In this document: piece after piece, positions 1-64,000 of the stretch
Numbering within the stretch: position 1 is the stretch's first letter
Layout of the letters: every line of letters starts with the position of its first letter
Assembly (NCBI GenBank): GCA_018402665.1
Contig: JAGYIN010000001.1
Location: 124,001 to 188,000, forward strand
Source: Schleiferiaceae bacterium
GTDB lineage: Bacteria; Bacteroidota; Bacteroidia; Flavobacteriales; Schleiferiaceae
Direction of reading: 5' to 3'
DNA length: 64,000 bases
Translations under genes and position numbers: made by a program
Notes under the pieces: generated by a model
Seen by the model: the letters and a program-made list of their open reading frames with translations, nothing else
Database searches by the model: none
Told to the model about the DNA's origin: nothing

Positions 1-1502
1 GTATAGATCCACTTGTGGGTCTGTACGGTGCGTTCATGATGGGATTAATCACGTCATTGTTCGGTGGTCGCCCAGGAATGATTTCAGGGGCCACAGGCGC
101 TATGGCCGTGGTTATGGTACATTTAATTCAGCAAGGAAATACGGTGGGTTTAACGCTGGCTGACCCCATTACCAATTTAGGTCTATACTGGCTGTTCATT
201 ACCCTACTTTTTGTGGGTGCAATTCAAATCCTCGCGGGGTTATTTCGACTAGGAAAATTCGTGCGCCTCATCCCCCATCCCGTAATGATGGGATTTGTAA
301 ACGGCCTAGCCATTGTCATTTTCTTGAGCCAATTGGGCTTATTTAAGCGCGTAACGGACGGCGAGGCGGCATGGATTCAAGGCAGCGAACTGTTTACTAT
401 GTTGGGTCTTGTAGGTCTTACCATGGCTATTATGTGGTTACTGCCGAAAGTAACTAAGGTTTTCCCTGCTGCACTTGCGGGCATTATTGTCGTTGCTACC
501 ATCACCATCGGTGCTGGACTGGATGTGAGTACGGTAGGTTCATTTATCCGTGAAGGTGGTGGCGAAGGTCTCAAAGGTGGACTTCCTACATTCCAAATTG
601 AAATTTTTAATCTTTTTGATACGATCAAAGGACATTGGGGAACTGTTTTATCTACAGCATTTTTATTAGCGGCCGTAGGATTGATTGAATCCTTAATGAC
701 GCTGAATTTAGTAGATGATTTGACAGAATCGCGCGGCTCTGGAAATAGAGAGTGTATTGCTCAAGGATCCGCTAATGTAATTAACGGCCTCTTTGGAGGA
801 ATGGGCGGTTGTGCGATGATCGGACAAAGTATTATCAATGTGAATTCTGGCGGCCGTGGCAGACTTTCAGGTATTGTAGCTGCATTGGGACTACTTTCCT
901 TTATTCTCTTTGGCGCTCCTTTGATCGAGCAAATTCCTATTGCGGCATTGGTTGGTGTGATGTTCATGGTGGTGATCGGGACCTTTGCTTGGTCCAGTTT
1001 CCGCATCCTACGAAAAATCCCAGCTGCCGATGCCTTTGTACTTATTGCCGTTAGTGCCATTACTGTTTGGCAAGATTTGGCCATCGCCGTGATCGCTGGT
1101 GTGATCATGAGTGCATTGAAATTTGCTTGGGAGAATGCCATTCGTATTCGTGCACGCAAACGCATTAAGGAAGATGGAACGAAAGTCTACGAAATCTGGG
1201 GTCCACTTTTCTTTGGATCAACGCAGAGCTTTACCGCAAAGTTTGATGTTAAAGAAGATCCTCAAAAAATCGAAATTGATTTTATAGAAAGCCGCGTGAG
1301 TGATCACAGTGGTATCGAGGCTATCGAGCGTATTATTGATAAATACCTTGCGGTAGGAAAAGAAGTGACGCTCACTCACCTGAGTCCCGAGTGTACGGCA
1401 ATTTTAGAAAAAGCCAATCCTAATTTTGCGAAATACATCCAGAGCTCTATTGAGGATCCGCGTTACCATGTAGTGACGGATTTGATGGATGCGGAGGTTT
1501 AA
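1..1502 (+). CDS. SulP family inorganic anion transporter (5'-truncated by window edge)
   Basis: Inner-membrane anion transporter of the SulP/SLC26 family (sulfate, bicarbonate or similar; the substrate cannot be read from sequence). The frame is open to the window edge, with residues I-D-P-L before the GTG that the ORF track calls a start, so the true start lies upstream; by family size roughly 50-80 residues are missing. Many hydrophobic segments follow the SulP core (FGGRPGMISGATGAM near the start). The last ~110 residues form a cytoplasmic STAS domain, starting around the VYEIWGPLFFGS segment. A good rho-independent terminator follows 27 bp after the stop. The family call is secure; specificity is unknown. 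Confidence 0.93.
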   Translation, partial: IDPLVGLYGAFMMGLITSLFGGRPGMISGATGAMAVVMVHLIQQGNTVGLTLADPITNLGLYWLFITLLFVGAIQILAGLFRLGKFVRLIPHPVMMGFVNGLAIVIFLSQLGLFKRVTDGEAAWIQGSELFTMLGLVGLTMAIMWLLPKVTKVFPAALAGIIVVATITIGAGLDVSTVGSFIREGGGEGLKGGLPTFQIEIFNLFDTIKGHWGTVLSTAFLLAAVGLIESLMTLNLVDDLTESRGSGNRECIAQGSANVINGLFGGMGGCAMIGQSIINVNSGGRGRLSGIVAALGLLSFILFGAPLIEQIPIAALVGVMFMVVIGTFAWSSFRILRKIPAADAFVLIAVSAITVWQDLAIAVIAGVIMSALKFAWENAIRIRARKRIKEDGTKVYEIWGPLFFGSTQSFTAKFDVKEDPQKIEIDFIESRVSDHSGIEAIERIIDKYLAVGKEVTLTHLSPECTAILEKANPNFAKYIQSSIEDPRYHVVTDLMDAEV

Positions 1503-1528
1503 AACCCTCTATCGCTTTTAATGAAACG

Positions 1529-1554
1529 GCCACTGACATAATCAGTGGCTTTTT
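1529..1554 (+). terminator. Rho-independent terminator after the SulP gene
   Basis: An 8-bp perfect stem (GCCACTGA/TCAGTGGC) with a 5-nt loop is followed by a run of five T on the plus strand. It sits just after the SulP stop and separates that gene from the repeat block. Confidence 0.8.
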
Positions 1555-1579
1555 CATTTTGAGTACCATACCATTATTG

Positions 1580-2142
1580 TTCAGGATTTTTCTCGCTACG
1601 CTCGAAAGATCCTTTCTGCTCCGAATTCCGAACAAAACAGCCCAAAGCCTGCCGCGCCGAGCATCATTCGCTTTATGCCCCGACCCAACTTCGATGCAAG
1701 CATCGCGTGGTTCCCGGTTCGATTTCAAGGATTTTCTCGCTGCGCTCGAAAGATCCTTTATGCTCCGAATTCCGAACAAAACAGCCCAAAGCCTGCCGCG
1801 CCGAGCGCGGCTGCTTTTTTTATGCCCCGACCCACTTCGATGCAAGCATCGCGTGGTTCCCAGTTCGATTTCAGGATTTTTCTCGCTACGCTCGAAAGAT
1901 CCTTTCTGCTCCGAATTCCGAACAAAACAGCCCAAAGCCTGCCGCGCCGAGCTATCGTATGCTTTATGCCCGACCCACTTCGATGCAAGCATCGCGTGGT
2001 TCCCAGTTCGATTTCAGGATTTTTCTCGCTACGCTCGAAAGATCCTTTCTGCTCCGAATTCCGAACAAAACAGCCCAAAGCCTGGCTGCTTTTTTTTATG
2101 CCCCGACCCACTTCGATGCATGCATCGCGTGGTTCTGGGCAT
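1580..2142. repeat. Four tandem copies of a ~144-bp structured non-coding repeat
   Basis: Four head-to-tail units start at about 1580, 1724, 1870 and 2013 (lengths 144, 146, 143 and about 130). Each opens with TTCAGGATTTTTCTCGCTAC (small changes in copy 2), runs through CCGAATTCCGAACAAAACAG and CAAAGCCTG, then a short variable patch, then GACCCACTTCGATGCAAGC and a CATCGCGTGGTTC block. Each unit has two inverted repeats: GGATTTTTC...GAAAGATCC and CGATGCAAGCATCG (CGATGCATGCATCG in copy 4). Copy 4 ends in a longer nested inverted repeat (ATGCCC...GGGCAT, 2098-2142). Unit lengths are not all multiples of three and ORFs appear in several frames on both strands, so I read it as non-coding. The 1503-2191 gap holds this block and two flanking terminators. 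Function unknown. Confidence 0.9.
1795..1821 (+). terminator. Terminator-like hairpin inside repeat copy 2
   Basis: GCCGCGC-CGA-GCGCGGC followed by TGC and seven T. Only copy 2 forms this full stem, because its variable patch reads GCGGCTGC. Copy 4 keeps a T-run without the stem; copies 1 and 3 have neither. It looks like an intrinsic terminator by structure; there is no plus-strand gene just upstream that needs it. Confidence 0.55.
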
Positions 2143-2174
2143 AAAAAAAGCCTGCAACTTTCGTTGCAGGCTTT
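2143..2174 (-). terminator. Rho-independent terminator downstream of tRNA-Arg
   Basis: Read on the minus strand, AAAGCCTGCAAC-GAAA-GTTGCAGGCTTT is followed by a T-run. It lies about 18 bp past the 3' end of the tRNA gene and ends its transcript before the repeat block. Confidence 0.85.
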
Positions 2175-2191
2175 GAGCTTTTTGCTCTTAG

Positions 2192-2265
2192 TGACCGAGG
2201 AAGGATTCGAACCTTCAACCGCTTGATTCGTAGTCAAGTACTCTATCCAGTTGAGCTACACGGCC
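2192..2265 (-). tRNA. tRNA-Arg (anticodon ACG)
   Basis: The reverse complement folds into a 74-nt cloverleaf: acceptor GGCCGTG/CTCGGTC (a G-U at 2-71 and an apparent U-U mismatch at 6-67), D-arm GCTC/GAGT, anticodon stem CTTGA/TCAAG with loop CTACGAA, a 5-nt variable loop, and T-arm GAAGG-TTCGAAT-CCTTC. The loop places ACG at positions 34-36, which reads CGN arginine codons after A34 is deaminated to inosine. The CCA end is not encoded. The gene has its own terminator and a good -7 box upstream. Confidence 0.93.
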
Positions 2266-2284
2266 ATCGTCCCTTGCGGGGTGG

Positions 2285-2315
2285 CAAATATAGAGCAAAA
2301 AGTTAATTCAAAAAG
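2285..2315 (-). promoter_or_regulatory. Candidate promoter of tRNA-Arg
   Basis: The minus strand carries TATATTTG (2285-2292), a perfect Bacteroidota -7 box (TAnnTTTG), about 20 bp before the tRNA 5' end. A T-rich TTTTTG stretch lies 16-19 nt further upstream in place of a clean -33 TTG. No other signal is visible in the 2266-2372 gap. Confidence 0.5.
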
Positions 2316-2372
2316 GGGTGGTAGGGATTTTTTGAGATAAAATCAACTGTGAAAGGAGGAGCAGGTCGCGAG

Positions 2373-2642
2373 CTACTGAACCTCAACGGTTAAGCCTACA
2401 TCTCCCATCAACTCTGCTTTGACCTTGAGGTCGTCTAAGTCACCGGTTAAGACCTGACATTTACCCTTGTAGTGCGTGATCCAGGCACATTGCTCTGCTT
2501 GCTCTTCCGTGTGATCACACACAGTACACAATACTTCTATGACAAAGTCAAAGGTATTCTCGTGGTCATTAAACAATACCAGGTTGTACTCTCGCTGGGC
2601 GACAGTAGCTGTTGATTGTTGGTATTCTTCTTGATAACTCAT
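2373..2642 (-). CDS. clpS: ATP-dependent Clp protease adaptor ClpS
   Basis: ClpS binds proteins with N-degron residues and hands them to ClpAP/ClpCP for degradation in the cytoplasm. The core YNLVLFNDHENTFDFVIEVL matches the ClpS substrate-binding N-D motif and first helix, and CDHTEEQAEQCAWITHYKGKC the second half with the conserved H-x-x-G. I take the ATG at 2642 (MSYQEEY, 89 aa, usual length for the phylum), not the track's 2684 start, because it avoids overlap with the upstream gene's stop at 2668. It is the last gene of a minus-strand run that includes prmA, tpiA and the large secreted protein. Confidence 0.93.
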   Translation of the reverse strand: MSYQEEYQQSTATVAQREYNLVLFNDHENTFDFVIEVLCTVCDHTEEQAEQCAWITHYKGKCQVLTGDLDDLKVKAELMGDVGLTVEVQ

Positions 2643-2667
2643 GCCGTAAAGATAAGGGTAAGGCGGG

Positions 2668-5600
2668 TTATTCTTCAATGCCAAATCTGCGTTTTAATAA
2701 CATGATTTTTCCTTTTCCGGCAAGATTGTAGGTGAATGCTGGAGCATCCCCTTTGGCCTTGACGCTCCGGTCCTTAGCATCTTTTTCTAGGATACCTTGA
2801 TTGAAAGCTTCATCACTACTGCGAATACTCATGACAATCCCCTTGAACGAAAGGTAGAGGTAGTCGGTACCGTTGTCCAGATAGAGAATGATTTCACCGC
2901 CACGTCGACGTTCCTTGACTTCAATAAGACACGAGACTTCTGCGAAGACAGGCTGATCGTAGATGTTTTGAATGGTCGCTGTGCCCTCGCTAATAAAGCT
3001 TTTGTAGCGCCCACTATAGGTTAGGTTCACTTTACTGAGCACTAAAGTTTTGCGCAAGAATCGAGGGAATTTTCCTTCGTCTTCATGCAATCCTATATTT
3101 TCCAGGAACTCGCCACCGTCTTTTTGACCAAGCAATGCATAGATGCCGTCGATGTATGCGGTTTCATCAGCTCGAGCAGAACCGGAGCCATCATAGAAGA
3201 GTTGTGCTACTGCCTCCCACGCTTTTTCATCAAGGGGTGCGTCTAAAGTCATTACCCCATCAATACTGACTTCGTCTTCGACAAGATCATGGCGCACCGC
3301 ACCTGCTAAAGCTGTCGTCACGGCGCCTGTGTTGTCCAATACTTTAAGCGGACCTGTACCGTATAAATCACAATCGTAGTTATGGAAAATCAAATACGGA
3401 TCTGGAAGTGTGAAATCTTTGAGCTTTTCGTAGGTCGTTACCACATAGCCCTGCTCCTGTCTATCGTAATAGAGAATTCCATCTGCAGAAAGCACTTCAA
3501 TATCTGCGCGGTCCGCATATTTTGATAAGAAGTTGGAGTGACCGCCTAAGCTGTCTTGAGAGATGTAGACGCCATTGAAGGTATTGTCGTTCAGCTTATT
3601 GGGATCGTTGTACGGAAGTTCAATGACGATGTCCTTCGGATCAATGAAGCTTGCGATGTCGAACCAAGTGGTTTGAAGGTTATGGCAGTCGTGTTGAATG
3701 AGGATGGAGCCCATGAAGAACATCGGTAATTGGTCCGCATGAAGTTCCACTTTACCGCGGTAAGCAAAATATGGGCTAATGTAAAAATTATCGGTCTCGT
3801 CAATGATCGCGCGACCTAAAGTTACACCCGCAGTATCTGGCGCAATGCTTTCAAATGCGATGGGCCAAATACTTTCCTCTTCATCAATGTAGTCGTACAT
3901 GCCATGCGCAGTGTAGCGGTACTTACCACGAATACGCGCGGTTGTTTCATAGAAATTATGAAGCTTTGTGAATCGGTCCGCTAAAATTTTAGAATGCTCA
4001 AGCGGGTCCATTTCTGCGTTAATACGGATCACGACATAACCGCTATCAGGATAAATAGAAGCATCCGCAACATCTATTTGAGGGACATCAAAAGCCTCTA
4101 GGATGCTCGGAGCAAGTGCAAAGCGGGCGTAAGCAGCTGTAAAATCTAAACTGTCTTGACGAGGATGGGTACTAACGAGGTAGGCTTGATTATCTTGCGT
4201 ATGCTTGATATCAACTGTCGCTTTAGCCATATCCCACTCCGCATGATCCATGTAGGCCATGTATTGATTCGCGGGGAATTCTAGCGTACTATAAGGGTCC
4301 AATTTATTGAAGACGCCCTCCTTCTTATCAAAATCTACGTCAGCTGACGAGGCTAACATTTGAAAGGCCCATTGCTCGTCGTCGCTATTTGTTTTCACCC
4401 TAAAATCTTGATCCGCTGAAACAAACGAACGACGGAAAAACTGGTAACCCTCCACTTCACTGTTGTGTTTGGCTGTGCTGTAGCGCAATTCGCCTGTACC
4501 GAACATTCCGCGACCACCATAGGTTAACGAACCTTCACCTGCAACTTCCGGAGCACCATAGAGTGCAAAAGGCGTTTCAAGAGTTTCAGCCCGGATGTAA
4601 TCTTCATAGGGCATCCAAACGAAGGGATTGCTCGTGCCAGAGGCATACGGATACCCGAGACCCAGGGTGCTTTCTTCAACGGCAAAGGTGCTTGCACGCC
4701 CACTCGCTTGAAGTGGGAAGAATAAGATATCGGGACAAACCGTATGGCTTTGTAAGTAATCCAATGCACCTTCTGCATGTAATCCTTGATTGGACAAGGC
4801 TAATGAACCGTTGTAGGTTCCGGAGCCCTTATAGGCTGGTGTTGGCGGCATCTGAGTTGAAAACCCTAAACTGTAATCCGGCATGACGGAGAGCGGCTGA
4901 GGAAACACAGGAAAGATATCCCCACTGTGAAAGGTGGCATCAAACAAAATACCGTCAGTGGTCGTATTATCAAGTGAATCAATGGTAAACGGCTCTAATG
5001 CCATGTAGAAATTAGAACGCTCGTAAACGCCGTCGTGAATGCGCGGATGATCGTAGTAGACAAAAGAGTTGTTGAGCGCTTGGAAAATAGGGTATTCAGG
5101 ATGGTAATCCTTAGAACTCTTGTTATCCGGCTCATCGATAAGGAGCTGTCCTTGCAAATCCTGGAGAACCGTCTGAACATTAACCAAAGCTGCACGCTCA
5201 CCAGGCTTAGGATTGAACTCCTTCACTTTAAAGCGCATGGAATCGATCTGCGGCATGTCTATTTTAAAGTAGTCGTAGTCGAATGAATAGCCTTGCCCCC
5301 AATAACTGAAAAGCCCGGCATTGATCCGTCCATCAAAATCGAAATCCATACCCTCGTTCACTGTGATGCGACCGCCGCGAGGGTAGAGATTTACCTCTTG
5401 AGAATCGCTTACTGCAATACTTGAAATGCCAGCGATATCCATTTGATAGTTTAATAAGCTGACCTGCGCATTGTTGCCATTGGGAATGCGAGAAACGAAT
5501 TGGATAACATCGTAATCCCGCTTGCCTTCCCAATTCAATAAATATTCAAACAACCGGTCCGTCAAACTAATGGTCTGTGCATCCACATCAAAAGTCACAA

Positions 5601-7056
5601 ACCCCTGTATGGCCATGTGGTAAAGGAAAAATTCGCCTTCTTCCGGTGCCATACGAAGCGCATAGGTCAATTCCTGCAAAGGCACATCCTCATACCCATA
5701 ACCGTACGCAGCGTCACGCAATTCGCGCAATGGATGGTTTTCCTGAAGCCCCGCAATTTCCTCCATTCGCTGGACCCTGAAATACTGTTTGCTTTCAAAG
5801 ACTGCCGCTTGTTCGGAACCGAGATTAAGGTTCTTAAAGCTAATAACAGGCGTTCCTTGATTCCAAATCAATTGGTCCACACTCATGTCTAAGGCGTGGT
5901 AGGAATCCGTAAAAGATGCCAATCCCAGACCCGTTTCAAAGCGAATGACGCGCACCTGTCCCAAACGGGGATCGTAACGCAATTCGCAATAGGGATGATA
6001 AATACTATCTGTACCTAAATGGGCAATAACTTCTGCACGTTTTGAACTGAGTAAGCTGTCTTTAAATAGAAAGCTCCTTCCTTTCAGTGTAAGTATGGTG
6101 TCCGATTTATAAGTGAATTTCAATGCGGCCAATGCACTATCTGAAGCTGTTCCATAAAATTGGGCACCAGCAACCCCTAATCCACCCTTAAAATGCACTT
6201 CCGGATAGAGATTTTCTAGAATATAGTCGTTGCGGTACGTAGTGAATTTCGGGAAACGTGCATCCTTTAGGTTTACCGATGAAACGCGCTCTTCCAGCAT
6301 ACCTTGTAGCGGCTCGTCGTAGAATTCATAGGCATACAGTGTAACGCTATCGGCTTTAAAATACGTCTGATTCGCTTCAAGTGTCCACTCCCCCAATTCC
6401 GCATACAATTCCTTTTCGAGCTGACCCTCACGGGACCAGATGATGGTTCCACCCTGCGCTTTGAGTACGCCTTCTTGAGGGTAAAAAACACCATTAACTC
6501 CTACAACCATGGTGCTATCCCCTCCATTGAGCCCCACTATATCCACCATTTCCATGGTAAATTGCGGCACCCCCTCAACAAAATTTAAGGACCACAGACT
6601 AGCCGGCGCCTTCCAAACCAATGCTCCAGGTTCAGAGAATTCATGTTTTACAAGATTGCGGTAGAACTGATTTTGGTAGGTGCGGATCCTGCTCGAAGGA
6701 TTCTTTTTCGAAAACCCATAAAAATGCTCGAGGAGTGCTCCAAAACGATCGAATTCCTCGTTTTCTGCCACATAAATGAGGGAACGTAGGAGTGGCTCCC
6801 ACGTTTGCGCATCGTCTAGTCGTTTGCGTAACAGTTGGTTCGCATAGTCTAGCCAAAGGTCTTCTTGTTCGAAGTCTACCGCAGCCAAAAAATTAGGCAC
6901 CAAAGAGTCTTTGAAAACACCGTCCATTTCTTTAGGAACAGAAATGAGCTTTTCAAACTCCTCAGCGAACGCATCTAAGGAAGAAAAACGGGTCACTTTT
7001 TGTGCCTGAAGCCCAAAAGAAACAATCAATGCAAGAAGCAACCCAAATTTTTTCAT
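2668..7056 (-). CDS. Large secreted protein of unknown function (1462 aa)
   Basis: I do not recognise this protein. It begins with a clear Sec signal peptide (MKKFGLLLALIVSFGLQAQ, likely cleaved after QA-Q). The rest has no transmembrane stretch and reads as beta-rich, with many short alternating segments and repeated patterns of aromatic-Gly-Thr strands (e.g. LTLKGRSFLFKD, YKGSGTYNGSLALS). No catalytic motif, lipobox or T9SS tail is evident; the end RRFGIEE is not a sorting domain. It lies between prmA (3-bp gap) and clpS (25-bp gap), so it is probably co-transcribed with them. A periplasmic or outer-membrane structural role is possible but is only inference. Confidence 0.85.
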   Translation of the reverse strand: MKKFGLLLALIVSFGLQAQKVTRFSSLDAFAEEFEKLISVPKEMDGVFKDSLVPNFLAAVDFEQEDLWLDYANQLLRKRLDDAQTWEPLLRSLIYVAENEEFDRFGALLEHFYGFSKKNPSSRIRTYQNQFYRNLVKHEFSEPGALVWKAPASLWSLNFVEGVPQFTMEMVDIVGLNGGDSTMVVGVNGVFYPQEGVLKAQGGTIIWSREGQLEKELYAELGEWTLEANQTYFKADSVTLYAYEFYDEPLQGMLEERVSSVNLKDARFPKFTTYRNDYILENLYPEVHFKGGLGVAGAQFYGTASDSALAALKFTYKSDTILTLKGRSFLFKDSLLSSKRAEVIAHLGTDSIYHPYCELRYDPRLGQVRVIRFETGLGLASFTDSYHALDMSVDQLIWNQGTPVISFKNLNLGSEQAAVFESKQYFRVQRMEEIAGLQENHPLRELRDAAYGYGYEDVPLQELTYALRMAPEEGEFFLYHMAIQGFVTFDVDAQTISLTDRLFEYLLNWEGKRDYDVIQFVSRIPNGNNAQVSLLNYQMDIAGISSIAVSDSQEVNLYPRGGRITVNEGMDFDFDGRINAGLFSYWGQGYSFDYDYFKIDMPQIDSMRFKVKEFNPKPGERAALVNVQTVLQDLQGQLLIDEPDNKSSKDYHPEYPIFQALNNSFVYYDHPRIHDGVYERSNFYMALEPFTIDSLDNTTTDGILFDATFHSGDIFPVFPQPLSVMPDYSLGFSTQMPPTPAYKGSGTYNGSLALSNQGLHAEGALDYLQSHTVCPDILFFPLQASGRASTFAVEESTLGLGYPYASGTSNPFVWMPYEDYIRAETLETPFALYGAPEVAGEGSLTYGGRGMFGTGELRYSTAKHNSEVEGYQFFRRSFVSADQDFRVKTNSDDEQWAFQMLASSADVDFDKKEGVFNKLDPYSTLEFPANQYMAYMDHAEWDMAKATVDIKHTQDNQAYLVSTHPRQDSLDFTAAYARFALAPSILEAFDVPQIDVADASIYPDSGYVVIRINAEMDPLEHSKILADRFTKLHNFYETTARIRGKYRYTAHGMYDYIDEEESIWPIAFESIAPDTAGVTLGRAIIDETDNFYISPYFAYRGKVELHADQLPMFFMGSILIQHDCHNLQTTWFDIASFIDPKDIVIELPYNDPNKLNDNTFNGVYISQDSLGGHSNFLSKYADRADIEVLSADGILYYDRQEQGYVVTTYEKLKDFTLPDPYLIFHNYDCDLYGTGPLKVLDNTGAVTTALAGAVRHDLVEDEVSIDGVMTLDAPLDEKAWEAVAQLFYDGSGSARADETAYIDGIYALLGQKDGGEFLENIGLHEDEGKFPRFLRKTLVLSKVNLTYSGRYKSFISEGTATIQNIYDQPVFAEVSCLIEVKERRRGGEIILYLDNGTDYLYLSFKGIVMSIRSSDEAFNQGILEKDAKDRSVKAKGDAPAFTYNLAGKGKIMLLKRRFGIEE

Positions 7057-7059
7057 GCG

Positions 7060-7893
7060 CTATTTCACCATTTTAATACTGCGCCACTGCTCTCGTGCTT
7101 TAATGCCCTGAAAAGTGAGCCCTAAAGCCTCCGCCGCAGCGCGCAGGGTAGATACATTCTCTTCATAAAAGCCGCTAAAGAAAATGCATCCTCCTTTACG
7201 CAATGCGTTCACATAATGAGAAACATCCGCCAAAAGCACATTTAAGTTAATGTTTGCAAGGATGAGGTCGTAGGTGCCCTCTAAAACTTCTGAACCGCCT
7301 AGGGCCGCCGACATAGGAACGCCATTGCGCTCTGCATTCTCTAAAGTATTTTCAATGCACCAGGTATCTACATCAATCCCATGGACCGATTTTGCGCCAC
7401 GCATTCCAGCTAAAATGCCGAGAATACCAGTACCACAACCCATATCAAGCACATCCGCTTCATCAGAAGGTGTCTCCAACAACCATTGGATCATCATGTG
7501 CGTCGTCTGGTGATGCCCCGTCCCGAAAGACATTTTCGGCTCAATCAACATCGGGTATTCAAAACCCTCGCGCTCCGGATGAAAAGGAGCCCTGATGTAG
7601 ACCCGCCCGTCAACTTCAATAGGATCAAAATTAGTCTCCCATTCTGAATTCCAATTGACCTGTTCAATCTCTTGTTCTTCGACAGAAACGGTAACACCTT
7701 CCCACTGCAACTGTTCCAAGGCAGCAGAAGCAACATAATCATCTTTTATAATGTATGCAGCGAAGCCTGTTTCCGTCTCAGAGAAGCTCTCAAATCCAAC
7801 CGCTCCGAGCTGGGCGATGAATAAATCGCGAAAAGGTTCTAATGGAGAAACGGCAACTGCTAACTCAATATAAATGGGCGTATCCGATTTCAT
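7060..7893 (-). CDS. prmA: Ribosomal protein L11 methyltransferase PrmA
   Basis: SAM-dependent enzyme that trimethylates ribosomal protein L11 in the cytoplasm. The PrmA signature MSFGTGHHQTTHMM is followed by the SAM-binding motif VLDMGCGTGILGI and the L-A-N-I-N catalytic-loop motif (DLILANINLNVL). The N-terminal ~110 residues match the L11-recognition domain in position. At 277 aa it has the compact Bacteroidota length. Its ATG overlaps the tpiA stop (shared base 7893), so the two are translationally linked. Confidence 0.95.
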   Translation of the reverse strand: MKSDTPIYIELAVAVSPLEPFRDLFIAQLGAVGFESFSETETGFAAYIIKDDYVASAALEQLQWEGVTVSVEEQEIEQVNWNSEWETNFDPIEVDGRVYIRAPFHPEREGFEYPMLIEPKMSFGTGHHQTTHMMIQWLLETPSDEADVLDMGCGTGILGILAGMRGAKSVHGIDVDTWCIENTLENAERNGVPMSAALGGSEVLEGTYDLILANINLNVLLADVSHYVNALRKGGCIFFSGFYEENVSTLRAAAEALGLTFQGIKAREQWRSIKMVK

Positions 7894-8663
7894 TACGCCT
7901 TCGTTCTTGCTTCGATGATGGCCGAGAAATCCGCAGCATTAAGTGATGCACCGCCAATCAAACCACCGTCAATATCCGCTTTAGCGAACAATTCAGCAGC
8001 ATTTCCTGGCTTACATGATCCACCGTACAAGATGCTTACATCCTGCGCAGTTTCCGAATCAAATCGCTGCGTTAACCAAGCACGAATTCCCGCGTGTACT
8101 TCTTGTGCCTGCTCTGGCGAAGCGGTTTCACCTGTTCCAATAGCCCAAACCGGCTCGTAGGCCAGAATAATATTGTCCATATCGTCAGCAATAAACCCTG
8201 CAAGTCCTTCTTCACATTGCTTCAAAATGACATCCATATAAGCGCCACTTTTACGCTCCTCCAAGGTTTCACCAATACAGTAAATGGCTGCCAGTTCATT
8301 ATTCAAAGCTTGCGATATCTTCTCTTTACACGCTTCGTTCGTTTCACCGAAATATTCACGTCGCTCACTGTGCCCTATTATGATCGCATCGATATCCAGC
8401 GAGGCGAGCATTGCAGCACTCCATTCGCCGGTGTATGCACCGGACTCTTTGTGGTGACAATTCTGAGCAGCAACTGCGATAAATGGATTATCTACCAAAG
8501 ACTCTACAACATCTGATAAATACAAAGCCGGCGGCGTAATAATCACTCCCGTCTCACCCACTACTTCGTCCGTAAGACTTTCTTTTAGGGCATCAACTAA
8601 AGCCATGGCTTCAGTGTACGTGGTATTCATTTTCCAGTTTCCAGCTACAATTCTTCTTCTCAT
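7893..8663 (-). CDS. tpiA: Triosephosphate isomerase
   Basis: Interconverts dihydroxyacetone phosphate and glyceraldehyde 3-phosphate in glycolysis and gluconeogenesis. The TIM-barrel landmarks are all present: GNWKMN with the active-site Asn/Lys, IIGHSERR with the electrophilic His, AYEPVWAIGTG with the catalytic Glu and flexible loop 6, and ILYGGSCKPGNA at the phosphate site. The length, 256 aa, is standard. It sits 23 bp downstream of the permease gene and overlaps prmA by one base, within the same minus-strand operon. Confidence 0.98.
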   Translation of the reverse strand: MRRRIVAGNWKMNTTYTEAMALVDALKESLTDEVVGETGVIITPPALYLSDVVESLVDNPFIAVAAQNCHHKESGAYTGEWSAAMLASLDIDAIIIGHSERREYFGETNEACKEKISQALNNELAAIYCIGETLEERKSGAYMDVILKQCEEGLAGFIADDMDNIILAYEPVWAIGTGETASPEQAQEVHAGIRAWLTQRFDSETAQDVSILYGGSCKPGNAAELFAKADIDGGLIGGASLNAADFSAIIEARTKA

Positions 8664-8686
8664 GTTAGTTTACTATTGATGTGTTT

Positions 8687-9700
8687 CTAAAAAAATTCTG
8701 CGCGTATGCGCGGGTCCAATACAGCGTACAGTACATCTACTAACGCGGTCAATACCACGAAAAGTGCAGCAATGACTAGTACACAGCCCATTGTGATGGG
8801 CAAATCTCGGGTATTTAATGCCTCCACCAATAATTTACCCATGCCATTCCAACCAAAAATAATTTCCACGAATACGGCGCCAGCTAATAGCGAGGCGAAC
8901 CATCCGCTAATGGTCGTTATAATGGGGTTTGATGCAACTGGTAAGAGGTGTTTAAAAAAGACCGTTCTCTCCCGTAATCCTTTCGCCCGAGCTGTTCTAA
9001 TAAAGTCCATTGAGCCCACTTGCAACAGGCTATTTCGGGTCAATTGCAAGATGACTCCCACCGGTCGAACACCCAAGGTAAAGGCCGGTAAAATGAGGTT
9101 TTTCAGATTGAGGTACCGTTCACCACTGTAATCATCGACACTATACAATGAACCTGTTAAATTCAATCCAGTCCAGGGACCTAGCAAATATGCAAAGATC
9201 CAAGCGAAGAGTACCGCAGTAAAAAAAGACGGAAGGCTCATTCCCAATGAACTAAAAGTGAGTAGTGCTTTATCCCAAAACGTATCCGGGCGGTAAGACA
9301 CCCAAGCACCAAGCGCGCCACCTACGAGCAAAGCAAAACCTATAGCTGCTGTTGCAAGCAAGGCTGTGTTAGGAAAAGTCTGCCCAATCAAGGTACTGAC
9401 TTGTTGTCCTTGGCGCTGGAAACTTTCACCTAAATCTGGTGCTTTGAAAATGCCGTGCTCATCGTTTGGCCAACCAAGAGGACTGATGCGCCTAAGGTAA
9501 TTTACGTATTGTACGGTGATAGGTTTATCCAACCCGTATTTCGCGCGAACCGCAGCCAATGCTGCCGGGTCTTCGCGTTTTCCCAACATCATCTGCGCAC
9601 TATCACCAGGCACGATGGTAAACAGAAAGAATACCAAAGTGGCCACACCCCATAAGGTTAAAATCGCTTGTCCCAGTTTTTGTAGTGCGAATCGGATCAA
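8687..9700 (-). CDS. Dpp/Opp-type ABC transporter permease (lone DppB-like subunit)
   Basis: Inner-membrane permease of the binding-protein-dependent peptide/nickel ABC transporter family. The N-terminus (MIRFALQKLGQAILTLWGVATLVFF) and the 'VPGDSAQMMLGKREDP' segment are typical of DppB. A C-terminal EAA-type loop region (RAKGLRERTVFFKHLLP) should dock an ATPase. There are about six transmembrane segments over 337 aa. No DppC, DppD/F ATPase or solute-binding gene is adjacent; the neighbours are a DoxX-like gene (4-nt overlap) and tpiA. Its partners must be elsewhere. Substrate unknown. Confidence 0.88.
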   Translation of the reverse strand: MIRFALQKLGQAILTLWGVATLVFFLFTIVPGDSAQMMLGKREDPAALAAVRAKYGLDKPITVQYVNYLRRISPLGWPNDEHGIFKAPDLGESFQRQGQQVSTLIGQTFPNTALLATAAIGFALLVGGALGAWVSYRPDTFWDKALLTFSSLGMSLPSFFTAVLFAWIFAYLLGPWTGLNLTGSLYSVDDYSGERYLNLKNLILPAFTLGVRPVGVILQLTRNSLLQVGSMDFIRTARAKGLRERTVFFKHLLPVASNPIITTISGWFASLLAGAVFVEIIFGWNGMGKLLVEALNTRDLPITMGCVLVIAALFVVLTALVDVLYAVLDPRIRAEFF

Positions 9701-10809
9701 TGTGGGCTGTCGTTGAAGTGGTACTTTTTATCTACCACGCCGTTTTTAAGTACTACCCAACCTGGATTGGAGCGAACCATGGTTTTCAATGTGGTCTCAT
9801 CCGTAAACGCAAAAGCGGTGGTATCCGTAAACCCGAAAGGCATGAAATCTTCTGGCATTGAGGCCGAAAGTACCACATAAGGAATCCCATTTGCCTTTAA
9901 ATGTGCTGCAGTTTTTAGGACGGGAACCCAACCTTGCGCCTTCGTTTTCCGAACGTTGTAGGCCACCAACAACCAGACCTCATCCAACTGTAGAATGCTA
10001 TCTGTCATTTCACCATAATCATTCATGATGCTGAAGTCGTGAACCGGGGGTTCGTAGCCTTCCTTAACCTGTATCGTTTTAGACAGCTCACTGCGCATGC
10101 TCCAGTCTTTCTTCTCCCACCATTTCTCGTTAACGTACTGGGTAGAACTGATTTCCTGAAGCGTACCTTCCGCGTTTTCCATCGTGTAGATGACTTCATA
10201 CTGTGGCGGCTCTAAGCCCAATTCCTCAGCACTTTTCATCCCTTCTACAATACTATTGCCTTCAGCATAGGCCCTAAAATCTACCACTGGCAGATGGTGT
10301 AAAACGTGGTAGGTCAATCCCAAACAAAAGAGAGGAATAGCGACCAATTTTATTCCAATCAACCACTTCGGCCATCGATCAAAGAGCTGGTCTCTACCCC
10401 ACCACAAAACCAGAATTAATGCAGAAAGAATGACGTCTTTATAGAAGCTTTCCCAGGGTGTAAGTGGTATGGCATCGCCGAAACACCCGCAATCTGTCAC
10501 CTGGTTGAAATACGCCGACCAAAAGGTGAGAAACGTAAAGAATCCAATCATTGCCGAGAGCAAGATTAGCGTCCAGCGTTTGTACAACCCCAAGATTAGT
10601 GCAGCACCTAAGAGTACTTCAGCAATGACGAGCAGAATAGCAATGGTCAGTGCAAAAGGCTCAAAAACGGGCAAATTCAACACCTCCTCTGAGAAATATT
10701 CCTCCAGCTTAAAGCTGAACCCTACCGGGTCATTCATTTTAACCAAACCGGAGAAAATAAATAATGCCCCTACGGCGAATTGGGAGAAAATAGCGAGAAC
10801 CTTTTTCAT
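9697..10809 (-). CDS. BT_3928-type DoxX-like membrane protein
   Basis: Membrane protein of the BT_3928 family, related to DoxX/MauE. The N-terminal ~150 residues hold four transmembrane helices with the typical FSGLVKMNDPVGFSFKLEEY motif and the conserved CGCFG pair of cysteines before a proline-rich loop (DAIPLTPWESFYKD). The C-terminal ~190 residues follow a fifth hydrophobic segment and look like a soluble, thioredoxin-like domain lacking a CXXC. The molecular role is unknown; a redox or quinone link has been proposed for relatives. It overlaps the permease gene by 4 nt and follows the DUF1599 gene by 5 bp. Confidence 0.9.
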   Translation of the reverse strand: MKKVLAIFSQFAVGALFIFSGLVKMNDPVGFSFKLEEYFSEEVLNLPVFEPFALTIAILLVIAEVLLGAALILGLYKRWTLILLSAMIGFFTFLTFWSAYFNQVTDCGCFGDAIPLTPWESFYKDVILSALILVLWWGRDQLFDRWPKWLIGIKLVAIPLFCLGLTYHVLHHLPVVDFRAYAEGNSIVEGMKSAEELGLEPPQYEVIYTMENAEGTLQEISSTQYVNEKWWEKKDWSMRSELSKTIQVKEGYEPPVHDFSIMNDYGEMTDSILQLDEVWLLVAYNVRKTKAQGWVPVLKTAAHLKANGIPYVVLSASMPEDFMPFGFTDTTAFAFTDETTLKTMVRSNPGWVVLKNGVVDKKYHFNDSPH

Positions 10810-10814
10810 TGTAT

Positions 10815-11366
10815 TTACGCTTTTAATGCTTGCGTCTCCATGAATTTAATCAGAGCAAAGACACTATAATTTATCATATCGAGGTAATTCGCCTCTAGCC
10901 CCTCGCTCACGAGGGTCTTTCCCTGGTTGTCCTCAATCTGTTTTACACGAAGGAGTTTCTGCAAGATGAGGTCCGTGAAGCTGGAAATGCGCATGTCGCG
11001 CCATGCCTCGCCATAATCGTGATTTTTACGAAGCATAAGTGCTTTGGCCTCCTCCGCTTTCTCTAAATACGCTGCACTGGCCTGTTTCCAATCCAAATCC
11101 GGCTGTTCGACCACACCACGCTCGAGCTGAATAAGCGCCATAATGCTGTAGTTCAGTATACCAATGAATTCGCCCTCCAAAGGGTCATCGACCAATTGGG
11201 CTCCTTTGTCCTCAATGCTGCGCAGGCGCTGGGCTTTAATAAATATCTGGTCGGTCAACGACGGTAAACGCAAAATGCGCCACGCAGTGCCGTAATCTTT
11301 TCCTTTCTTCTCGAAGAGGCCGTGGCATTTACTTAGTACGGCATCGAATTGGTCAGCTGTATTCAT
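10815..11366 (-). CDS. DUF1599 protein with internal duplication
   Basis: Conserved Bacteroidota protein of unknown biochemical function. It consists of two similar ~70-residue repeats: FEKKGKDYGTAWRILRLPSL...ILNYSIMALIQLE and LRKNHDYGEAWRDMRISSF...MINYSVFALIKFME. Each repeat carries a K/N-DYG-AWR motif and a trailing N-Y-S helix. The all-helical pattern recalls MazG-like nucleotide pyrophosphatases, but that relation is inference. It is the first gene of the minus-strand operon leading to clpS and is divergent from folP, a pairing I know from other flavobacteria. Confidence 0.9.
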   Translation of the reverse strand: MNTADQFDAVLSKCHGLFEKKGKDYGTAWRILRLPSLTDQIFIKAQRLRSIEDKGAQLVDDPLEGEFIGILNYSIMALIQLERGVVEQPDLDWKQASAAYLEKAEEAKALMLRKNHDYGEAWRDMRISSFTDLILQKLLRVKQIEDNQGKTLVSEGLEANYLDMINYSVFALIKFMETQALKA

Positions 11367-11378
11367 TTGTTAGCTTTG
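11349..11378 (+). promoter_or_regulatory. Bacteroidota-type promoter of folP
   Basis: TTG (11349-11351), a 19-nt spacer, then TAGCTTTG (11371-11378) is an exact match to TTG-N19-TAnnTTTG. The folP ATG lies 27 bp downstream. A GTTAG-N11-CTAAC inverted repeat (11369-11389) overlaps the -7 box. The -33 element lies inside the start of the divergent DUF1599 gene. Confidence 0.7.
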
Positions 11379-11405
11379 CTATATCTAACGAAGATACAAA
11401 GAACA

Positions 11406-12284
11406 ATGCCTGAGTTTCTGCTGCAATGTCAAGGGACAATTCACACCTTATCCACACCGTGGATCATGGGGATATTGAATAGTACGCCCGATTCCTTTTT
11501 CGCGGGAAGCCGCTTAAATGCTCCCGAAGAGGCCGCTGAGCGGGCAAGAACGATGCTCAATTACGGTGCACGCATCATCGATATTGGTGGATATTCTTCA
11601 CGTCCAGGTGCCGATCCAGTGACTCCCGAGCAGGAATGGAACCGATTAAAAGACATCATTCCTGCCGTTTCTGAAGTGCTTAAAGACTTTCCGGACTGCT
11701 TTATTTCTATAGATACCTTCCGTGCAGAAATTGCAGATAAGGCGTTGAATTCTGGTGCGCACTGGATGAATGACATCAGTGGAGGTAATCTCGACCCTGA
11801 GATCTATCATGTGGCTGCTGCCCACCGTTGCCCTTACATTATCATGCACATGCAGGGCAACCCAAGCACTATGCAACTCAATCCTACCTATAACCACGTC
11901 ACTCAAGACATCATTGGCTTTTTCAGTGAAAAACTGCCCGTACTCCACGATATGGGCATACACGACACCATTGTCGACGTAGGATTTGGCTTTGGAAAAA
12001 CGCTCGAACAGAATTACCAACTGCTCAGAGAACTCAATACATTTCAACTTTTAGGCCGTCCTATTCTGACTGGGGTAAGTCGAAAAAGCATGATTTATAA
12101 AACTCTTGAAGTCAGTGCTGAAGAAAGCCTCAATGGCACTACTGCCCTACATATGGCCGCTTTATTAGGTGGTACACAAATTCTAAGAGTACACGATGTA
12201 GCAGAAGCAGCGGAAACCATTAACTTGTTCAACCGCCTCATGCCCGATGGCGTGCAGCATTTATTAGAACCATGGGAACGTTAA
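11406..12284 (+). CDS. folP: Dihydropteroate synthase
   Basis: Condenses 6-hydroxymethyl-dihydropterin diphosphate with p-aminobenzoate in folate synthesis. The DHPS motifs are present in order: MGILNSTPDSFFAGSR, IDIGGYSSRPGADPV, SIDTFRAEIADKAL, MNDISGG, IIMHMQGNPSTM, DVGFGFGKTLEQN and GVSRKSMI. I choose the ATG at 11406 (MPEFLLQ, 292 aa), not the track start at 11349, because 11349 falls on the -33 promoter element. It overlaps cdaA by 13 nt, so the two genes are likely co-transcribed. Confidence 0.97.
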   Translation: MPEFLLQCQGTIHTLSTPWIMGILNSTPDSFFAGSRLNAPEEAAERARTMLNYGARIIDIGGYSSRPGADPVTPEQEWNRLKDIIPAVSEVLKDFPDCFISIDTFRAEIADKALNSGAHWMNDISGGNLDPEIYHVAAAHRCPYIIMHMQGNPSTMQLNPTYNHVTQDIIGFFSEKLPVLHDMGIHDTIVDVGFGFGKTLEQNYQLLRELNTFQLLGRPILTGVSRKSMIYKTLEVSAEESLNGTTALHMAALLGGTQILRVHDVAEAAETINLFNRLMPDGVQHLLEPWER

Positions 12285-13042
12285 ACTTCGGCATCCTCGA
12301 TGCATTAGACATCATTATTGCAGCCTTCTTGCTGTATCAAGTGTACCGGCTATTGAAAGGTACTGCGGCCATCCGCATACTTATCGGTATGGTTGCGATT
12401 TACCTCCTCTATAACCTCGTACAACTCCTTCAAATGAATCTTTTGAGTGAGATATTGGGTTCATTTATGGGTGCTGGATTGATTATTTTGATCATCGTAT
12501 TCCAACAGGAAATTCGAAAATTCTTACTCGTTGTAGGGTCGGCAACCTTTAGTCGTCGAAGAGGATTGAAAAGTATGTTCACCCTAGGTAATACAGAAAC
12601 CACAACCCTTGCTGCAGAAGCAGTGGTCAGCGCACTGAAAAATTTAGCCAGTACAAAAACAGGCGTGCTTCTGGTTATAGAACGAAAGGATCCGCTCGGT
12701 GCCTTTGCCGGAACCGGACACACCCTTGGCGCCACAGTGAGTCGTATCATGCTAGAAACCATTTTCTTCAAAAATGCGCCCTTGCATGACGGTGCGACCA
12801 TCATCACAGGAAATACCGTCTCAGCAGCAGGGGCCATTCTCCCGCTGAGTGAAAGTAGTGACCTTCCCTCACAATTTGGCTTGCGTCACCGCGCTGCCGC
12901 AGGGATTTCAGAGCGTACGGATGCAATGGCGATCACCGTCAGTGAAGAGACTGGAAATATGCACCTTTTCTATGATGGAATATTTGAAAAGCTTACTGCA
13001 AATACGCTTGAGAAAAAAATTCAAGAAGTCCTTGGTGGCTAA
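12272..13042 (+). CDS. cdaA: Diadenylate cyclase CdaA
   Basis: Makes cyclic di-AMP from two ATP at the inner membrane. There are three N-terminal transmembrane helices (about residues 8-80) ahead of a DisA_N catalytic domain. The key motifs are DGA (in LHDGATIITG) and RHR (in GLRHRAAAGISE), with the GTGHTLG segment before them. The length, 256 aa, is usual. Here it follows folP; in Firmicutes it is usually with glmM. Its last 50 nt overlap the 3' end of the convergent comEC gene. Confidence 0.96.
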   Translation: MGTLNFGILDALDIIIAAFLLYQVYRLLKGTAAIRILIGMVAIYLLYNLVQLLQMNLLSEILGSFMGAGLIILIIVFQQEIRKFLLVVGSATFSRRRGLKSMFTLGNTETTTLAAEAVVSALKNLASTKTGVLLVIERKDPLGAFAGTGHTLGATVSRIMLETIFFKNAPLHDGATIITGNTVSAAGAILPLSESSDLPSQFGLRHRAAAGISERTDAMAITVSEETGNMHLFYDGIFEKLTANTLEKKIQEVLGG

Positions 13043-14084
13043 TTCCGTCGGCCACTTTTAACACGAAAGCTACCCACCATTCAAAACTGCTGTTCCAAAC
13101 TTCTAAAGCAACAGAAGGAATGACTGGCGCGAATAGCACTACGAATAAAGCGGACCAGATATACACCACAAAAAGAGGAACAATCAAAAGGTTACCTATT
13201 AAAAAATAGGAACTGGCACCACCGAAATGGTGCATGACTAAGGGCAATGTAGCTGTCCAAGCTGAAAGTGAAACTTGCACAGGAACTAAAAAACCAAGCT
13301 TTGTACCCTTTAATGATTCTCGCTGCCAGGATTGCAGAAATTCCACAGCAGGAAGCCCGCTGAGCCCTATCAGAATGCCGCATACTGCACTAAAACTTAG
13401 CTGATACCCCACGCGCTGAACGACCGCTGGATCATACCACCACATCAACCACGCCATAAGCAACGGCCAATGTAAGGGCGTTACCCTCCAGTTCATCTGA
13501 ACAGCACATGCCGCGAAACAGAAAGTCCCTACGGCTCGAACCACAGAAGGCCCCGAACCCACTACTACAGCATAAACGCATAAAAAGGCACCCATAAAAA
13601 GCACATACATCACACGCCACTTTCGCAGACGAAAAAGCCATTTTAGGGGTCTTCCTAAAACCACCCAAAAACCCACATGAAAGCCACTCACAGCGAGCAT
13701 ATGCGAAATACCAAGGACCCTGAAACCCGCTTGAAAGGCCGGTGTCAATTCAGTGCGGTCCCCCAATAACACTCCGTACAAAAAGCCGTGAAGCGCACCT
13801 GTGGCAGCCAGGTCGATACGGTTTTGCAGAATCAGGCGAAGTCGCGCAGCCCACGGCTCGAAAAAAACAGCAATTTCAGGGCTAGGATACCAATACCGCC
13901 ATTCGAGAAAAACATGTACACCTGCAAGTACGGTTATGATCCATAGCAGTGCGCCAACATCGGTCCAAACGTTACGCCATGTACCGAAACCGAAAGCCAC
14001 TGCACAGACCAGCACCAAATCCAAGCGGTACATGGTGGTTAAACTTGAGGCGATGCATAAAACTGCTGTAGAACGAAAAACCAT
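12993..14084 (-). CDS. Short ComEC/Rec2-type competence protein
   Basis: Polytopic membrane protein with the ComEC competence domain, which forms the DNA-import channel in transformable bacteria. The diagnostic stretch LLGDRTELTPAFQAGFRVLG-ISHMLAVSGFHVG lies at about residues 105-140, and later helices continue the family pattern (GYQLSFSAVCGIL; PVQVSLSAWTATLPL). At 363 aa it is about half the usual length: the N-terminal OB-like DUF4131 region is reduced to ~90 hydrophobic residues and there is no C-terminal metallo-beta-lactamase domain. An in-frame TAG 33 bp upstream rules out a longer start. It ends the surE-lpxB-SpoIID run and overlaps cdaA by 50 nt. Confidence 0.85.
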   Translation of the reverse strand: MVFRSTAVLCIASSLTTMYRLDLVLVCAVAFGFGTWRNVWTDVGALLWIITVLAGVHVFLEWRYWYPSPEIAVFFEPWAARLRLILQNRIDLAATGALHGFLYGVLLGDRTELTPAFQAGFRVLGISHMLAVSGFHVGFWVVLGRPLKWLFRLRKWRVMYVLFMGAFLCVYAVVVGSGPSVVRAVGTFCFAACAVQMNWRVTPLHWPLLMAWLMWWYDPAVVQRVGYQLSFSAVCGILIGLSGLPAVEFLQSWQRESLKGTKLGFLVPVQVSLSAWTATLPLVMHHFGGASSYFLIGNLLIVPLFVVYIWSALFVVLFAPVIPSVALEVWNSSFEWWVAFVLKVADGISHQGLLEFFSQAYLQ

Positions 14085-14133
14085 CCCTATAAATTGGGGA
14101 CTGGAAGTGCAGTTTTCCTAAAAATGTTGGCAA

Positions 14134-15270
14134 CTAAAGGTTTTGAACGGATTCAAAAGCAAGGTCTTTGAAGTAGAAATCTAAAATCTCTTTCCAATCA
14201 AAGCCCGCTTTTCCCATAAGCATGGCGCCTTGCTGCGCCATTCCGACGCCGTGGCCAAAGCCATAGCCATGGACCACCACGCCTTCAGTGGTAGCTTGCG
14301 GAAGCACATAGGCACTGCGCCATTTAAAATCCCTACGCACCGTCTCCATTTTAAACGATTGAGTTCCTAGGGTCCAATGCGTGCTGCGTGTATCTGGGAG
14401 TTGATTGAAAAATGCGGTCCAATCGGTCACCGACCAATCTATGTAGCGCGACCAATACTTCTGCCATTCCTCCCAAGAATAAGTCTTCTCCCACTCTGCC
14501 TTAGATCCTTTTTTTGAGAACGGATCTAGAACGACCCGGCAATACGGCAATGCTTTCGACCACACTTCTTGAGGCAAGGCAGTATAGCCGCCAGAATTGC
14601 TGTGGTAAAAACCAATGATTGGCACTCCATTGTGTAAGGCAATCGTATCCCCTAAAGCAGTACAAGCGCTCGCGATAAGAGCAGCATTTTTACTTTGCGG
14701 AACCCCTTTAAAAGCTTGAGAACTTTGATCGTCTTTGACGTGATAACCGTCGGTAATGTGTTTTTTAAGATTCGTGATGAGCCAGGTTCTAGCAAGAACA
14801 GCTTGCGCTTTGTAATAGGCCTCTGCAGTAGAGGATGATCCGCCTTCTGCCTCTACTACTCCAGCAATGTAGGGCGCTATGGGCGTGCGAACGATACCTT
14901 CAAGGTAAATGAGGTTAGGACGCAGCGTAAAGTCGCCTAAATACGGGCGTTCTGCGGTCCAATTCTTCCCACGCAGCACGCGAACTACGAACGTATCTTT
15001 CGTGGAAATACGTATCGAATCACAACCGGCTCTGTTCAATCGTAAATCTCCGCGAAACGTATACAATGGATGGACGTCATCAGGTCCATAATCCATCGTA
15101 AAAACAGAATCCGGAGTGAAAGCAGTGAGGGTATAGGATCCTGATTTGACTTTAATTTGAAGACGGCTGTACTCCTGATCTGCGAAAATCAAAACGCGCG
15201 GTGTCGTCTGTGCCCCCAGCTGGAGGGCGCAACAGATAAGCATGATAGGTACCAAGTGACCTCTTTTCAT
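14134..15270 (-). CDS. SpoIID/LytB domain protein (secreted)
   Basis: Likely a periplasmic glycan-acting enzyme of the SpoIID/LytB family, whose sporulation member is a peptidoglycan lytic transglycosylase. It has a signal peptide (MKRGHLVPIMLICCALQLGAQ), then the SpoIID core from about residue 130: GVVEAEGGSSSTAEAYYKAQ (catalytic Glu region), QAVLARTW, FYHSNSGGYT and the C-terminal GYGFGHGVGMAQQGAM signature. Such genes occur widely in non-sporulating Bacteroidota. It overlaps lpxB by 4 nt and precedes comEC by 49 bp. Confidence 0.92.
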   Translation of the reverse strand: MKRGHLVPIMLICCALQLGAQTTPRVLIFADQEYSRLQIKVKSGSYTLTAFTPDSVFTMDYGPDDVHPLYTFRGDLRLNRAGCDSIRISTKDTFVVRVLRGKNWTAERPYLGDFTLRPNLIYLEGIVRTPIAPYIAGVVEAEGGSSSTAEAYYKAQAVLARTWLITNLKKHITDGYHVKDDQSSQAFKGVPQSKNAALIASACTALGDTIALHNGVPIIGFYHSNSGGYTALPQEVWSKALPYCRVVLDPFSKKGSKAEWEKTYSWEEWQKYWSRYIDWSVTDWTAFFNQLPDTRSTHWTLGTQSFKMETVRRDFKWRSAYVLPQATTEGVVVHGYGFGHGVGMAQQGAMLMGKAGFDWKEILDFYFKDLAFESVQNL

Positions 15271-16340
15271 GATTGCGAAGCGATCGTTAAAATAGGTTGG
15301 GCAGCGGAAGCTGCAGGATCCTTTTGCTCTAGAATTTGGCGCAGTTGAGCGTAGGCGTCCAATTGGGCCGAAGGGTCCAACAGCAATGCAACTAACCGCT
15401 GAACAAGCGCTTCAGCACGCGCATCCTCCTGCAATAATTCCGGCAAGGCAGCGGCATCCAGAATGAGATTAGGTAAGGAGAAATAGCTGATTTTCACAAA
15501 GCGTTTTGCAATGGCCAGTGAGATTGGGTTTGCACGGTAAACGACCAGTTGCGGCACACCCAATAAAGCAACCTCTAAAGTGGCCGTTCCACTGCATACC
15601 ATAGCGGCAGCACAGTGCTTTATGCCGTCCTTCAGTTCGCCAGTAAACACCTCGACATTTGCCGGTAGCGATCGATCAGGCCATACGGGAACCGAACTTT
15701 CTGAACGAATTAAAACAAAGGTTTGCTCCGGCATCGATTGCGCAACAGCAATAAATTCAGGTAGTAATCGTGCGATTTCTTGTGCGCGCGACCCGGGTAG
15801 TAATGCTATAGAACCTCCGGATGCGTAACCATTCATTCCTGCATACTTTTGTGCCAATGGATTTCCGACATAGGTATACGGAATAGCACGATCAGCATAC
15901 CACTGTTGTTCAAAGGGTAGGATACCTAGAATTGCATCGCAATGCTCCTTGAGAATTTGTGCTCGACCGGATTTCCACGCCCAAACCTTGGGTGGAATGT
16001 AGTAGACCACATGCAAACCTTGGGCTTTGGCCCATTTCGCCATGCGCAAATTAAATCCAGGATAATCTACGAGCACCACGGTTGTGGCGCCGGAAGAAAG
16101 GATGTGGCCCTTGACAGCTTGAAAATCGTTAAAAATGCTTCTGGCGCGAACTACTACTTCAATAAAACCCATGAAGGGCTTTTTAGTGACGTCTTTTAGG
16201 AGCGTAACCCCGGCTTTCTCTAAGAATTGGCCACCCCAACCCCATTGTTTAATCTCTGGATTATGCGTCGCTATATACTGTGCAACTGCCGCTGCTTGTA
16301 CATCGCCCGAAGGCTCTCCTGCGATCCAGAATAGTGACAT
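15267..16340 (-). CDS. lpxB: Lipid-A-disaccharide synthase
   Basis: Glycosyltransferase (GT19) that joins UDP-diacylglucosamine and lipid X to make the lipid A disaccharide at the inner membrane. The N-terminal IAGEPSGDVQAA motif, LVDYPGFNLRMAKWAK, PKVWAWKSGR and the UDP-binding ALLPGSRAQEI are visible. I use the ATG at 16340 (MSLFWIAGEPSGD), not the track start at 16388: it gives the standard N-terminus and overlaps the preceding stop as TAATG. It shows that the host makes lipid A, so it is a Gram-negative. Confidence 0.96.
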   Translation of the reverse strand: MSLFWIAGEPSGDVQAAAVAQYIATHNPEIKQWGWGGQFLEKAGVTLLKDVTKKPFMGFIEVVVRARSIFNDFQAVKGHILSSGATTVVLVDYPGFNLRMAKWAKAQGLHVVYYIPPKVWAWKSGRAQILKEHCDAILGILPFEQQWYADRAIPYTYVGNPLAQKYAGMNGYASGGSIALLPGSRAQEIARLLPEFIAVAQSMPEQTFVLIRSESSVPVWPDRSLPANVEVFTGELKDGIKHCAAAMVCSGTATLEVALLGVPQLVVYRANPISLAIAKRFVKISYFSLPNLILDAAALPELLQEDARAEALVQRLVALLLDPSAQLDAYAQLRQILEQKDPAASAAQPILTIASQS

Positions 16341-16630
16341 TAGAGGATGAATTGGAAATAAATAACAGCAATCACGCTTGGCACACAAGAGGTCAGAATT
16401 CCGCGAGCCACACGTTCGCGCTCAAAATTAAGCGCGGTAAAAAATAATATTGCATTGATAATGGTCCCGAAACTGATGGCCCGCATGGTGACCAGTCGCC
16501 ATGCGGGATTCGTGACATCACCTACATCTTGAAGCACAGGGAAGGCTTCAAGGGCAACCGCAATAGAGAATAATGGCGCTCCAAGCCCTACAAGCAGGCC
16601 GGCAATAAAATCGATTTTTCTATTTTTCAA
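16340..16630 (-). CDS. Small three-helix membrane protein of unknown function
   Basis: A 96-aa protein with about three hydrophobic segments (FIAGLLVGLGAPLFSIAVAL; AISFGTIINAILFFTALNF; ILTSCVPSVIAVIYFQFI). I do not recognise a named family. It is fixed between surE (11-nt overlap) and lpxB (TAATG overlap), which implies translational coupling and suggests a role linked to the envelope, though this is only context. Confidence 0.8.
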   Translation of the reverse strand: MKNRKIDFIAGLLVGLGAPLFSIAVALEAFPVLQDVGDVTNPAWRLVTMRAISFGTIINAILFFTALNFERERVARGILTSCVPSVIAVIYFQFIL

Positions 16631-17393
16631 AATTCCACTGGTTTAGTGTAGCTACCGCGTGATGGGCTGTAAGATCGACCGAAATAGGAACAATACTAAT
16701 GTACCCGTCTTCGAGGGCTGCGATATCCGTATCGTCTCCGTGATCGTAGTTTTCATACTTACCGGTAAGCCAATAGTACGGTCGACCGAAGGGATCAATG
16801 CGCGTATCGAACTCTTCTACCCAATTCCCTATGGCTTGACGACATACACGCATGCCTTTATAGGGCGCTTTCTCGTTTTCAGGAATATTTACATTCAAAC
16901 ATACACCGCTTGGTAGTCCATTATCTAACGTTGCCTGAATGACTTTACGTATGTAGGGTTTAGCAGCCTCAAAAGACGCCTCCCAGGAAAACTCACAAAG
17001 ACTAAAACCGATCGCCTGCACGCGCTCCAATGCGCCTTCTACCGCAGCACTCATGGTACCGGAATAAATAACATTGACACTGGCGTTCGATCCGTGATTA
17101 ATCCCACTTAAAATTAAATCCGGACGTCTTGGCAGCACCACGTTAATGGCCATTTTAACACAGTCGGCAGGAGTACCACTGACCTTAAACTCTTTCTGGG
17201 GTCCATCTGAAGGTACTTCTGTACAGCGAAGACTTTGATCCAACGTGATCGCATGTCCTTTTCCGCTTTGCGGACCGTCCGGGGCCACTACATATACTTC
17301 GCCAAATTCGTTGGCAATTCCTATTAAGGTTCGAATTCCAGGCGCAACGATACTATCGTCGTTCGTAACGAGGATTAGTGGCTTTTTTGTCAT
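16620..17393 (-). CDS. surE: 5'/3'-nucleotidase SurE
   Basis: Metal-dependent nucleoside monophosphate phosphatase acting in the cytoplasm. The N-terminal ILVTNDDSIVAPGI carries the metal-binding Asp-Asp, then PDGPQSGKGHAITL, SGTPADCV and LSGINHGSNASVNVIYSGTM complete the active site. At 257 aa it has the normal length. It heads the minus-strand surE-lpxB-SpoIID-comEC run, a layout seen in related flavobacteria. A -7 box lies 20 bp upstream. Confidence 0.96.
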   Translation of the reverse strand: MTKKPLILVTNDDSIVAPGIRTLIGIANEFGEVYVVAPDGPQSGKGHAITLDQSLRCTEVPSDGPQKEFKVSGTPADCVKMAINVVLPRRPDLILSGINHGSNASVNVIYSGTMSAAVEGALERVQAIGFSLCEFSWEASFEAAKPYIRKVIQATLDNGLPSGVCLNVNIPENEKAPYKGMRVCRQAIGNWVEEFDTRIDPFGRPYYWLTGKYENYDHGDDTDIAALEDGYISIVPISVDLTAHHAVATLNQWNFEK

Positions 17394-17412
17394 ACTATTA
17401 AAGTGTCTCTGC

Positions 17413-17420
17413 CAAATTTA
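17413..17420 (-). promoter_or_regulatory. Candidate -7 box for surE
   Basis: The minus strand reads TAAATTTG, an exact TAnnTTTG, 20 bp before the surE ATG. A TTG is present upstream but with a short (14-nt) spacer, so the -33 element is weak. Confidence 0.4.
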
Positions 17421-17485
17421 CGCACTATAAGGAGCAAGGCATAGAATTTGAACGTTTAGATTGCAAACAACTTTATAACAGCACT

Positions 17486-18169
17486 ATGTTTTTATTAATA
17501 ATCATTTTCTTCATCGTGGTTGGCTTCGCCGTTCAATCCCGATTAAAATCAAAATTTAAGCAATACGCCAAAGAAGCGTTGAGCAATGGAATGAGTGGTG
17601 CTGAAATAGCGCAGAAAATGCTTGAAGACCACGGTATATATGACGTGAAGATTCAAAGTGTTCCTGGCAAATTAACCGACCATTACAATCCTTTGGACAA
17701 ATCGGTTAACCTTAGTCCAGAAGTTTACAGCGGACGTAGTGTCAGTGCAGCAGCTGTGGCAGCACATGAGGTTGGACATGCCGTACAACATGCCGTCGGT
17801 TATAAATGGCTCAATCTTCGCTCGCAATTAGTACCCGTAGCAAACCTGAGCGGACGAATCATGAATATCGTGATCATCTCCATGCTTTTTGGAATGAGCT
17901 TTTTACACCTTTTTGGGATGAATACCATCATCTATGTGCTCATTGCAGCACAAGCAACAATCACTTTCGTTACTGTGATCACCTTGCCTGTAGAATATGA
18001 TGCTTCAAACCGCGCATTAGCTTGGCTAACCACTTCGGGTACCATAACAACGGCAGAACACGATAAGGCTGGCGATGCACTTAAATGGGCAGCACGAACC
18101 TATTTAGTTGCCGCTTTGGCATCCATGACCCAGCTCGCTTACTACCTAAGTATGCTCGGGAGAGACTAA
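17486..18169 (+). CDS. Membrane zinc metallopeptidase (YugP family)
   Basis: Inner-membrane zinc peptidase of the neutral YugP family (Zn_peptidase_2). One N-terminal helix (MFLLIIIFFIVVGFAVQS) is followed by a cytoplasmic or periplasmic catalytic segment with the HEXXH motif in AAHEVGHAVQHA, then two more helices around residues 125-175. The PLDKSVNLSPEVYSGRSVSA stretch before the motif is typical. Substrates are unknown. At 227 aa it is standard length and is transcribed alone, ending at a bidirectional terminator. Confidence 0.93.
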   Translation: MFLLIIIFFIVVGFAVQSRLKSKFKQYAKEALSNGMSGAEIAQKMLEDHGIYDVKIQSVPGKLTDHYNPLDKSVNLSPEVYSGRSVSAAAVAAHEVGHAVQHAVGYKWLNLRSQLVPVANLSGRIMNIVIISMLFGMSFLHLFGMNTIIYVLIAAQATITFVTVITLPVEYDASNRALAWLTTSGTITTAEHDKAGDALKWAARTYLVAALASMTQLAYYLSMLGRD

Positions 18170-18192
18170 AAACGACCGCATTTTTTTGCACA

Positions 18193-18220
18193 AAAACCCC
18201 GCGCCGTTGGCGCGGGTTTT
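18193..18220. terminator. Bidirectional terminator between convergent genes
   Basis: AAAACCC(C)GCGCC-GTT-GGCGCGGGTTTT forms a GC-rich stem with one bulged C and an A/T tail on both sides. It serves the zinc peptidase gene on plus and the 72-aa gene on minus. Confidence 0.85.
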
Positions 18221-18241
18221 AATGAAGTAAAGAGCTTAAGT

Positions 18242-18460
18242 TTATTTTTCAACCTTGTAACCCAACGACTGTAAAAAGGCGATTTTTTCGTCAACGACAG
18301 ATTGCTGACGCGTTTTGATTTCCTTTTCGATCGATTTCTTTAATCCTACCAATTCTTCTTCAGAAAACTTTCCTAGAAACTGTGATGCGAATAAAGACTT
18401 TAAGGTTTTGTTGTTGTTTTGGTTTGCACGGATGTAATCCACTACTCCTTTTGGCTTCAT
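18242..18460 (-). CDS. 72-aa protein of unknown function
   Basis: Small basic protein (MKPKGVVDYIRANQNNNKTL...) predicted mostly helical, with a charged amphipathic middle (FSEEELVGLKKSIEKEIKTRQQ). I do not recognise a family. The coding call rests on its clean placement: it fills the only gap between two genes, ends just before a strong terminator and has an A/T-rich promoter-like region (18461-18537) upstream. Confidence 0.65.
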   Translation of the reverse strand: MKPKGVVDYIRANQNNNKTLKSLFASQFLGKFSEEELVGLKKSIEKEIKTRQQSVVDEKIAFLQSLGYKVEK

Positions 18461-18537
18461 TTGTATGTATTTTTAATTATGCCATAAAATTAATAAATAT
18501 TTCCATACCTAAGTATGATGTATAATTTCCGCGTTAT

Positions 18538-19254
18538 TTATCGCAGATCCAATAAATTTTCTACACCTACATGACGTACACTGATTAACGGTTCGGCATA
18601 ATTAGCACCGATGATGCGTCCCCAGTCCATGGCGCGCGCTTTCACAGAATCAAGAAAACCTTTGCTTGCTATAACCGTCTCTGGTTCTAAACTGGAAGGG
18701 TCATAAAATTGGCTTTTATGCGCTAAAACGGCGGCCATCTTGGCTTCAAAACCTGAAGTAATATCAACCACTAAATTAGGCTCTAGATTATAGAACTGAA
18801 GGTACTTGTACATTTGCTTGGGTCGCCACGGCAGCAATCCTGAAAATTCAGTGCCCACATCTAACTTGTGAAGGCCTGATAAAAAGCACGCCTCTTCCAC
18901 CAATTGTGAGGCACGACCGTGGTCAGGATGACGATCGGTAGGAGCGTTCATTAATACCACTTCCGGCTGGTACTTCCGAATGACTTCAGCCACCTTAATT
19001 TGTGCTGAATGATTTGTTGGAATAATTCCGTCTGGAAACGCTAAATTTTCTCGAATGACACACCCAAGAATTCGTGCTGCTTCTGCTGCTTCTAGGTCAC
19101 GTAATTCAGGAGTTCCACGGGTTCCCATTTCACCGCGCGTAAGGTCGATTATCCCTACTTTTTTTCCTTTCGCTGCATGGACGGCAAGAATGCCTCCAGC
19201 GCCCAACTCGACATCGTCAGGATGCGCACCAAAGGCCAATACATCTAATTTCAT
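18538..19254 (-). CDS. bshB1: Bacillithiol biosynthesis deacetylase BshB1
   Basis: Zinc deacetylase that converts GlcNAc-malate to GlcN-malate in bacillithiol synthesis. The PIG-L/LmbE family metal motifs are clear: GAHPDDVELGAGG near the N-terminus and DRHPDHGRAS in the middle. The BshB1-specific segments RGEMGTRGTPE and KSQFYDPS also match. The start is the ATG at 19254 (MKLDVLAFG), 4 bp after the peroxidase stop, so the two are co-transcribed. The pairing with a thiol peroxidase fits low-molecular-weight thiol redox defence. Confidence 0.95.
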   Translation of the reverse strand: MKLDVLAFGAHPDDVELGAGGILAVHAAKGKKVGIIDLTRGEMGTRGTPELRDLEAAEAARILGCVIRENLAFPDGIIPTNHSAQIKVAEVIRKYQPEVVLMNAPTDRHPDHGRASQLVEEACFLSGLHKLDVGTEFSGLLPWRPKQMYKYLQFYNLEPNLVVDITSGFEAKMAAVLAHKSQFYDPSSLEPETVIASKGFLDSVKARAMDWGRIIGANYAEPLISVRHVGVENLLDLR

Positions 19255-19258
19255 ATGC

Positions 19259-19849
19259 TTATTTTCCTCTTGCAAAGGAAGTGATTTCTCCGCTCATGGG
19301 CTCAACGCGCGACGCATGGTGAGCAGTCCAACGACCGTTTTCATCAATTAAAAACTTATTAAAGTTCCAACTCACCTTCGCATCACTTACTCCATTTTGA
19401 GAAGCATTGCACAGCCATTGATATACCGGATGACCTCCTTTTGCACTGGTTTTCACCTTACTCATCATTTGAAAGGTAACACCGTAATTTTTCTCACAGA
19501 AATCCGCTATTTTTTCTTCACTGCCCGGCTCCTGAAAACCAAAGTCATTCGAAGGGAATCCGAGGATGATAAAGTCTTCACCTCCGTAGGCGTTATGAAG
19601 TTCCTGTAAACCTTCGTATTGTGGTGTATATCCACATTTAGATGCGGTATTTACTATAAGTACACGCTTTCCTTTGAGTTCGGAAAAAGCATAGGTATCG
19701 CCATCAATGGTTGTTGCGGTGAGATCGTAAAACGAAGTTGCTTCCATAGGAGTAATAACATTTAAGGCCATGGCCGTGGTTGATTGATTTGCTTCTGGAG
19801 CAGAACACGCTGCCGCTATGAATGCGGTCAGCAGAACTATTTTTTTCAT
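19259..19849 (-). CDS. Glutathione peroxidase-family lipoprotein
   Basis: Thiol-dependent peroxidase of the GPx family, here exported as a lipoprotein (MKKIVLLTAFIAAAC, lipobox Cys at 15). The catalytic tetrad is visible: Cys in NTASKCGYTPQYEGL, Gln in SNDFGFQEPGSEE, and Trp/Asn in VSWNFNKFL. It uses Cys, not selenocysteine, and CEKNYGVTF may hold the resolving Cys, as in thioredoxin-dependent members. Despite the family name it probably does not use glutathione. It lies upstream of bshB1 with a 4-bp gap. Confidence 0.92.
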   Translation of the reverse strand: MKKIVLLTAFIAAACSAPEANQSTTAMALNVITPMEATSFYDLTATTIDGDTYAFSELKGKRVLIVNTASKCGYTPQYEGLQELHNAYGGEDFIILGFPSNDFGFQEPGSEEKIADFCEKNYGVTFQMMSKVKTSAKGGHPVYQWLCNASQNGVSDAKVSWNFNKFLIDENGRWTAHHASRVEPMSGEITSFARGK

Positions 19850-19910
19850 GAATTAGGGTTTTGTAGTATAACATCAAATTTGCGCAATAGTTTGCCGTAA
19901 TTTTACACCC

Positions 19911-20567
19911 ATGAAAAATACTTGGGTACTGGTTCGTAGATATTTTTCTCAGGAAGTACGAAATTCAAACGTACTCTTTTCCTTGGGGCTCTATCTCGTG
20001 GGCGTTGCTTACCTGATTTACCTACTCAATGGCGGCGGTGTTCCGGCGGACAAGACCTGGAATTCACTGCTCTGGATTGTCGTTTTCTTCGGGGCCATAC
20101 AGTTAAGCGCTCGAAGTTTTGAATACGAATCGAACGATTATTTCTACTACTATCAAACGATTGCCGGTCCCGCAGCAACAATCATTGCGAAACTCTTATT
20201 TAACAGCGCCTACATTGCCGTTATAAGTGGGTTGACTTGGGGACTTTTTAGTCTATTCTTTGGCAATCCTGTATTCAACACCCTTTTGTTCGGCCTCGCT
20301 CTACTCTTAGGCAGCGTTGGCTGCAGTGTGGTGCTGACCCTAACTTCAGGTGTTGCTCAACGTACGCAAGGCAATGCGACGTTAAGTGCCATTTTAGCCC
20401 TCCCCCTACTCCTTCCTATTCTCCAATTAACCAGCGTTTTGAATCTACAAGCCATCGTAGGAGTCCCTACCGGTGAAGCCTTGAATTTAGTGGCTTCTTT
20501 AGCAGCGTTAGATATTGGAATTGGACTACTAGCCTACCTTCTCTTTCCGTATCTTTGGCAAGATTAA
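19911..20567 (+). CDS. ccmB: Heme exporter protein CcmB
   Basis: Membrane subunit of the CcmABCD heme-handling complex in system I cytochrome c maturation. Six hydrophobic segments span 218 aa, with the ELRNS-like start (FSQEVRNSNVLFSLGLYLVG) and the RSFEYESNDYFYYYQ loop seen in Bacteroidota CcmB. It starts the ccmB-C-D-E-F run. The ATPase gene ccmA is not adjacent: the upstream neighbour is the oppositely oriented peroxidase gene. Confidence 0.92.
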   Translation: MKNTWVLVRRYFSQEVRNSNVLFSLGLYLVGVAYLIYLLNGGGVPADKTWNSLLWIVVFFGAIQLSARSFEYESNDYFYYYQTIAGPAATIIAKLLFNSAYIAVISGLTWGLFSLFFGNPVFNTLLFGLALLLGSVGCSVVLTLTSGVAQRTQGNATLSAILALPLLLPILQLTSVLNLQAIVGVPTGEALNLVASLAALDIGIGLLAYLLFPYLWQD

Positions 20568-20575
20568 AAACACGC

Positions 20576-21223
20576 ATGAAAGGACTATCCTACAAAATAA
20601 CAGGCCTACTCTTAATCATATTTAGCCTCAGTTACGGTTTATGGACAGAGGTGCCCGAACTTCCCATTATTGAACAAAGCATTCGCAACCTATTTTACCA
20701 CGTAAGTATGTGGTTTGCGATGGTCGCAATGATGGCGGCAAGTTTTGGTAATGCCATTGGGTTTCTTACTTCAGAGAATATGGCACGCGACAGAAGAAGC
20801 ATCAGCTTGGCAGAAACAGGGATGTTTTTTAGTATTCTGGGACTTTTAACCGGTATGCTTTGGGCGAAATTCACCTGGGGTGCTTGGTGGACGAACGATC
20901 CTAAGCTCAACGGCACGGCTATTACCATGCTCATTTATCTGGCCTATTTTGTTTTGAGAAACTCCATCGACGACCCTCGTAAAAGAGCGAGAATTAGCGG
21001 TGTCTATAACATCTTTGCGTTCGTTATGATGATCGTTTTCATCGGTATTTTACCCAGAATGACAGATAGCTTACACCCGGGTAATGGGGGTAATCCTGGA
21101 TTTAATTCTTACGATTTAGACAATAGATTACGTTTGGTGTTTTACCCAGCAGTCCTTGGATGGATATTAGTGGGAACTTGGATCGCCGCTTTGCGTTATA
21201 GAATAAGAAACTTAGAAGAATGA
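20576..21223 (+). CDS. ccmC: Heme exporter protein CcmC
   Basis: Loads heme onto CcmE in the periplasm. The Trp-rich heme-handling motif WGAWWTNDPKL lies around residue 100, flanked by conserved His-bearing helices (NLFYHVSMWFAM before it; SLHPGN after it). About six transmembrane helices. I choose the ATG at 20576 (MKGLSYKITG), 8 bp after the ccmB stop, over the track start inside ccmB. It overlaps ccmD by 4 nt. Confidence 0.95.
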   Translation: MKGLSYKITGLLLIIFSLSYGLWTEVPELPIIEQSIRNLFYHVSMWFAMVAMMAASFGNAIGFLTSENMARDRRSISLAETGMFFSILGLLTGMLWAKFTWGAWWTNDPKLNGTAITMLIYLAYFVLRNSIDDPRKRARISGVYNIFAFVMMIVFIGILPRMTDSLHPGNGGNPGFNSYDLDNRLRLVFYPAVLGWILVGTWIAALRYRIRNLEE

Positions 21224-21408
21224 AAAAGCAAATCGCGCTATTGAGCACCCTGGGTCCCATTGCCGCCGCTGCTCAAAATGAAAGCATCATGTACGGCAAT
21301 GACAAAATGAATGTAGTGATCGGTGTGATTACGATCATTTTTATTGGTCTTGGAGCTTATTTATTCTCTTTAGATCGAAAAATTAAAAAGCTTGAAGATG
21401 AAAAATAG
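21220..21408 (+). CDS. ccmD: CcmD family protein
   Basis: A 62-aa single-helix membrane protein (VVIGVITIIFIGLGAYLFSL) ending in a charged tail (DRKIKKLEDEK). By size, topology and place between ccmC and ccmE it is CcmD, which stabilises the heme-CcmE-CcmC complex and helps release holo-CcmE. Overlaps both neighbours (4 nt with ccmC, 17 nt with the ccmE ORF). Confidence 0.9.
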   Translation: MKKQIALLSTLGPIAAAAQNESIMYGNDKMNVVIGVITIIFIGLGAYLFSLDRKIKKLEDEK

Positions 21409-21793
21409 TCAGGTGGCTATCATTATTGCGATTGCAGTTCTTATCGGGTATACGCTCGTAAAATTGGGCAATAGTGCCACATATAGCGACTTTACGACAG
21501 CCGCTTCTGCAGCGGGCGAAACCACAACAGTCATCGCTTTCCTGGATTTAGATGCTGAAATGGATTTTGAGCCCAAATCGGTACAATTCTCCTTTGGTGC
21601 TATTGATAAACAAGGAAAGAAGCAGCGCGTTATCTACAACGAGCCCAAACCACAAGATTTTGAGCGCTCTGAAGAAATTACGCTTACCGGTTATGATGCG
21701 GATACAGCATTCATCGCCACAGAAATCCTCATGAAATGTCCGTCGAAATACAACGAACAAAACGAAGTAGATAGCGATAAAATCTACAAATAA
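21392..21793 (+). CDS. ccmE: Cytochrome c maturation protein CcmE, CXXXY type
   Basis: Periplasmic heme chaperone tethered by one N-terminal helix (VAIIIAIAVLIGYTLV). Classical CcmE binds heme through a His in HXXXY near the C-terminus. Here that site reads EILMKCPSKYNEQ, i.e. CXXXY, so Cys replaces His. This variant form is known from archaea and some Desulfovibrio-type bacteria. The beta-barrel body (YSDFTTAA...GEEITLTGYD-like strands) matches the OB fold of the family. The start could be the second Met (MKNSQ), which would shift it by 6 nt. It is followed by ccmF after 6 bp. Confidence 0.9.
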   Translation: MKMKNSQVAIIIAIAVLIGYTLVKLGNSATYSDFTTAASAAGETTTVIAFLDLDAEMDFEPKSVQFSFGAIDKQGKKQRVIYNEPKPQDFERSEEITLTGYDADTAFIATEILMKCPSKYNEQNEVDSDKIYK

Positions 21794-21799
21794 CTTCTT

Positions 21800-24205
21800 A
21801 TGAACTACATAGGTGAACACCTTTGGGCAGCAGAATTAGGTCGCGGATTGACGGCCTTTTCTTTTGCTTTTGCTTTACTCTCTACCGTCGCTTATTATCA
21901 AAAGGGTGCACAATGGAAAACCTTAGGTCGATTGGCCTTCAGAATTCACGCCACCGCCCTGTTCGGTTTGATAGGTACGCTGTTCTTTATTATGGCGAAC
22001 CACTACTTTGAGTTCGACTATGTATGGAAACACACTTCCTTAGACCTCGCTCCGCGTTATCTATTTTCTGCATTCTGGGAGGGACAGGAAGGCTCGTTCT
22101 TACTCTGGATGTTCTGGAATGCCATTTTAGGTTGGATTTTAACCTACAGTGCAAAATCTTTCGAGGGGCCAGTCGTAGGTGTCTTTGCCGCAGTACAAGC
22201 GTTTTTAGTGAGCATGATTCTAGGCGTTTACATTGGTGACCTTCATCTGGGTTACAGCCCTTTCATCCTAGTACGCGAATTGAGTGAAAATGTAGGTCTA
22301 CCTTGGACTCAATTTGCAGACTACCTTACCCGATTCCCTAATTTTGCCGACGGTTCTGGATTAAATCCATTGCTTCAAAACTACTGGATGACCATTCATC
22401 CACCTACGCTATTCCTAGGGTTTGCTTCGACGTTGGTGCCCTTCAGTTATGCAATAGCAGCTTTATTGCGCAAAGACTATCAAAGTTGGATCAACAGTGC
22501 ATTGGTCTGGAGCTTTTTCTCCGTTGGAATTTTAGGCGTAGGTATCTTAATGGGCGGGGCTTGGGCTTACGAAGCACTGAGTTTTGGCGGCTTCTGGGCA
22601 TGGGATCCTGTGGAAAATACTTCGTTGGTACCGTGGTTAACCATGGCCGCGGGAGCGCACTTATTGCTCATTCAACGCAACAAAGGTGGCGTAATGCCTT
22701 CGGCGCTCTTCTTACTTATATTGACCTTCTTGCTCATTTTGTACTCTACATTCCTTACCCGCTCCGGCGTATTAGGCGACAGTTCCGTGCATGCCTTCGT
22801 GGATTTAGGTTTGAGTGGCCAATTATTAATTTACCTCCTCTTCTTCACCATCGGCGCGATCGGATTATTACTTATCCGCTACAAAGGCCTACCGAAAAAG
22901 GAAAAGGAAGACCGTATGGACAGCCGTGAATTTTGGATGTTTATCGGTGCATTGACCTTATTGATTAGTGGTCTTCAAATCACACTCAGTACTTCTTACC
23001 CAGTATTTAATAAGCTGTTCGGACCTGATGGTGTTCTCTTCACGTTGTACGATCGTAACAAAGTCCTCAACGATCCCATTGAGCATTACAATGCCATACA
23101 GGTTCCGTTTGCCATCATCATCACTGTATTGATGGGTGCAGGCCAATTCCTTGCCTACCGCAAAACCACAATGGCATCTTTCTTCAAACGTCAGATCCTG
23201 AGTTTAGTGCTCACTACCCTCGTTGCGTTTGCAGGAGCGGCGGCGCTTGATATGTGGAATCCCATGTACATCTTCCTGTTTTGGACGAGCTGTTATGCCA
23301 TTATTGCTAATGCTGAATTTTGGTTGCGTTGGGCTAAAGGCCAAAGTGCGGTCGCAGGATCGAGCGTTGCTCACATAGGTTTCGGCCTGATCATCGCAGG
23401 ATCACTCATCTCCAATGCGAACAAAACCATCATTTCACAAAACGACACATTCATACACGAAGACTTCCCTTCTAACGAAAACTTGCTTATTGAGCAAGGT
23501 GATACCGTGCCCATGGGCAACTACTTTGTGAGCTGGTCGCAACAATCTGAAGAGGGTCATTTCGTGAACTACCACCTGGATTTCTTTGAAGAAAATGACG
23601 GAAAATTAGAACCGGCCTTTGATCTGAAACCGCGCATACAGCTGAACGAGCGTATGGGTAACGTTGCTGAGCCGTCAACACAGCATTTTGCACTGAAAGA
23701 CATTTATACGCACGTCACCTACGCGGACTTGCGGACGGCAGAGGAATTAGGAGATGACGAGTGGAAAAACCAATTCGAGATTGAATTCAACCTAAACGAG
23801 AGCCACTACCTCTACGGAAAATACCAAGTCACCTTAGATACCTTGCTCGTGGATGCACCAGATAAAGACGGTGAACTGGAATATGCAGTGTTGGGCGCCG
23901 GAATCACCGTGAAGACCATGGATGACAGCACCTATAAAGTGATGCCCGTATACGTAGTAGAGGGCAATGAAGTGAAACACATGGATACGGAAATCAAAGC
24001 ATTGGGCTTAAAGTTCAGCTTTGATCGCATCAACTATGAAACCAACAGACCGGTGATCATTGCGAGTGAGCACAAAGAGGAAGAAGTGCCGTTTATTCTT
24101 GTAAAAGCCGTGATTTTCCCTTGGATTAATTTATTGTGGATCGGCTCTATTCTAATGGCGCTGGGAACTGTGATTGCTGTAGTTCAACGTCTGAAAAGAG
24201 GCTAA
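21800..24205 (+). CDS. ccmF: Cytochrome c heme lyase subunit CcmF
   Basis: Large integral membrane protein (801 aa, about 14-15 helices) that transfers heme from CcmE to apocytochromes. The WWD-type motif GGFWAWDPVENTSLVPWL and conserved His-rich loops (MTIHPPTLFLGFAST) are clear. A long soluble periplasmic region near residues 540-760 precedes the last helix. It is somewhat longer than proteobacterial CcmF. Neither CcmG nor CcmH/I genes follow; the next gene is an unrelated DUF2520 protein 3 bp later. Confidence 0.95.
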   Translation: MNYIGEHLWAAELGRGLTAFSFAFALLSTVAYYQKGAQWKTLGRLAFRIHATALFGLIGTLFFIMANHYFEFDYVWKHTSLDLAPRYLFSAFWEGQEGSFLLWMFWNAILGWILTYSAKSFEGPVVGVFAAVQAFLVSMILGVYIGDLHLGYSPFILVRELSENVGLPWTQFADYLTRFPNFADGSGLNPLLQNYWMTIHPPTLFLGFASTLVPFSYAIAALLRKDYQSWINSALVWSFFSVGILGVGILMGGAWAYEALSFGGFWAWDPVENTSLVPWLTMAAGAHLLLIQRNKGGVMPSALFLLILTFLLILYSTFLTRSGVLGDSSVHAFVDLGLSGQLLIYLLFFTIGAIGLLLIRYKGLPKKEKEDRMDSREFWMFIGALTLLISGLQITLSTSYPVFNKLFGPDGVLFTLYDRNKVLNDPIEHYNAIQVPFAIIITVLMGAGQFLAYRKTTMASFFKRQILSLVLTTLVAFAGAAALDMWNPMYIFLFWTSCYAIIANAEFWLRWAKGQSAVAGSSVAHIGFGLIIAGSLISNANKTIISQNDTFIHEDFPSNENLLIEQGDTVPMGNYFVSWSQQSEEGHFVNYHLDFFEENDGKLEPAFDLKPRIQLNERMGNVAEPSTQHFALKDIYTHVTYADLRTAEELGDDEWKNQFEIEFNLNESHYLYGKYQVTLDTLLVDAPDKDGELEYAVLGAGITVKTMDDSTYKVMPVYVVEGNEVKHMDTEIKALGLKFSFDRINYETNRPVIIASEHKEEEVPFILVKAVIFPWINLLWIGSILMALGTVIAVVQRLKRG

Positions 24206-24208
24206 TGC

Positions 24209-24919
24209 ATGGTTGATGGACCGTTGCATATCGCTATTGTAGGCAAGGGAAACCTAGGCACACATCTTTTCAATGGGCTATCCGAGCAGCACACACCCTA
24301 TTTCGTGGATCGAAATCTTCATTTACAGAGCGCAACGGACCTCGTTATCGTATGTGTAGGTGACGATAGGGTTTCTGAGGTTTGCACAGCTTTACCTGAG
24401 CATATGCTAGTCGCACATACAGCAGGTGCCTTACCTATTCAAAGCGGAACGCGAAGTGGCGTTTTTTATCCATTGTATAGCTTCACGAAAGATGCTGCTT
24501 TGAATTGGTCCGAAGTCCCTATTCTGATTGAAGCGAAGTCCAAGGAAGACGAAGCTGTACTGCGAGGTATTGCATCCTGCTTAACCCAGCACATCTTTCA
24601 TATCCCATCCGACAAACGAGAAAAGCTCCACGCCGCAGCGGTAATGGTCAATAATTTCACCAATCACCTGTATACATTGGCCTACGAACATGCAGCGCAA
24701 CATGAGCTTCCAGTTGAAATCTTGCACGCCATAATGCGTCAAGGCCCAGGCAAAGCAATCGAATTAGGTCCTAAAAAGGCCCAAACGGGTCCTGCAGTGC
24801 GATTCGATACACCGACATTAAAAAAGCATATGGATGCTATCACAGACCCGGACGTTAAAACGTTGTACAAATTATTAAGTGCCAGTATTCAAAAACACCA
24901 TCCAAAAGATGAATTATAA
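24209..24919 (+). CDS. Rossmann-fold protein with DUF2520 domain
   Basis: Predicted NAD(P)-dependent oxidoreductase-like protein. The N-terminus has a dinucleotide-binding motif (IAIVGKGNLGTHLF), and residues ~115-230 form the helical DUF2520 domain (KLHAAAVMVNNFTNHLYTLA; PGKAIELGPKKAQTGPAVR). The fold resembles ketopantoate or F420-dependent reductases; the substrate is unknown. It lies in a short plus-strand set with kdsC (11-nt overlap) and maf, an arrangement common in flavobacteria. Confidence 0.9.
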   Translation: MVDGPLHIAIVGKGNLGTHLFNGLSEQHTPYFVDRNLHLQSATDLVIVCVGDDRVSEVCTALPEHMLVAHTAGALPIQSGTRSGVFYPLYSFTKDAALNWSEVPILIEAKSKEDEAVLRGIASCLTQHIFHIPSDKREKLHAAAVMVNNFTNHLYTLAYEHAAQHELPVEILHAIMRQGPGKAIELGPKKAQTGPAVRFDTPTLKKHMDAITDPDVKTLYKLLSASIQKHHPKDEL

Positions 24920-25427
24920 AGAGCTCTTTAAGAATATTACAACCGTCGTGCTTGATGTAGACGGCGTATTGACTAATGGTGAGGTGTTGCTCATGCCGAG
25001 TATGGCTCCAGTCCGAAAAATGCACAGTAAAGATGGCTATGCCCTTCAATTAGCGGTTAAGAATGGTATTCGTGTGGCCATTATAACCGGAGGAACCTCA
25101 ACGGATGTGAAAGAACGACTTTCAGGATTGGGTATCACAGATGTGTACCTAGGTGCCTCCTCTAAAATAGATGCATTTGAAGATTTAAAAATGTGCTATG
25201 ATCTCTCCAATGAGGAAATATTGTACATGGGTGATGATCTTCCGGATTACGACGTAATGGAATTGGCCGGACTTGCCTGTGCGCCGCAAGATGCAGCGCC
25301 AGAGATAAAAGCCATAGCAGATTATGTAAGCCCTGTATTAGGGGGAGAAGGCTGTGTTCGCGACGTCCTAGAGCAATTATTGAAAATCCATAATCTTTGG
25401 GGGCGCAAAGAAGATAGAACCTGGTAA
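24909..25427 (+). CDS. kdsC: KDO 8-phosphate phosphatase (KdsC, HAD family)
   Basis: HAD phosphatase that dephosphorylates 3-deoxy-D-manno-octulosonate 8-phosphate in LPS core synthesis. Motif I is VVLDVDGVLTNGEV, motif II lies in AIITGGTSTDV, and motif IV is YMGDDLPDYDVM. KdsC lacks a cap domain and at 172 aa this fits. I choose the ATG at 24909 (MNYKELF); the track start at 24879 sits in the preceding gene. Confidence 0.93.
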   Translation: MNYKELFKNITTVVLDVDGVLTNGEVLLMPSMAPVRKMHSKDGYALQLAVKNGIRVAIITGGTSTDVKERLSGLGITDVYLGASSKIDAFEDLKMCYDLSNEEILYMGDDLPDYDVMELAGLACAPQDAAPEIKAIADYVSPVLGGEGCVRDVLEQLLKIHNLWGRKEDRTW

Positions 25428-25429
25428 TA

Positions 25430-26017
25430 ATGGAATTGACCCATGATTTAGTATTGGGTTCTCAAAGCCCACGGAGAGCCACTTTTTTAACCTCTTTAGG
25501 TCTGGATTTCAAGACCCTACCGTTGGATATTGACGAAAGCGCTCCGGCACATTTGTCCGGTGTAGAAGTGGCCGCCTATGTGAGTGAGCTTAAGGCGAAA
25601 GCACTAAGTACCCACCTGGAGCCTGGACAACTAGGAATTACGAGCGATACTGAAGTTTGGCAAAACGGTCAAAGATTTGGAAAACCCACAGATGCAGCGA
25701 GTGCACGCGAAATGTTGGTGGCTTTGAGCGGGACAACGCACGAGGTCATCAGCGGACTAACCCTGGTCACTACTGATAATGGCATACCGAAATTGACCAC
25801 TGAGACGAGCGTAGTCACTGTTTCTTTTTCTGAAATTCCTGATTGGGCAATCGACTTTTACATCAAACACTATAAACCCTTTGATAAAGCGGGTGCATAT
25901 GGAATTCAAGAATGGATTGGCGCAGGTTTTATCGATCGTATTGAGGGCAATTACAATAGCGTCGTAGGTCTCGACACGGCCGCCTTGTTCAAGCTTTTAC
26001 TTCCCTACAGGAAATAA
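25430..26017 (+). CDS. maf: Maf-family nucleotide pyrophosphatase
   Basis: Hydrolyses modified or canonical nucleoside triphosphates (dTTP/UTP or m7GTP class) to monophosphates as a house-cleaning enzyme. The family signature LVLGSQSPRRATFLTSLGL opens the protein. DTEVWQNGQRFGKP holds the active-site region; in most Maf proteins it reads DTxV, here SDTEV. KPFDKAGAYGIQ and EGNYNSVVGL complete the pattern. It starts 2 bp after kdsC. Which Maf subclass it belongs to is not certain. Confidence 0.93.
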   Translation: MELTHDLVLGSQSPRRATFLTSLGLDFKTLPLDIDESAPAHLSGVEVAAYVSELKAKALSTHLEPGQLGITSDTEVWQNGQRFGKPTDAASAREMLVALSGTTHEVISGLTLVTTDNGIPKLTTETSVVTVSFSEIPDWAIDFYIKHYKPFDKAGAYGIQEWIGAGFIDRIEGNYNSVVGLDTAALFKLLLPYRK

Positions 26018-26044
26018 AAAACCCGGCTGCTTTCACAACCGGGT
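26018..26044 (-). terminator. Terminator after ilvE (also usable by maf)
   Basis: On the minus strand AACCCGG...CCGGGTT is followed by TTTTTT. It sits 23 bp past the ilvE stop and between the convergent maf and ilvE genes. Confidence 0.75.
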
Positions 26045-26066
26045 TCCACACTATTGATTTTTTAGT

Positions 26067-27131
26067 CTATTCAACAGTAGCCGGCTGAACCACATCAACC
26101 ATCCACTGGTTCGTATCCGGTGTGCGACCTAAACGTATATCGTTCAATAAGCGTTTAATCTCCATGGCCTTACCATCTGCTGGCGTAGGTATTGAATAGT
26201 TCGTACCCTGATGACCTATGGTGTCAATCTGGCTTACTACAGCTGCGGTTCCCATTCCAAACGCCTCTTTCAATGCACCTGTTCTTGCCGCCTCCACAAT
26301 CTCATCCACTGTAACTGGACGCTCCTGGATTGCCCAACCTTGCTCTTTTATAAGGGTAATAATAGAGCGGCGTGTGACACCTGCTAGAATACGATCCGTT
26401 AGCGGGGGCGTTACGAAGGTATCGCCTAGTAATAGCATGAGGTTCATGGTTCCACTCTCCTCAATGTATTTGTGTTCTTTATGATCCGTCCAAATGACCT
26501 GGTTGTACCCTTCCTTGATCGCTTGGGACGTGGGGTAAAAAGCACCACCGTAGTTACCGGCTGCTTTAGTGTAACCGATACCGCCGCCTGTTGCACGCGT
26601 AAACTCTTGCTCAATTTTCACTTTAACCGAGCCACTGTAATAAGGACCTACGGGTGAAGTGATGATACAAAAGGTATAATCATCACTTTGTCTTGCAGCG
26701 ATGAATTCTGACGATGCAAAGAGAAAAGGACGAATGTATAAACTATGGTCTTCCGCAGCAGGTACCCAATTTGAATCGATTTCCAAAAGTTTCGTAAGAC
26801 CGTTCATAAAGATCTCCTCGGGAATCTGAGGCATCATTAGACGCGCCCCGCTCTTATTCAAACGTGCAAAATTATCCAGAGGACGAAACATGCTGATGGT
26901 TCCATCATCTTTGCGATAGGCTTTCATCCCTTCGAAGGCACTTTGACCGTAATGCAGCGCGTGTAAACCGTAACTGAATTCTAGCTGTCCATAAGGACGA
27001 ATTTCTGGCTCTTGCCACGCCCCGTTTTTAAAATGACACACCAACATGTGGTCAGACATGTTACGTCCAAAAGGTAGGTTTGAAAAATCTACTTCGCTAA
27101 TGCGGCTTTTAGAGGTCAATTCTATTTTCAT
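26067..27131 (-). CDS. ilvE: Branched-chain amino acid aminotransferase
   Basis: PLP enzyme for the last step of valine, leucine and isoleucine synthesis and the first of their breakdown (class IV fold, type II BCAT). Visible features are the Tyr/Arg region LHYGQSAFEGMKAYR, the PLP-Lys segment YTKAAGNYGGAFYP, and IEESGTMNLMLLL near the cofactor phosphate. At 354 aa it fits the eukaryote-like BCAT class common in Bacteroidota. It is divergent from the DUF4920 gene. Confidence 0.96.
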   Translation of the reverse strand: MKIELTSKSRISEVDFSNLPFGRNMSDHMLVCHFKNGAWQEPEIRPYGQLEFSYGLHALHYGQSAFEGMKAYRKDDGTISMFRPLDNFARLNKSGARLMMPQIPEEIFMNGLTKLLEIDSNWVPAAEDHSLYIRPFLFASSEFIAARQSDDYTFCIITSPVGPYYSGSVKVKIEQEFTRATGGGIGYTKAAGNYGGAFYPTSQAIKEGYNQVIWTDHKEHKYIEESGTMNLMLLLGDTFVTPPLTDRILAGVTRRSIITLIKEQGWAIQERPVTVDEIVEAARTGALKEAFGMGTAAVVSQIDTIGHQGTNYSIPTPADGKAMEIKRLLNDIRLGRTPDTNQWMVDVVQPATVE

Positions 27132-27151
27132 GTGCGCTGTATTTGGGAGTA

Positions 27152-27159
27152 CAAATGTA
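27152..27159 (-). promoter_or_regulatory. Candidate -7 box for ilvE
   Basis: TACATTTG on the minus strand (TAnnTTTG), 20 bp before the ATG. It is overlapped by the inverted repeat AGTAC-AAAT-GTACT (27148-27161). No clean TTG at the -33 position. Confidence 0.4.
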
Positions 27160-27237
27160 CTAAATTTGACAATGTAAAACCGTTGCGGTGATTACCAATA
27201 CATTAGGTTCACCGGCTTTAAAACAAATAGAATTCAC

Positions 27238-27750
27238 ATGAAACATTTATTTCTTGCTGCGCTTGCGACAATCGGCCTAATTTCTTGTCAAAACGGAAAA
27301 AATTCAACCGATGAAACAACACAAAACGAGGTCGAAACCACTACGTATATAAACTTTGGTGATAGCACCTTTAGTACGGAAAATGCCTTTACAGCGGCAG
27401 AGGTCGTGGAAAATATGACCAGTGATCTTGATACGGTTTGGGCCGTAGTTGCAGGACCCATAACTCAAGTTTGCACGACGAAAGGATGCTGGATGGCTAC
27501 AGCCATAGATTCTAGCAACAACCTTTTTGTAGACTATGATTATGAGTTTTTACTTCCTACAAACAGTCAAGGGCAGGATATGATCATGTCGGGATACGCC
27601 TATTGGGACAGCACTTCTGTGGCCCAATTACGTCATTATGCCGAAGACCGTGGCGCTAGTGAAGAGGAGATTGCAGCAATCACAGAACCTGTTGGCGAAG
27701 TAATGTTTAAAGCAAAAGGCGTTAAAATCATACTTCCGGATGCTGAATAA
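27238..27750 (+). CDS. DUF4920 lipoprotein
   Basis: Predicted outer-membrane or periplasmic lipoprotein (MKHLFLAALATIGLISC, lipobox Cys at 17). The DUF4920 domain is a small beta-rich fold; its conserved VCTTKGCWMA motif carries two cysteines and suggests a redox or metal role, not demonstrated. At 170 aa it is family-typical. It overlaps the next gene by 11 nt, and the pair is likely an operon with mnmD and the NUDIX gene. Confidence 0.88.
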   Translation: MKHLFLAALATIGLISCQNGKNSTDETTQNEVETTTYINFGDSTFSTENAFTAAEVVENMTSDLDTVWAVVAGPITQVCTTKGCWMATAIDSSNNLFVDYDYEFLLPTNSQGQDMIMSGYAYWDSTSVAQLRHYAEDRGASEEEIAAITEPVGEVMFKAKGVKIILPDAE

Positions 27751-28186
27751 ACTATTCTTTTTGACAGTGGTCATTTCCGTGAGCCTCTATTCTTGTGATA
27801 CCACTGAAGAATCGACTTCCACGGTTAAAAAAAGTACATGGTCGCCAAAGATGGATGAGCCAAGCGAATTGGCACAAATCATGCGCGAGCTCCATGAGGA
27901 AGGTTTACAGCGTAAAGCATCGCTCGAAAAAGGTGTACTTTATACTGGAAGTGTAGATAATCTGTTGAAAATGGTTGCTGCAACTCCCACAGAGCCTCAT
28001 ATGAAAGGCCCCGCTTTTGAACCGCATGCTTTGGCATTTAACGCCAGTTACGGTGCCATTCAAGCAGCCACTGCCGTTAAAGAGCAGATTGATGCGCACA
28101 ATAATCTTGTAAAATCTTGTGTGGCGTGCCATACTAATTTTTGTCAGGGACCTATATCACGAATTGAACTGCTCTACATCAACTAA
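27740..28186 (+). CDS. Cytochrome c'-like lipoprotein with one CXXCH
   Basis: A 148-aa lipoprotein (MLNKLFFLTVVISVSLYSC, lipobox Cys at 19) with a mostly helical body and a single heme motif near the C-terminus, KSCVACHTNFC. A C-terminal CXXCH after four helices is the pattern of class II cytochromes c (c'/c-556), so a heme protein on the periplasmic side is likely; ligand and partner are unknown. It would need the ccm system encoded nearby. Overlaps the DUF4920 gene by 11 nt and mnmD by 1 nt (TAATG). Confidence 0.75.
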   Translation: MLNKLFFLTVVISVSLYSCDTTEESTSTVKKSTWSPKMDEPSELAQIMRELHEEGLQRKASLEKGVLYTGSVDNLLKMVAATPTEPHMKGPAFEPHALAFNASYGAIQAATAVKEQIDAHNNLVKSCVACHTNFCQGPISRIELLYIN

Positions 28187-28839
28187 TGTCGGTAGCTGGT
28201 GAACGTCATATAACCACCTCGAGCGACGGGAGCACCACCATCTGGGTGCCTGGACTGGACGAGCATTACCACAGTATTCATGGCGCGCGAACAGAAAGCC
28301 TACACGTTTTTATCGACGCGGGGCTCAAAGCAACAGCTGCACAATCGGTTCGCATTTTAGAAGTAGGGCTCGGAACGGCCTTGAATGCGCAACTCACCTT
28401 TGAGACTGCGAAAGAATTGGGTGTGGAAGTACAGTACCATGCGATCGAGAAATTCCCAATCACTCCAGAAGAAGCGACGGACCTCGGCGAAGCAGGTATG
28501 CAAGAAGCACTTCCTTTTTTGCTAGCAACCCCCAATATTCCTTTGCAATTGGGAGACTCCTCATTTACCCTATTTGTAGAGGACCTTCGTACGTTCACTG
28601 CAGAACAGGGCACCTATGACCTTATTTACTTTGACGCCTTTGCACCCAGCGCACAACCAGAGCTTTGGTCAGATGCTGTTTTTGAAAACATGTACAAACT
28701 GCTCGCTAAGGGAGGCATACTCACCACCTATTGCGCAAAGGGCGTGGTTAAAAGGTCAATGAAAGCAGCCGGATTTGAAGTGGAAGCGCTGCCTGGTCCC
28801 CCACGTAAACGAGAAATGACACGCGCATGGAAACGGTAA
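28186..28839 (+). CDS. mnmD: tRNA (mnm5s2U34)-methyltransferase MnmD
   Basis: SAM-dependent enzyme that completes mnm5(s2)U at the wobble base of some tRNAs. It corresponds to the methyltransferase half of E. coli MnmC, without the oxidase half. Motifs: ILEVGLGTALNA for SAM, IYFDAFAPSAQPELW for the catalytic region, and PGPPRKREMTRA at the C-terminus. It is translationally coupled to the cytochrome-like gene and overlaps the NUDIX gene by 13 nt. Confidence 0.93.
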   Translation: MSVAGERHITTSSDGSTTIWVPGLDEHYHSIHGARTESLHVFIDAGLKATAAQSVRILEVGLGTALNAQLTFETAKELGVEVQYHAIEKFPITPEEATDLGEAGMQEALPFLLATPNIPLQLGDSSFTLFVEDLRTFTAEQGTYDLIYFDAFAPSAQPELWSDAVFENMYKLLAKGGILTTYCAKGVVKRSMKAAGFEVEALPGPPRKREMTRAWKR

Positions 28840-29276
28840 AAGCTAAAAAATTCACAGCGCGTTGTTACGCGCTTATTGTGAGTGATACCCGCAGACTTTT
28901 GGTCATGAAAGAACGCTGGCGCGGAGTGGATTTAAACAAACTTCCCGGAGGTGGATTAGAATTGGGCGAAGGATTGTTCGACTGTCTCAACAGAGAGCTC
29001 AACGAGGAGTTTATCCAATTCGAATCTTGCCAATGGTCGCATGTACATACCCCTACTCATTATTTCACATCTCAATTTCGCCCGGACGAGCAATTGCTTT
29101 TAACCTATTTCAAGGCTGTAGCTCCCGTTAACGAACATCGCTGGGTTCTGAATCCAGAGGAGTCGGAAAATTTACTAGGAATAGAATGGCTGGACTTGAG
29201 GAAGGAAAACCGGAATTGGTTCACATTAGAGAGCGATCGTGATGCCTTCGATAAATTGGTAGCCCTCTACGCTTAA
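28827..29276 (+). CDS. NUDIX hydrolase
   Basis: A 149-aa NUDIX-fold hydrolase. The Nudix box is LPGGGLELGEGLFDCLNRELNEEF, matching GX5EX7REUXEEX (the glycine after GG, then RE-x-x-EE). The substrate class (nucleoside diphosphate derivative) cannot be assigned. The start overlaps mnmD, and the 3' end overlaps the convergent hypothetical gene by 4 nt. Confidence 0.9.
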   Translation: METVKAKKFTARCYALIVSDTRRLLVMKERWRGVDLNKLPGGGLELGEGLFDCLNRELNEEFIQFESCQWSHVHTPTHYFTSQFRPDEQLLLTYFKAVAPVNEHRWVLNPEESENLLGIEWLDLRKENRNWFTLESDRDAFDKLVALYA

Positions 29277-29839
29277 CCCAATCTTCGTTGGACCACTGCG
29301 GCTATCTGAGCGTACAATTGTTGCGGGGTTTTAGTACGCCAATTCAAAGCATCTAATGCACCACCCAACACAAAATACATGTCAAGACTGTAGCTCGATA
29401 GTTCATCCAACACGTGAGGGCGTAGATTAAGAAAAGCCATCCAACCGTCGGGTACCTCTTCCAACCATTCGTCGTAATAATCCGTTTCGTCCGCGTGAAA
29501 ATTTAGAATATTCTCGCCAATGAGAATGAATTTATCAATCCCAACTGGCAACATCTCATCGATCAAATCACGTTTCACCCGCATAATATCATTATGTACA
29601 GCATCATTCCATTCGCCAAAAAATTCAATAACTGCATAACCTATTGCGTAATCGACAAAAAGGATTTTTAGGTAAAGTGTTTCACAACCTATACTGTCCC
29701 ATTGCGGATGTATGACGTGATCAAAAATTTGATCCGTAAAATGTACCTCACTATTGAAGTAACCGTACAACGGACTTTGCGGATCTTCACTTGCTTGATA
29801 CAAATGGCGCCAATTGTAATAGGGTTCTAAAGTGTGCAC
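29273..29839 (-). CDS. Conserved protein of unknown function (188 aa)
   Basis: Soluble acidic protein rich in aromatic residues (HTLEPYYNWRHLYQASEDPQ; FNSEVHFTDQIFDHVIHPQW). No signal peptide or membrane segment. I recall similar unnamed proteins in flavobacteria but no function. It faces the TIGR01777 gene across a 74-bp gap that holds a 7-bp inverted repeat. Confidence 0.85.
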   Translation of the reverse strand: MHTLEPYYNWRHLYQASEDPQSPLYGYFNSEVHFTDQIFDHVIHPQWDSIGCETLYLKILFVDYAIGYAVIEFFGEWNDAVHNDIMRVKRDLIDEMLPVGIDKFILIGENILNFHADETDYYDEWLEEVPDGWMAFLNLRPHVLDELSSYSLDMYFVLGGALDALNWRTKTPQQLYAQIAAVVQRRLG

Positions 29840-29864
29840 TGAAAAAAAATTAGTGAATATGTAC

Positions 29865-29891
29865 CTAACAAAATTGGCTAAACATTGTTAG
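29865..29891. promoter_or_regulatory. Inverted repeat, possible operator
   Basis: CTAACAA-N13-TTGTTAG lies between divergent genes. The 20-bp centre spacing equals about two helical turns, as for a dimeric regulator. No regulator gene is next to it, so this is only a candidate. Confidence 0.35.
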
Positions 29892-29913
29892 TTTTCCAAC
29901 AGAAAATTACCCC

Positions 29914-30819
29914 ATGGCTGTATTTACTATCACCGGCGCAACTGGATCTGTAGGCCGAGCAATCATACAATCGCTCCAAAGTGAATCGCATGAGATACGC
30001 GTACTGAGTACGCGTAAATCTGTTGAGATCAAAGGCGTATCCTCATTTTACTGGAATCCAGCAACTAATCAAATAGATCAAGACGCTTTGATAGGTGCAG
30101 ATTACCTGGTCCATCTTGCGGGCGCCACAGTAAGTAAGCGCTGGACACCTGCTTACAAAAAGCTGATTATGGACAGCCGCGTTGACGGCACGCAGCTTTT
30201 ACTCAGTGCAACGAGCCTGTTGAAAACGCCACTTAAAGCAGTCATTAGTGCCTCCGCTATCGGTTACTACGGTAGCGATTTAGAACGTTTAATGAAGGAA
30301 GAAGATGCACCTGCTGACGACTATCTCGCAGCCGTGACGAAAACGTGGGAATCCTACACAAGGAAATTTGAATCGCCACAAACTAAAAGTATTCAGCTTC
30401 GAATAGGCATTGTTCTAGATCGTGGCGCCGGGGTCTTAGGTCAATTAGAACCGCTGGTAAAATATGGACTTGCAGCGCCCCTAGGTTCCGGTAAACAGTG
30501 GAGCAGTTGGATTCACGTTGAGGATCTCGCTCGAATGTTTGTTTATGCAGCAACACAATCCTTAGCGAGCGGTGCTTACAATGCCGTAGCACCAGCTCCT
30601 GTGACAAACAAACAACTCACCAAAGCCCTTTGCCGCGTGAACAAGCGACTAATGCTTCCCATTGGTGTCCCCACTTTCGTATTAAAAGTAATGCTTGGAC
30701 AGATGGCAACACTCGCTTTAATGAGTCAAAAAGTCAGTGCTGATAAAATAGTAGCCACCGGCTTTTCGTTTATGTACGAATCGGTTGAAAAGGCGTTCAA
30801 AGCCCTATACGAACATTAA
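29914..30819 (+). CDS. TIGR01777 family NAD(P)-dependent epimerase-like protein
   Basis: Extended short-chain dehydrogenase-like protein (YfcH family). The N-terminal TITGATGSVGRAIIQSL is the Rossmann glycine motif; YLVHLAGATVSKRWT and ISASAIGYYGS provide the usual family marks, and YNAVAPAPVTNKQLTKAL begins the DUF1731 C-terminal part. The reaction is unknown. Monocistronic, ending at a terminator hairpin shared with the convergent YceI gene. Confidence 0.9.
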   Translation: MAVFTITGATGSVGRAIIQSLQSESHEIRVLSTRKSVEIKGVSSFYWNPATNQIDQDALIGADYLVHLAGATVSKRWTPAYKKLIMDSRVDGTQLLLSATSLLKTPLKAVISASAIGYYGSDLERLMKEEDAPADDYLAAVTKTWESYTRKFESPQTKSIQLRIGIVLDRGAGVLGQLEPLVKYGLAAPLGSGKQWSSWIHVEDLARMFVYAATQSLASGAYNAVAPAPVTNKQLTKALCRVNKRLMLPIGVPTFVLKVMLGQMATLALMSQKVSADKIVATGFSFMYESVEKAFKALYEH

Positions 30820-30850
30820 AAAACCCCGACCTGTGCAGGACCGGGGCTTT
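30820..30850 (-). terminator. Terminator after the YceI gene
   Basis: On minus, CCCCGGTCCTGCACAGGTCGGGG (an inner CCTG/CAGG stem inside CCCCG/CGGGG) is followed by TTTTTT. It lies 25 bp past the YceI stop and also follows the plus-strand epimerase gene. Confidence 0.75.
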
Positions 30851-30875
30851 GCCCTAAACTTATGATAGGGATAGT

Positions 30876-31541
30876 TTAAGCCTTCGTTGCCGATACGTTG
30901 ATCGTTAATTCAATGCTATGGTCGATCAAATCTTCTTTCAAAGTTTCTGCGATTGTTGCGTCCTCGCTGTCGTGAAATTTAACATCCCACTTCGTACGGT
31001 CGATTGAGAAGGTAGGAGCAGTAAAGCGTAACGATCCCTCTTCAACTGTTACATTCGCTGGAAATTCAATACTATTTGTAATGCCACGGATGGTTAAGTT
31101 ACCAACTACTACGAATGGTGCAACATCTGTTGCCTCTTCACGTACTTCAACGATTTCGAATACCGCTGTTGGAAAGCTATCTACAAAAAAGAAATCTGGT
31201 GACTTCAGGTGACCTTCTAAATAGCCGCGTTTGCCTTCATCTTCAAGATCTTCGTTTGCGATAGAATTCATGTCGATAGTGATCGTACCGCCTACAAGCT
31301 GATCTCCAGCAACTGCAAAAGCACCCGATTGTACATCGATTGTACCCAAATGCTCAGAAGCAACATAAGATTTGAATCCACGCCACTTTAAGTAAGCGCC
31401 TTCTTCAATGGTATACGCTGTTGCCTCAGCAACTGCCTGTACTTCTTGTGCTTCGCCAGTTAACGCTTCATCAGCTTTTGAACCGTTTGAACAGCTTACA
31501 GCTACGATTGCTGCCGCCGCTAAAATTGCAATTTTCTTCAT
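30876..31541 (-). CDS. YceI-family lipoprotein
   Basis: Lipocalin-like YceI fold that binds isoprenoid-type lipids, exported as a lipoprotein (MKKIAILAAAAIVAVSC). The YceI pattern is visible: SYLKWRGFK-type entry, GTITIDMNSIANED, LEGHLKSPDFFFVDSFPTAVF, GNLTIRGITNSIEFPA and FSIDRTKWDVKF. At 221 aa it is standard for flavobacteria. A 12-bp palindrome (TTGTTTAAACAA) lies 52 bp upstream of the start. Confidence 0.93.
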   Translation of the reverse strand: MKKIAILAAAAIVAVSCSNGSKADEALTGEAQEVQAVAEATAYTIEEGAYLKWRGFKSYVASEHLGTIDVQSGAFAVAGDQLVGGTITIDMNSIANEDLEDEGKRGYLEGHLKSPDFFFVDSFPTAVFEIVEVREEATDVAPFVVVGNLTIRGITNSIEFPANVTVEEGSLRFTAPTFSIDRTKWDVKFHDSEDATIAETLKEDLIDHSIELTINVSATKA

Positions 31542-31593
31542 TTTTTGTCTATTCTTAATTAAGTTGTGCGAAGATAACGAAGCAGCGACTTAA

Positions 31594-31605
31594 TTGTTTA
31601 AACAA
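31594..31605. promoter_or_regulatory. 12-bp perfect palindrome upstream of YceI gene
   Basis: TTGTTTAAACAA is self-complementary and lies in the 104-bp gap between the YceI start and the MFS gene's end, in promoter position for YceI. It could be an operator; chance occurrence in A/T-rich DNA is possible. Confidence 0.3.
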
Positions 31606-31645
31606 CTATCTAAATATTTTTTCAACCTTAAATAAGGTATGCACA

Positions 31646-32815
31646 CTACGAAAAGTGCTTTTTACGAAGGCGAATTGCCAAAACACTGACAATCAAAGTT
31701 ATAGTTCCAGCTAACAGGTAAGGATAGGTATAATGAAAGCCATAGGCTGCACCACCAACGGCCGGGCCTACCACCCGGGCTAATGAACCTACACTCTGGT
31801 TCGTTCCTAAGATTTTACCCTGGGCATCCTTAGGTGCAAAACTGCTCAATAATGAGCTCACCGTAGGGGTCAGGAGCGCATTCCCTAACGAGAGTAAGGT
31901 CAAACAAAACAGTTCAAGGCCAAATAAATCGGTAGGGACAAAAGGCATAGCGAAGAGCCCCAAGGCCACTAAAACGGTACCGGATGCTAATAAATTATGC
32001 TCGCCAAACCAGGTATTAAATTTCCCGATCAGACCGCCCTGAATGATCACAGCCAATAAACCGATATAGGCGAATGTATAACCGATGTGCATTTCTGATA
32101 AACCGAAATGCTCCGCCCACAATAACGTTGAGGTGATTTGCATCATACTGAACCCGAGGATGTAAACAAAGTTTATCGTAAACAATGCGCTCACTTCAGG
32201 AGTCGATTTGAAGCGGATAATGTCTTTGAATGGGTTCGGAAATAATTGGCTTTGTGTGGATTTCTCTTTTAAAGTTTCACCTAGGAAGAACCACGCTAAG
32301 ATGAAGTTCAAAGCGCTCAAACTGGCCGCAAAATACCCCACTCCGGCCACCCCAAAATATTCGTTTAAAATCCCGCCTAAAGAAGGCCCAAAAATAAATC
32401 CAAGACCAAAGGCGGCACCAATAATACCAAATGCCTTCGTCCGATTTTCCTGGGGTACCACATCACTTATATAGGCTTGTGCCACGCTTAAGTTTGCAGC
32501 GCCAAATCCTTTCATGAGACGCGTCACAAACAGGAGCCATAACACTGTCGCGTTCGCAAAAAGAATGTAGGCCACCATCATGATTAAAATACTCGTGAGC
32601 ATTACTGGTCGTCGCCCGAAGCGGTCGCTCAATCCCCCCCAAAAGCTAGCGAACAGAAACTGCATGATACTAAAGGAGGTTCCTAATAGCCCAACCATCG
32701 CATCCGTTGCACCCAAATCTTTAGCATAAATGGGTAAGATGGGAATGATCAGCCCAAACCCCATCAGATCGAGAAATATGGTTAAAAAAAGTACCGCTAA
32801 CGCCTTATTTTTCAT
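31646..32815 (-). CDS. MFS transporter, TetA-like (DHA1 family)
   Basis: Proton-driven exporter of the major facilitator superfamily with 12 predicted helices over 389 aa. The start (LFLTIFLDLMGFGLIIPILPIYA), motif A (GGLSDRFGRRPVML) and FGIIGAAFGLGFIFGPSLGG (motif C) place it close to tetracycline exporters, but housekeeping Bacteroidota genomes carry similar genes and no resistance role can be claimed. Overlaps rnz by 11 nt and ends the mpl-pyrR-pyrB-rnz operon. Confidence 0.9.
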   Translation of the reverse strand: MKNKALAVLFLTIFLDLMGFGLIIPILPIYAKDLGATDAMVGLLGTSFSIMQFLFASFWGGLSDRFGRRPVMLTSILIMMVAYILFANATVLWLLFVTRLMKGFGAANLSVAQAYISDVVPQENRTKAFGIIGAAFGLGFIFGPSLGGILNEYFGVAGVGYFAASLSALNFILAWFFLGETLKEKSTQSQLFPNPFKDIIRFKSTPEVSALFTINFVYILGFSMMQITSTLLWAEHFGLSEMHIGYTFAYIGLLAVIIQGGLIGKFNTWFGEHNLLASGTVLVALGLFAMPFVPTDLFGLELFCLTLLSLGNALLTPTVSSLLSSFAPKDAQGKILGTNQSVGSLARVVGPAVGGAAYGFHYTYPYLLAGTITLIVSVLAIRLRKKHFS

Positions 32816-33767
32816 CCTTTTTGGGCGCTAGAGATTTCACTTTAATACCGCTTTGCTTGATGCTGTACTGATACAATTCACGCGCCGCGTAGACTTTTGA
32901 GAATACCGCCTTCGCTTCTTCCTCAAACCTCGTCTTATCCGTATAACGCGCACTATAGTGACCTATGAGTAAATGCTTAGCCCTAGCCTCTTTTGCTACC
33001 GTTGCTGCCTGTACTGCAGTACTGTGCATGGTTTGTTTAGCACGTGCTTTCTTATCCTCACAAAACGTGCTTTCATGATAGAGCACATCTACCCCTTCGA
33101 CATAACCAGCAGTATCTTGCGTGTACATCGTATCTGAAGCGAATGCATAGGACAATGGTTGGGGCGGGTCAAGGGTCAGCGCTCCATTCGGAATTTCCTT
33201 TCCTTCATCACTGATCCAATTTTTCCCTTCCTTAATCCAATGATAGTCGCACACAGGGATTCCATAGGCATCTGCCGCAGGCTTGTTCAGCGTACGTTTT
33301 AACGCCTTTTCTTTAAAAAGAAAGCCCGTGGTTGCTATCCTATGTTTTAATGGAAAACTAGAGATGGTATACGCGTCTGTTTCTACCAATACTTGAGGTA
33401 CTTTGTGTTGGGTAACAACGAAATGCATGGAGTACGAAGTGAAGGTACCGGCTGCACGGAACTGTGTCAAAACAATCTCCTTTAATTTAGGCGGCCCATA
33501 AATCGTCAATGGTGCAGTTCGTCCTAACAAATGGAAGGTACTTAAGAGTCCTACAAGTCCAAAAAAATGATCCCCGTGGAGATGAGAAATGAAGATGTGA
33601 TTGATTCTCGAAAACTTTGTCTTCGCTCTACGAAGTTGCTTCTGAGTACCTTCTCCACAATCAATCAAAAAATAATGCTCACGCATTTTAAGCAACTGCG
33701 CGGTGGTATACTGATTTGATGTGGGCGTTGCGCTTGCTGCCCCCAAAATGATCAAATCAAGCCCCAT
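32805..33767 (-). CDS. rnz: Ribonuclease Z
   Basis: Metallo-beta-lactamase endonuclease that trims tRNA 3' ends. FISHLHGDHFFGLVGLL carries the HXHXDH zinc motif, SDTMYT and YHESTF bring further metal ligands, and the final HLLIGHYSARY has the histidine typical of ElaC. The length, 320 aa, is right for the short form. It follows pyrB by 2 bp, a pairing that is usual in flavobacteria. Confidence 0.95.
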   Translation of the reverse strand: MGLDLIILGAASATPTSNQYTTAQLLKMREHYFLIDCGEGTQKQLRRAKTKFSRINHIFISHLHGDHFFGLVGLLSTFHLLGRTAPLTIYGPPKLKEIVLTQFRAAGTFTSYSMHFVVTQHKVPQVLVETDAYTISSFPLKHRIATTGFLFKEKALKRTLNKPAADAYGIPVCDYHWIKEGKNWISDEGKEIPNGALTLDPPQPLSYAFASDTMYTQDTAGYVEGVDVLYHESTFCEDKKARAKQTMHSTAVQAATVAKEARAKHLLIGHYSARYTDKTRFEEEAKAVFSKVYAARELYQYSIKQSGIKVKSLAPKKDEK

Positions 33768-33769
33768 AT

Positions 33770-34708
33770 TTAGGACTTACTTAATTTGCGCTTCTCTGCA
33801 AGTAAGTACAATACTGCCATACGAACCGCAACACCGTTTTGAACCTGATCTAAAATGATAGAATGCTCGCTATCCGCAACTTCTGATGTAATCTCTACAC
33901 CTCTATTGATTGGTCCCGGGTGCATCACCACAATCGGTTTTTCTAAAGCGTCCAGATGGTCCATAGTCAAACCGTATTGAGCACGGTATTCAGCAATGGA
34001 GGGAAAGTACTTTATGTCTTGACGCTCGTGCTGAACACGCAGCATATTTGCCACATCACACCACTCTATGGCGGTCTGAAGATTGTGTTCAACTTTCACA
34101 CCTAGGGTATGCATGTATTTAGGCACGAGCGTCGTTGGCCCACAGACCATGACCTCAGCACCCATTTTCTTCAACAATAGCACATTTGACAATGCTACTC
34201 GGCTGTGCACGATATCGCCAACAATGGCCACTTTAGTTCCTTCTAAGGTTCCCACTGCCTCACGAATAGAGAAGGCATCGAGCAAGGCTTGCGTTGGATG
34301 TTCGTGCGCACCATCTCCTGCATTAACGATGGAAGCATCGACGTGCTGCGCAAGAAACTCACCCGCACCTGGATTAGGATGTCGCATGACCACCATATCT
34401 ACTTTCATAGACAGGATGTTATTTACGGTATCTACCAGTGTCTCGCCTTTCTTAACGGAGGAAGAGGCGGCAGAAAAATTCACAACATCAGCACTTAATC
34501 GCTTTTCAGCCAATTCGAAACTCAGTCGTGTGCGCGTTGAATTTTCGAAAAATAAGTTGGCAACGGTGATATCACGTAGCGTAGGAACTTTTTTAATAGG
34601 TCGATTAATAACCTCTTTAAACTGTATTGCCGTATCGAGAATGAGCTGGATGTCCTCTGGATTGAGGTGCTTAATTCCCAGCAAGTGATTCACAGATAAT
34701 TCGCTCAT
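33770..34708 (-). CDS. pyrB: Aspartate carbamoyltransferase catalytic subunit
   Basis: Makes N-carbamoyl-aspartate, the committed step of pyrimidine synthesis. The carbamoyl-phosphate motif FENSTRTRLSFELA, the 80s-loop region and the substrate motif DGAHEHPTQALLD are present, as is MHPGPINRGVEI at the C-terminal end. No pyrI regulatory gene is adjacent, as is usual with pyrR-type operons. Overlaps pyrR by one base. Confidence 0.97.
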   Translation of the reverse strand: MSELSVNHLLGIKHLNPEDIQLILDTAIQFKEVINRPIKKVPTLRDITVANLFFENSTRTRLSFELAEKRLSADVVNFSAASSSVKKGETLVDTVNNILSMKVDMVVMRHPNPGAGEFLAQHVDASIVNAGDGAHEHPTQALLDAFSIREAVGTLEGTKVAIVGDIVHSRVALSNVLLLKKMGAEVMVCGPTTLVPKYMHTLGVKVEHNLQTAIEWCDVANMLRVQHERQDIKYFPSIAEYRAQYGLTMDHLDALEKPIVVMHPGPINRGVEITSEVADSEHSIILDQVQNGVAVRMAVLYLLAEKRKLSKS

Positions 34709-35250
34709 TATTCGGGATCAGTTAGTAGTACTGCATCTCTCCCATCAACTTCTTCCCATAGTACTTCTACACGCTGCGAAGCAATGGAGTCGACCTGACG
34801 GCCTTTGTAATCTGGTTGTATTGGGAGGTCACGCGAAAATCTTCGATCAATCAACGTGAGTAATTCCATTTTTGATGGTCTTCCGTAGCTCAGAATTGCA
34901 TCCATGGCTGCACGGACACTGCGACCGGTGTAGAGCACATCATCGATAAAGACGACTTTTTGATCCTCTACGAGATGATCTATGCGTGTTTTATTGGGCT
35001 GCAAGTGACCTGGGCGACGTCTAAAATCATCTCTGAAAAACGTAATGTCCAAGACCCCTGTACGCACACCATTTACACCATAAGTGCCTTCTAAAAGCTT
35101 CACGAGACGCTCTAGAACTTGTGCACCGCGCGGTTGCATTCCTATGAGAATGGAATTTGAGAAATCGCCATGATTTTCAATCAACTTACAGCACAGGCGG
35201 TTTAGCGCTATGTTCAGTACTCTGGCGTCAATGATTTCCCTTTTACTCAT
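34708..35250 (-). CDS. pyrR: Bifunctional pyr regulator / uracil phosphoribosyltransferase PyrR
   Basis: PRPP-type phosphoribosyltransferase fold; in Bacillus it binds pyr mRNA and attenuates transcription and also has UPRTase activity. The PRPP loop is VVFIDDVLYTGRSVRAAM, and the segment GMQPRGAQVLERL is typical of PyrR. It is placed directly upstream of pyrB, so it likely senses UMP for the pyrimidine genes. I did not find a clear attenuator in the short gaps here, so its RNA-binding role is untested. Confidence 0.94.
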   Translation of the reverse strand: MSKREIIDARVLNIALNRLCCKLIENHGDFSNSILIGMQPRGAQVLERLVKLLEGTYGVNGVRTGVLDITFFRDDFRRRPGHLQPNKTRIDHLVEDQKVVFIDDVLYTGRSVRAAMDAILSYGRPSKMELLTLIDRRFSRDLPIQPDYKGRQVDSIASQRVEVLWEEVDGRDAVLLTDPE

Positions 35251-35266
35251 GCTGCAAATTTACTCA

Positions 35267-36607
35267 TTAATACTTAGCTAGCGTAGCCTCCAAATCAATA
35301 CCTCCAAAATTTCCGCTACTCATAAGCGCCATAGCTTTGATGTTCGCTGGATCTTCAAGAGCCAATTGAAGCGATTCTGAAGAATCAAAGACGCGAACCC
35401 CAGCTCCAAAAGCTGCCGCTACATCTGCCTTACTAAGCGCGGGAAGTTTTTTGTGCGCAACTGCATTGGGACTGAAATAGACCCATGCCTCATCCGCAGC
35501 ATCCATAGTGCCCTGGTATTGCGGTAAAAATTCTGGATTTAAACTACTGAACGTGTGCAATTCTAGAACTGCACGTACCGCTCCAAACTGCTCTTTCAAG
35601 GCTTTGACACTGGCCTCAACTTTACTAGGTGCATGTGCAAAATCCCGGAAGACTTTGGCTTGGTCTCCGGATTTAAAAACCTCCATACGATTTTGTGCAC
35701 CTGTAAAACTTAAGATTGCATCATAAAATGCATCTTCCTGAACACCCATTTCTAAACAAATCCAGCGCGCAGCCTCTAGATTACTGAGGTTATGTTCCCC
35801 GAAGATCTGTAGCGGCATCATGCCCTCCTCCGTTTCAATAAAGGTCTGACCGTCAAGGATCTCAAAACGAGGCAGGTGGTAGCTGAATGTTTTAACTGGA
35901 GCGCTGGTTTCCTCTACGAGTTTGACCAATTCCAGATCGCGCTCATTGTAAATTAATGCGCCACCTGGCTCGATCGTTTCGAGGTATTTTCGGAATTGGT
36001 CCACGTAGGACTCAAAAGTTGGGAACACGTTAATGTGATCCCATGCGATACCGGTGATGACGGTGATGTTTGGACGGTACAAGTGAAACTTTGGTCGGCG
36101 GTCAATAGGTGAGCTCAAATACTCATCTCCCTCCATGACCATAAATTCACTACCACTCTCCAATTCTACCATGCAGTCAAAACCCTCAAGTTGAGCACCT
36201 ACCATATAATTTGTGGGCTGTCCTACATGATTCATCACGTGGAGTACCATTGCGGTAGTTGTCGTTTTTCCATGCGAACCGGCGATGACCACACGCGTCA
36301 TGGATTTGCTAATTTCATAAAGAAATTCAGGGTACGAGAAAATGGGCAACTCCAATTCCTGTGCGCGGGCCAATTCCGGATTATCCTCACGTGCATGCAT
36401 GCCCAAAATAATGGCATCGAGTCCCTCGTGAACCTTTTCTGGATACCAACCTTCAATCTCTGGCAACAACCCTTTTAGCGCGAGTCGTCCTCGCGAAGGC
36501 TCAAAAATTTGATCGTCTGAACCCGTGATGCTATGTCCCCCATTGTGAAGCGCGATGGCCAAATTATGCATGGCACTGCCTCCAATGGCTATGAAATGAA
36601 TATTCAT
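35267..36607 (-). CDS. mpl: UDP-MurNAc:tripeptide ligase Mpl (peptidoglycan recycling)
   Basis: Mur-ligase-family enzyme that attaches recycled L-Ala-gamma-D-Glu-meso-DAP peptide to UDP-MurNAc. The N-terminal HFIAIGGSAMHNLAIAL nucleotide motif and ITGSDDQI follow MurC/Mpl, the P-loop is VIAGSHGKTTTTAMVLH, and MEGDEYLSSP matches the Mpl pattern. The C-terminal domain is included (446 aa). The neighbouring gene order with pyrR suggests an operon. A MurC-like role cannot be excluded, but the GSDDQIF start and length favour Mpl. Confidence 0.9.
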   Translation of the reverse strand: MNIHFIAIGGSAMHNLAIALHNGGHSITGSDDQIFEPSRGRLALKGLLPEIEGWYPEKVHEGLDAIILGMHAREDNPELARAQELELPIFSYPEFLYEISKSMTRVVIAGSHGKTTTTAMVLHVMNHVGQPTNYMVGAQLEGFDCMVELESGSEFMVMEGDEYLSSPIDRRPKFHLYRPNITVITGIAWDHINVFPTFESYVDQFRKYLETIEPGGALIYNERDLELVKLVEETSAPVKTFSYHLPRFEILDGQTFIETEEGMMPLQIFGEHNLSNLEAARWICLEMGVQEDAFYDAILSFTGAQNRMEVFKSGDQAKVFRDFAHAPSKVEASVKALKEQFGAVRAVLELHTFSSLNPEFLPQYQGTMDAADEAWVYFSPNAVAHKKLPALSKADVAAAFGAGVRVFDSSESLQLALEDPANIKAMALMSSGNFGGIDLEATLAKY

Positions 36608-36610
36608 GTA

Positions 36611-38179
36611 TTAATCTTCGAAGTATAAATTACCAAATCGGATTTTAGATCCACGCAAAGATAGCAGTATCGCGCCGTCATAGCCGTCATTCGCCAATCT
36701 TGATTGACGTGGTGCAACTCTAAATTTCTGACGCTTATTTCGATTCAACACGTTGTATCGCATGGAGGCATCATGACCCAACGTAACCATTACAAGATTT
36801 CCTGCCTTCGCGTTCGTTATGCGCTTGAGGTTCTTTTTTCCCCAGCGCTTCGCATTCTTTCGGTGATCGTTGTAGAGAAAGTGTAATCCCTCATCGTTCA
36901 AGAGCATAGTATACCCTAAAAAGTATCCACCATCATTCATCGATGTTTGCTTCTTTGGCAAATGCGCATACCAATCTACATCCCCAGATTTATTAATACT
37001 GAGCACGATTATATCATTGTAGTAGTAATAATAGTTGGTCGTAGTTTGACCGCGCGGCCCTTGAGTAGTGCGGACAACTACTTCATAATCTTCTGCCACT
37101 ACGTATGCGCCACCATCCGGCCTTGCCTCAAACTGACGGAAAATAAAATTCCTGCGAATTCCCTTGCCGCGCTTTGCTCTATATTTATTGAATTGAGCGA
37201 CAAAATCTGGTGCGAATTGGTTCAGGTTCGAGGACACCACTTCGCCTTTTAATTGGTCGAAGGCCAGATACAAAGCTCCATCCATATCCCAAACATTGCG
37301 CTTTCCATAAAATCCTGAAATCGCCATTTGACCGTCCACTAAATCACATTCAATACCTATACTTTGTACACTTACTTCTTGCAGACCTAAATCAAACTCC
37401 ACCACATCAGTTGCCCCGCTGCGGTCGGTAATCTTCATGAGCTTATAGTCTAAATCCCTATTATTCAACATAGTTACATTGGGACTATTGTCATAATAAC
37501 TCAAAATAAACACCTCACCCGCATTCGAAACTTCAAAATCCATGATGCCAAAATTTCTATCGCGATAAGACAATTCAACATCCGCATTCCACAGCTCTTC
37601 GAGCGCGGTATCAAAGATTCGGATGTAGAAATTTTCGGTAGAATTGCGCTCGTACGGTGGATTCGTGAAAATTGCGATTTTTGAACGGTCTTTCGATAAT
37701 TGAATATCAAAATCACCCCGCGCTCTTCGACGACTGTCCAGGACTTCCATCACCTTTACTTCGCTAAGTGTGGCGTTCGAATCTAGGGTGCGACAGAGCA
37801 AATAACGCTGATCTGCCTGTCGGTCGTAACTCTCGTAAAACAGGTATTGTGTCTCACCGATGATGATACTGGTTTTGAAATCAACGCGACGTCCCTTCCA
37901 TTCCCAACGCGCGTTCTTTATGAGCCAATTCTCACCTAAATCATAACGGTCATAGTACGCGAAATATTCATCACGTGAAGCGCCTAATAAGGATGCACTG
38001 GCCGTTTTATAGGTGTAAAAACCTTTATCTCCTACTTGGAGTAATCGATCAAATTTCGCAGAACGGGCCGAATACTCTGGACTCCACTCCAAAATTGGAA
38101 ATGAACCTTGTGCATGTGAACCGGTTAGTAGTATAAGGGAGAGAAACAGCGTGGAAACGCCTTTTTTAAAAATCAGCAT
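36611..38179 (-). CDS. Secreted protein of unknown function (522 aa)
   Basis: Signal peptide (MLIFKKGVSTLFLSLILLTGSHAQG) and then a beta-rich body without membrane helices. Repeated strands with D/N-rich turns (e.g. FEVSNAGEVFILSYYDNSP; LSKDRSKIAIFTNPPYERN) resemble a beta-propeller, but I cannot assign a family. The C-terminus (SLRGSKIRFGNLYFED) is not a T9SS domain. It starts the minus-strand mpl operon and is divergent from another secreted gene at 38257. Confidence 0.85.
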   Translation of the reverse strand: MLIFKKGVSTLFLSLILLTGSHAQGSFPILEWSPEYSARSAKFDRLLQVGDKGFYTYKTASASLLGASRDEYFAYYDRYDLGENWLIKNARWEWKGRRVDFKTSIIIGETQYLFYESYDRQADQRYLLCRTLDSNATLSEVKVMEVLDSRRRARGDFDIQLSKDRSKIAIFTNPPYERNSTENFYIRIFDTALEELWNADVELSYRDRNFGIMDFEVSNAGEVFILSYYDNSPNVTMLNNRDLDYKLMKITDRSGATDVVEFDLGLQEVSVQSIGIECDLVDGQMAISGFYGKRNVWDMDGALYLAFDQLKGEVVSSNLNQFAPDFVAQFNKYRAKRGKGIRRNFIFRQFEARPDGGAYVVAEDYEVVVRTTQGPRGQTTTNYYYYYNDIIVLSINKSGDVDWYAHLPKKQTSMNDGGYFLGYTMLLNDEGLHFLYNDHRKNAKRWGKKNLKRITNAKAGNLVMVTLGHDASMRYNVLNRNKRQKFRVAPRQSRLANDGYDGAILLSLRGSKIRFGNLYFED

Positions 38180-38256
38180 AGGCTTGGGTTGAACATTTTT
38201 CGTAATTTAACTCTGTCGAAGTCAAGATACAGCACCCCTACAAGATATTTATTAGT

Positions 38257-39006
38257 ATGAAGAGATTTATTTACAGCCTTATCATAGTCCTTGCATGGTC
38301 CCTGAATGCCGATGCACAGACCGTGATTGTGCGAAAGCGGGACCTCAACACAGCGCAAGGGTCAGGAACCATTAGTTCCCATAATCCATCCACCGCATTG
38401 TCGATGGGTGGAAGCTTGTACTACAGCAGATACAACCATGCAATAAAGCTCAGTCCCACAGCCATGCTAGCTGGAGATATACCTATTTCGTATGAATATA
38501 AAATTTCAGATTACATGAGTGCCGAAGCGGGTATTGGCATTACTACGTATAATATCACCGAAGAAGTCATTCGTGGCTACAGCTTGCGTCAAGATGGGCA
38601 GACTCAAAGCAAGCTGGGATACAGCGGTACCGTCAATGTGAAGTTTTTCCCCGAAGGAAACGCCTTTGAGGATGGCTATTACATATCGTACATTATGGGA
38701 CATAGAAACTACGCCCAAGATTTTTACACGACCACACCTTCCGGTATAGACACAACTGTAAATGAGGGCTTTAACTGGACGGATTTTGGATTCACCCTAG
38801 GCTACCAAAGTCGTCCTTCCGAGCGCATGATTGTCGACTGGTTTATCGGCGGAGGGATCCGTCAAAAACAGCGCAAAACCTCAGACTATGTTGAAGAGTT
38901 TGACCCTGTAACGGGTATTTTCACTGGCGAATACCAACTGATTGATTCCAAAAATGCTGCGCCAGCACTTCTGGGAGGAATGAAGATCAGTATTTTATTT
39001 CGATAG
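38257..39006 (+). CDS. Outer-membrane beta-barrel-like secreted protein (249 aa)
   Basis: Signal peptide (MKRFIYSLIIVLAWSLNADAQ), followed by alternating amphipathic strands rich in Tyr, Gly and Asn and ending in a strand with a terminal Arg after Phe (KISILFR), in the style of small flavobacterial outer-membrane barrels. I do not recognise a specific family. Stand-alone gene with a 77-bp upstream gap. Confidence 0.8.
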   Translation: MKRFIYSLIIVLAWSLNADAQTVIVRKRDLNTAQGSGTISSHNPSTALSMGGSLYYSRYNHAIKLSPTAMLAGDIPISYEYKISDYMSAEAGIGITTYNITEEVIRGYSLRQDGQTQSKLGYSGTVNVKFFPEGNAFEDGYYISYIMGHRNYAQDFYTTTPSGIDTTVNEGFNWTDFGFTLGYQSRPSERMIVDWFIGGGIRQKQRKTSDYVEEFDPVTGIFTGEYQLIDSKNAAPALLGGMKISILFR

Positions 39007-39042
39007 ACCCTATACCTTCGGGGACACTGGTCAAACAACGAC

Positions 39043-39732
39043 TTATTGCACGTGCAAACTGAAGGCAGCGGGCAGGTTATCTGAGAGCTTCACCGCAATG
39101 GCATAGTCATCTACCATGGAATGGGTCATTGTCTCCGTGTCCAGACTCACTCCAGAATAGAACGCTGCAAGATCAAAAGTCAACACTAAATGAGCACCCG
39201 GTTTAATGGACACGTTGACTTCTTTCGTTCTGTACAATGCGTTTTTACCGGTATGCCAAGCCAACAACTGATCATTTGTTCCCAACGCTCCAGTTGCATT
39301 GACCCGACCATCTATTTTAAAGAACCTATACATGGTGGCCCAAGACCAGTACATTGCGTTAGAACTGGAAAGCGGGTGATCGGAGCCAAAGGAAGTCGGA
39401 TCTTGAATATTATTGATGGAATCTACACCCATTCCAAAGCTGAATTGGTCAACTTTCTTTGCTAAAGGAAGAACGTAATGCATAGATGTACTGTCCTGCG
39501 CATTGATAAATACCACGGGTTCCACTACCTGATCACCAAGCGCAATCTGACTCAAGTAGAAATGAATTAATTCGAATTTAATAGCCGTATCTCCTTTGTA
39601 GAGGGTTTCTCCAACTTCAAAAGGGACGCCATTGTGTTCTAGATTTATCTCAAGAGTAACCTGCTGCGATCCACCACCACAGGAGGCAAGCAGAAGTGCA
39701 ACAGGAAAAATGGACAGGAGTGTTGATCGCAT
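39043..39732 (-). CDS. MbnP-like lipoprotein (copper-protein family)
   Basis: Lipoprotein (lipobox LLLASC in MRSTLLSIFPVALLLASC) of the MbnP/MopE-like family, whose best-known members bind copper after a tryptophan is modified. The core LEINLEHNGVPFEVGETL, FELIHFYLSQIAL, the Ser-rich DHPLSSSNAMYWSWATMY segment and FKIDGRVN match this family. I use the ATG at 39732 (not 39768) because it gives the lipobox at the right distance. It follows a second, related lipoprotein gene. Confidence 0.85.
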   Translation of the reverse strand: MRSTLLSIFPVALLLASCGGGSQQVTLEINLEHNGVPFEVGETLYKGDTAIKFELIHFYLSQIALGDQVVEPVVFINAQDSTSMHYVLPLAKKVDQFSFGMGVDSINNIQDPTSFGSDHPLSSSNAMYWSWATMYRFFKIDGRVNATGALGTNDQLLAWHTGKNALYRTKEVNVSIKPGAHLVLTFDLAAFYSGVSLDTETMTHSMVDDYAIAVKLSDNLPAAFSLHVQ

Positions 39733-39745
39733 GAGTATTGGGTAT

Positions 39746-40507
39746 TTAAAGTTTAAATACGAATTCACTACTTACGTTATCTCTCAAGATTTTAGCTAAA
39801 TCATAATCCGTGGCATCCGCTGGATCGCTGTTGATAACATTGGTTAAAGAAGGAGATAATCCTAAGAAGAAATTATCCACATCAATATCCATTACAATAA
39901 ACACGTCCTTATTCGAGGCTACGTTAAAATTTCTCTTCTCGCTTTTTAATAATGCTAAATCTGGAGTAGCAACACGCCAATTGAAGGTTGCTTCTGGCGT
40001 TGTAAATACTGTGTCCGCAGGGTTAAAAATACGACCTTCCATCTGGAAGAAGCTGTGACCTACATCACTGCCATTCCACACCAATCCCTTGCTTAGAGGG
40101 TTGGTCGCGTCCAGTTGCTCAGGCGCTGTGAAGGCGCGAGCACTATCCAGACCAATAGTATATTCTAAACTACCGTTGTAATTACCTGAAGGTAAATGAG
40201 CCAGTTTCACTTCCGAAGTACCAATGAGATCAATCATCGTTAAATCACTTTCCGTAAATGTCGTATCCTGCTCGTCATAGCTCACAAAACGAGCACCACT
40301 AAGAGTTACGTAGATGTGATCAAATTTTATGAGGTCGCCATTGATTTGATACACCGTGGAGGTGTCGATGATGGATCCGTCGAAGTATTTGTAGGCACGG
40401 ATATAGATATTTCTATTGTCTAGTGCCGTAGGATCTACGACTGGAATAGGATCTTCACACGCAGAAAACAGTGTGGACAACAGTACTAAAGCAATTAATT
40501 TTTTCAT
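39746..40507 (-). CDS. MbnP-like lipoprotein, divergent paralogue
   Basis: Lipoprotein (MKKLIALVLLSTLFSAC) with the same order of marks as the downstream MbnP-like gene: IYIRAYKYFDGSII, a DLIKFDHIYVTLSG strand pair, NPLSKGLVWNGSDVGHSFFQMEGR and a final helix-like SEFVFKL. The Trp-rich MYWSW segment is replaced by LVWNGSDVGHS, so the copper site may differ. It overlaps the plsC stop by 4 nt. Confidence 0.75.
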   Translation of the reverse strand: MKKLIALVLLSTLFSACEDPIPVVDPTALDNRNIYIRAYKYFDGSIIDTSTVYQINGDLIKFDHIYVTLSGARFVSYDEQDTTFTESDLTMIDLIGTSEVKLAHLPSGNYNGSLEYTIGLDSARAFTAPEQLDATNPLSKGLVWNGSDVGHSFFQMEGRIFNPADTVFTTPEATFNWRVATPDLALLKSEKRNFNVASNKDVFIVMDIDVDNFFLGLSPSLTNVINSDPADATDYDLAKILRDNVSSEFVFKL

Positions 40508-41256
40508 TCGTCTTTTATTTTCAAAAACTCCGGTGCTTGTTCAATAGCAACCATGATTTCATCTAACAGTTCATCATTGGATTTTGAGAAATCCAACTGC
40601 AGCGGTTCCTTAAAGGTAATATTTAAGAGATTACCATTGCTCTTCACAAACATACCCGTTTTGTCGAACGCTCTTCGAAAGCCGTCAATCACTACGGGAA
40701 CAACAACGGGTCTCAATTCTTTGATCAAATGCACAGTTCCTCTTCTTCCCTTAACGAAAGGTCGAGTCGTCCCCTGAGGGAAGGTTATGGTCCACCCCGT
40801 CTCCATGGCCCGCTTGATGTTTTCAATGTCTTTAGGGTCCACCGAGCGGTTTACATTCTTGCCTGCCTCGCGCCAAGTGCGTTTGATACTTACACTTCCA
40901 GCGTACTGCATGAGCTTCGGCAGTATTCCTTTTTTCATGGTCTCCGCCGCTGCAACAAAAAAGACATTGAGTTTGGGGCGGAACAATGTATAGAAAGGAA
41001 CGCTGTTGTATCGATTATTTTCAGCGGCATTAAACACCTGATACATCGCACTTACATCAGCAAAATACGTTTGATGATTTGATACAAACAATACGCCTTG
41101 TTGTGGAAGGTTTTGTAGTTTATCTGCACCCACGATTCGCATACTGTTGATACGGAAAAATCTGTACCAAGTGATCAAACCAAAGACAAAAATCACCGTC
41201 CGCTTAATAAGCAGATTGTAACCAAAGCTGTCTCGCTTGAATGGATTTAAATGCAT
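40504..41256 (-). CDS. PlsC-type acyltransferase
   Basis: Membrane-associated 1-acyl-sn-glycerol-3-phosphate acyltransferase-like protein. The catalytic block reads SNHQTYFADVSAMY, i.e. H-X5-D where the common form is H-X4-D. TFPQGTTRPF is the acceptor phosphate motif, and VVPVVIDGFRRAFDKTG is typical of the family. An N-terminal hydrophobic segment anchors it. The first gene of a three-gene minus-strand set with the two MbnP-like lipoproteins. Confidence 0.85.
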   Translation of the reverse strand: MHLNPFKRDSFGYNLLIKRTVIFVFGLITWYRFFRINSMRIVGADKLQNLPQQGVLFVSNHQTYFADVSAMYQVFNAAENNRYNSVPFYTLFRPKLNVFFVAAAETMKKGILPKLMQYAGSVSIKRTWREAGKNVNRSVDPKDIENIKRAMETGWTITFPQGTTRPFVKGRRGTVHLIKELRPVVVPVVIDGFRRAFDKTGMFVKSNGNLLNITFKEPLQLDFSKSNDELLDEIMVAIEQAPEFLKIKDE

Positions 41257-41288
41257 GTGAGTATCGTTTCAGGACGGCAAATATACTG

Positions 41289-41900
41289 CTAAGAAAACAG
41301 AGCGCTAAGCTCTCCGAGAATCATTGCCGTCGCACCCCAAATGATTTCGCCCTGCCAATGAAATGCGGGAACACGCATCGGTCCATATTTAGTCACTACT
41401 TCAGCATCTCGAAGCAAAGAACGGTCACAAATTTTCGCCAACGGAACGGACAAGGTATAGGCAACTTCTTCTTTCTGCAGGACCAATTCTGGGTATTTCG
41501 AACTGTACGTCACAAACGGTTCGACGTAGAAGTTTGAAGGCGGTATATACAGCCAACTCAACGCACCGATGGACCGCAACTTTTCCTTACGAAGACCAAC
41601 TTCCTCAAAGGCTTCACGAAAGGCCGTCTCTTTAAGCGTCCTATCTCCCGGCTCGAATTTACCGCCGGGAAAACTAATTTGACCGCTGTGCGTTCCTTCG
41701 TATTCAGGACGCTTCATTAACAATACCTCAAGCCCATCGATGCCGTCAAACAGGTGTACCAGAACCCCTGCACGTCGAGGGTTCTTAGCTTCCACCGCAG
41801 CAAAATTCAATGCGTTTCGATAGGATGGCATCAACAACTGATGCCCCTTGATGCCCGGCAAGGGTTGCTCAAAAGCTTTTTCTAGATCGGTTATGGTCAT
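41289..41900 (-). CDS. CoA pyrophosphatase-type NUDIX hydrolase
   Basis: NUDIX hydrolase of the NudL/NUDT7 type, cleaving CoA and related dinucleotides. The CoA-type prefix LLMKRPEYEGTHSGQISFPGG runs into the Nudix box (GGKFEPGDRTLKETAFREAFEEVGL). At 203 aa it has the usual size. Divergent from oxyR. Confidence 0.9.
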   Translation of the reverse strand: MTITDLEKAFEQPLPGIKGHQLLMPSYRNALNFAAVEAKNPRRAGVLVHLFDGIDGLEVLLMKRPEYEGTHSGQISFPGGKFEPGDRTLKETAFREAFEEVGLRKEKLRSIGALSWLYIPPSNFYVEPFVTYSSKYPELVLQKEEVAYTLSVPLAKICDRSLLRDAEVVTKYGPMRVPAFHWQGEIIWGATAMILGELSALFS

Positions 41901-41925
41901 ACCTTTTAAATGTACTTCAGGATAG

Positions 41926-41956
41926 TTGCGCAGCGCAAAAAGAAGTTTTATCTTTG
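41926..41956 (+). promoter_or_regulatory. Bacteroidota-type promoter of oxyR
   Basis: TTG (41926-41928), a 20-nt spacer, then TATCTTTG (41949-41956), an exact TAnnTTTG. The oxyR ATG follows 30 bp later. Confidence 0.7.
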
Positions 41957-41986
41957 TTTTCTATTACATAATTAATTTAATAGGAA

Positions 41987-42913
41987 ATGACTATAACTCA
42001 GTTCAAATACATTGTCGCTGTTGACAATCACCGCCATTTTGCGAAAGCTGCAGAAGCCTGTTTTGTGACACAACCCACATTAAGCATGCAAATTCAAAAG
42101 CTTGAGGAGGAATTGGACATACTCATTTTTGACCGATCCAAACACCCCATTGTCCCAACACCACTAGGTGAACGCCTCATTGACCAAGCACGTAAGATTC
42201 TGCACGAAAGTGCGGTCATGCAAAATATGGCAAAACGTATTAAAGGGTCGTATGAAGGAACATTGAGTTTAGCAGTAATTCCGACCGTTGCACCGAGCTT
42301 GTTGCCACGATTTATCCCGGAGTTCAAAGCTAAGTTTCCAGATATCATACTAAAAGTTGAAGAACTCAAGACAGAAGATATGATTGATGCACTTCGCAAG
42401 GATCAGATTGATGTGGGTATTGCAGCTACACCCCTAGACGAAAAGGGCATCATAGAACAACCTTTATACTGGGAACCTTTTATGGCCTTTGTACCGGATT
42501 ATCATCCAATGAAAGACGATGAGTTTTTATTGGCTTCTGAGATCAACGCAAAAGATCTACTCCTACTGAACGAGGGACATTGCTTTAGAAACAGTGTTTT
42601 GAAACTTTGCCAAGCCAATTCACAGGAGGGACAAGGATTACAAATGGAAAGTGGAAATTTTGATACCTTGGTAAAATTGGCCCATAGAGGTATGGGGATG
42701 ACCTTACTTCCCTACCTCACTGCCATCGATCTACACGAGAAATACAAGCCTAGTGTCAAGCCTATTGCTACACCTACTCCAGGGCGCGAGATCAGCTTAC
42801 TCTATGCCAGAACACAACTCAAAGTAGAATGGATTGAAGCGATGGGCGAATTAATAAAGGCCCATCTTCCCAAGAAGGTCCTTTCTAAGCCTGATCAGAT
42901 CGTTAGCCCATAA
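41987..42913 (+). CDS. oxyR: LysR-type peroxide sensor OxyR
   Basis: LysR-family regulator that activates peroxide defence genes. An N-terminal winged HTH (YIVAVDNHRHFAKAAEACFVTQPTLSMQIQKLEEEL) is followed by the LysR substrate domain. Both redox cysteines are kept in the OxyR spacing: LLLLNEGHCFRNSVLKLCQ (Cys-X8-Cys), so a thiol-disulfide switch is expected. It overlaps the convergent DASS transporter by 11 nt. Targets are not visible here; the Gpx lipoprotein is a possible candidate. Confidence 0.94.
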   Translation: MTITQFKYIVAVDNHRHFAKAAEACFVTQPTLSMQIQKLEEELDILIFDRSKHPIVPTPLGERLIDQARKILHESAVMQNMAKRIKGSYEGTLSLAVIPTVAPSLLPRFIPEFKAKFPDIILKVEELKTEDMIDALRKDQIDVGIAATPLDEKGIIEQPLYWEPFMAFVPDYHPMKDDEFLLASEINAKDLLLLNEGHCFRNSVLKLCQANSQEGQGLQMESGNFDTLVKLAHRGMGMTLLPYLTAIDLHEKYKPSVKPIATPTPGREISLLYARTQLKVEWIEAMGELIKAHLPKKVLSKPDQIVSP

Positions 42914-44306
42914 TTTGCAGGACCCAGGTCAAGACAAACAGTACCGCAACGGAGAGCAGATTTAATACAATCCCACGGTACATCATGTAGGACATACTAA
43001 GATTCCCTGTTGAGAAAACGATTGCGTTTGGAGGTGTTGCCATGGGCAACATAAAGGCGCAACTCGCCCCCAGAACCAGTGGAAGGGACAAAGAGTAAAA
43101 ATCTAGACCTACTACGGTGGCCAACGATAAGATCAACGGTAGGAGTGCACTTACCAGCGCCATATTACTCAATAGTTCTGTAGCAAACACTCCTAAGAGC
43201 GCCATAACCAGCAGCCATGCCCCAAGCGGTATACCTTGCAAGGATTCCAGTTGCGCTCCCAATAATTCGAACCATGGACTCGATTGAAGTGTACCGGCGA
43301 GGGCCAAGCCTCCACCGAACAACAGTAAAATTCCCCAAGGCAAAGCCTTTGTATCCTCCCAATTCAATATATTTTTGCTCGATCCGTCGAACACGGTAAA
43401 TAATAGTACGGCAGCCGCTAGAGCGATACCGGTATCCGACCATTGCACTGCCGGCAACCAACTACTTAAATACGGACGAAGTATCCACAGTAGTGCAGTC
43501 AAGGCGAAAATGATTGCAACACGGCGTTGCGAAGCGGATAATTCGCCTAAACGACCCCACTCCTCTTCTAGCCAACTTCGTGTGCGCGCCTCTTCGGATG
43601 GCGAAAGGTCCGTCCTTCCTAACCCCCTTCGTAGAATGAAATAGGCTATAGTACCCAGCAATGCGCTTGCGGACAGTCCGACCGGCAACCATTCGACAAA
43701 GCCTATTTGACGGTTCAATTGCTCGCTCATAAATCCGGCGAAAATCATATTTGGCGGGGTGCCAATCAACGTAGCCATTCCACCAATATTTGCTGCCCAT
43801 GCTACGCTGAGAAGTATAGGACGGGCCAATTTTTCACGCTGCGGCGGTTCCAAAACCGCAATAACACTGGATGCAATAGGCAACATCATAATGGCCGTTG
43901 CCGTATTTGAAATCCACATCGACATAAATGCAGTTGCGAGCATAAAGCCGGACAATAACTGGTGGTCCTTTGTTCCTGTTTTACGTAAAATCCACAGTGC
44001 AATTCTGTAATGAAGAGCCGTCTTTTCCAAAGCCAAGGCTAAAACAAAGCCCCCAAAGAACAGGTAGACTAAAGGATGTGCGTAATAAGCCGCGAGGGAT
44101 TTGGCCCCAGCAATTTCTAATGCAGGAAACAGCACTAAAGGGAGCAATGCCGTAACCCCAAGATGAACCGTCTCTGTAATCCACCAAATAAGCATCCATA
44201 GTGCGACACCAAGCAGCCAATAGTGCGGTTGAAAACCTCCTGAAGCTGCCGCAAGAATGGCAAAAACGGGACCTGCAAGGCGAATTATCGGTGTAACTTT
44301 GTTCAT
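42903..44306 (-). CDS. DASS/SLC13 family permease
   Basis: Inner-membrane permease of the divalent anion:Na+ symporter family (dicarboxylate, citrate or sulfate). About 12 hydrophobic segments over 467 aa. The family motif SNTATAIMMLPIASSV and LGASCAFMLPMATPPNAIVF (the SNT and TPPN-type Na+/substrate sites, one per repeat) are clear, with IGTPPNMIFAGFM in the first half. Substrate unknown. Convergent with oxyR. Confidence 0.92.
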   Translation of the reverse strand: MNKVTPIIRLAGPVFAILAAASGGFQPHYWLLGVALWMLIWWITETVHLGVTALLPLVLFPALEIAGAKSLAAYYAHPLVYLFFGGFVLALALEKTALHYRIALWILRKTGTKDHQLLSGFMLATAFMSMWISNTATAIMMLPIASSVIAVLEPPQREKLARPILLSVAWAANIGGMATLIGTPPNMIFAGFMSEQLNRQIGFVEWLPVGLSASALLGTIAYFILRRGLGRTDLSPSEEARTRSWLEEEWGRLGELSASQRRVAIIFALTALLWILRPYLSSWLPAVQWSDTGIALAAAVLLFTVFDGSSKNILNWEDTKALPWGILLLFGGGLALAGTLQSSPWFELLGAQLESLQGIPLGAWLLVMALLGVFATELLSNMALVSALLPLILSLATVVGLDFYSLSLPLVLGASCAFMLPMATPPNAIVFSTGNLSMSYMMYRGIVLNLLSVAVLFVLTWVLQIMG

Positions 44307-44321
44307 CTAAACGAATGGCAT

Positions 44322-44897
44322 ATGAAATTGGTCTTTGCGACGCATAACCCGGGTAAGTTACAAGAGGTTCGTGAATTATTAGTACCCGATTACGAGGTTA
44401 TTGGATTATCCGAACTCGGAGATCATGAAGATATTGAAGAAGCCGCGCTAACCTTGGAAGGCAATGCATGGATTAAGGCTCGAACGGTATGGCAGAAACA
44501 CGGATTATCCTGTTTTTCAGACGATACTGGACTAGAAATAGAAGCATTAGATGGCGCTCCGGGAGTTTTTAGCGCACGATTTGCCGGTCCTGATAAAGAC
44601 CCACAAGCAAACATGGACAAAGTCCTTGACGAGCTTAAAGGCCAAAGAAATCGAAAGGCACGGTTCAGAACAGCAGTGGCACTGGTTCTGAATGGTGAAG
44701 AATTTCTTTTCGAAGGAACCGTGAATGGAGAAATAACCACAGTACAATCAGGCGCTAAAGGCTTTGGCTACGATCCTATCTTTTCGCCGAACGGTTACAA
44801 TACTACTTTTGCTGAGATGGATGCGACTGCGAAGAATGCCATTTCACACCGTGGATTAGCGATAAAAAAACTCGTAGCGTTTCTTAAGGCACATTAA
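44322..44897 (+). CDS. rdgB: RdgB/HAM1 non-canonical purine NTP pyrophosphatase
   Basis: Removes dITP, ITP and XTP from nucleotide pools. The family motifs are in order: LVFATHNPGKLQEVRELL, CFSDDTGLEIEALDGAPGVFSARFAG, KGFGYDPIFSPNGY and the final SHRGLAIKKL. 191 aa. Divergent from the permease gene; its last codons overlap rsmD by 4 nt. Confidence 0.96.
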   Translation: MKLVFATHNPGKLQEVRELLVPDYEVIGLSELGDHEDIEEAALTLEGNAWIKARTVWQKHGLSCFSDDTGLEIEALDGAPGVFSARFAGPDKDPQANMDKVLDELKGQRNRKARFRTAVALVLNGEEFLFEGTVNGEITTVQSGAKGFGYDPIFSPNGYNTTFAEMDATAKNAISHRGLAIKKLVAFLKAH

Positions 44898-45448
44898 TCT
44901 TCGGCCACTAACTCTTGAGGCCTCGAAAAGAAACTAAAATTCACATGACCATAACGGCGGTGTGCAAAAAAGCCGGGTAAGTGACTTAAATCCGTTTGAT
45001 CACTGTGCTCGAGAATGGCCTCTCCGCCTTCGCGCAAGAGTCCCAAATCAATAATGGACTTTGCCAGAACCTCATGGTGTTCCCAATCGTAAGGTGGATC
45101 TGCAAAAATGAGGTCAAAACTGGTTGAAGCGCGGCGCACATATTGCAGTGCATCTGCTTGAACCACATGTATACCGGCGTCGAGTTCTTCTGAAGTTGCA
45201 GTGATGAAGCGCGTGCAATTCCGATTTTGATCTACTGCGGTTAAATCTATCGTTCCGCGCGAAGCAAATTCGTAGCTGATATTCCCCGTACCTGAGAATA
45301 AATCCAGTACCCGAACGTCTTCAAAATCGAACCGGTTGTTCAAGACATTGAACAAACTCTCCTTTGCAAAGTCAGTGGTTGGTCGAGTCGGTAAGGTTTT
45401 TGGTGCGGTAATTCTTTTACTGCGCCATTTTCCGCTGACAATTCTCAT
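44894..45448 (-). CDS. rsmD: 16S rRNA (guanine-966-N2)-methyltransferase RsmD
   Basis: Methylates G966 of 16S rRNA. Motif I is VLDLFSGTGNISYEFASRG and the catalytic motif is DLIFADPPYDW. The N-terminal MRIVSGKWRSKRITAP and PTRPTTDFAKESLFNVL are strongly typical. 184 aa. Overlaps DUF3822 by 4 nt. Confidence 0.95.
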   Translation of the reverse strand: MRIVSGKWRSKRITAPKTLPTRPTTDFAKESLFNVLNNRFDFEDVRVLDLFSGTGNISYEFASRGTIDLTAVDQNRNCTRFITATSEELDAGIHVVQADALQYVRRASTSFDLIFADPPYDWEHHEVLAKSIIDLGLLREGGEAILEHSDQTDLSHLPGFFAHRRYGHVNFSFFSRPQELVAED

Positions 45449-46245
45449 AAACGAAGAAGGTTGGCAAATGCGACGGCATCAAAATCTGATAACGCAGAGC
45501 TGATCTTCGCCCATTGCTGGGTTTTGAATAATTGGACCCCAGAGAAATAGGGCTCTACAATGGGCTTGTATGCGCGTGCAGAATAACCACTCAACTCCAC
45601 CGTAGTAGCCGCTCGATCCCAACCCAACTGCTCGGAAACATTGCCTAAATGGTAGAGTAATTCAGATTCGTTACTGCACGGAAAGCTATTGATGACTTGC
45701 CATTTCGCGTCGGATGCTGCGAAAATTTGGACATTATCTGCATAAATGTGCACCCAAAGTTTGGGCTGTGACGTTGGCTTTAAGCGTTCCAATTGCACCG
45801 CCCAATTGTGCCTACAAACTAATGTATCACTTTGACTCAAACGCAGATCGGCTTCATTCAAATACGACAGAAAAGTCATCGAGTTGGCAGCGCTTAAATC
45901 CATGTAATTCGCCTTTTGTCCTAAAACAGTAGCCGTCCAGTCTGGTATTTCCCCACCGCTCATGATTTCTGGGATGAGCACGGTATGTGAGGCTTCAATG
46001 GCGTAGCGCACTTCACCCGGTAATTCTGGAAAACCAGCAAGTACATCTGCTATAGGGTTTTCGCTCCAAGATGAGCGGGGATGAAAGCCGAAAAGATAGA
46101 CCTGGCGCGTGGTTGCGTGACGCACCAAAAAAGAAAGTCCATCCTGTTGGTACAGGATGGACAATGTACTTTCACCTGCCTTCGCGCTGGCAAAAGCGGG
46201 GTCGAGATTATTCTGACTTACAGTACGTGTTTTCGTAGTTACCAC
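45445..46245 (-). CDS. DUF3822 family protein
   Basis: Cytoplasmic protein of unknown function found next to rsmD in many flavobacteria. It has an actin/ASKHA-like strand pattern (LSILYQQDGLSFLVRHATTRQVYLFG; ATTVELSGYS) but no named activity. No signal peptide. The ORF start at 46245 overlaps the upstream gene by 38 nt, so an internal start is possible; I have kept the longest frame. Confidence 0.88.
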   Translation of the reverse strand: MVTTKTRTVSQNNLDPAFASAKAGESTLSILYQQDGLSFLVRHATTRQVYLFGFHPRSSWSENPIADVLAGFPELPGEVRYAIEASHTVLIPEIMSGGEIPDWTATVLGQKANYMDLSAANSMTFLSYLNEADLRLSQSDTLVCRHNWAVQLERLKPTSQPKLWVHIYADNVQIFAASDAKWQVINSFPCSNESELLYHLGNVSEQLGWDRAATTVELSGYSARAYKPIVEPYFSGVQLFKTQQWAKISSALSDFDAVAFANLLRL

Positions 46246-46840
46246 TGATGGTAGGTTCTGTTAATGAGCCGATAGTTAAGGACTCGTTTGCAACTTTACT
46301 GAATGCTTGTGGGTAATTATCCGCAACATCTGCAAATACAGTCGCATATGGAGCACTCACCTCAAAGGTAGCAACATCAACCGCATTTTTATTAATCTTG
46401 CCCGCGTTCATTGTAAACAAACTATCCGTTCCTGGAATTTTAAGCAACGATTGTGCATTAAATCCTTCGCCGAACAATTGCACTGCAACTGGCTCTTGTC
46501 CTAAAACACGGAGTATGACAGAATCTTTATTCATCTGCTTCTGGTATACTTTATCGTAGTACATGAAGCTTGTATCCTTGCGCTCAATGATGCTGATCAC
46601 ACCCGTATCCACGAACGCAACGAGTTCATTGATATCTGAACAGAAAGCGCCGTTTTCAGTTTTGTAGGCCAATTGCGCCTCGCGAATATTTTCCAACTTC
46701 TCTGTAATGTCACAAATTCTAACACGCTCAATGCGCTGGAATTTAATGGGTTGCATGATGCTGTTGTAAATACGGTACGTGAAGTACGTCGAGAGAAGAA
46801 TGAGAACTACTTTAATTCCTAGTTGTACCTTTGAATTCAT
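46208..46840 (-). CDS. Membrane-anchored protein, pseudopilin-like N-terminus
   Basis: Single N-terminal helix (VQLGIKVVLILLSTYFTYRIYNSI) then a soluble domain. After it comes ERVRICDITEKLENIREAQLAYKTENGAFC, which resembles the alpha-helix and loop of type II/IV pseudopilins and related flavobacterial proteins. No prepilin cleavage motif is evident, so the role is uncertain. It starts the minus-strand DUF3822-rsmD set. Confidence 0.75.
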   Translation of the reverse strand: MNSKVQLGIKVVLILLSTYFTYRIYNSIMQPIKFQRIERVRICDITEKLENIREAQLAYKTENGAFCSDINELVAFVDTGVISIIERKDTSFMYYDKVYQKQMNKDSVILRVLGQEPVAVQLFGEGFNAQSLLKIPGTDSLFTMNAGKINKNAVDVATFEVSAPYATVFADVADNYPQAFSKVANESLTIGSLTEPTISGNYENTYCKSE

Positions 46841-46885
46841 GGGTCTATATCAACAATTATAGCCCAAAACTACAATAATTTTTAA

Positions 46886-48316
46886 TTGCAATCACCTCAA
46901 AATACATATGCCGATCTGAAAGGCTTTTTTCCTTTTGATCCAACGGACGATCAGGACCAATTACTGCGGAAATTAGCGGTCTACCTCAGCATTCGACGCA
47001 TTCAACCCGAAGTAATGATCATTAAAGGATATGCGGGTACAGGAAAAACCACTTTGCTTAAAAGTGTGGTAGCTGTGCATAAAAAGCATAGCCGGAAGGT
47101 AAAGTTGATGGCGCCTACAGGTCGCGCCGCAAAAGTATTGAGCGGCGCCACAGGATTCCCTGCGCATACCATCCACCGAAGCTTGTATAGGCCGAAGGTG
47201 AGCTCGGGCGGCGCGGCAACATTTATTTTAGCCAACAACCCCAATAAGAATACCACGTTTATCGTGGATGAAGCCGGTTTGATCAGCACCCAAAGGGACC
47301 GTTCATTAGGGGAGCATTCGCTTCTAGAAGATTTGATACAATACATTTTTGAAGACCCTTCAAACCATCTCCTATTAGTAGGTGATCCCGCACAGTTGCC
47401 TCCTGTAGGCCAACCGCAAAGTCCCGCACTTTCGTCAGCGTTCTTTAACAATCAGATGGGACTACCGGCGACAGAGCACACCTTACGTCAGGTAACTCGA
47501 CAAGCATTAGACAGCTATATCCTGAAGAATGCCACGATGCTTCGTCAGTTGATTGAAGCCGACTCAAGTGATCCGCCTGTGTTTGAGGCCGGCGAAGATT
47601 TACTTCGAGTAGAAGACGGTTACCAATTACAAGAGATTTTCGAACAACTCTATACGGGCGATAGCAGCGGAAATACCATGGTAGTGCGCAGCAATAAAAA
47701 GGCGAACCAGTACAATCAAGGCATACGGGGCCGGATCAAATTCCAGGAGGAGCGCATTTCCGCCGGCGACCAATTCATGGTCGTAAAAAACAATTATTTC
47801 TGGCTGCCTGAATCAAGCCAAATGGGATTTATTGCAAATGGTGAAATCGGTGAGATAAAAAGCATCAGAAACATTCATGAACGGTACGGATTTACCTTTT
47901 GTGAGGCTACGGTAGTTTTTGTGGACTACCCCAAACAAGAAGCGATCGATGTAATCCTAAATCTCAGTGCGCTCGAAAGTGAAAGTCCCGCATTGAGCGG
48001 TGCGCAAAGCAACCGTCTGTATGAGCAGATGATGGCTAAATATTCTTACCGTGGTTCGAAAGGTAAAATGTACGAATCGGTCAAAAACGACCCGTATTTC
48101 AACGCACTTCAAATTAAATTCAGCTACGTCATCACTTGCCATAAAAGCCAAGGTGGGCAGTGGGAACATGTGGTTGTAGAGCATCCATATTTACCCGACG
48201 GACCCTCTCCTATTTACTACAAATGGCTGTATACGGCAATGACACGGGCCTCCACCAAAGTGTATCTTGTAGGGTTTCCTGAAGCATGGTTTGAAGGCGT
48301 ATCTTTGCAGCCTTGA
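46886..48316 (+). CDS. RecD-like ATP-dependent DNA helicase
   Basis: Superfamily 1 helicase (476 aa) related to RecD/TraA. Motif I GYAGTGKTTLLKSV, Ia LMAPTGRAAKVLSGATG, II TFIVDEAGLI, III LLVGDPAQLPPVG, and the C-terminal VITCHKSQGGQWEHVVVEHP with YTAMTRA (motifs V-VI). The start is a TTG at 46886; no in-frame ATG comes close enough. It is likely a repair or replication helper, not the RecBCD subunit, because no recB/recC is near. It overlaps the track frame of the next gene, but the true next start is 48327, 10 bp after this stop. Confidence 0.9.
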   Translation: MQSPQNTYADLKGFFPFDPTDDQDQLLRKLAVYLSIRRIQPEVMIIKGYAGTGKTTLLKSVVAVHKKHSRKVKLMAPTGRAAKVLSGATGFPAHTIHRSLYRPKVSSGGAATFILANNPNKNTTFIVDEAGLISTQRDRSLGEHSLLEDLIQYIFEDPSNHLLLVGDPAQLPPVGQPQSPALSSAFFNNQMGLPATEHTLRQVTRQALDSYILKNATMLRQLIEADSSDPPVFEAGEDLLRVEDGYQLQEIFEQLYTGDSSGNTMVVRSNKKANQYNQGIRGRIKFQEERISAGDQFMVVKNNYFWLPESSQMGFIANGEIGEIKSIRNIHERYGFTFCEATVVFVDYPKQEAIDVILNLSALESESPALSGAQSNRLYEQMMAKYSYRGSKGKMYESVKNDPYFNALQIKFSYVITCHKSQGGQWEHVVVEHPYLPDGPSPIYYKWLYTAMTRASTKVYLVGFPEAWFEGVSLQP

Positions 48317-48326
48317 ACCTATTGAT

Positions 48327-48884
48327 ATGAAATACATCATCGCCCGATTTGTTTTCTTCGTTACCGGTTGGAAACTTGCGGCTACCCCAGAAGATATTAA
48401 GGCATCACAAAATTCTGTGATGATTGCAGCTCCGCATACCTCGAACTACGATTTAGTCTATGCCGTGGGTGCTTTTTGGCTCATGCGTCTTCCTTTAAAA
48501 TTCTTCATAAAAGACTTTTATACCCAATGGTACTTCTTCGGCTTTTTCACATCGATGGGAGCCATAGGTGTGAATAGGAGTAAACGAAACAATCTGGTGG
48601 AGCATGCAGCCGAGTTGCTGCAATCGGATAAAAACATGACCTTAGTGGTACCTGCCGAGGGGACGCGGAAGCGCGTCGAAAAATGGAAGACCGGTTTCTA
48701 TCAAATTGCCAAAAAGGCAGGGACACCCATTTCTTTAGGTTTTCTAGACTACGAAAAGAAACATGCCGGCATTTTGAAGGTGATTCCCTGTGGCGAGGAA
48801 TTGGACACCTTCATGGAGATTGAAAAATCCTACAAAAACGTGGTGGGCAAACATCCGAAACTGTACAATAAAAAGATCTTTTAA
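48327..48884 (+). CDS. PlsC-like acyltransferase
   Basis: Lysophospholipid-type acyltransferase. The catalytic motif is APHTSNYDLVYA (H-X4-D) and VPAEGTRKRVEKWKTGF is the phosphate-binding motif. A short N-terminal hydrophobic segment anchors it. At 185 aa it is compact. Start set at the ATG 48327. Overlaps the HsdR_N gene by one base (TAATG), so they are coupled. Confidence 0.88.
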   Translation: MKYIIARFVFFVTGWKLAATPEDIKASQNSVMIAAPHTSNYDLVYAVGAFWLMRLPLKFFIKDFYTQWYFFGFFTSMGAIGVNRSKRNNLVEHAAELLQSDKNMTLVVPAEGTRKRVEKWKTGFYQIAKKAGTPISLGFLDYEKKHAGILKVIPCGEELDTFMEIEKSYKNVVGKHPKLYNKKIF

Positions 48885-49330
48885 TGGGCTTCCCAACGTT
48901 GCTTTTTTCCTCAGAAATCGCGTCAGCGGTGGAATTGCGTGAAACAACAAATGGGATGGAAATTTGGGACCCCATTCGCAAGAAATGGCTCATTGCCGTA
49001 CCAGAGGAATGGGTACGCCAGCATTGCATTACCTATTTAGAGGCGTTGGGATTCCATAAAAGCAATATGAGTACGGAAGCAGGGGTTCAAACAGGGTTCA
49101 AACAGAAGAGAACGGATATTATAGCCGGCAAGGGTGGAATACCGATTATTCTCGTCGAATGCAAAGCGCCGTCTGTAAAACTAAGTCAAACTACTTTTAA
49201 CCAGGCCTTTAACTACAATCAAAGTGTGAAAGCGCCCTACCTCTGGCTCACCAATGGACTGCAACATCTGTATTGGGACTGTACTAAAAATGTGCAATGC
49301 GCCGCTTTACCCTTATCGGAGTCGGTCTAA
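48884..49330 (+). CDS. Stand-alone HsdR_N-type nuclease-like protein
   Basis: A 148-aa protein consisting of the N-terminal nuclease-like domain found in type I restriction HsdR. The PD-(D/E)XK core is visible as RTDIIAG then IILVECKAPS (D...E-X-K), followed by QAFNYNQSVKAPYLWLTNG. There is no helicase part and no hsdM/hsdS gene. Such solitary proteins are common in flavobacteria; their activity is not established. It converges with DUF4293 with an 18-nt overlap. Confidence 0.88.
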   Translation: MGFPTLLFSSEIASAVELRETTNGMEIWDPIRKKWLIAVPEEWVRQHCITYLEALGFHKSNMSTEAGVQTGFKQKRTDIIAGKGGIPIILVECKAPSVKLSQTTFNQAFNYNQSVKAPYLWLTNGLQHLYWDCTKNVQCAALPLSESV

Positions 49331-49708
49331 ACTGCGTACTTTTTTCTCGTCTTTTTGAATGCCTTTGGAGGCTAAATAGGCGAAAACAATGCTCACAAAG
49401 GGAGCGGCGGCACCCCAACGGGCTGCGGCACCCTCTGTGGCTAGAATGGCTTGTATGATAAAGCCTATGGCTGCGAGGGCACTGAGCATGCCTAATCGGA
49501 CTACAATAAGTTGAAATTTACGGTTGCTGTACAATAAAACGGCTCCGCTGAACAATGACATCCCTAATCCAAAAGTTAAAAAGGTGTACATACCTGCAGT
49601 AGCTCTAAACACTTCCGATGTCGTGGCATAAAGAGGCAATATAAATGCACCTAGGGTACTGATTATCGCTGCACAAAAAAGATAGAGGGTCTGGATGCGT
49701 TGGATCAT
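49313..49708 (-). CDS. DUF4293 membrane protein
   Basis: Small integral membrane protein with four helices and the family start MIQRIQTLYLFCAAI. I choose the ATG at 49708, because the track's upstream start runs through non-family residues. Role unknown. Divergent from rho across 141 bp, where I see no clear regulatory motif for either gene. Confidence 0.9.
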   Translation of the reverse strand: MIQRIQTLYLFCAAIISTLGAFILPLYATTSEVFRATAGMYTFLTFGLGMSLFSGAVLLYSNRKFQLIVVRLGMLSALAAIGFIIQAILATEGAAARWGAAAPFVSIVFAYLASKGIQKDEKKVRSLDRLR

Positions 49709-49849
49709 GGAACTCAAATTAGTTGCACAAAGTTGAAAAAAATATGTTGCCAATTTTCATTTAATCTCCAAATCTCACTATTATTGTTCCGTAGAGCAAA
49801 ATAACCATCGAGCACCGGCTCAACTTCTACCTATTCTATCCCAAAAAAC

Positions 49850-51427
49850 ATGTTGACTGAAAACGAATTACAGGCCCGTAAATTGCCTGAACTAAAGGAC
49901 TTAGGAGCTTCTCTTGATATTCCAAAAGCCCGTTATATGAATAAAGGCGAACTCGTTGGCGCCATTCTGAGTAAAACTGGTCAATCCTCATCAGCAGGAA
50001 AAAGCCCACAAAGCCCAACACAATTGGACCGCAAGGTGCAAACCGAAGGGCAAGAAGAAAATAAAAAAGAACAGACTACTCAGCGCGAAAAGCGAGTGCC
50101 AAACGCAAAACGACCCGAGCAACCTCGTCGTGAAAACAGTGATCGTGCGGTTAAGGGCCCACGAACTGAAAAGGGCGACCGACCAGAGCGTGCTGAGCGA
50201 CCAGAGAAAGCTGAGCATCAGGAAAAAGGACCTCGCAACACCAACAACAACGGAAACCGAGATAATGCACCTCGTGAACAGCGCAATAAACGTAGACCTA
50301 AAGAATTTCATTTTGAAGGCATCATTGCGAATGAAGGGGTACTAGAAATCATGCCGGACGGCTATGGATTCTTAAGAAGTTCAGATTTTAATTACCTGAA
50401 TTCGCCTGATGATATTTATGTCAGTCAAAATCAGATTCGCGGTATGGGTCTGAAGACTGGAGATACCATTACTGGTGAAGTTCGTCCGCCGCGCGAAGGT
50501 GAAAAATACTTCCCGTTAGTTAAGGTCAACAGCATCAATGGACGAACTCCAGAATATGTTCGTGACCGTGTTGCTTTCGAGCATCTGACGCCACTTTTCC
50601 CAAATGAGAAATTTGACATTACAACGAGAAGAAGCACAGAATCGACTCGAATCATCGACCTGTTCTCCCCTATTGGAAAAGGACAGCGTGGATTGATTGT
50701 AGCACAGCCGAAAACAGGTAAGACTACTTTGATGAAAGAGCTTGCCAACGCTATTGCGGCCAACCATCCAGAGGCTTACATGATTGTACTTTTGATTGAC
50801 GAACGTCCAGAAGAGGTTACAGACATGAGTCGCAGTGTGAATGCAGAAGTAGTAGCATCCACATTTGACGAGCCGGCTGATCACCACGTGAAGGTGGCAA
50901 ACATCGTTTTAGAGAAAGCGAAGCGAATGACAGAATGTGGTCACGATGTGATCATCATGCTCGATAGTATTACACGTTTAGCTCGTGCATACAATACGGT
51001 GAGTCCTGCCTCTGGTAAGATTTTATCTGGTGGTGTGGACGCTAACGCTCTGCAACGTCCAAAACGTTTCTTCGGAGCCGCTCGTAATATCGAAGGCGGT
51101 GGTTCTTTAACCATTTTAGCCACGGCACTTATTGATACCGGTTCGAAAATGGATGAAGTTATTTTTGAAGAGTTCAAGGGTACGGGTAATATGGAGATGC
51201 AATTGGATCGTAAGATTGCCAACCGTAGAATTTGGCCGGCCATCAACCTTACGGAAAGTGGCACACGTAAAGAAGATCTTCTCCTTGCGCCAGATGTGCT
51301 TCAACGCATGTGGGTTTTAAGAAAGTATCTTGCAGATATGACCCCAATCGAGGCAATGGAATTTTTAAGCGATCGCGTTCGAAAGACAAAAGACAATGCG
51401 GAGTTCTTAATCTCCATGAATGGATAA
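49850..51427 (+). CDS. rho: Transcription termination factor Rho
   Basis: Hexameric RNA helicase that ends transcription. Rho_N ([14 protein letters not shown]...) is followed by a highly charged, low-complexity insert from about residue 45 to 145 rich in K, R, E, P, Q and N, then the RNA-binding cold-shock domain ([16 protein letters not shown]) and the ATPase. The P-loop is [15 protein letters not shown], and [19 protein letters not shown] and [10 protein letters not shown] are the expected motifs. Such inserts are known in Bacteroidota Rho. Followed by a strong terminator. Confidence 0.97.
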
Positions 51428-51460
51428 AAAAAGCCCGCTCGATGAGCGGGCTTTTTTTTA
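51428..51460. terminator. Bidirectional terminator between rho and the ABC exporter
   Basis: AAGCCCGCTC-GAT... forms a 10-bp stem (AAGCCCGCTC/GAGCGGGCTT) with T-runs on plus and on minus. The two convergent genes share it. Confidence 0.9.
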
Positions 51461-53218
51461 CTCCACCGAAGCGAACTGCTTCTCGTATAAATTGTAATAC
51501 GCGCTTCCTTTATCTAGGAGTTGCTGATGATTCCCCATCTCAACCACTCGTCCTTTATCAAGAACGATGATTCTATCCGCGTGCTGTATCGTTGAAAGAC
51601 GGTGTGCGATGATCACTGATGTTCTGTTTTGCGTAAGAGCGATCAACGCACTTTGAATGAGTTCTTCTGTATGCGAGTCGATGGACGATGTGGCCTCATC
51701 TAAAATAAGTACTGCGGGGTTGGTGATGTATGCCCTCAGAAAGGCCAATAACTGGCGCTGACCGGCAGAAAGTACACCACCGCGTTCCTGCACATTATAA
51801 TCTAAACCATCAGGCAGCCCTTCTATAAATTCCGAAATGCCAATAGCCGCTGCAGCTTTCAAAATGGCTTCATCGCTAATGGTTTCATCACCTAAAAGAA
51901 TGTTTGACCGAACCGTATCTGAAAACAAAAAGACGTCTTGCAATACTAGAGCCAACTGCTGTCGTAAATCATGCAGGTCCAATTCTTTCAACTCTTCGCC
52001 GTCGATAGACACACGTCCTTTCGCATACGGGTAAAAACCCATGAGAATGGAAATAATGGTGCTCTTCCCTGCACCAGTTGCTCCAACAACTGCAACCGTC
52101 TCACCAGGCGCTACAGCGAAGCTCACGTCGTGAAGTATGGGCTCGCCTTCATTGTAATGGAAGTCTACCGATTCAAAGGCAATTGCCCCCTTCAATGGAC
52201 GCAGGCGCTTTGTACCGTTTACTTCGCGCTCGTGATCACTTTCAAGAAGCTTGAGGACGCGCTCTGAAGCAACCATACCCATTTGCAAAGTGTTGAATCG
52301 GTCCGCGAGTTGACGCAGTGGACGGAATAACATACCGATAAAGATGATCATCGCGGTCAGCTCTCCTACCGTTACAGCACCACCCTGGGCAGCATTCATA
52401 CCGCCATACCACACGGCTAAACCTATAGAAATGGCACTGAGCACTTCAATGATAGGAAAGAACAATGCATAGTAGAAAATGCTTTCAATATTCGCATCAC
52501 GGTGACGCGCATTGATGGTGCGAAATTTTTGAGACTCTTGCTGCTCACGGCCAAAAGCCTGGACGACATTCATGCCACCAAGGTGCTCTTGAACGAATGT
52601 ATTGAGGTTTGAAACCTCCGAACGCACGCGCTGAAATGCCCCCTTTATCCCACGCTGGAACCAACGCGTTGCGATGAATAACACCGGAATAATAGATAAG
52701 CTAATGAGTACAAGAATGGGATTAAAATAAAAGAACATCGCGACAAGCATGACTACAATGCGGAAAAGGTCTCCGAAGATGACGAGAATGCCTTGCGAAA
52801 ATATTTCTGCTATGGTTTCGATATCTGAAACGACTCGGGTGACCAATTGGCCGATGGGTGTGCGGTCGTAAAACCCCAGCTTGAAGGATTGCAATTTATC
52901 ATACAGCTCGATCCGAATGTCTTTGATGATACTCTGACCCAGCCAGTTTGCGGCGTACATAAAACCAAATTGGCCCAAGCTTTCCAGTACAAGCAAGCCC
53001 ACCAACCACAGACTCAACTTCACTAAATAAGGACCGTCTAAAGCCAAAATAGCATCATCGATGATCATCTTCGTGATGATGGGTCGCGCCGTTCCTAAAG
53101 CACCAAGCACCACTGTGAGCACCACAGCACCCCAAAACAATGCTTGATAAGGACGGGCATATGCCATGACCTTAGTAAACAGTTTAAAATCGAACGCCTT
53201 CCCGCCTACTTTAGACAT
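51458..53218 (-). CDS. MsbA-like ABC exporter (fused TM and ATPase)
   Basis: Half-size homodimeric ABC transporter, 586 aa: six helices in the N-terminal ~320 residues, then the ATPase. Walker A VGATGAGKSTIISIL, ABC signature LSAGQRQLLAFLRA, Walker B VLILDEATSSID and the H-loop IAHRLSTIQ are complete. Family resemblance suggests lipid or drug export; substrate is not certain. It is 1 bp after truA and is convergent with rho. Confidence 0.93.
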   Translation of the reverse strand: MSKVGGKAFDFKLFTKVMAYARPYQALFWGAVVLTVVLGALGTARPIITKMIIDDAILALDGPYLVKLSLWLVGLLVLESLGQFGFMYAANWLGQSIIKDIRIELYDKLQSFKLGFYDRTPIGQLVTRVVSDIETIAEIFSQGILVIFGDLFRIVVMLVAMFFYFNPILVLISLSIIPVLFIATRWFQRGIKGAFQRVRSEVSNLNTFVQEHLGGMNVVQAFGREQQESQKFRTINARHRDANIESIFYYALFFPIIEVLSAISIGLAVWYGGMNAAQGGAVTVGELTAMIIFIGMLFRPLRQLADRFNTLQMGMVASERVLKLLESDHEREVNGTKRLRPLKGAIAFESVDFHYNEGEPILHDVSFAVAPGETVAVVGATGAGKSTIISILMGFYPYAKGRVSIDGEELKELDLHDLRQQLALVLQDVFLFSDTVRSNILLGDETISDEAILKAAAAIGISEFIEGLPDGLDYNVQERGGVLSAGQRQLLAFLRAYITNPAVLILDEATSSIDSHTEELIQSALIALTQNRTSVIIAHRLSTIQHADRIIVLDKGRVVEMGNHQQLLDKGSAYYNLYEKQFASVE

Positions 53219-53219
53219 G

Positions 53220-53969
53220 CTAGAGGTTGTTATAAGTTACTTGTGTTAGGTATAAGCCTTGCGCAGGGGCACTTGTTCCCATAGCGCCTCTGTTTTTTTG
53301 CATTATCCGCGCTTTAAATTCTTCCACCGACCATTTACCACGCCCGACCTCAAAGAGCGACCCTACTATGGCACGAACCATGTTACGGAGGAAACGGTCT
53401 GCGGTGATGTGGAAGATCAACACATCGCCTTCCATTACCCATTCTGCGCGCGTGACCGAACAAATGGTCGTTTTGTTGTCGGATCCGGCTTTGCAAAAAC
53501 TGGCGAAATCCGTTTCCATGAGCAGCGATTTTGCCGCTTCATTCATACGCTCAATATCTGGTAATCGCTCAATCATCCAAGCATTATTCCGCCAGAAGGG
53601 CGAACCGGAAGGGCAAAGGATGTATTCGTAGCTGCGTGCGGTTGCATCGAATCGTGCGTGCCAGTCGGAGGGCACTTCACGTGCCTCGTAAATGCGAATG
53701 GCCGGGTCGAGAAACCTATTGAGGCGGTGCACCAATTGGTCCAAATCCAATGTCCCTGCTCCCAATTCTGGTGACCAATCGAAATGCACGAACATTTCTT
53801 TCGCATGTACACCTGTATCCGTCCTACCTGCACCCATGGTCTGAATGGGCTGCCGCAAGAGCTTACTTAGGGCATCATCGAGATCACCCTGAACCGTACG
53901 GTCCTTCGGCTGAATTTGCCAACCGCAAAAGGGTGCGCCATCGTAGGCCAATCTCAAGAGTGTACGCAT
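53220..53969 (-). CDS. truA: tRNA pseudouridine(38-40) synthase TruA
   Basis: Converts uridines 38-40 of tRNA to pseudouridine. The catalytic Asp lies in GAGRTDTGVHAKEM, with RLAYDGAPFCGWQ at the N-terminus and FLRNMVRAIVGSL at the C-terminus. I pick the ATG at 53969 (MRTLLRLAYDG, 249 aa), in keeping with the family. The phosphodiesterase gene starts on the opposite strand 34 bp away. Confidence 0.95.
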   Translation of the reverse strand: MRTLLRLAYDGAPFCGWQIQPKDRTVQGDLDDALSKLLRQPIQTMGAGRTDTGVHAKEMFVHFDWSPELGAGTLDLDQLVHRLNRFLDPAIRIYEAREVPSDWHARFDATARSYEYILCPSGSPFWRNNAWMIERLPDIERMNEAAKSLLMETDFASFCKAGSDNKTTICSVTRAEWVMEGDVLIFHITADRFLRNMVRAIVGSLFEVGRGKWSVEEFKARIMQKNRGAMGTSAPAQGLYLTQVTYNNL

Positions 53970-54003
53970 TACATTTGAATAGAATTCACGCAAAGGTACG
54001 CTT

Positions 54004-54540
54004 GTGACACTCAAAAGGACAAAAATCCTATTACTCTCTGATACGCACAGTCATATGGACGAAAGAATCCTAGACTATGCCGCTGGCGTAGATATGATAT
54101 GGCATGCCGGAGATATCGGCAATCACGACGGAATGGATGCGCTTGAAGCATTGGGCAAACCCTTAATTGCCGTTTATGGGAATATCGATGACCATACCAT
54201 GCGCAGCCGCTACCCACTGCATCAGAAATTCGTGTTGAATGGCGTAAAGGTTTGGATTACACACATAGGTGGCTATCCCCCGCGCTACAACAACAGAACC
54301 CGCGATGGGCTGAAGAAAGAAAAACCGGATGTGTTTATATGCGGACACAGCCATATTTTAAAGGTCGTTTACGACAAGCATATCGATTGCTTGCACATGA
54401 ATCCCGGTGCGGCCGGAATCCACGGTTTTCACAAGATGCGTACGATGCTCCGGTTCGAATTGGTCCAAGAAGGGGACGAAAAAGGAAAAGTCACGAACCT
54501 TGAGGTCATAGAATTAGGAAAACGCGGTCAACTCCTTTAA
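54004..54540 (+). CDS. MJ0936/YfcE-type metallophosphodiesterase
   Basis: Calcineurin-like phosphoesterase with the complete dimetal set: LLLSDTHSH, WHAGDIG, VYGNIDDH, ICGHSHILK and HMNPGA. Probably acts on small phosphodiesters; the natural substrate is unknown. Its start is GTG (54004). A TAATTTTG -7-like box at its end may help drive purB. Confidence 0.9.
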   Translation: MTLKRTKILLLSDTHSHMDERILDYAAGVDMIWHAGDIGNHDGMDALEALGKPLIAVYGNIDDHTMRSRYPLHQKFVLNGVKVWITHIGGYPPRYNNRTRDGLKKEKPDVFICGHSHILKVVYDKHIDCLHMNPGAAGIHGFHKMRTMLRFELVQEGDEKGKVTNLEVIELGKRGQLL

Positions 54541-54563
54541 TTTTGCGTTTTAATAGCCTTGCA

Positions 54564-55913
54564 ATGTCTACAGCTTTACATGCCATCACACCCGTTGACG
54601 GTCGGTATGCTTCGAAAACCGAAGCCCTTTCTCAATACTTTTCGGAATTCGCGCTGATCAAATATCGGGTTCGCGTCGAAATCGAATACTTTATCGCCTT
54701 GTGCGAAAGCGACTTACCTCAACTCACGGGTGTTGATCATAAGCATTTTGATGCCTTGCGTGCGATCTACATGGACTTTAGCACGGAAGATGCACAGAAA
54801 ATAAAGGATATTGAAAAGGTTACGAACCACGATGTAAAGGCGGTTGAATACTTTATTAAAGAAGCTTTTGAAGCACTGGGATTAAGCCAATTTCAAGAGT
54901 TTATCCACTTTGGACTTACTTCTCAGGACATCAACAACACGTCCGTTCCTTTATCCGTGAAAGAGGCACTGGAAGAGGTGATCTGCCCTTCAATTGAAGC
55001 ACTTATTGAAGCTATAGAGTCGAGTGCAAAGGCCTGGGAAGCCATTCCGCTCTTAGCGCGAACCCACGGTCAGCCGGCATCTCCGACGACCTTGGGCAAG
55101 GAGTTTAATGTATTCACCTCACGTCTTCGCGGGCAACTCGCGCAACTAAAAGCCGTACCCCACAGCGCGAAGTTTGGAGGGGCAACGGGCAACTTTAATG
55201 CGCACACCGTGGCCTATCCAGGACGCGATTGGCACCGTTGGGGAGATGCTTTTGTAAGCAACCACCTAGGACTGCAACGCAGCTACCCTACGACACAGAT
55301 CGAACATTATGATAATATTGCAGCTCAATTCGATGCCCTGAAACGCATCGACAATATCTTTATTGACCTTTGCCGTGACGTTTGGACCTACGTAAGTATG
55401 GATTACTTCAAACAAAAAATCAAAGACGGCGAGGTGGGGTCCTCTGCCATGCCTCACAAAGTGAATCCGATTGATTTTGAAAATGCAGAAGGGAACCTGG
55501 GGCTTGCCAACGCGCTGTTTGAGCACCTCGCTGGAAAACTACCTATATCGCGCTTGCAGCGTGACCTTACAGATTCTACTGTTTTACGTAATGTAGGTGT
55601 TCCATTTGGCCACCTTCTGATCGCCATAGCCTCCATGAACAAGGGATTGGGTAAACTCTTAGTGAATGAGGGTAAAATCGCTGCAGATCTGGAAGCGAAT
55701 TGGGCCGTAGTTGCGGAAGCCATCCAAAACATCCTGCGCAGAGAGGGCTATCCGAAGCCTTATGAAGCGCTCAAGGCTTTAACGCGTACAAATAGTGCTA
55801 TAACTGCATTAAGCATCTCTGAATTTATTGATACCTTAGAGATAAACGATACCGTTAAAGCCGAGCTCAAACAAATCACCCCGAGCAATTACATCGGTCA
55901 GGTACGAAGCTAA
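54564..55913 (+). CDS. purB: Adenylosuccinate lyase
   Basis: Cleaves SAICAR and adenylosuccinate in purine synthesis. The fumarase/aspartase-family signature SSAMPHKVNPIDFENAEGN is clear, with TSQDINNTSVPL and the catalytic His in RTHGQPASPTTLGKE. The E. coli-type length (449 aa here). I choose ATG 54564 (MSTALHAITPVDGRY), 20 bp inside the track ORF. A TAATTTTG box (54538-54545) lies 18 bp upstream. Confidence 0.96.
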   Translation: MSTALHAITPVDGRYASKTEALSQYFSEFALIKYRVRVEIEYFIALCESDLPQLTGVDHKHFDALRAIYMDFSTEDAQKIKDIEKVTNHDVKAVEYFIKEAFEALGLSQFQEFIHFGLTSQDINNTSVPLSVKEALEEVICPSIEALIEAIESSAKAWEAIPLLARTHGQPASPTTLGKEFNVFTSRLRGQLAQLKAVPHSAKFGGATGNFNAHTVAYPGRDWHRWGDAFVSNHLGLQRSYPTTQIEHYDNIAAQFDALKRIDNIFIDLCRDVWTYVSMDYFKQKIKDGEVGSSAMPHKVNPIDFENAEGNLGLANALFEHLAGKLPISRLQRDLTDSTVLRNVGVPFGHLLIAIASMNKGLGKLLVNEGKIAADLEANWAVVAEAIQNILRREGYPKPYEALKALTRTNSAITALSISEFIDTLEINDTVKAELKQITPSNYIGQVRS

Positions 55914-55922
55914 ACCTATATT

Positions 55923-56327
55923 ATGAAGAAAGTGCTCATTACCCTGACCTTTTTTGTTACCGGAGCAGTGTCTATTGGTCTCTATCAATATTTTAGAACA
56001 CCTGAAAAAGCAATGGAACAGAAGCCAGTTTTCGAAGGCAGTGCCGATGGATTTGCAGGAATACTGATGGACTCGGTGTGGGAAACCGGCGCCGTAGTTC
56101 AACTGTCAGATACTATTCAAAGCGCAGAGAGTAAAAGCATCACCTTTCCTAATGGAATTATTGTAACAAAGGACACCTCTGACCATGGTCTGTGGCCCAC
56201 CGAAGGTTACATTACCGTGAAAGGCCTGTACCAAGGCAAGGAAGTCGACGAATTTTTCGGAGAAACGCTAATTCGTGTGAGTGGCGCTTTTCTTCTCGAG
56301 CCCACGAAGTCTGAAAATCTGAACTAG
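55923..56327 (+). CDS. Small membrane-anchored protein, possibly OB-like
   Basis: 134-aa protein with an N-terminal hydrophobic segment (VLITLTFFVTGAVSIGLYQYF) and a beta-rich soluble part (VVQLSDTIQSAESKSITFPNG; YITVKGLYQGKEVDEFFGETLIRVSG). The strand pattern recalls tRNA_anti-like OB-fold proteins of Bacteroidota; the match is tentative. It follows purB by 9 bp and overlaps the 3' end of the convergent MFS gene by 60 nt. Confidence 0.7.
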   Translation: MKKVLITLTFFVTGAVSIGLYQYFRTPEKAMEQKPVFEGSADGFAGILMDSVWETGAVVQLSDTIQSAESKSITFPNGIIVTKDTSDHGLWPTEGYITVKGLYQGKEVDEFFGETLIRVSGAFLLEPTKSENLN

Positions 56328-57557
56328 ACCTATTGCGAAAAAGACGGTAAGTGCCAGTGCGGAATTTCTAAGATCGCCCGTCAATGCCTCTAGAATACCT
56401 ATACTGAACATTCCAAAAGTGGTGGCCAATTTTTCCATGACATCATAGAAACTAAAATACGTCGTGTGGTCTTCCGTTTCAGGCAGCATCTTGCTGTAGG
56501 TAGAACGTGAAAGACTTTGTACAGCGCCCATAACGAACCCTAGAACGCCGCCGACCACATAGAATTGGCCCGCGGTCTGGACAAAATAGGCGGCGAAACA
56601 CAGCAACATCCAAATGGCAACCCCTACTTTGATTGCGAACACATTCGTCGTTCGTTCACTCAAGCGCGCAAAAACTGCGGAACCGGCGATAGCAACGAAT
56701 TGAATGATCAAAATGGTCATAATAAGCTGTGAAGATGCTAGGTCTAAAACCTTTGATCCAAAAACTGCTGCGAGCAAAATAATGGTTTGCATACCTACGC
56801 TGTACCAGAAAAAACCTCCAAGAAAAATACGCAGCGATTTTATTCCACGAAACTCTTTAAATACGAGCAATAGCTCCCGCCAACTTTTCCAAAACAACTT
56901 GCCTTCAAAATAATCTTTCACTTCATCTTTAGGCAATCTGTTGATCGCTGGCAGTCCAAACCCCAACCACCAGATTCCGGTAACCAGGAATGAGAATCTA
57001 GAAGCAATGCCTTCATCGGCAAAACCGAAAGTTTGCGGCATTTGAACAAGGATCAGGCACAAAATAAGCAACAAAGCACTCCCAAAATAGCCTAGGGAAA
57101 AGCCTCGTGCAGATAATCGGTCTTGCATCTCGGCAGGAGCGATAACCGGTAAGAAGCTGTTGTAAAAAACAACAGAACCCGTAAAGCCGACGCTTGCCAG
57201 AAAGGCAAGGTAAAGCCCTAACCAGGGATTAGCCGCAGTGAACAGCCCCATGCAAGAGGTACTCAAAGCCCCAATAATCATAAAGGTTCGCATGAACACC
57301 TTACGACGCCCGGTGCGATCGGCCATGGCAGCGAGATAGGGCGATAAAATGGAAATGGTTAAATACGATGCGGCGATGACATAACTGTAGACGACCGTAT
57401 TTTCCCAATAGCTTCCCAAAAACAACACTTCATTCGTTTCATTCTTTGTCACCGCCTCATAGTATAGGGGAAATAATACGGTGCTAATAACCAGAGAATA
57501 GACCGAATTTGCCCAATCGTACATGGCCCAGCCGCGTTGTGTTTTTGTGAATTTCAT
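56268..57557 (-). CDS. UMF1-type MFS transporter (Atg22-like)
   Basis: Inner-membrane transporter, 429 aa with about 12 helices, starting with WAMYDWANSVYSLVISTVLFP, the mark of the UMF1/vacuole effluxer-like MFS subfamily. MADRTGRRKVFM is MFS motif A, and SRSTYSKMLPETEDHTTYFSFYDV is typical. Substrate unknown (amino-acid efflux is inferred only for the yeast homologue). Divergent from the 57623 gene, with TTGGACCAA sites between them. Confidence 0.88.
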   Translation of the reverse strand: MKFTKTQRGWAMYDWANSVYSLVISTVLFPLYYEAVTKNETNEVLFLGSYWENTVVYSYVIAASYLTISILSPYLAAMADRTGRRKVFMRTFMIIGALSTSCMGLFTAANPWLGLYLAFLASVGFTGSVVFYNSFLPVIAPAEMQDRLSARGFSLGYFGSALLLILCLILVQMPQTFGFADEGIASRFSFLVTGIWWLGFGLPAINRLPKDEVKDYFEGKLFWKSWRELLLVFKEFRGIKSLRIFLGGFFWYSVGMQTIILLAAVFGSKVLDLASSQLIMTILIIQFVAIAGSAVFARLSERTTNVFAIKVGVAIWMLLCFAAYFVQTAGQFYVVGGVLGFVMGAVQSLSRSTYSKMLPETEDHTTYFSFYDVMEKLATTFGMFSIGILEALTGDLRNSALALTVFFAIGLVQIFRLRGLEKKSATHTN

Positions 57558-57559
57558 CG

Positions 57560-57610
57560 TTGGACCAATTTACAACGCGAAACGGCATTATATTTGAAGT
57601 ATTGGACCAA
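57560..57610. promoter_or_regulatory. Paired TTGGACCAA palindromes flanking a -7 box
   Basis: Two exact copies of TTGGACCAA (57560-57568 and 57602-57610; TTGG-A-CCAA is a 9-bp palindrome), 42 bp apart, flank a TATATTTG -7 box (57589-57596) that is 26 bp upstream of the 57623 ATG. The left copy lies 3 bp from the UMF1 start. The 42-bp spacing is four helical turns. They look like operator sites of one regulator controlling both divergent genes; the regulator is unknown. Confidence 0.45.
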
Positions 57611-57622
57611 ATTAATTTAGCT

Positions 57623-58468
57623 ATGAAAAAACTGCTGCTTATCCTCGCCTGTTCAGTCGCATTCTTAGAAGTTGCGGCGCAGGATATGCTTATTTACAAG
57701 GATAAAACGATCGATGAGGTAACCATCATTGAAGTGAATCCAGATTTTATTAAGTACCGTGAATACGGATCGCCAGTAAATTCTGCCACCTTCAGCATCG
57801 AAAAGGATTACTTGAGTAAAATCATTTTTGAAAGTGGTCGCGTGCTGGATTTGAGTAAAACCATGATGGACGATGAGCGCATTTATGCCAACCAACGCAG
57901 ACATGGGATTAAACTTGATATCGGTGCAATCAGTCAAAACTACATGTTCATTGTGTATGAGGAGGCCATTAATCCATCGAGCTCTTGGGAAGCAGGCGCC
58001 TTATTTGTAGGTGCGGGTTATGAAAATCAAAACGGTTGGAATGATCCAGAACGCGCCATGGGTGCAGGACTTTATGGTGGCTTTAAATTTAAAAGAAGCC
58101 CTAATTTCTACATGCAACGCATGCGTTACGGTCACATCATGAGAGGCTCGTATATCAAGCCAAATCTAATGATTACAACGTTTAATTACGACCGCATTGA
58201 TTACGATCATCCACCGGATCCGGTAACGTTTATGTACCCCACTACCCGTGAAACGGCTTTCGCAGGCGCTGCAATGCTCGAATTCGGGAACCAGCTCGTA
58301 TTGTCTGAACAGTTGATGGTAGAATATTCTGCAGGATTTGGCTATGGATTTACGACTAAACAAGCCGATTGGAACTACTCTAATTATGGTTTCAGCGGCG
58401 GGATTGGCACTGATGCAGCACCGTACGTTTGGAACTTTGGTTTAAAAGTAGGGTACCTCATGAAATAA
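57623..58468 (+). CDS. Outer-membrane-like secreted protein (281 aa)
   Basis: Signal peptide (MKKLLLILACSVAFLEVAAQ) then a short N-terminal beta domain (DMLIYKDKTIDEVTIIEVNPD) of a kind that opens many Bacteroidota secreted proteins, followed by amphipathic strands rich in Gly/Tyr and ending NFGLKVGYLMK. Probably a small outer-membrane barrel; the exact family is not recognised. Start set at ATG 57623, since upstream codons are not signal-like. Confidence 0.8.
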   Translation: MKKLLLILACSVAFLEVAAQDMLIYKDKTIDEVTIIEVNPDFIKYREYGSPVNSATFSIEKDYLSKIIFESGRVLDLSKTMMDDERIYANQRRHGIKLDIGAISQNYMFIVYEEAINPSSSWEAGALFVGAGYENQNGWNDPERAMGAGLYGGFKFKRSPNFYMQRMRYGHIMRGSYIKPNLMITTFNYDRIDYDHPPDPVTFMYPTTRETAFAGAAMLEFGNQLVLSEQLMVEYSAGFGYGFTTKQADWNYSNYGFSGGIGTDAAPYVWNFGLKVGYLMK

Positions 58469-58492
58469 TACCGCCCCGCGGTAGATCGCATA

Positions 58493-58528
58493 AAAAAGCC
58501 CGGTGCATTTCAATGCGCCGGGCTTTTT
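58493..58528. terminator. Strong bidirectional terminator
   Basis: GCCCGGTGCATT-TC-AATGCGCCGGGC is a 12-bp stem with one G-U pair, framed by A-run and T-run. It ends the 57623 gene on plus and acn on minus. Confidence 0.92.
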
Positions 58529-58555
58529 ATTGAACGCTACTAAAAGCGCTATGCT

Positions 58556-60826
58556 TTATAAATTGTTCTGCGTTTTAATCAAATTCAATGCAGAACCTGC
58601 TTTGAACCAATCAATCTGCTGAGCATTGTACGTGTGGTTTAATTTGACGTTGTCTATGGAACCGTCCGCATGGACCAATTCAAGATTTAGCTGCTTACCA
58701 GGGGCAAAATCAGCGAGATCCGTAAAGTTGAACGTATCGTCTGAAAGAATACGATCGTAATCTGCTTCATTCGCAAATGTTAGACCCAACATCCCTTGCT
58801 TCTTCAAGTTCGTTTCATGAATACGAGCAAAAGATTTTACGATCACCGCGCGAACGCCAAGGTGACGTGGCTCCATTGCTGCGTGCTCACGAGAAGAACC
58901 CTCTCCATAATTGTGATCACCTACCACTATAGACGGTACACCCGCTGCTTTGTACGCACGAGCTACGTTAGGAACCTCATCGACTGAACCGTCAAGTTGA
59001 TTCGTAACCGCATTAGTAGCCCCCGTGTAGGCATTCACAGCACCGATCAAACAATTGTTAGATATATTATCTAAATGTCCGCGGTAGCGCAACCATGGAC
59101 CTGCCATAGAAATATGGTCCGTTGTACACTTGCCTAAGGCTTTGATGAGCAATTTCGCTCCATTAATGTTCTGACCGTCCCAAGGCTCAAATGGCGCGAG
59201 CAACTGCAAACGTTGAGAATCTGGACTCACCACAACATCAACACCTGAACCGTCTTCAGCCGGTGCTTGATACCCGTTATCTTCTACTGCGAAGCCTTTG
59301 CTTGGTAGCTCTTGGCCTGTAGGCTCCGCCAATGTAACGGCATCGCCGTTTTCGTTCATTAACGTATCCGTGATTGGGTTGAAGTCGAGTTTTCCTGATA
59401 TCGCAATCGCAGCAACCATCTCAGGTGAGGTCACAAAAGCGTGCGTGTTTGGATTTCCATCCGCACGCTTCGCAAAGTTTCTGTTGAACGAGTGTACGAT
59501 TGAGTTTTTCTCTTGCTTCTCCGCACCTTCACGTGCCCACTGACCGATACACGGTCCACAAGCGTTAGTAAAGATTCTAGTACCTTCTAGCTTGTTGAAC
59601 GTATCCATCAAACCGTCGCGTTCCGCAGTATAACGTACCTGCTCAGATCCTGGGTTAATACCCAAGATGGCCTTTGGCTTAATACCCTTTTCAACTGCAT
59701 CAGCAACGATGGATGCTGCCCGCGTCAAATCCTCGTAAGAAGAGTTGGTACACGAACCAATCAAAGCCCACTCAATATCAGTCGGCCAGTCATTCGCCGC
59801 AGCTTTTTCCTTCATTTCTGCAACAGGTGTCGCCAAATCCGGTGTAAATGGACCGTTTAAATGTGGTGTTAATTCATCCAAATTAATCTCAATCACTTGA
59901 TCAAAATATTGTTCTGGATTTGCATACACCTCAGCATCACCGGTCAAATGTTCAGCAACTTTATCCGCTGCATCAACGACATCTTGACGACCCGTTGCTG
60001 CTAAATAGCGACGCATACTGTCATCGTAGCCAAAGGTTGACGTGGTCGCACCGATCTCAGCACCCATGTTACAAATGGTTCCTTTACCGGTAGCACTCAA
60101 ACTCTCCGCACCTTCGCCGAAATATTCGACGATGGAACCCGTCCCCCCTTTAACAGTAAGGATACCGGCTACTTTCAAGATCACATCTTTCGGCGCAGTC
60201 CAACCATTCAAACGACCGGTAAGCTTCACACCGATGAGTTTCGGGAATTTCAACTCCCAAGCCATACCTGCCATGACATCTACCGCATCAGCGCCACCTA
60301 CACCGATGGCAACCATACCTAGACCACCTGCATTTACCGTGTGGCTGTCCGTACCGATCATCATACCTCCAGGGAAGGCATAGTTCTCTAGTACTACCTG
60401 GTGGATAATACCCGCTCCTGGCTTCCAGAAACCGATACCGTATTTATTACAAACTGAAGACAAGAAGTTAAAAACCTCATTGTTCTTGTTGATTCCTTCT
60501 TGTAAATCTTTATCTGCACCGATACGTGCTTGGATAAGGTGATCTGCGTGCGCCGTGGAAGGCACCGCAACTTTTTCTTTTCCAGCTTGCATAAACTGCA
60601 ATAATGCCATCTGCGCTGTTGCATCTTGCATCGCTACGCGGTCCGGTGCAAAATCAACATAGCTCGCACCTCTACCAAAAGCTTCAGTGGCTTTTCCTTC
60701 CCACAAGTGGGTATATAAAATCTTTTCTGCTAAAGTCAAGGGTTTTCCAACCGCCTCACGAGCCGCCGAAACGCGCTCTGGGTAACGGTCATACACCTTG
60801 CGGATCATATCGATATCAAAGGTCAT
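58556..60826 (-). CDS. Aconitate hydratase (mitochondrial-type)
   Basis: TCA-cycle enzyme isomerising citrate to isocitrate with a 4Fe-4S cluster. 756 aa, close to mitochondrial aconitase and unlike AcnB. The cysteine ligands fall in [12 protein letters not shown] and [12 protein letters not shown] (one plus two), with [13 protein letters not shown] and [16 protein letters not shown] as substrate-site motifs. It stands alone, with a 167-bp gap upstream holding AGCTA-N5-TAGCT and TAGCA-N11-TGCTA inverted repeats and no clear -33/-7 promoter. Confidence 0.96.
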
Positions 60827-60993
60827 AGAACTCTAATTTTTCTATTAATTCAACACGAATTTACCACATAAAATGTGATTAGCAGGTGTGATTTTGTGCT
60901 AGAATCAACACCCCTCTATACCTATTGAAATATTAAAGATAATTCAGCTAAAAAATAGCTAAATTCTTAAAAAACAAGCCTGAAAATTAAGAA

Positions 60994-61818
60994 TTAAGGA
61001 ATCCAAACCTTGCGGTTATGGTACCAGTTATCGCCCTCAATTCGAACGATATACATACCTGTAGACCAAAGCTCCGTGTTGAAGTGGTGGGCTTGAGCAG
61101 TTTTAGAAGAGGCAGCGATTAATTTACCCGTTGCATCCAACACACTCACTCCTAGTGGGCTTTCAAACGTAATGTTTAAACTCCCGTCGTTTTGGGCGAT
61201 ATTCATCGATCGCAAGACCGTTTCCATGACATCTAAAAGTTCAAACCCTGCGCTATGCGCGCTGTCCTTTGCAGGATTAAAGCTCCAATCCTTTATGGTG
61301 AAACTTTTAGCACTATCCGCTACATCGATTCGGGCCCATCCATAGCACGCTGTATCATTTTTGATGATACGAAGTCCTAGATATCCATCAGTAAGGGGAC
61401 CTGCCCAATTCGAATTTGGGTAGGCCACTCCATCTACATGAAATGCCATATAGCCGGCAGCTGTGGCAGCATTGATACCCGCCCAACTCTGTGAAGCATC
61501 AACAGTCGTACCCGGAAGTACTTTTTCAACATAGCTAAATCCGTTTTGGCCAGCGCCCATGGCAAGATTTCCTTCTATACTGTCTCCAGGGTGAAGTAGG
61601 ACTGCGTTGACATTGCCTAATTGGCCACCGCCTAGAATGTGTTCAATGGTAAAATCCACAATGGTATCACCGTCCAGGTCCAATTGAAAGATTCCGTCCA
61701 CAATCGTGGTATCCGAAATATCTGTGTATTGATATTGTGCTTGTGCAGCTGTGCCACCTAGAAGAGCTGCCGCAGTAGCCATATATTGGCTAAGACGTTT
61801 AGAATCCGATTTTTCCAT
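60994..61818 (-). CDS. Secreted protein with type IX sorting tail (274 aa)
   Basis: A signal peptide (KSDSKRLSQYMATAAALLGGTAAQA) precedes a beta-sandwich-like domain typical of flavobacterial proteins of this N-terminal type (YTDISDTTIVDGIFQLDLDGD). The C-terminus is a type A T9SS sorting domain: ITFESPLGVSVLDATGKLIA, ending SAGMYIVRI-like in STGMYIVRIEGDNWYHNRKV. It should be sent through the outer membrane and anchored or released. The function of the middle is unknown. It lies 16 bp downstream of the phosphatase-TPR-sulfotransferase gene, so co-transcription is likely. Confidence 0.85.
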   Translation of the reverse strand: MEKSDSKRLSQYMATAAALLGGTAAQAQYQYTDISDTTIVDGIFQLDLDGDTIVDFTIEHILGGGQLGNVNAVLLHPGDSIEGNLAMGAGQNGFSYVEKVLPGTTVDASQSWAGINAATAAGYMAFHVDGVAYPNSNWAGPLTDGYLGLRIIKNDTACYGWARIDVADSAKSFTIKDWSFNPAKDSAHSAGFELLDVMETVLRSMNIAQNDGSLNITFESPLGVSVLDATGKLIAASSKTAQAHHFNTELWSTGMYIVRIEGDNWYHNRKVWIP

Positions 61819-61834
61819 GGAGGCAAATATAAAC

Positions 61835-64000
61835 CTAAAAGCTTCGCAACTGCGCCTTTACGACCCCTTTAAGACTGGAAATATCCACGGTTTTCTTCAA
61901 AACTTTTGTTAAAATTGCAAATGCTTCTGCTAAACGAAGTGACACCACCCCGTGTTGTTCTGCTTCAATCAGGTCCTCAAACCATAATTCAATAACTGTA
62001 GCATGGGCGTCCATGGCAAATAGCAAAGCCATTTCGTCGTGTGCTTTTTTCCAGCGGTCCATTTCGTCCCACTGCAATGGGGCAGATCCTGCGCCCATCA
62101 AGTGGCGTTGACTTTGCAGTAGGGCTTGGCTTTCGCGGCGCATGGCAAGAATGATCTTCGGGCCTTCAGGCAATGGAGCTTTCACAAGTAATGGAGCCAC
62201 GATTTTAACCGATCGTCCACGCTGGTCCTCCAGCCACTGGTCATCAAAGGTCCAATTCTTTATTTTTTCATGCTCAAAATAGCCCGCGGCATTGAAATCA
62301 TCTGCCTTGCGTTTTTCATCCGTGATCGGTTCAATACCTAAAGACTGAAGCAACTGCATGGCAAGAGATGTGCCGCTGCGAGGCGGCCCGGTTACTATGA
62401 AAAGGGGTGCTTTACCGGCTGAGGGAAGCAGGGTGTGTTGTACCGCCTTTGCCGTGCGGGCCGCCTCGAAATCGCCTGTTTTCACAAAGAGCCAAGCCAA
62501 AGCTCCATGCACCCACGGCTGGTGAAAGACCAATGCCGTGCTTTTAAGTCCAACCCGAATGGCCTCTTCCCAATTCTCAACGTACAAGTAATACCGCATC
62601 CAAAGATTCAAAAGATCAGGTCGATCTTCACCGAAAGGCTGAAGTAATTCATTCAGCACTTCATAACGGTTCGCTTTCACTAAGAACCGCCCCCAAAGTA
62701 TTGCGGTAGATGCATCCATGGCATGCGCTGAAAAATTGGGCACGATCCATTTTTCATTTTTCGACAAGGCAACTAAGGCGCGGTAATACGACCAAATCTC
62801 AGGTTGTCCCTGCCCCTCAACCACCTGACCAAGCAGCTCTTGCAATGCATCAAATTGCTTCGATTCCGCAAGCAGTGCGGCACCGAGCTGTAGATAACGC
62901 AATGGCGAAGTTTCATTTAACCCCAGCAATGCCAATTCGCGCCAAGCATCTTCGGGTCTACCTTCAGCGCGTAGACTACGAGCGAGGTAATAACTGTTTT
63001 CTAAAAGGCGTTGATCGCTAACTTCTGTTGCATTCGCCTCCAGGTATCCCATAGCGATCAAATCCGAAAGCAGGGAGGATTCAAGCATTACAGGTTCGTG
63101 ATGCATTGAACGTGTTTCTGCAACGGTCGGAACGCGTGATGGGCTGCACGCTGAAGCTATACATGGTGCCACCCTCCCCTTCATCTCGGGAATGGCGCTT
63201 AATTGGTGAACGGCCAATAGCGTAGGCGCAATGTCTAAAAGCGTTAAACCACTGGTCAACACCGAAGTGTCGACTGTTGGGCCCTTTGCTAAGAAAACAC
63301 CGAAATGGCGGTGTTCTAAAGCGGGTGCACCGGCATGATCAGGCAATTGGCCCCAGCGCTCGTCTCCAGATTTAAAACCGTGATCACTGACTAAAAAAGT
63401 TGTTGTCTTTTCATTAGTGTACCCCAAAAGGGCATCGAGGAAAAGGTCGTGCAATCTGTAGGCCGCTGTTACGATGTGTTTGTAGGCCGCAAATGCTTCA
63501 TCCGAGACACCGGGCAACTGCGGAGGATGGTACTTCATCCCCAGGTGTTTGTAATGATCTAACGCATCATAGTAGATACTTGCATGCGCTTGATTACCGT
63601 AGGCTAATGCCAATGTCGCAAGCGTATGAACGTTGAGTGCGTGCGTTGTAATTTTCAATACACTTCGCACCACAGCATCTTCACTACTTACCTCGAGATT
63701 TGGAAAAAATAACGCAATAGCTTGCGCGGGGATTTCCTCGGGCTTTAACAACAAGTCTTTTGCAAGGTCCTGTAGATAGGACGGCTGAATGCCCGCAGCG
63801 AGCCAATTCCCATCTTCTGCAGGAGCGAGGTTCGAAATTCGAACCCCACCACCTTTACTTTCTCGCGCAGGATGCGATGGCCACCAACCTACGGTAGTGC
63901 ATGAAAGGCCGTTTTCTTCCAGAATATCCCAATACGTTGGTACCTGTACCGAGGAACCCCGAACGGCGCGCACTGCCCCATTTGCAATCTCTGTAAATCC
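61835..64000 (-). CDS. Alkaline phosphatase/phosphodiesterase-TPR-sulfotransferase fusion (partial)
   Basis: Large multidomain protein whose start is beyond the window (the frame is open through 64000 with GFTEIANGAV before the GTG that the track uses). The N-terminal part follows the alkaline phosphatase/type I phosphodiesterase superfamily: the segment HLGMKYHPP and the metal-site LVSDHGFKSGDE are visible, but the nucleophile region lies off the edge. Middle ~330-530 is helix-rich with tetratricopeptide-like repeats (ENSYYLARSLRAEGRPEDAW). The last ~170 residues start with the P-loop FIVTGPPRSGTSLAMQLL, the PAPS-binding motif of sulfotransferases. No signal peptide can be judged. The combination is inference from sequence; enzyme activity is not shown. 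Confidence 0.8.
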   Translation of the reverse strand, partial: GFTEIANGAVRAVRGSSVQVPTYWDILEENGLSCTTVGWWPSHPARESKGGGVRISNLAPAEDGNWLAAGIQPSYLQDLAKDLLLKPEEIPAQAIALFFPNLEVSSEDAVVRSVLKITTHALNVHTLATLALAYGNQAHASIYYDALDHYKHLGMKYHPPQLPGVSDEAFAAYKHIVTAAYRLHDLFLDALLGYTNEKTTTFLVSDHGFKSGDERWGQLPDHAGAPALEHRHFGVFLAKGPTVDTSVLTSGLTLLDIAPTLLAVHQLSAIPEMKGRVAPCIASACSPSRVPTVAETRSMHHEPVMLESSLLSDLIAMGYLEANATEVSDQRLLENSYYLARSLRAEGRPEDAWRELALLGLNETSPLRYLQLGAALLAESKQFDALQELLGQVVEGQGQPEIWSYYRALVALSKNEKWIVPNFSAHAMDASTAILWGRFLVKANRYEVLNELLQPFGEDRPDLLNLWMRYYLYVENWEEAIRVGLKSTALVFHQPWVHGALAWLFVKTGDFEAARTAKAVQHTLLPSAGKAPLFIVTGPPRSGTSLAMQLLQSLGIEPITDEKRKADDFNAAGYFEHEKIKNWTFDDQWLEDQRGRSVKIVAPLLVKAPLPEGPKIILAMRRESQALLQSQRHLMGAGSAPLQWDEMDRWKKAHDEMALLFAMDAHATVIELWFEDLIEAEQHGVVSLRLAEAFAILTKVLKKTVDISSLKGVVKAQLRSF

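Follow-up and report, generated by a model that had tools for sequence, protein, structure and literature searches.

What is a four-copy repeat of ~143 bp doing at the 3' end of a tRNA-Arg gene, and is it best understood as a recombination site, a small RNA or a by-product of replication? The question is raised by a locus in the window, a 64,000-nucleotide stretch of a Schleiferiaceae genome (GCA_018402665.1, contig JAGYIN010000001.1, positions 124,001 to 188,000), where the initial annotation, made from the letters alone, had described a structured tandem repeat beside tRNA-Arg. Tandem Repeats Finder (period 143, 3.9 copies, 89% matches) and a repeat search of the window (four copies spaced by 144, 146 and 143 bp; direct repeats D1/D2) agree on this description and place four units at 1580–2135, between a sulfate-permease (SulP) gene and the 3' end of tRNA-Arg(ACG). 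The tRNA (2191–2265; ARAGORN; Rfam tRNA, 63.9 bits) is encoded on the minus strand, so that the array lies on its 3' side, and is preceded at 2285–2311, also on the minus strand, by a sequence (TTG-16-TATATTTG) which we take to be a promoter of the Bacteroidota type. The neighbours in the window are SulP and ClpS; beside clpS, an open frame of 1462 aa without a Pfam match occupies 2668–7056 on the minus strand. A genome-wide search of the 1.95-Mb draft assembly (26 contigs) found the unit at this locus only, which dismisses a genome-wide dispersed repeat.

Comparison with related loci identifies the unit as a small (~95–210 bp) non-coding element of tRNA-Arg 3' ends in Bacteroidia. Each unit is an imperfect palindrome whose right end is formed by the tRNA 3' end and its terminator. 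Read towards the tRNA, it comprises, in many cases, a duplicate of the final ~20 nt of the tRNA that ends in GGATT; hairpin A, which opens with the tRNA's own T-stem sequence (GGATT-stem-triloop-stem-GATCC); the box GCTCCGAATTCCGA, often followed by AAG; t', which mirrors the trailer of that tRNA; in most units, a plus-strand terminator; a long central hairpin, whose loop is often CAAG or CGAG; and the tRNA's own terminator and trailer, followed by the end of the tRNA as far back as the T-loop. Upstream members of an array mostly consist of the left half only (hairpin A, box, t' and first hairpin), and the last unit, adjacent to the tRNA, is complete.

In the window, hairpin A of unit 1 (GGATT...TACG...GATCC; 1584–1612) folds on the plus strand and is homologous to the hairpin that co-varies across genera, as described below; its counterparts in units 2 (1729–1756, loop TGCG), 3 (1874–1902) and 4 (2017–2045), and the conserved boxes at 1618–1631, 1762–1775, 1908–1921 and 2051–2064, were located on the same strand by sequence match. 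Unit 2 carries the array's only intact rho-independent terminator (hairpin P2, 1788–1821, plus strand; −18.2 kcal/mol plus a T-run). The short patch in which the units had been seen to differ is the stem of this terminator, which unit 2 keeps intact; other sequence has taken its place in units 1 and 3, and in unit 4 it is truncated. The complete last unit continues with t' (2065–2084, plus strand; left arm of P1, inverted repeat I10, matching its own trailer), the central long hairpin P3 (2091–2149, TTTTTTTATGCCC...GGGCATAAAAAAA; inverted repeat I2, with a predicted fold), the tRNA-Arg gene terminator P4 (2142–2171, minus strand; from sequence and fold), and the tRNA trailer t (2172–2190, minus strand; right arm of P1, from inverted repeat, own-trailer match and fold). 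Its right end is the tRNA-Arg 3' end up to the T-loop (2191–2207, minus strand; GTGACCGAGGAAGGATT on the plus strand), as judged by comparison with loci L063, L092, L125 and L011. The two hairpins named by the initial annotation occur in each of the four units, unit 4 differing by a single substitution (CGATGCATGCATCG); 0.03 and 0.19 matches, respectively, are expected from shuffles.

The annotation had also proposed a covariation check, which came out in favour of a conserved structure. The inner stem of hairpin A varies and yet stays complementary (AC/GT, GC/GC, AT/AT, TTTGCC/GGCAAA), with 92.9% of positions paired and a covariation score of 0.259 as compared with 0.090 in shuffles that ignore the relatedness of the sequences (0 of 500 as high). 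Since the pairs co-vary, the structure is conserved. Whole units fold into an outer t'/t stem enclosing three hairpins, or a close variant, with z ranging from −3.2 to −14.5. The mirrored trailer follows its own locus: the summed match of t' to the trailer of the same tRNA was 577, against a mean of 348 in permutations that ignore relatedness among genomes of one genus (0 of 20,000 as high); errors of extraction, with four loci left out and several arms misread, should make the test conservative. Genome G472 has two loci, each with its own matched arms (GAATGAAAAACT/AGTTTTTCATTC at ACG, GAAAGCAAAAAC/GTTTTTGCTTTC at TCT).

Immediately to the left of hairpin A, six genomes (G122, G116, G119, G676, G040 and G019) carry an exact or nearly exact duplicate of ~20 nt from the 3' end of the tRNA, ending in GGATT, and two of them (G119 and G676) have it in every full unit; G411 has a tRNA-end-like stretch at this position, with its tRNA off the contig. 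Direct repeats of the target tRNA end on both sides of the element were seen at L063, L067, L092, L125, L011 and L008; they are absent from the window, where the unit starts keep only AGGATT.

The distribution of the unit was approached in several ways. An exact-pattern scan of 84,980 genomes gave matches mostly in Flavobacteriales, with named records including Schleiferiaceae, Owenweeksia, Crocinitomicaceae and Salibacteraceae. Within the genus and family of the window genome, homologous single or double units occupy the same position 3' of tRNA-Arg(ACG) in many genomes, and several relatives carry no unit. A covariance model of the unit start (hairpin A and box) was then trained solely on loci from the family of the window genome and from three further Flavobacteriales records, partly from loci found via their tRNA-Arg flanks (g3, g11), and run blind to tRNAs on 395 Bacteroidia genomes, mostly drafts, at E ≤ 1e-4. 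It returned 20 loci outside the window's genome, in other Bacteroidia families, 15 of which adjoin an intact tRNA-Arg with anticodon ACG (G415, G597, G461, G665, G511, G776, G573), TCT (G619, G676, G415, G665, G776, G472) or TCG (G645, G632). Four more (L131, L135, L141, L132) lie at contig ends or at a tRNA-end remnant that an island has seemingly cut, or consist of a lone unit starting from the T-loop; the last locus (G446/L142) is coding and a false match. A second model was run on a sample of 396 genomes from the phylum; it contributed two more tRNA-Arg loci, in G472 (ACG) and G607 (TCT), and none in that sample from outside Bacteroidia. No unit 3' of a non-Arg tRNA was present among the loci found by either model, and dispersed copies away from tRNA-Arg ends are almost absent.

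The unit is thus a feature of tRNA-Arg 3' ends in scattered Bacteroidia, and other tRNA genes apparently lack it. The repeat family linked to tRNA loci that had been suggested as one identity for the array is borne out in this narrower form; rather than a sequence unique to one locus, without covariation or conservation, the search of related genomes brought to light relatives across the class. Among the discarded matches, a Sulfotelmatobacter pattern match (L043) appears to lie within coding sequence, and order-level model matches with E ≥ 8e-5 had no tRNA nearby, the six viewed looking coding. A lone unit in G653 (L132/L145) starts exactly at tRNA T-loop sequence (..CGAATCCTGATGGGATCAC) with no adjoining tRNA body.

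At least a dozen genomes carry arrays. Where a genome has several units, the closest relative of a unit is another one from that genome in 24 of 25 cases, which shows that amplification took place separately in each lineage; the array in the window is a lineage-specific tandem amplification of the tRNA-Arg-end element. Shared oddities suggest that units may also spread between tRNA-Arg genes within a genome, as the same rare AGA-loop hairpin occurs at both the ACG and the TCT gene of G776, and the units of the two G472 loci are mutually nearest outside their own arrays.

How such an element is propagated is less certain. The reading favoured here, over a small RNA or a neutral palindrome, is that of an element akin to an attachment site, whose folded strand is recognised and which propagates at tRNA-Arg 3' ends; its probability is put at about 0.45. 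The restriction to tRNA-Arg genes of three anticodons, the T-loop-bounded end copies and the patchy distribution fit recombination at the tRNA 3' end, and the structure-based covariation suggests that the folded strand may be what is recognised. On this model, a folded strand, RNA or single-stranded DNA, would be recognised; recombination would take place between the T-loop and the tRNA-Arg 3' end; each copy would regenerate a functional tRNA 3' end; the short direct repeats and palindromes could give rise to additional units through unequal exchange or slippage; and the trailer arm would be re-matched to every new host tRNA locus. Several observations speak against it. No integrase or transposase gene was recognised beside a unit in the loci examined, nor, by eye, any recombinase among the ORFs of L034 and L038, and the neighbours in the window are those named above. 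Viral contigs gave no match to three exact patterns and plasmids none to one unit, and a phage- or plasmid-borne element was rejected on these grounds. Units of 100–200 bp are, furthermore, very short for ordinary site-specific excision, and the near absence of copies away from tRNA-Arg ends, and the window's retention of AGGATT only, also count against it. A bolder form of the attachment-site reading, which we consider doubtful, is that these units would constitute a previously undescribed class of gene-less, minimal site-specific elements that act as a folded strand, insert only at tRNA-Arg ends, restore the tRNA end, re-match their arm and have spread class-wide.

Islands may share these tRNA genes. 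Dispersed copies in Crocinitomicaceae Bin_13 were considered as a sign of mobility and set aside, since the 3' end of tRNA-Arg(TCG) is exactly where the C9 copy stops; integrase-arm-like repeats come next, and an island has probably cut the unit off from its tRNA. Repeats resembling TTTGCAAATTGTTTGCAAAT or ACTTGCAAATATACTTGCA stand next to tRNA-Arg 3' ends at L038 (~4520–4580), L135 (~1740–1790), L121 (~1710–1750) and L056, and look like integrase arm sites of such islands.

The strongest competitor, though in our judgement somewhat unlikely, is a structured small RNA or 3'-processing module, as for the E. coli tRNA-linked repeats of the rrB type, with tandem copies raising dosage. The product could be a plus-strand RNA made of hairpin A, a single-stranded box, a trailer mimic and a terminator, or else a read-through RNA of the tRNA strand in which the terminal tRNA-end copy guides processing. 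Plus-strand terminators of differing sequence follow the box in most units, and the box is conserved amid diverging flanks. The T.G pair of hairpin A, a G.U wobble on the plus strand and an A-C mismatch on the minus strand, is kept in 23 of 23 cases, and the loop is often TNCG-like on the plus strand. In E. coli, rrA, rrB and rrF are expressed and described as sRNAs, with in vitro binding to Hfq and CsrA (PMC8144298). However, no conserved plus-strand promoter (TTG...TAnnTTTG) was found upstream of the units, the left neighbour seems to point away from the unit in several loci, and on the tRNA strand the strong terminator P4 stands between the tRNA-Arg gene and the array and is thus met before the unit. 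In addition, units 1 and 3 of the window are without a terminator and the distribution is very patchy. An amplified small RNA gene, as the initial annotation had put it, is thus possible, and the attachment-site element is favoured. The binding array that the annotation had offered as a further identity is conceivable.

Less probable again, and by our estimate improbable, is a neutral origin in which convergent terminators were turned palindromic by template switching during replication and serve no function, the same switching keeping t and t' alike and slippage of the palindrome yielding tandem copies. The palindromic anatomy, the independent arrays in each lineage, the locally matched trailer arms and the degenerate terminators of the window would all be expected. 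A neutral palindrome accounts for the arrays, but not for the box and hairpin conserved between families, the arginine restriction or the ~20-nt tRNA copies ending at the T-loop.

That the array is an artefact of a metagenome-assembled contig is very improbable. The genome is a draft in 26 contigs and the contigs of relatives do break within such arrays (G119, G052, G472, G687), but here the array lies well within a 467-kb contig, its units are non-identical, and arrays recur in unrelated assemblies, including the single-contig genome G665. Ns or contig ends at or inside the element beside tRNA-Arg were encountered repeatedly (L058 in G021, G023 C82, G008 C5, G119 C75, G052 C113, G472 C48), which suggests that draft genomes under-count arrays. 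A repetitive protein-coding gene, the least probable reading of all and one that the initial annotation had rightly doubted, has in its favour that frames stay open on both strands, and is dismissed by unit lengths that are not all multiples of 3 (144/146/143), by long ORFs across the array without a Pfam family at cut-off (DUF1363 sub-threshold, 16.9 vs 24.2 bits), and by relatives that keep the structure and not the frame.

Repeats linked to tRNA genes have been known in E. coli since 1978, and their origin and function are little understood. As described in PMC8144298, the E. coli tRNA-linked repeats (TLRs) comprise 22 units at ten loci, each ending in 18–19 bp of the upstream tRNA or rRNA gene. 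These repeats (the 178-bp repeats of tyrT, and rrA/rrB/rrF) are the known class that the Bacteroidia units most resemble, both being short and non-coding and standing, singly or as several tandem copies, immediately 3' of a tRNA or rRNA gene. The duplicated final stretch of 18–20 nt of the gene, typical of TLRs as described there, is present or nearly so in G119, G676 and G122, with AGGATT only in the window. Unlike the TLRs of that description (PMC8144298), the Bacteroidia units adjoin tRNA-Arg genes only and possess a hairpin and box that span families, a palindrome of convergent terminators and a mirrored trailer matched to the locus.

Among known RNAs, Rfam at gathering score recognised only the tRNA in the window and no unit in seven other loci; leader-peptide matches near the window were sub-threshold and apparently derive from terminators. 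The Clostridiales-1 RNA (RF01699), which has been reported from Clostridiales and the human gut as a likely noncoding RNA (PMC2864571), likewise has an outer stem around three hairpins and a long hairpin with a GCUUGC loop. Two units of L144 (G676), at 631–715 and 794–962, scored 43.4 bits for one and 36.4 bits for the other against the full RF01699 model on the tRNA strand, the best, in one genome, falling short of the gathering score of 48 bits, and six other loci tested gave no match; a distant link between the two is possible. The units also recall the attL/attR scars of tRNA-targeting elements, in that tRNA 3'-end copies from the T-loop onward flank the unit and that tRNA-Arg loci in Bacteroidia appear to carry islands too (L038, L135). 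They differ from such scars in having no integrase gene, no kilobase-sized cargo, a conserved fold and box, and tandem arrays.

Nothing on the motif, or on similar repeats in Bacteroidota, was found in the open-access literature, and with no Rfam match at gathering the arginine-tRNA-linked family seems undescribed. Its motif and model are now defined and can be scanned in any genome or RNA-seq set. A second TLR-like family, in another phylum and restricted to tRNA-Arg, makes it possible to study the origin, spread and action of such repeats by comparison, with the conserved box, the co-varying hairpins and the trailer arm that follows its tRNA as points of reference.
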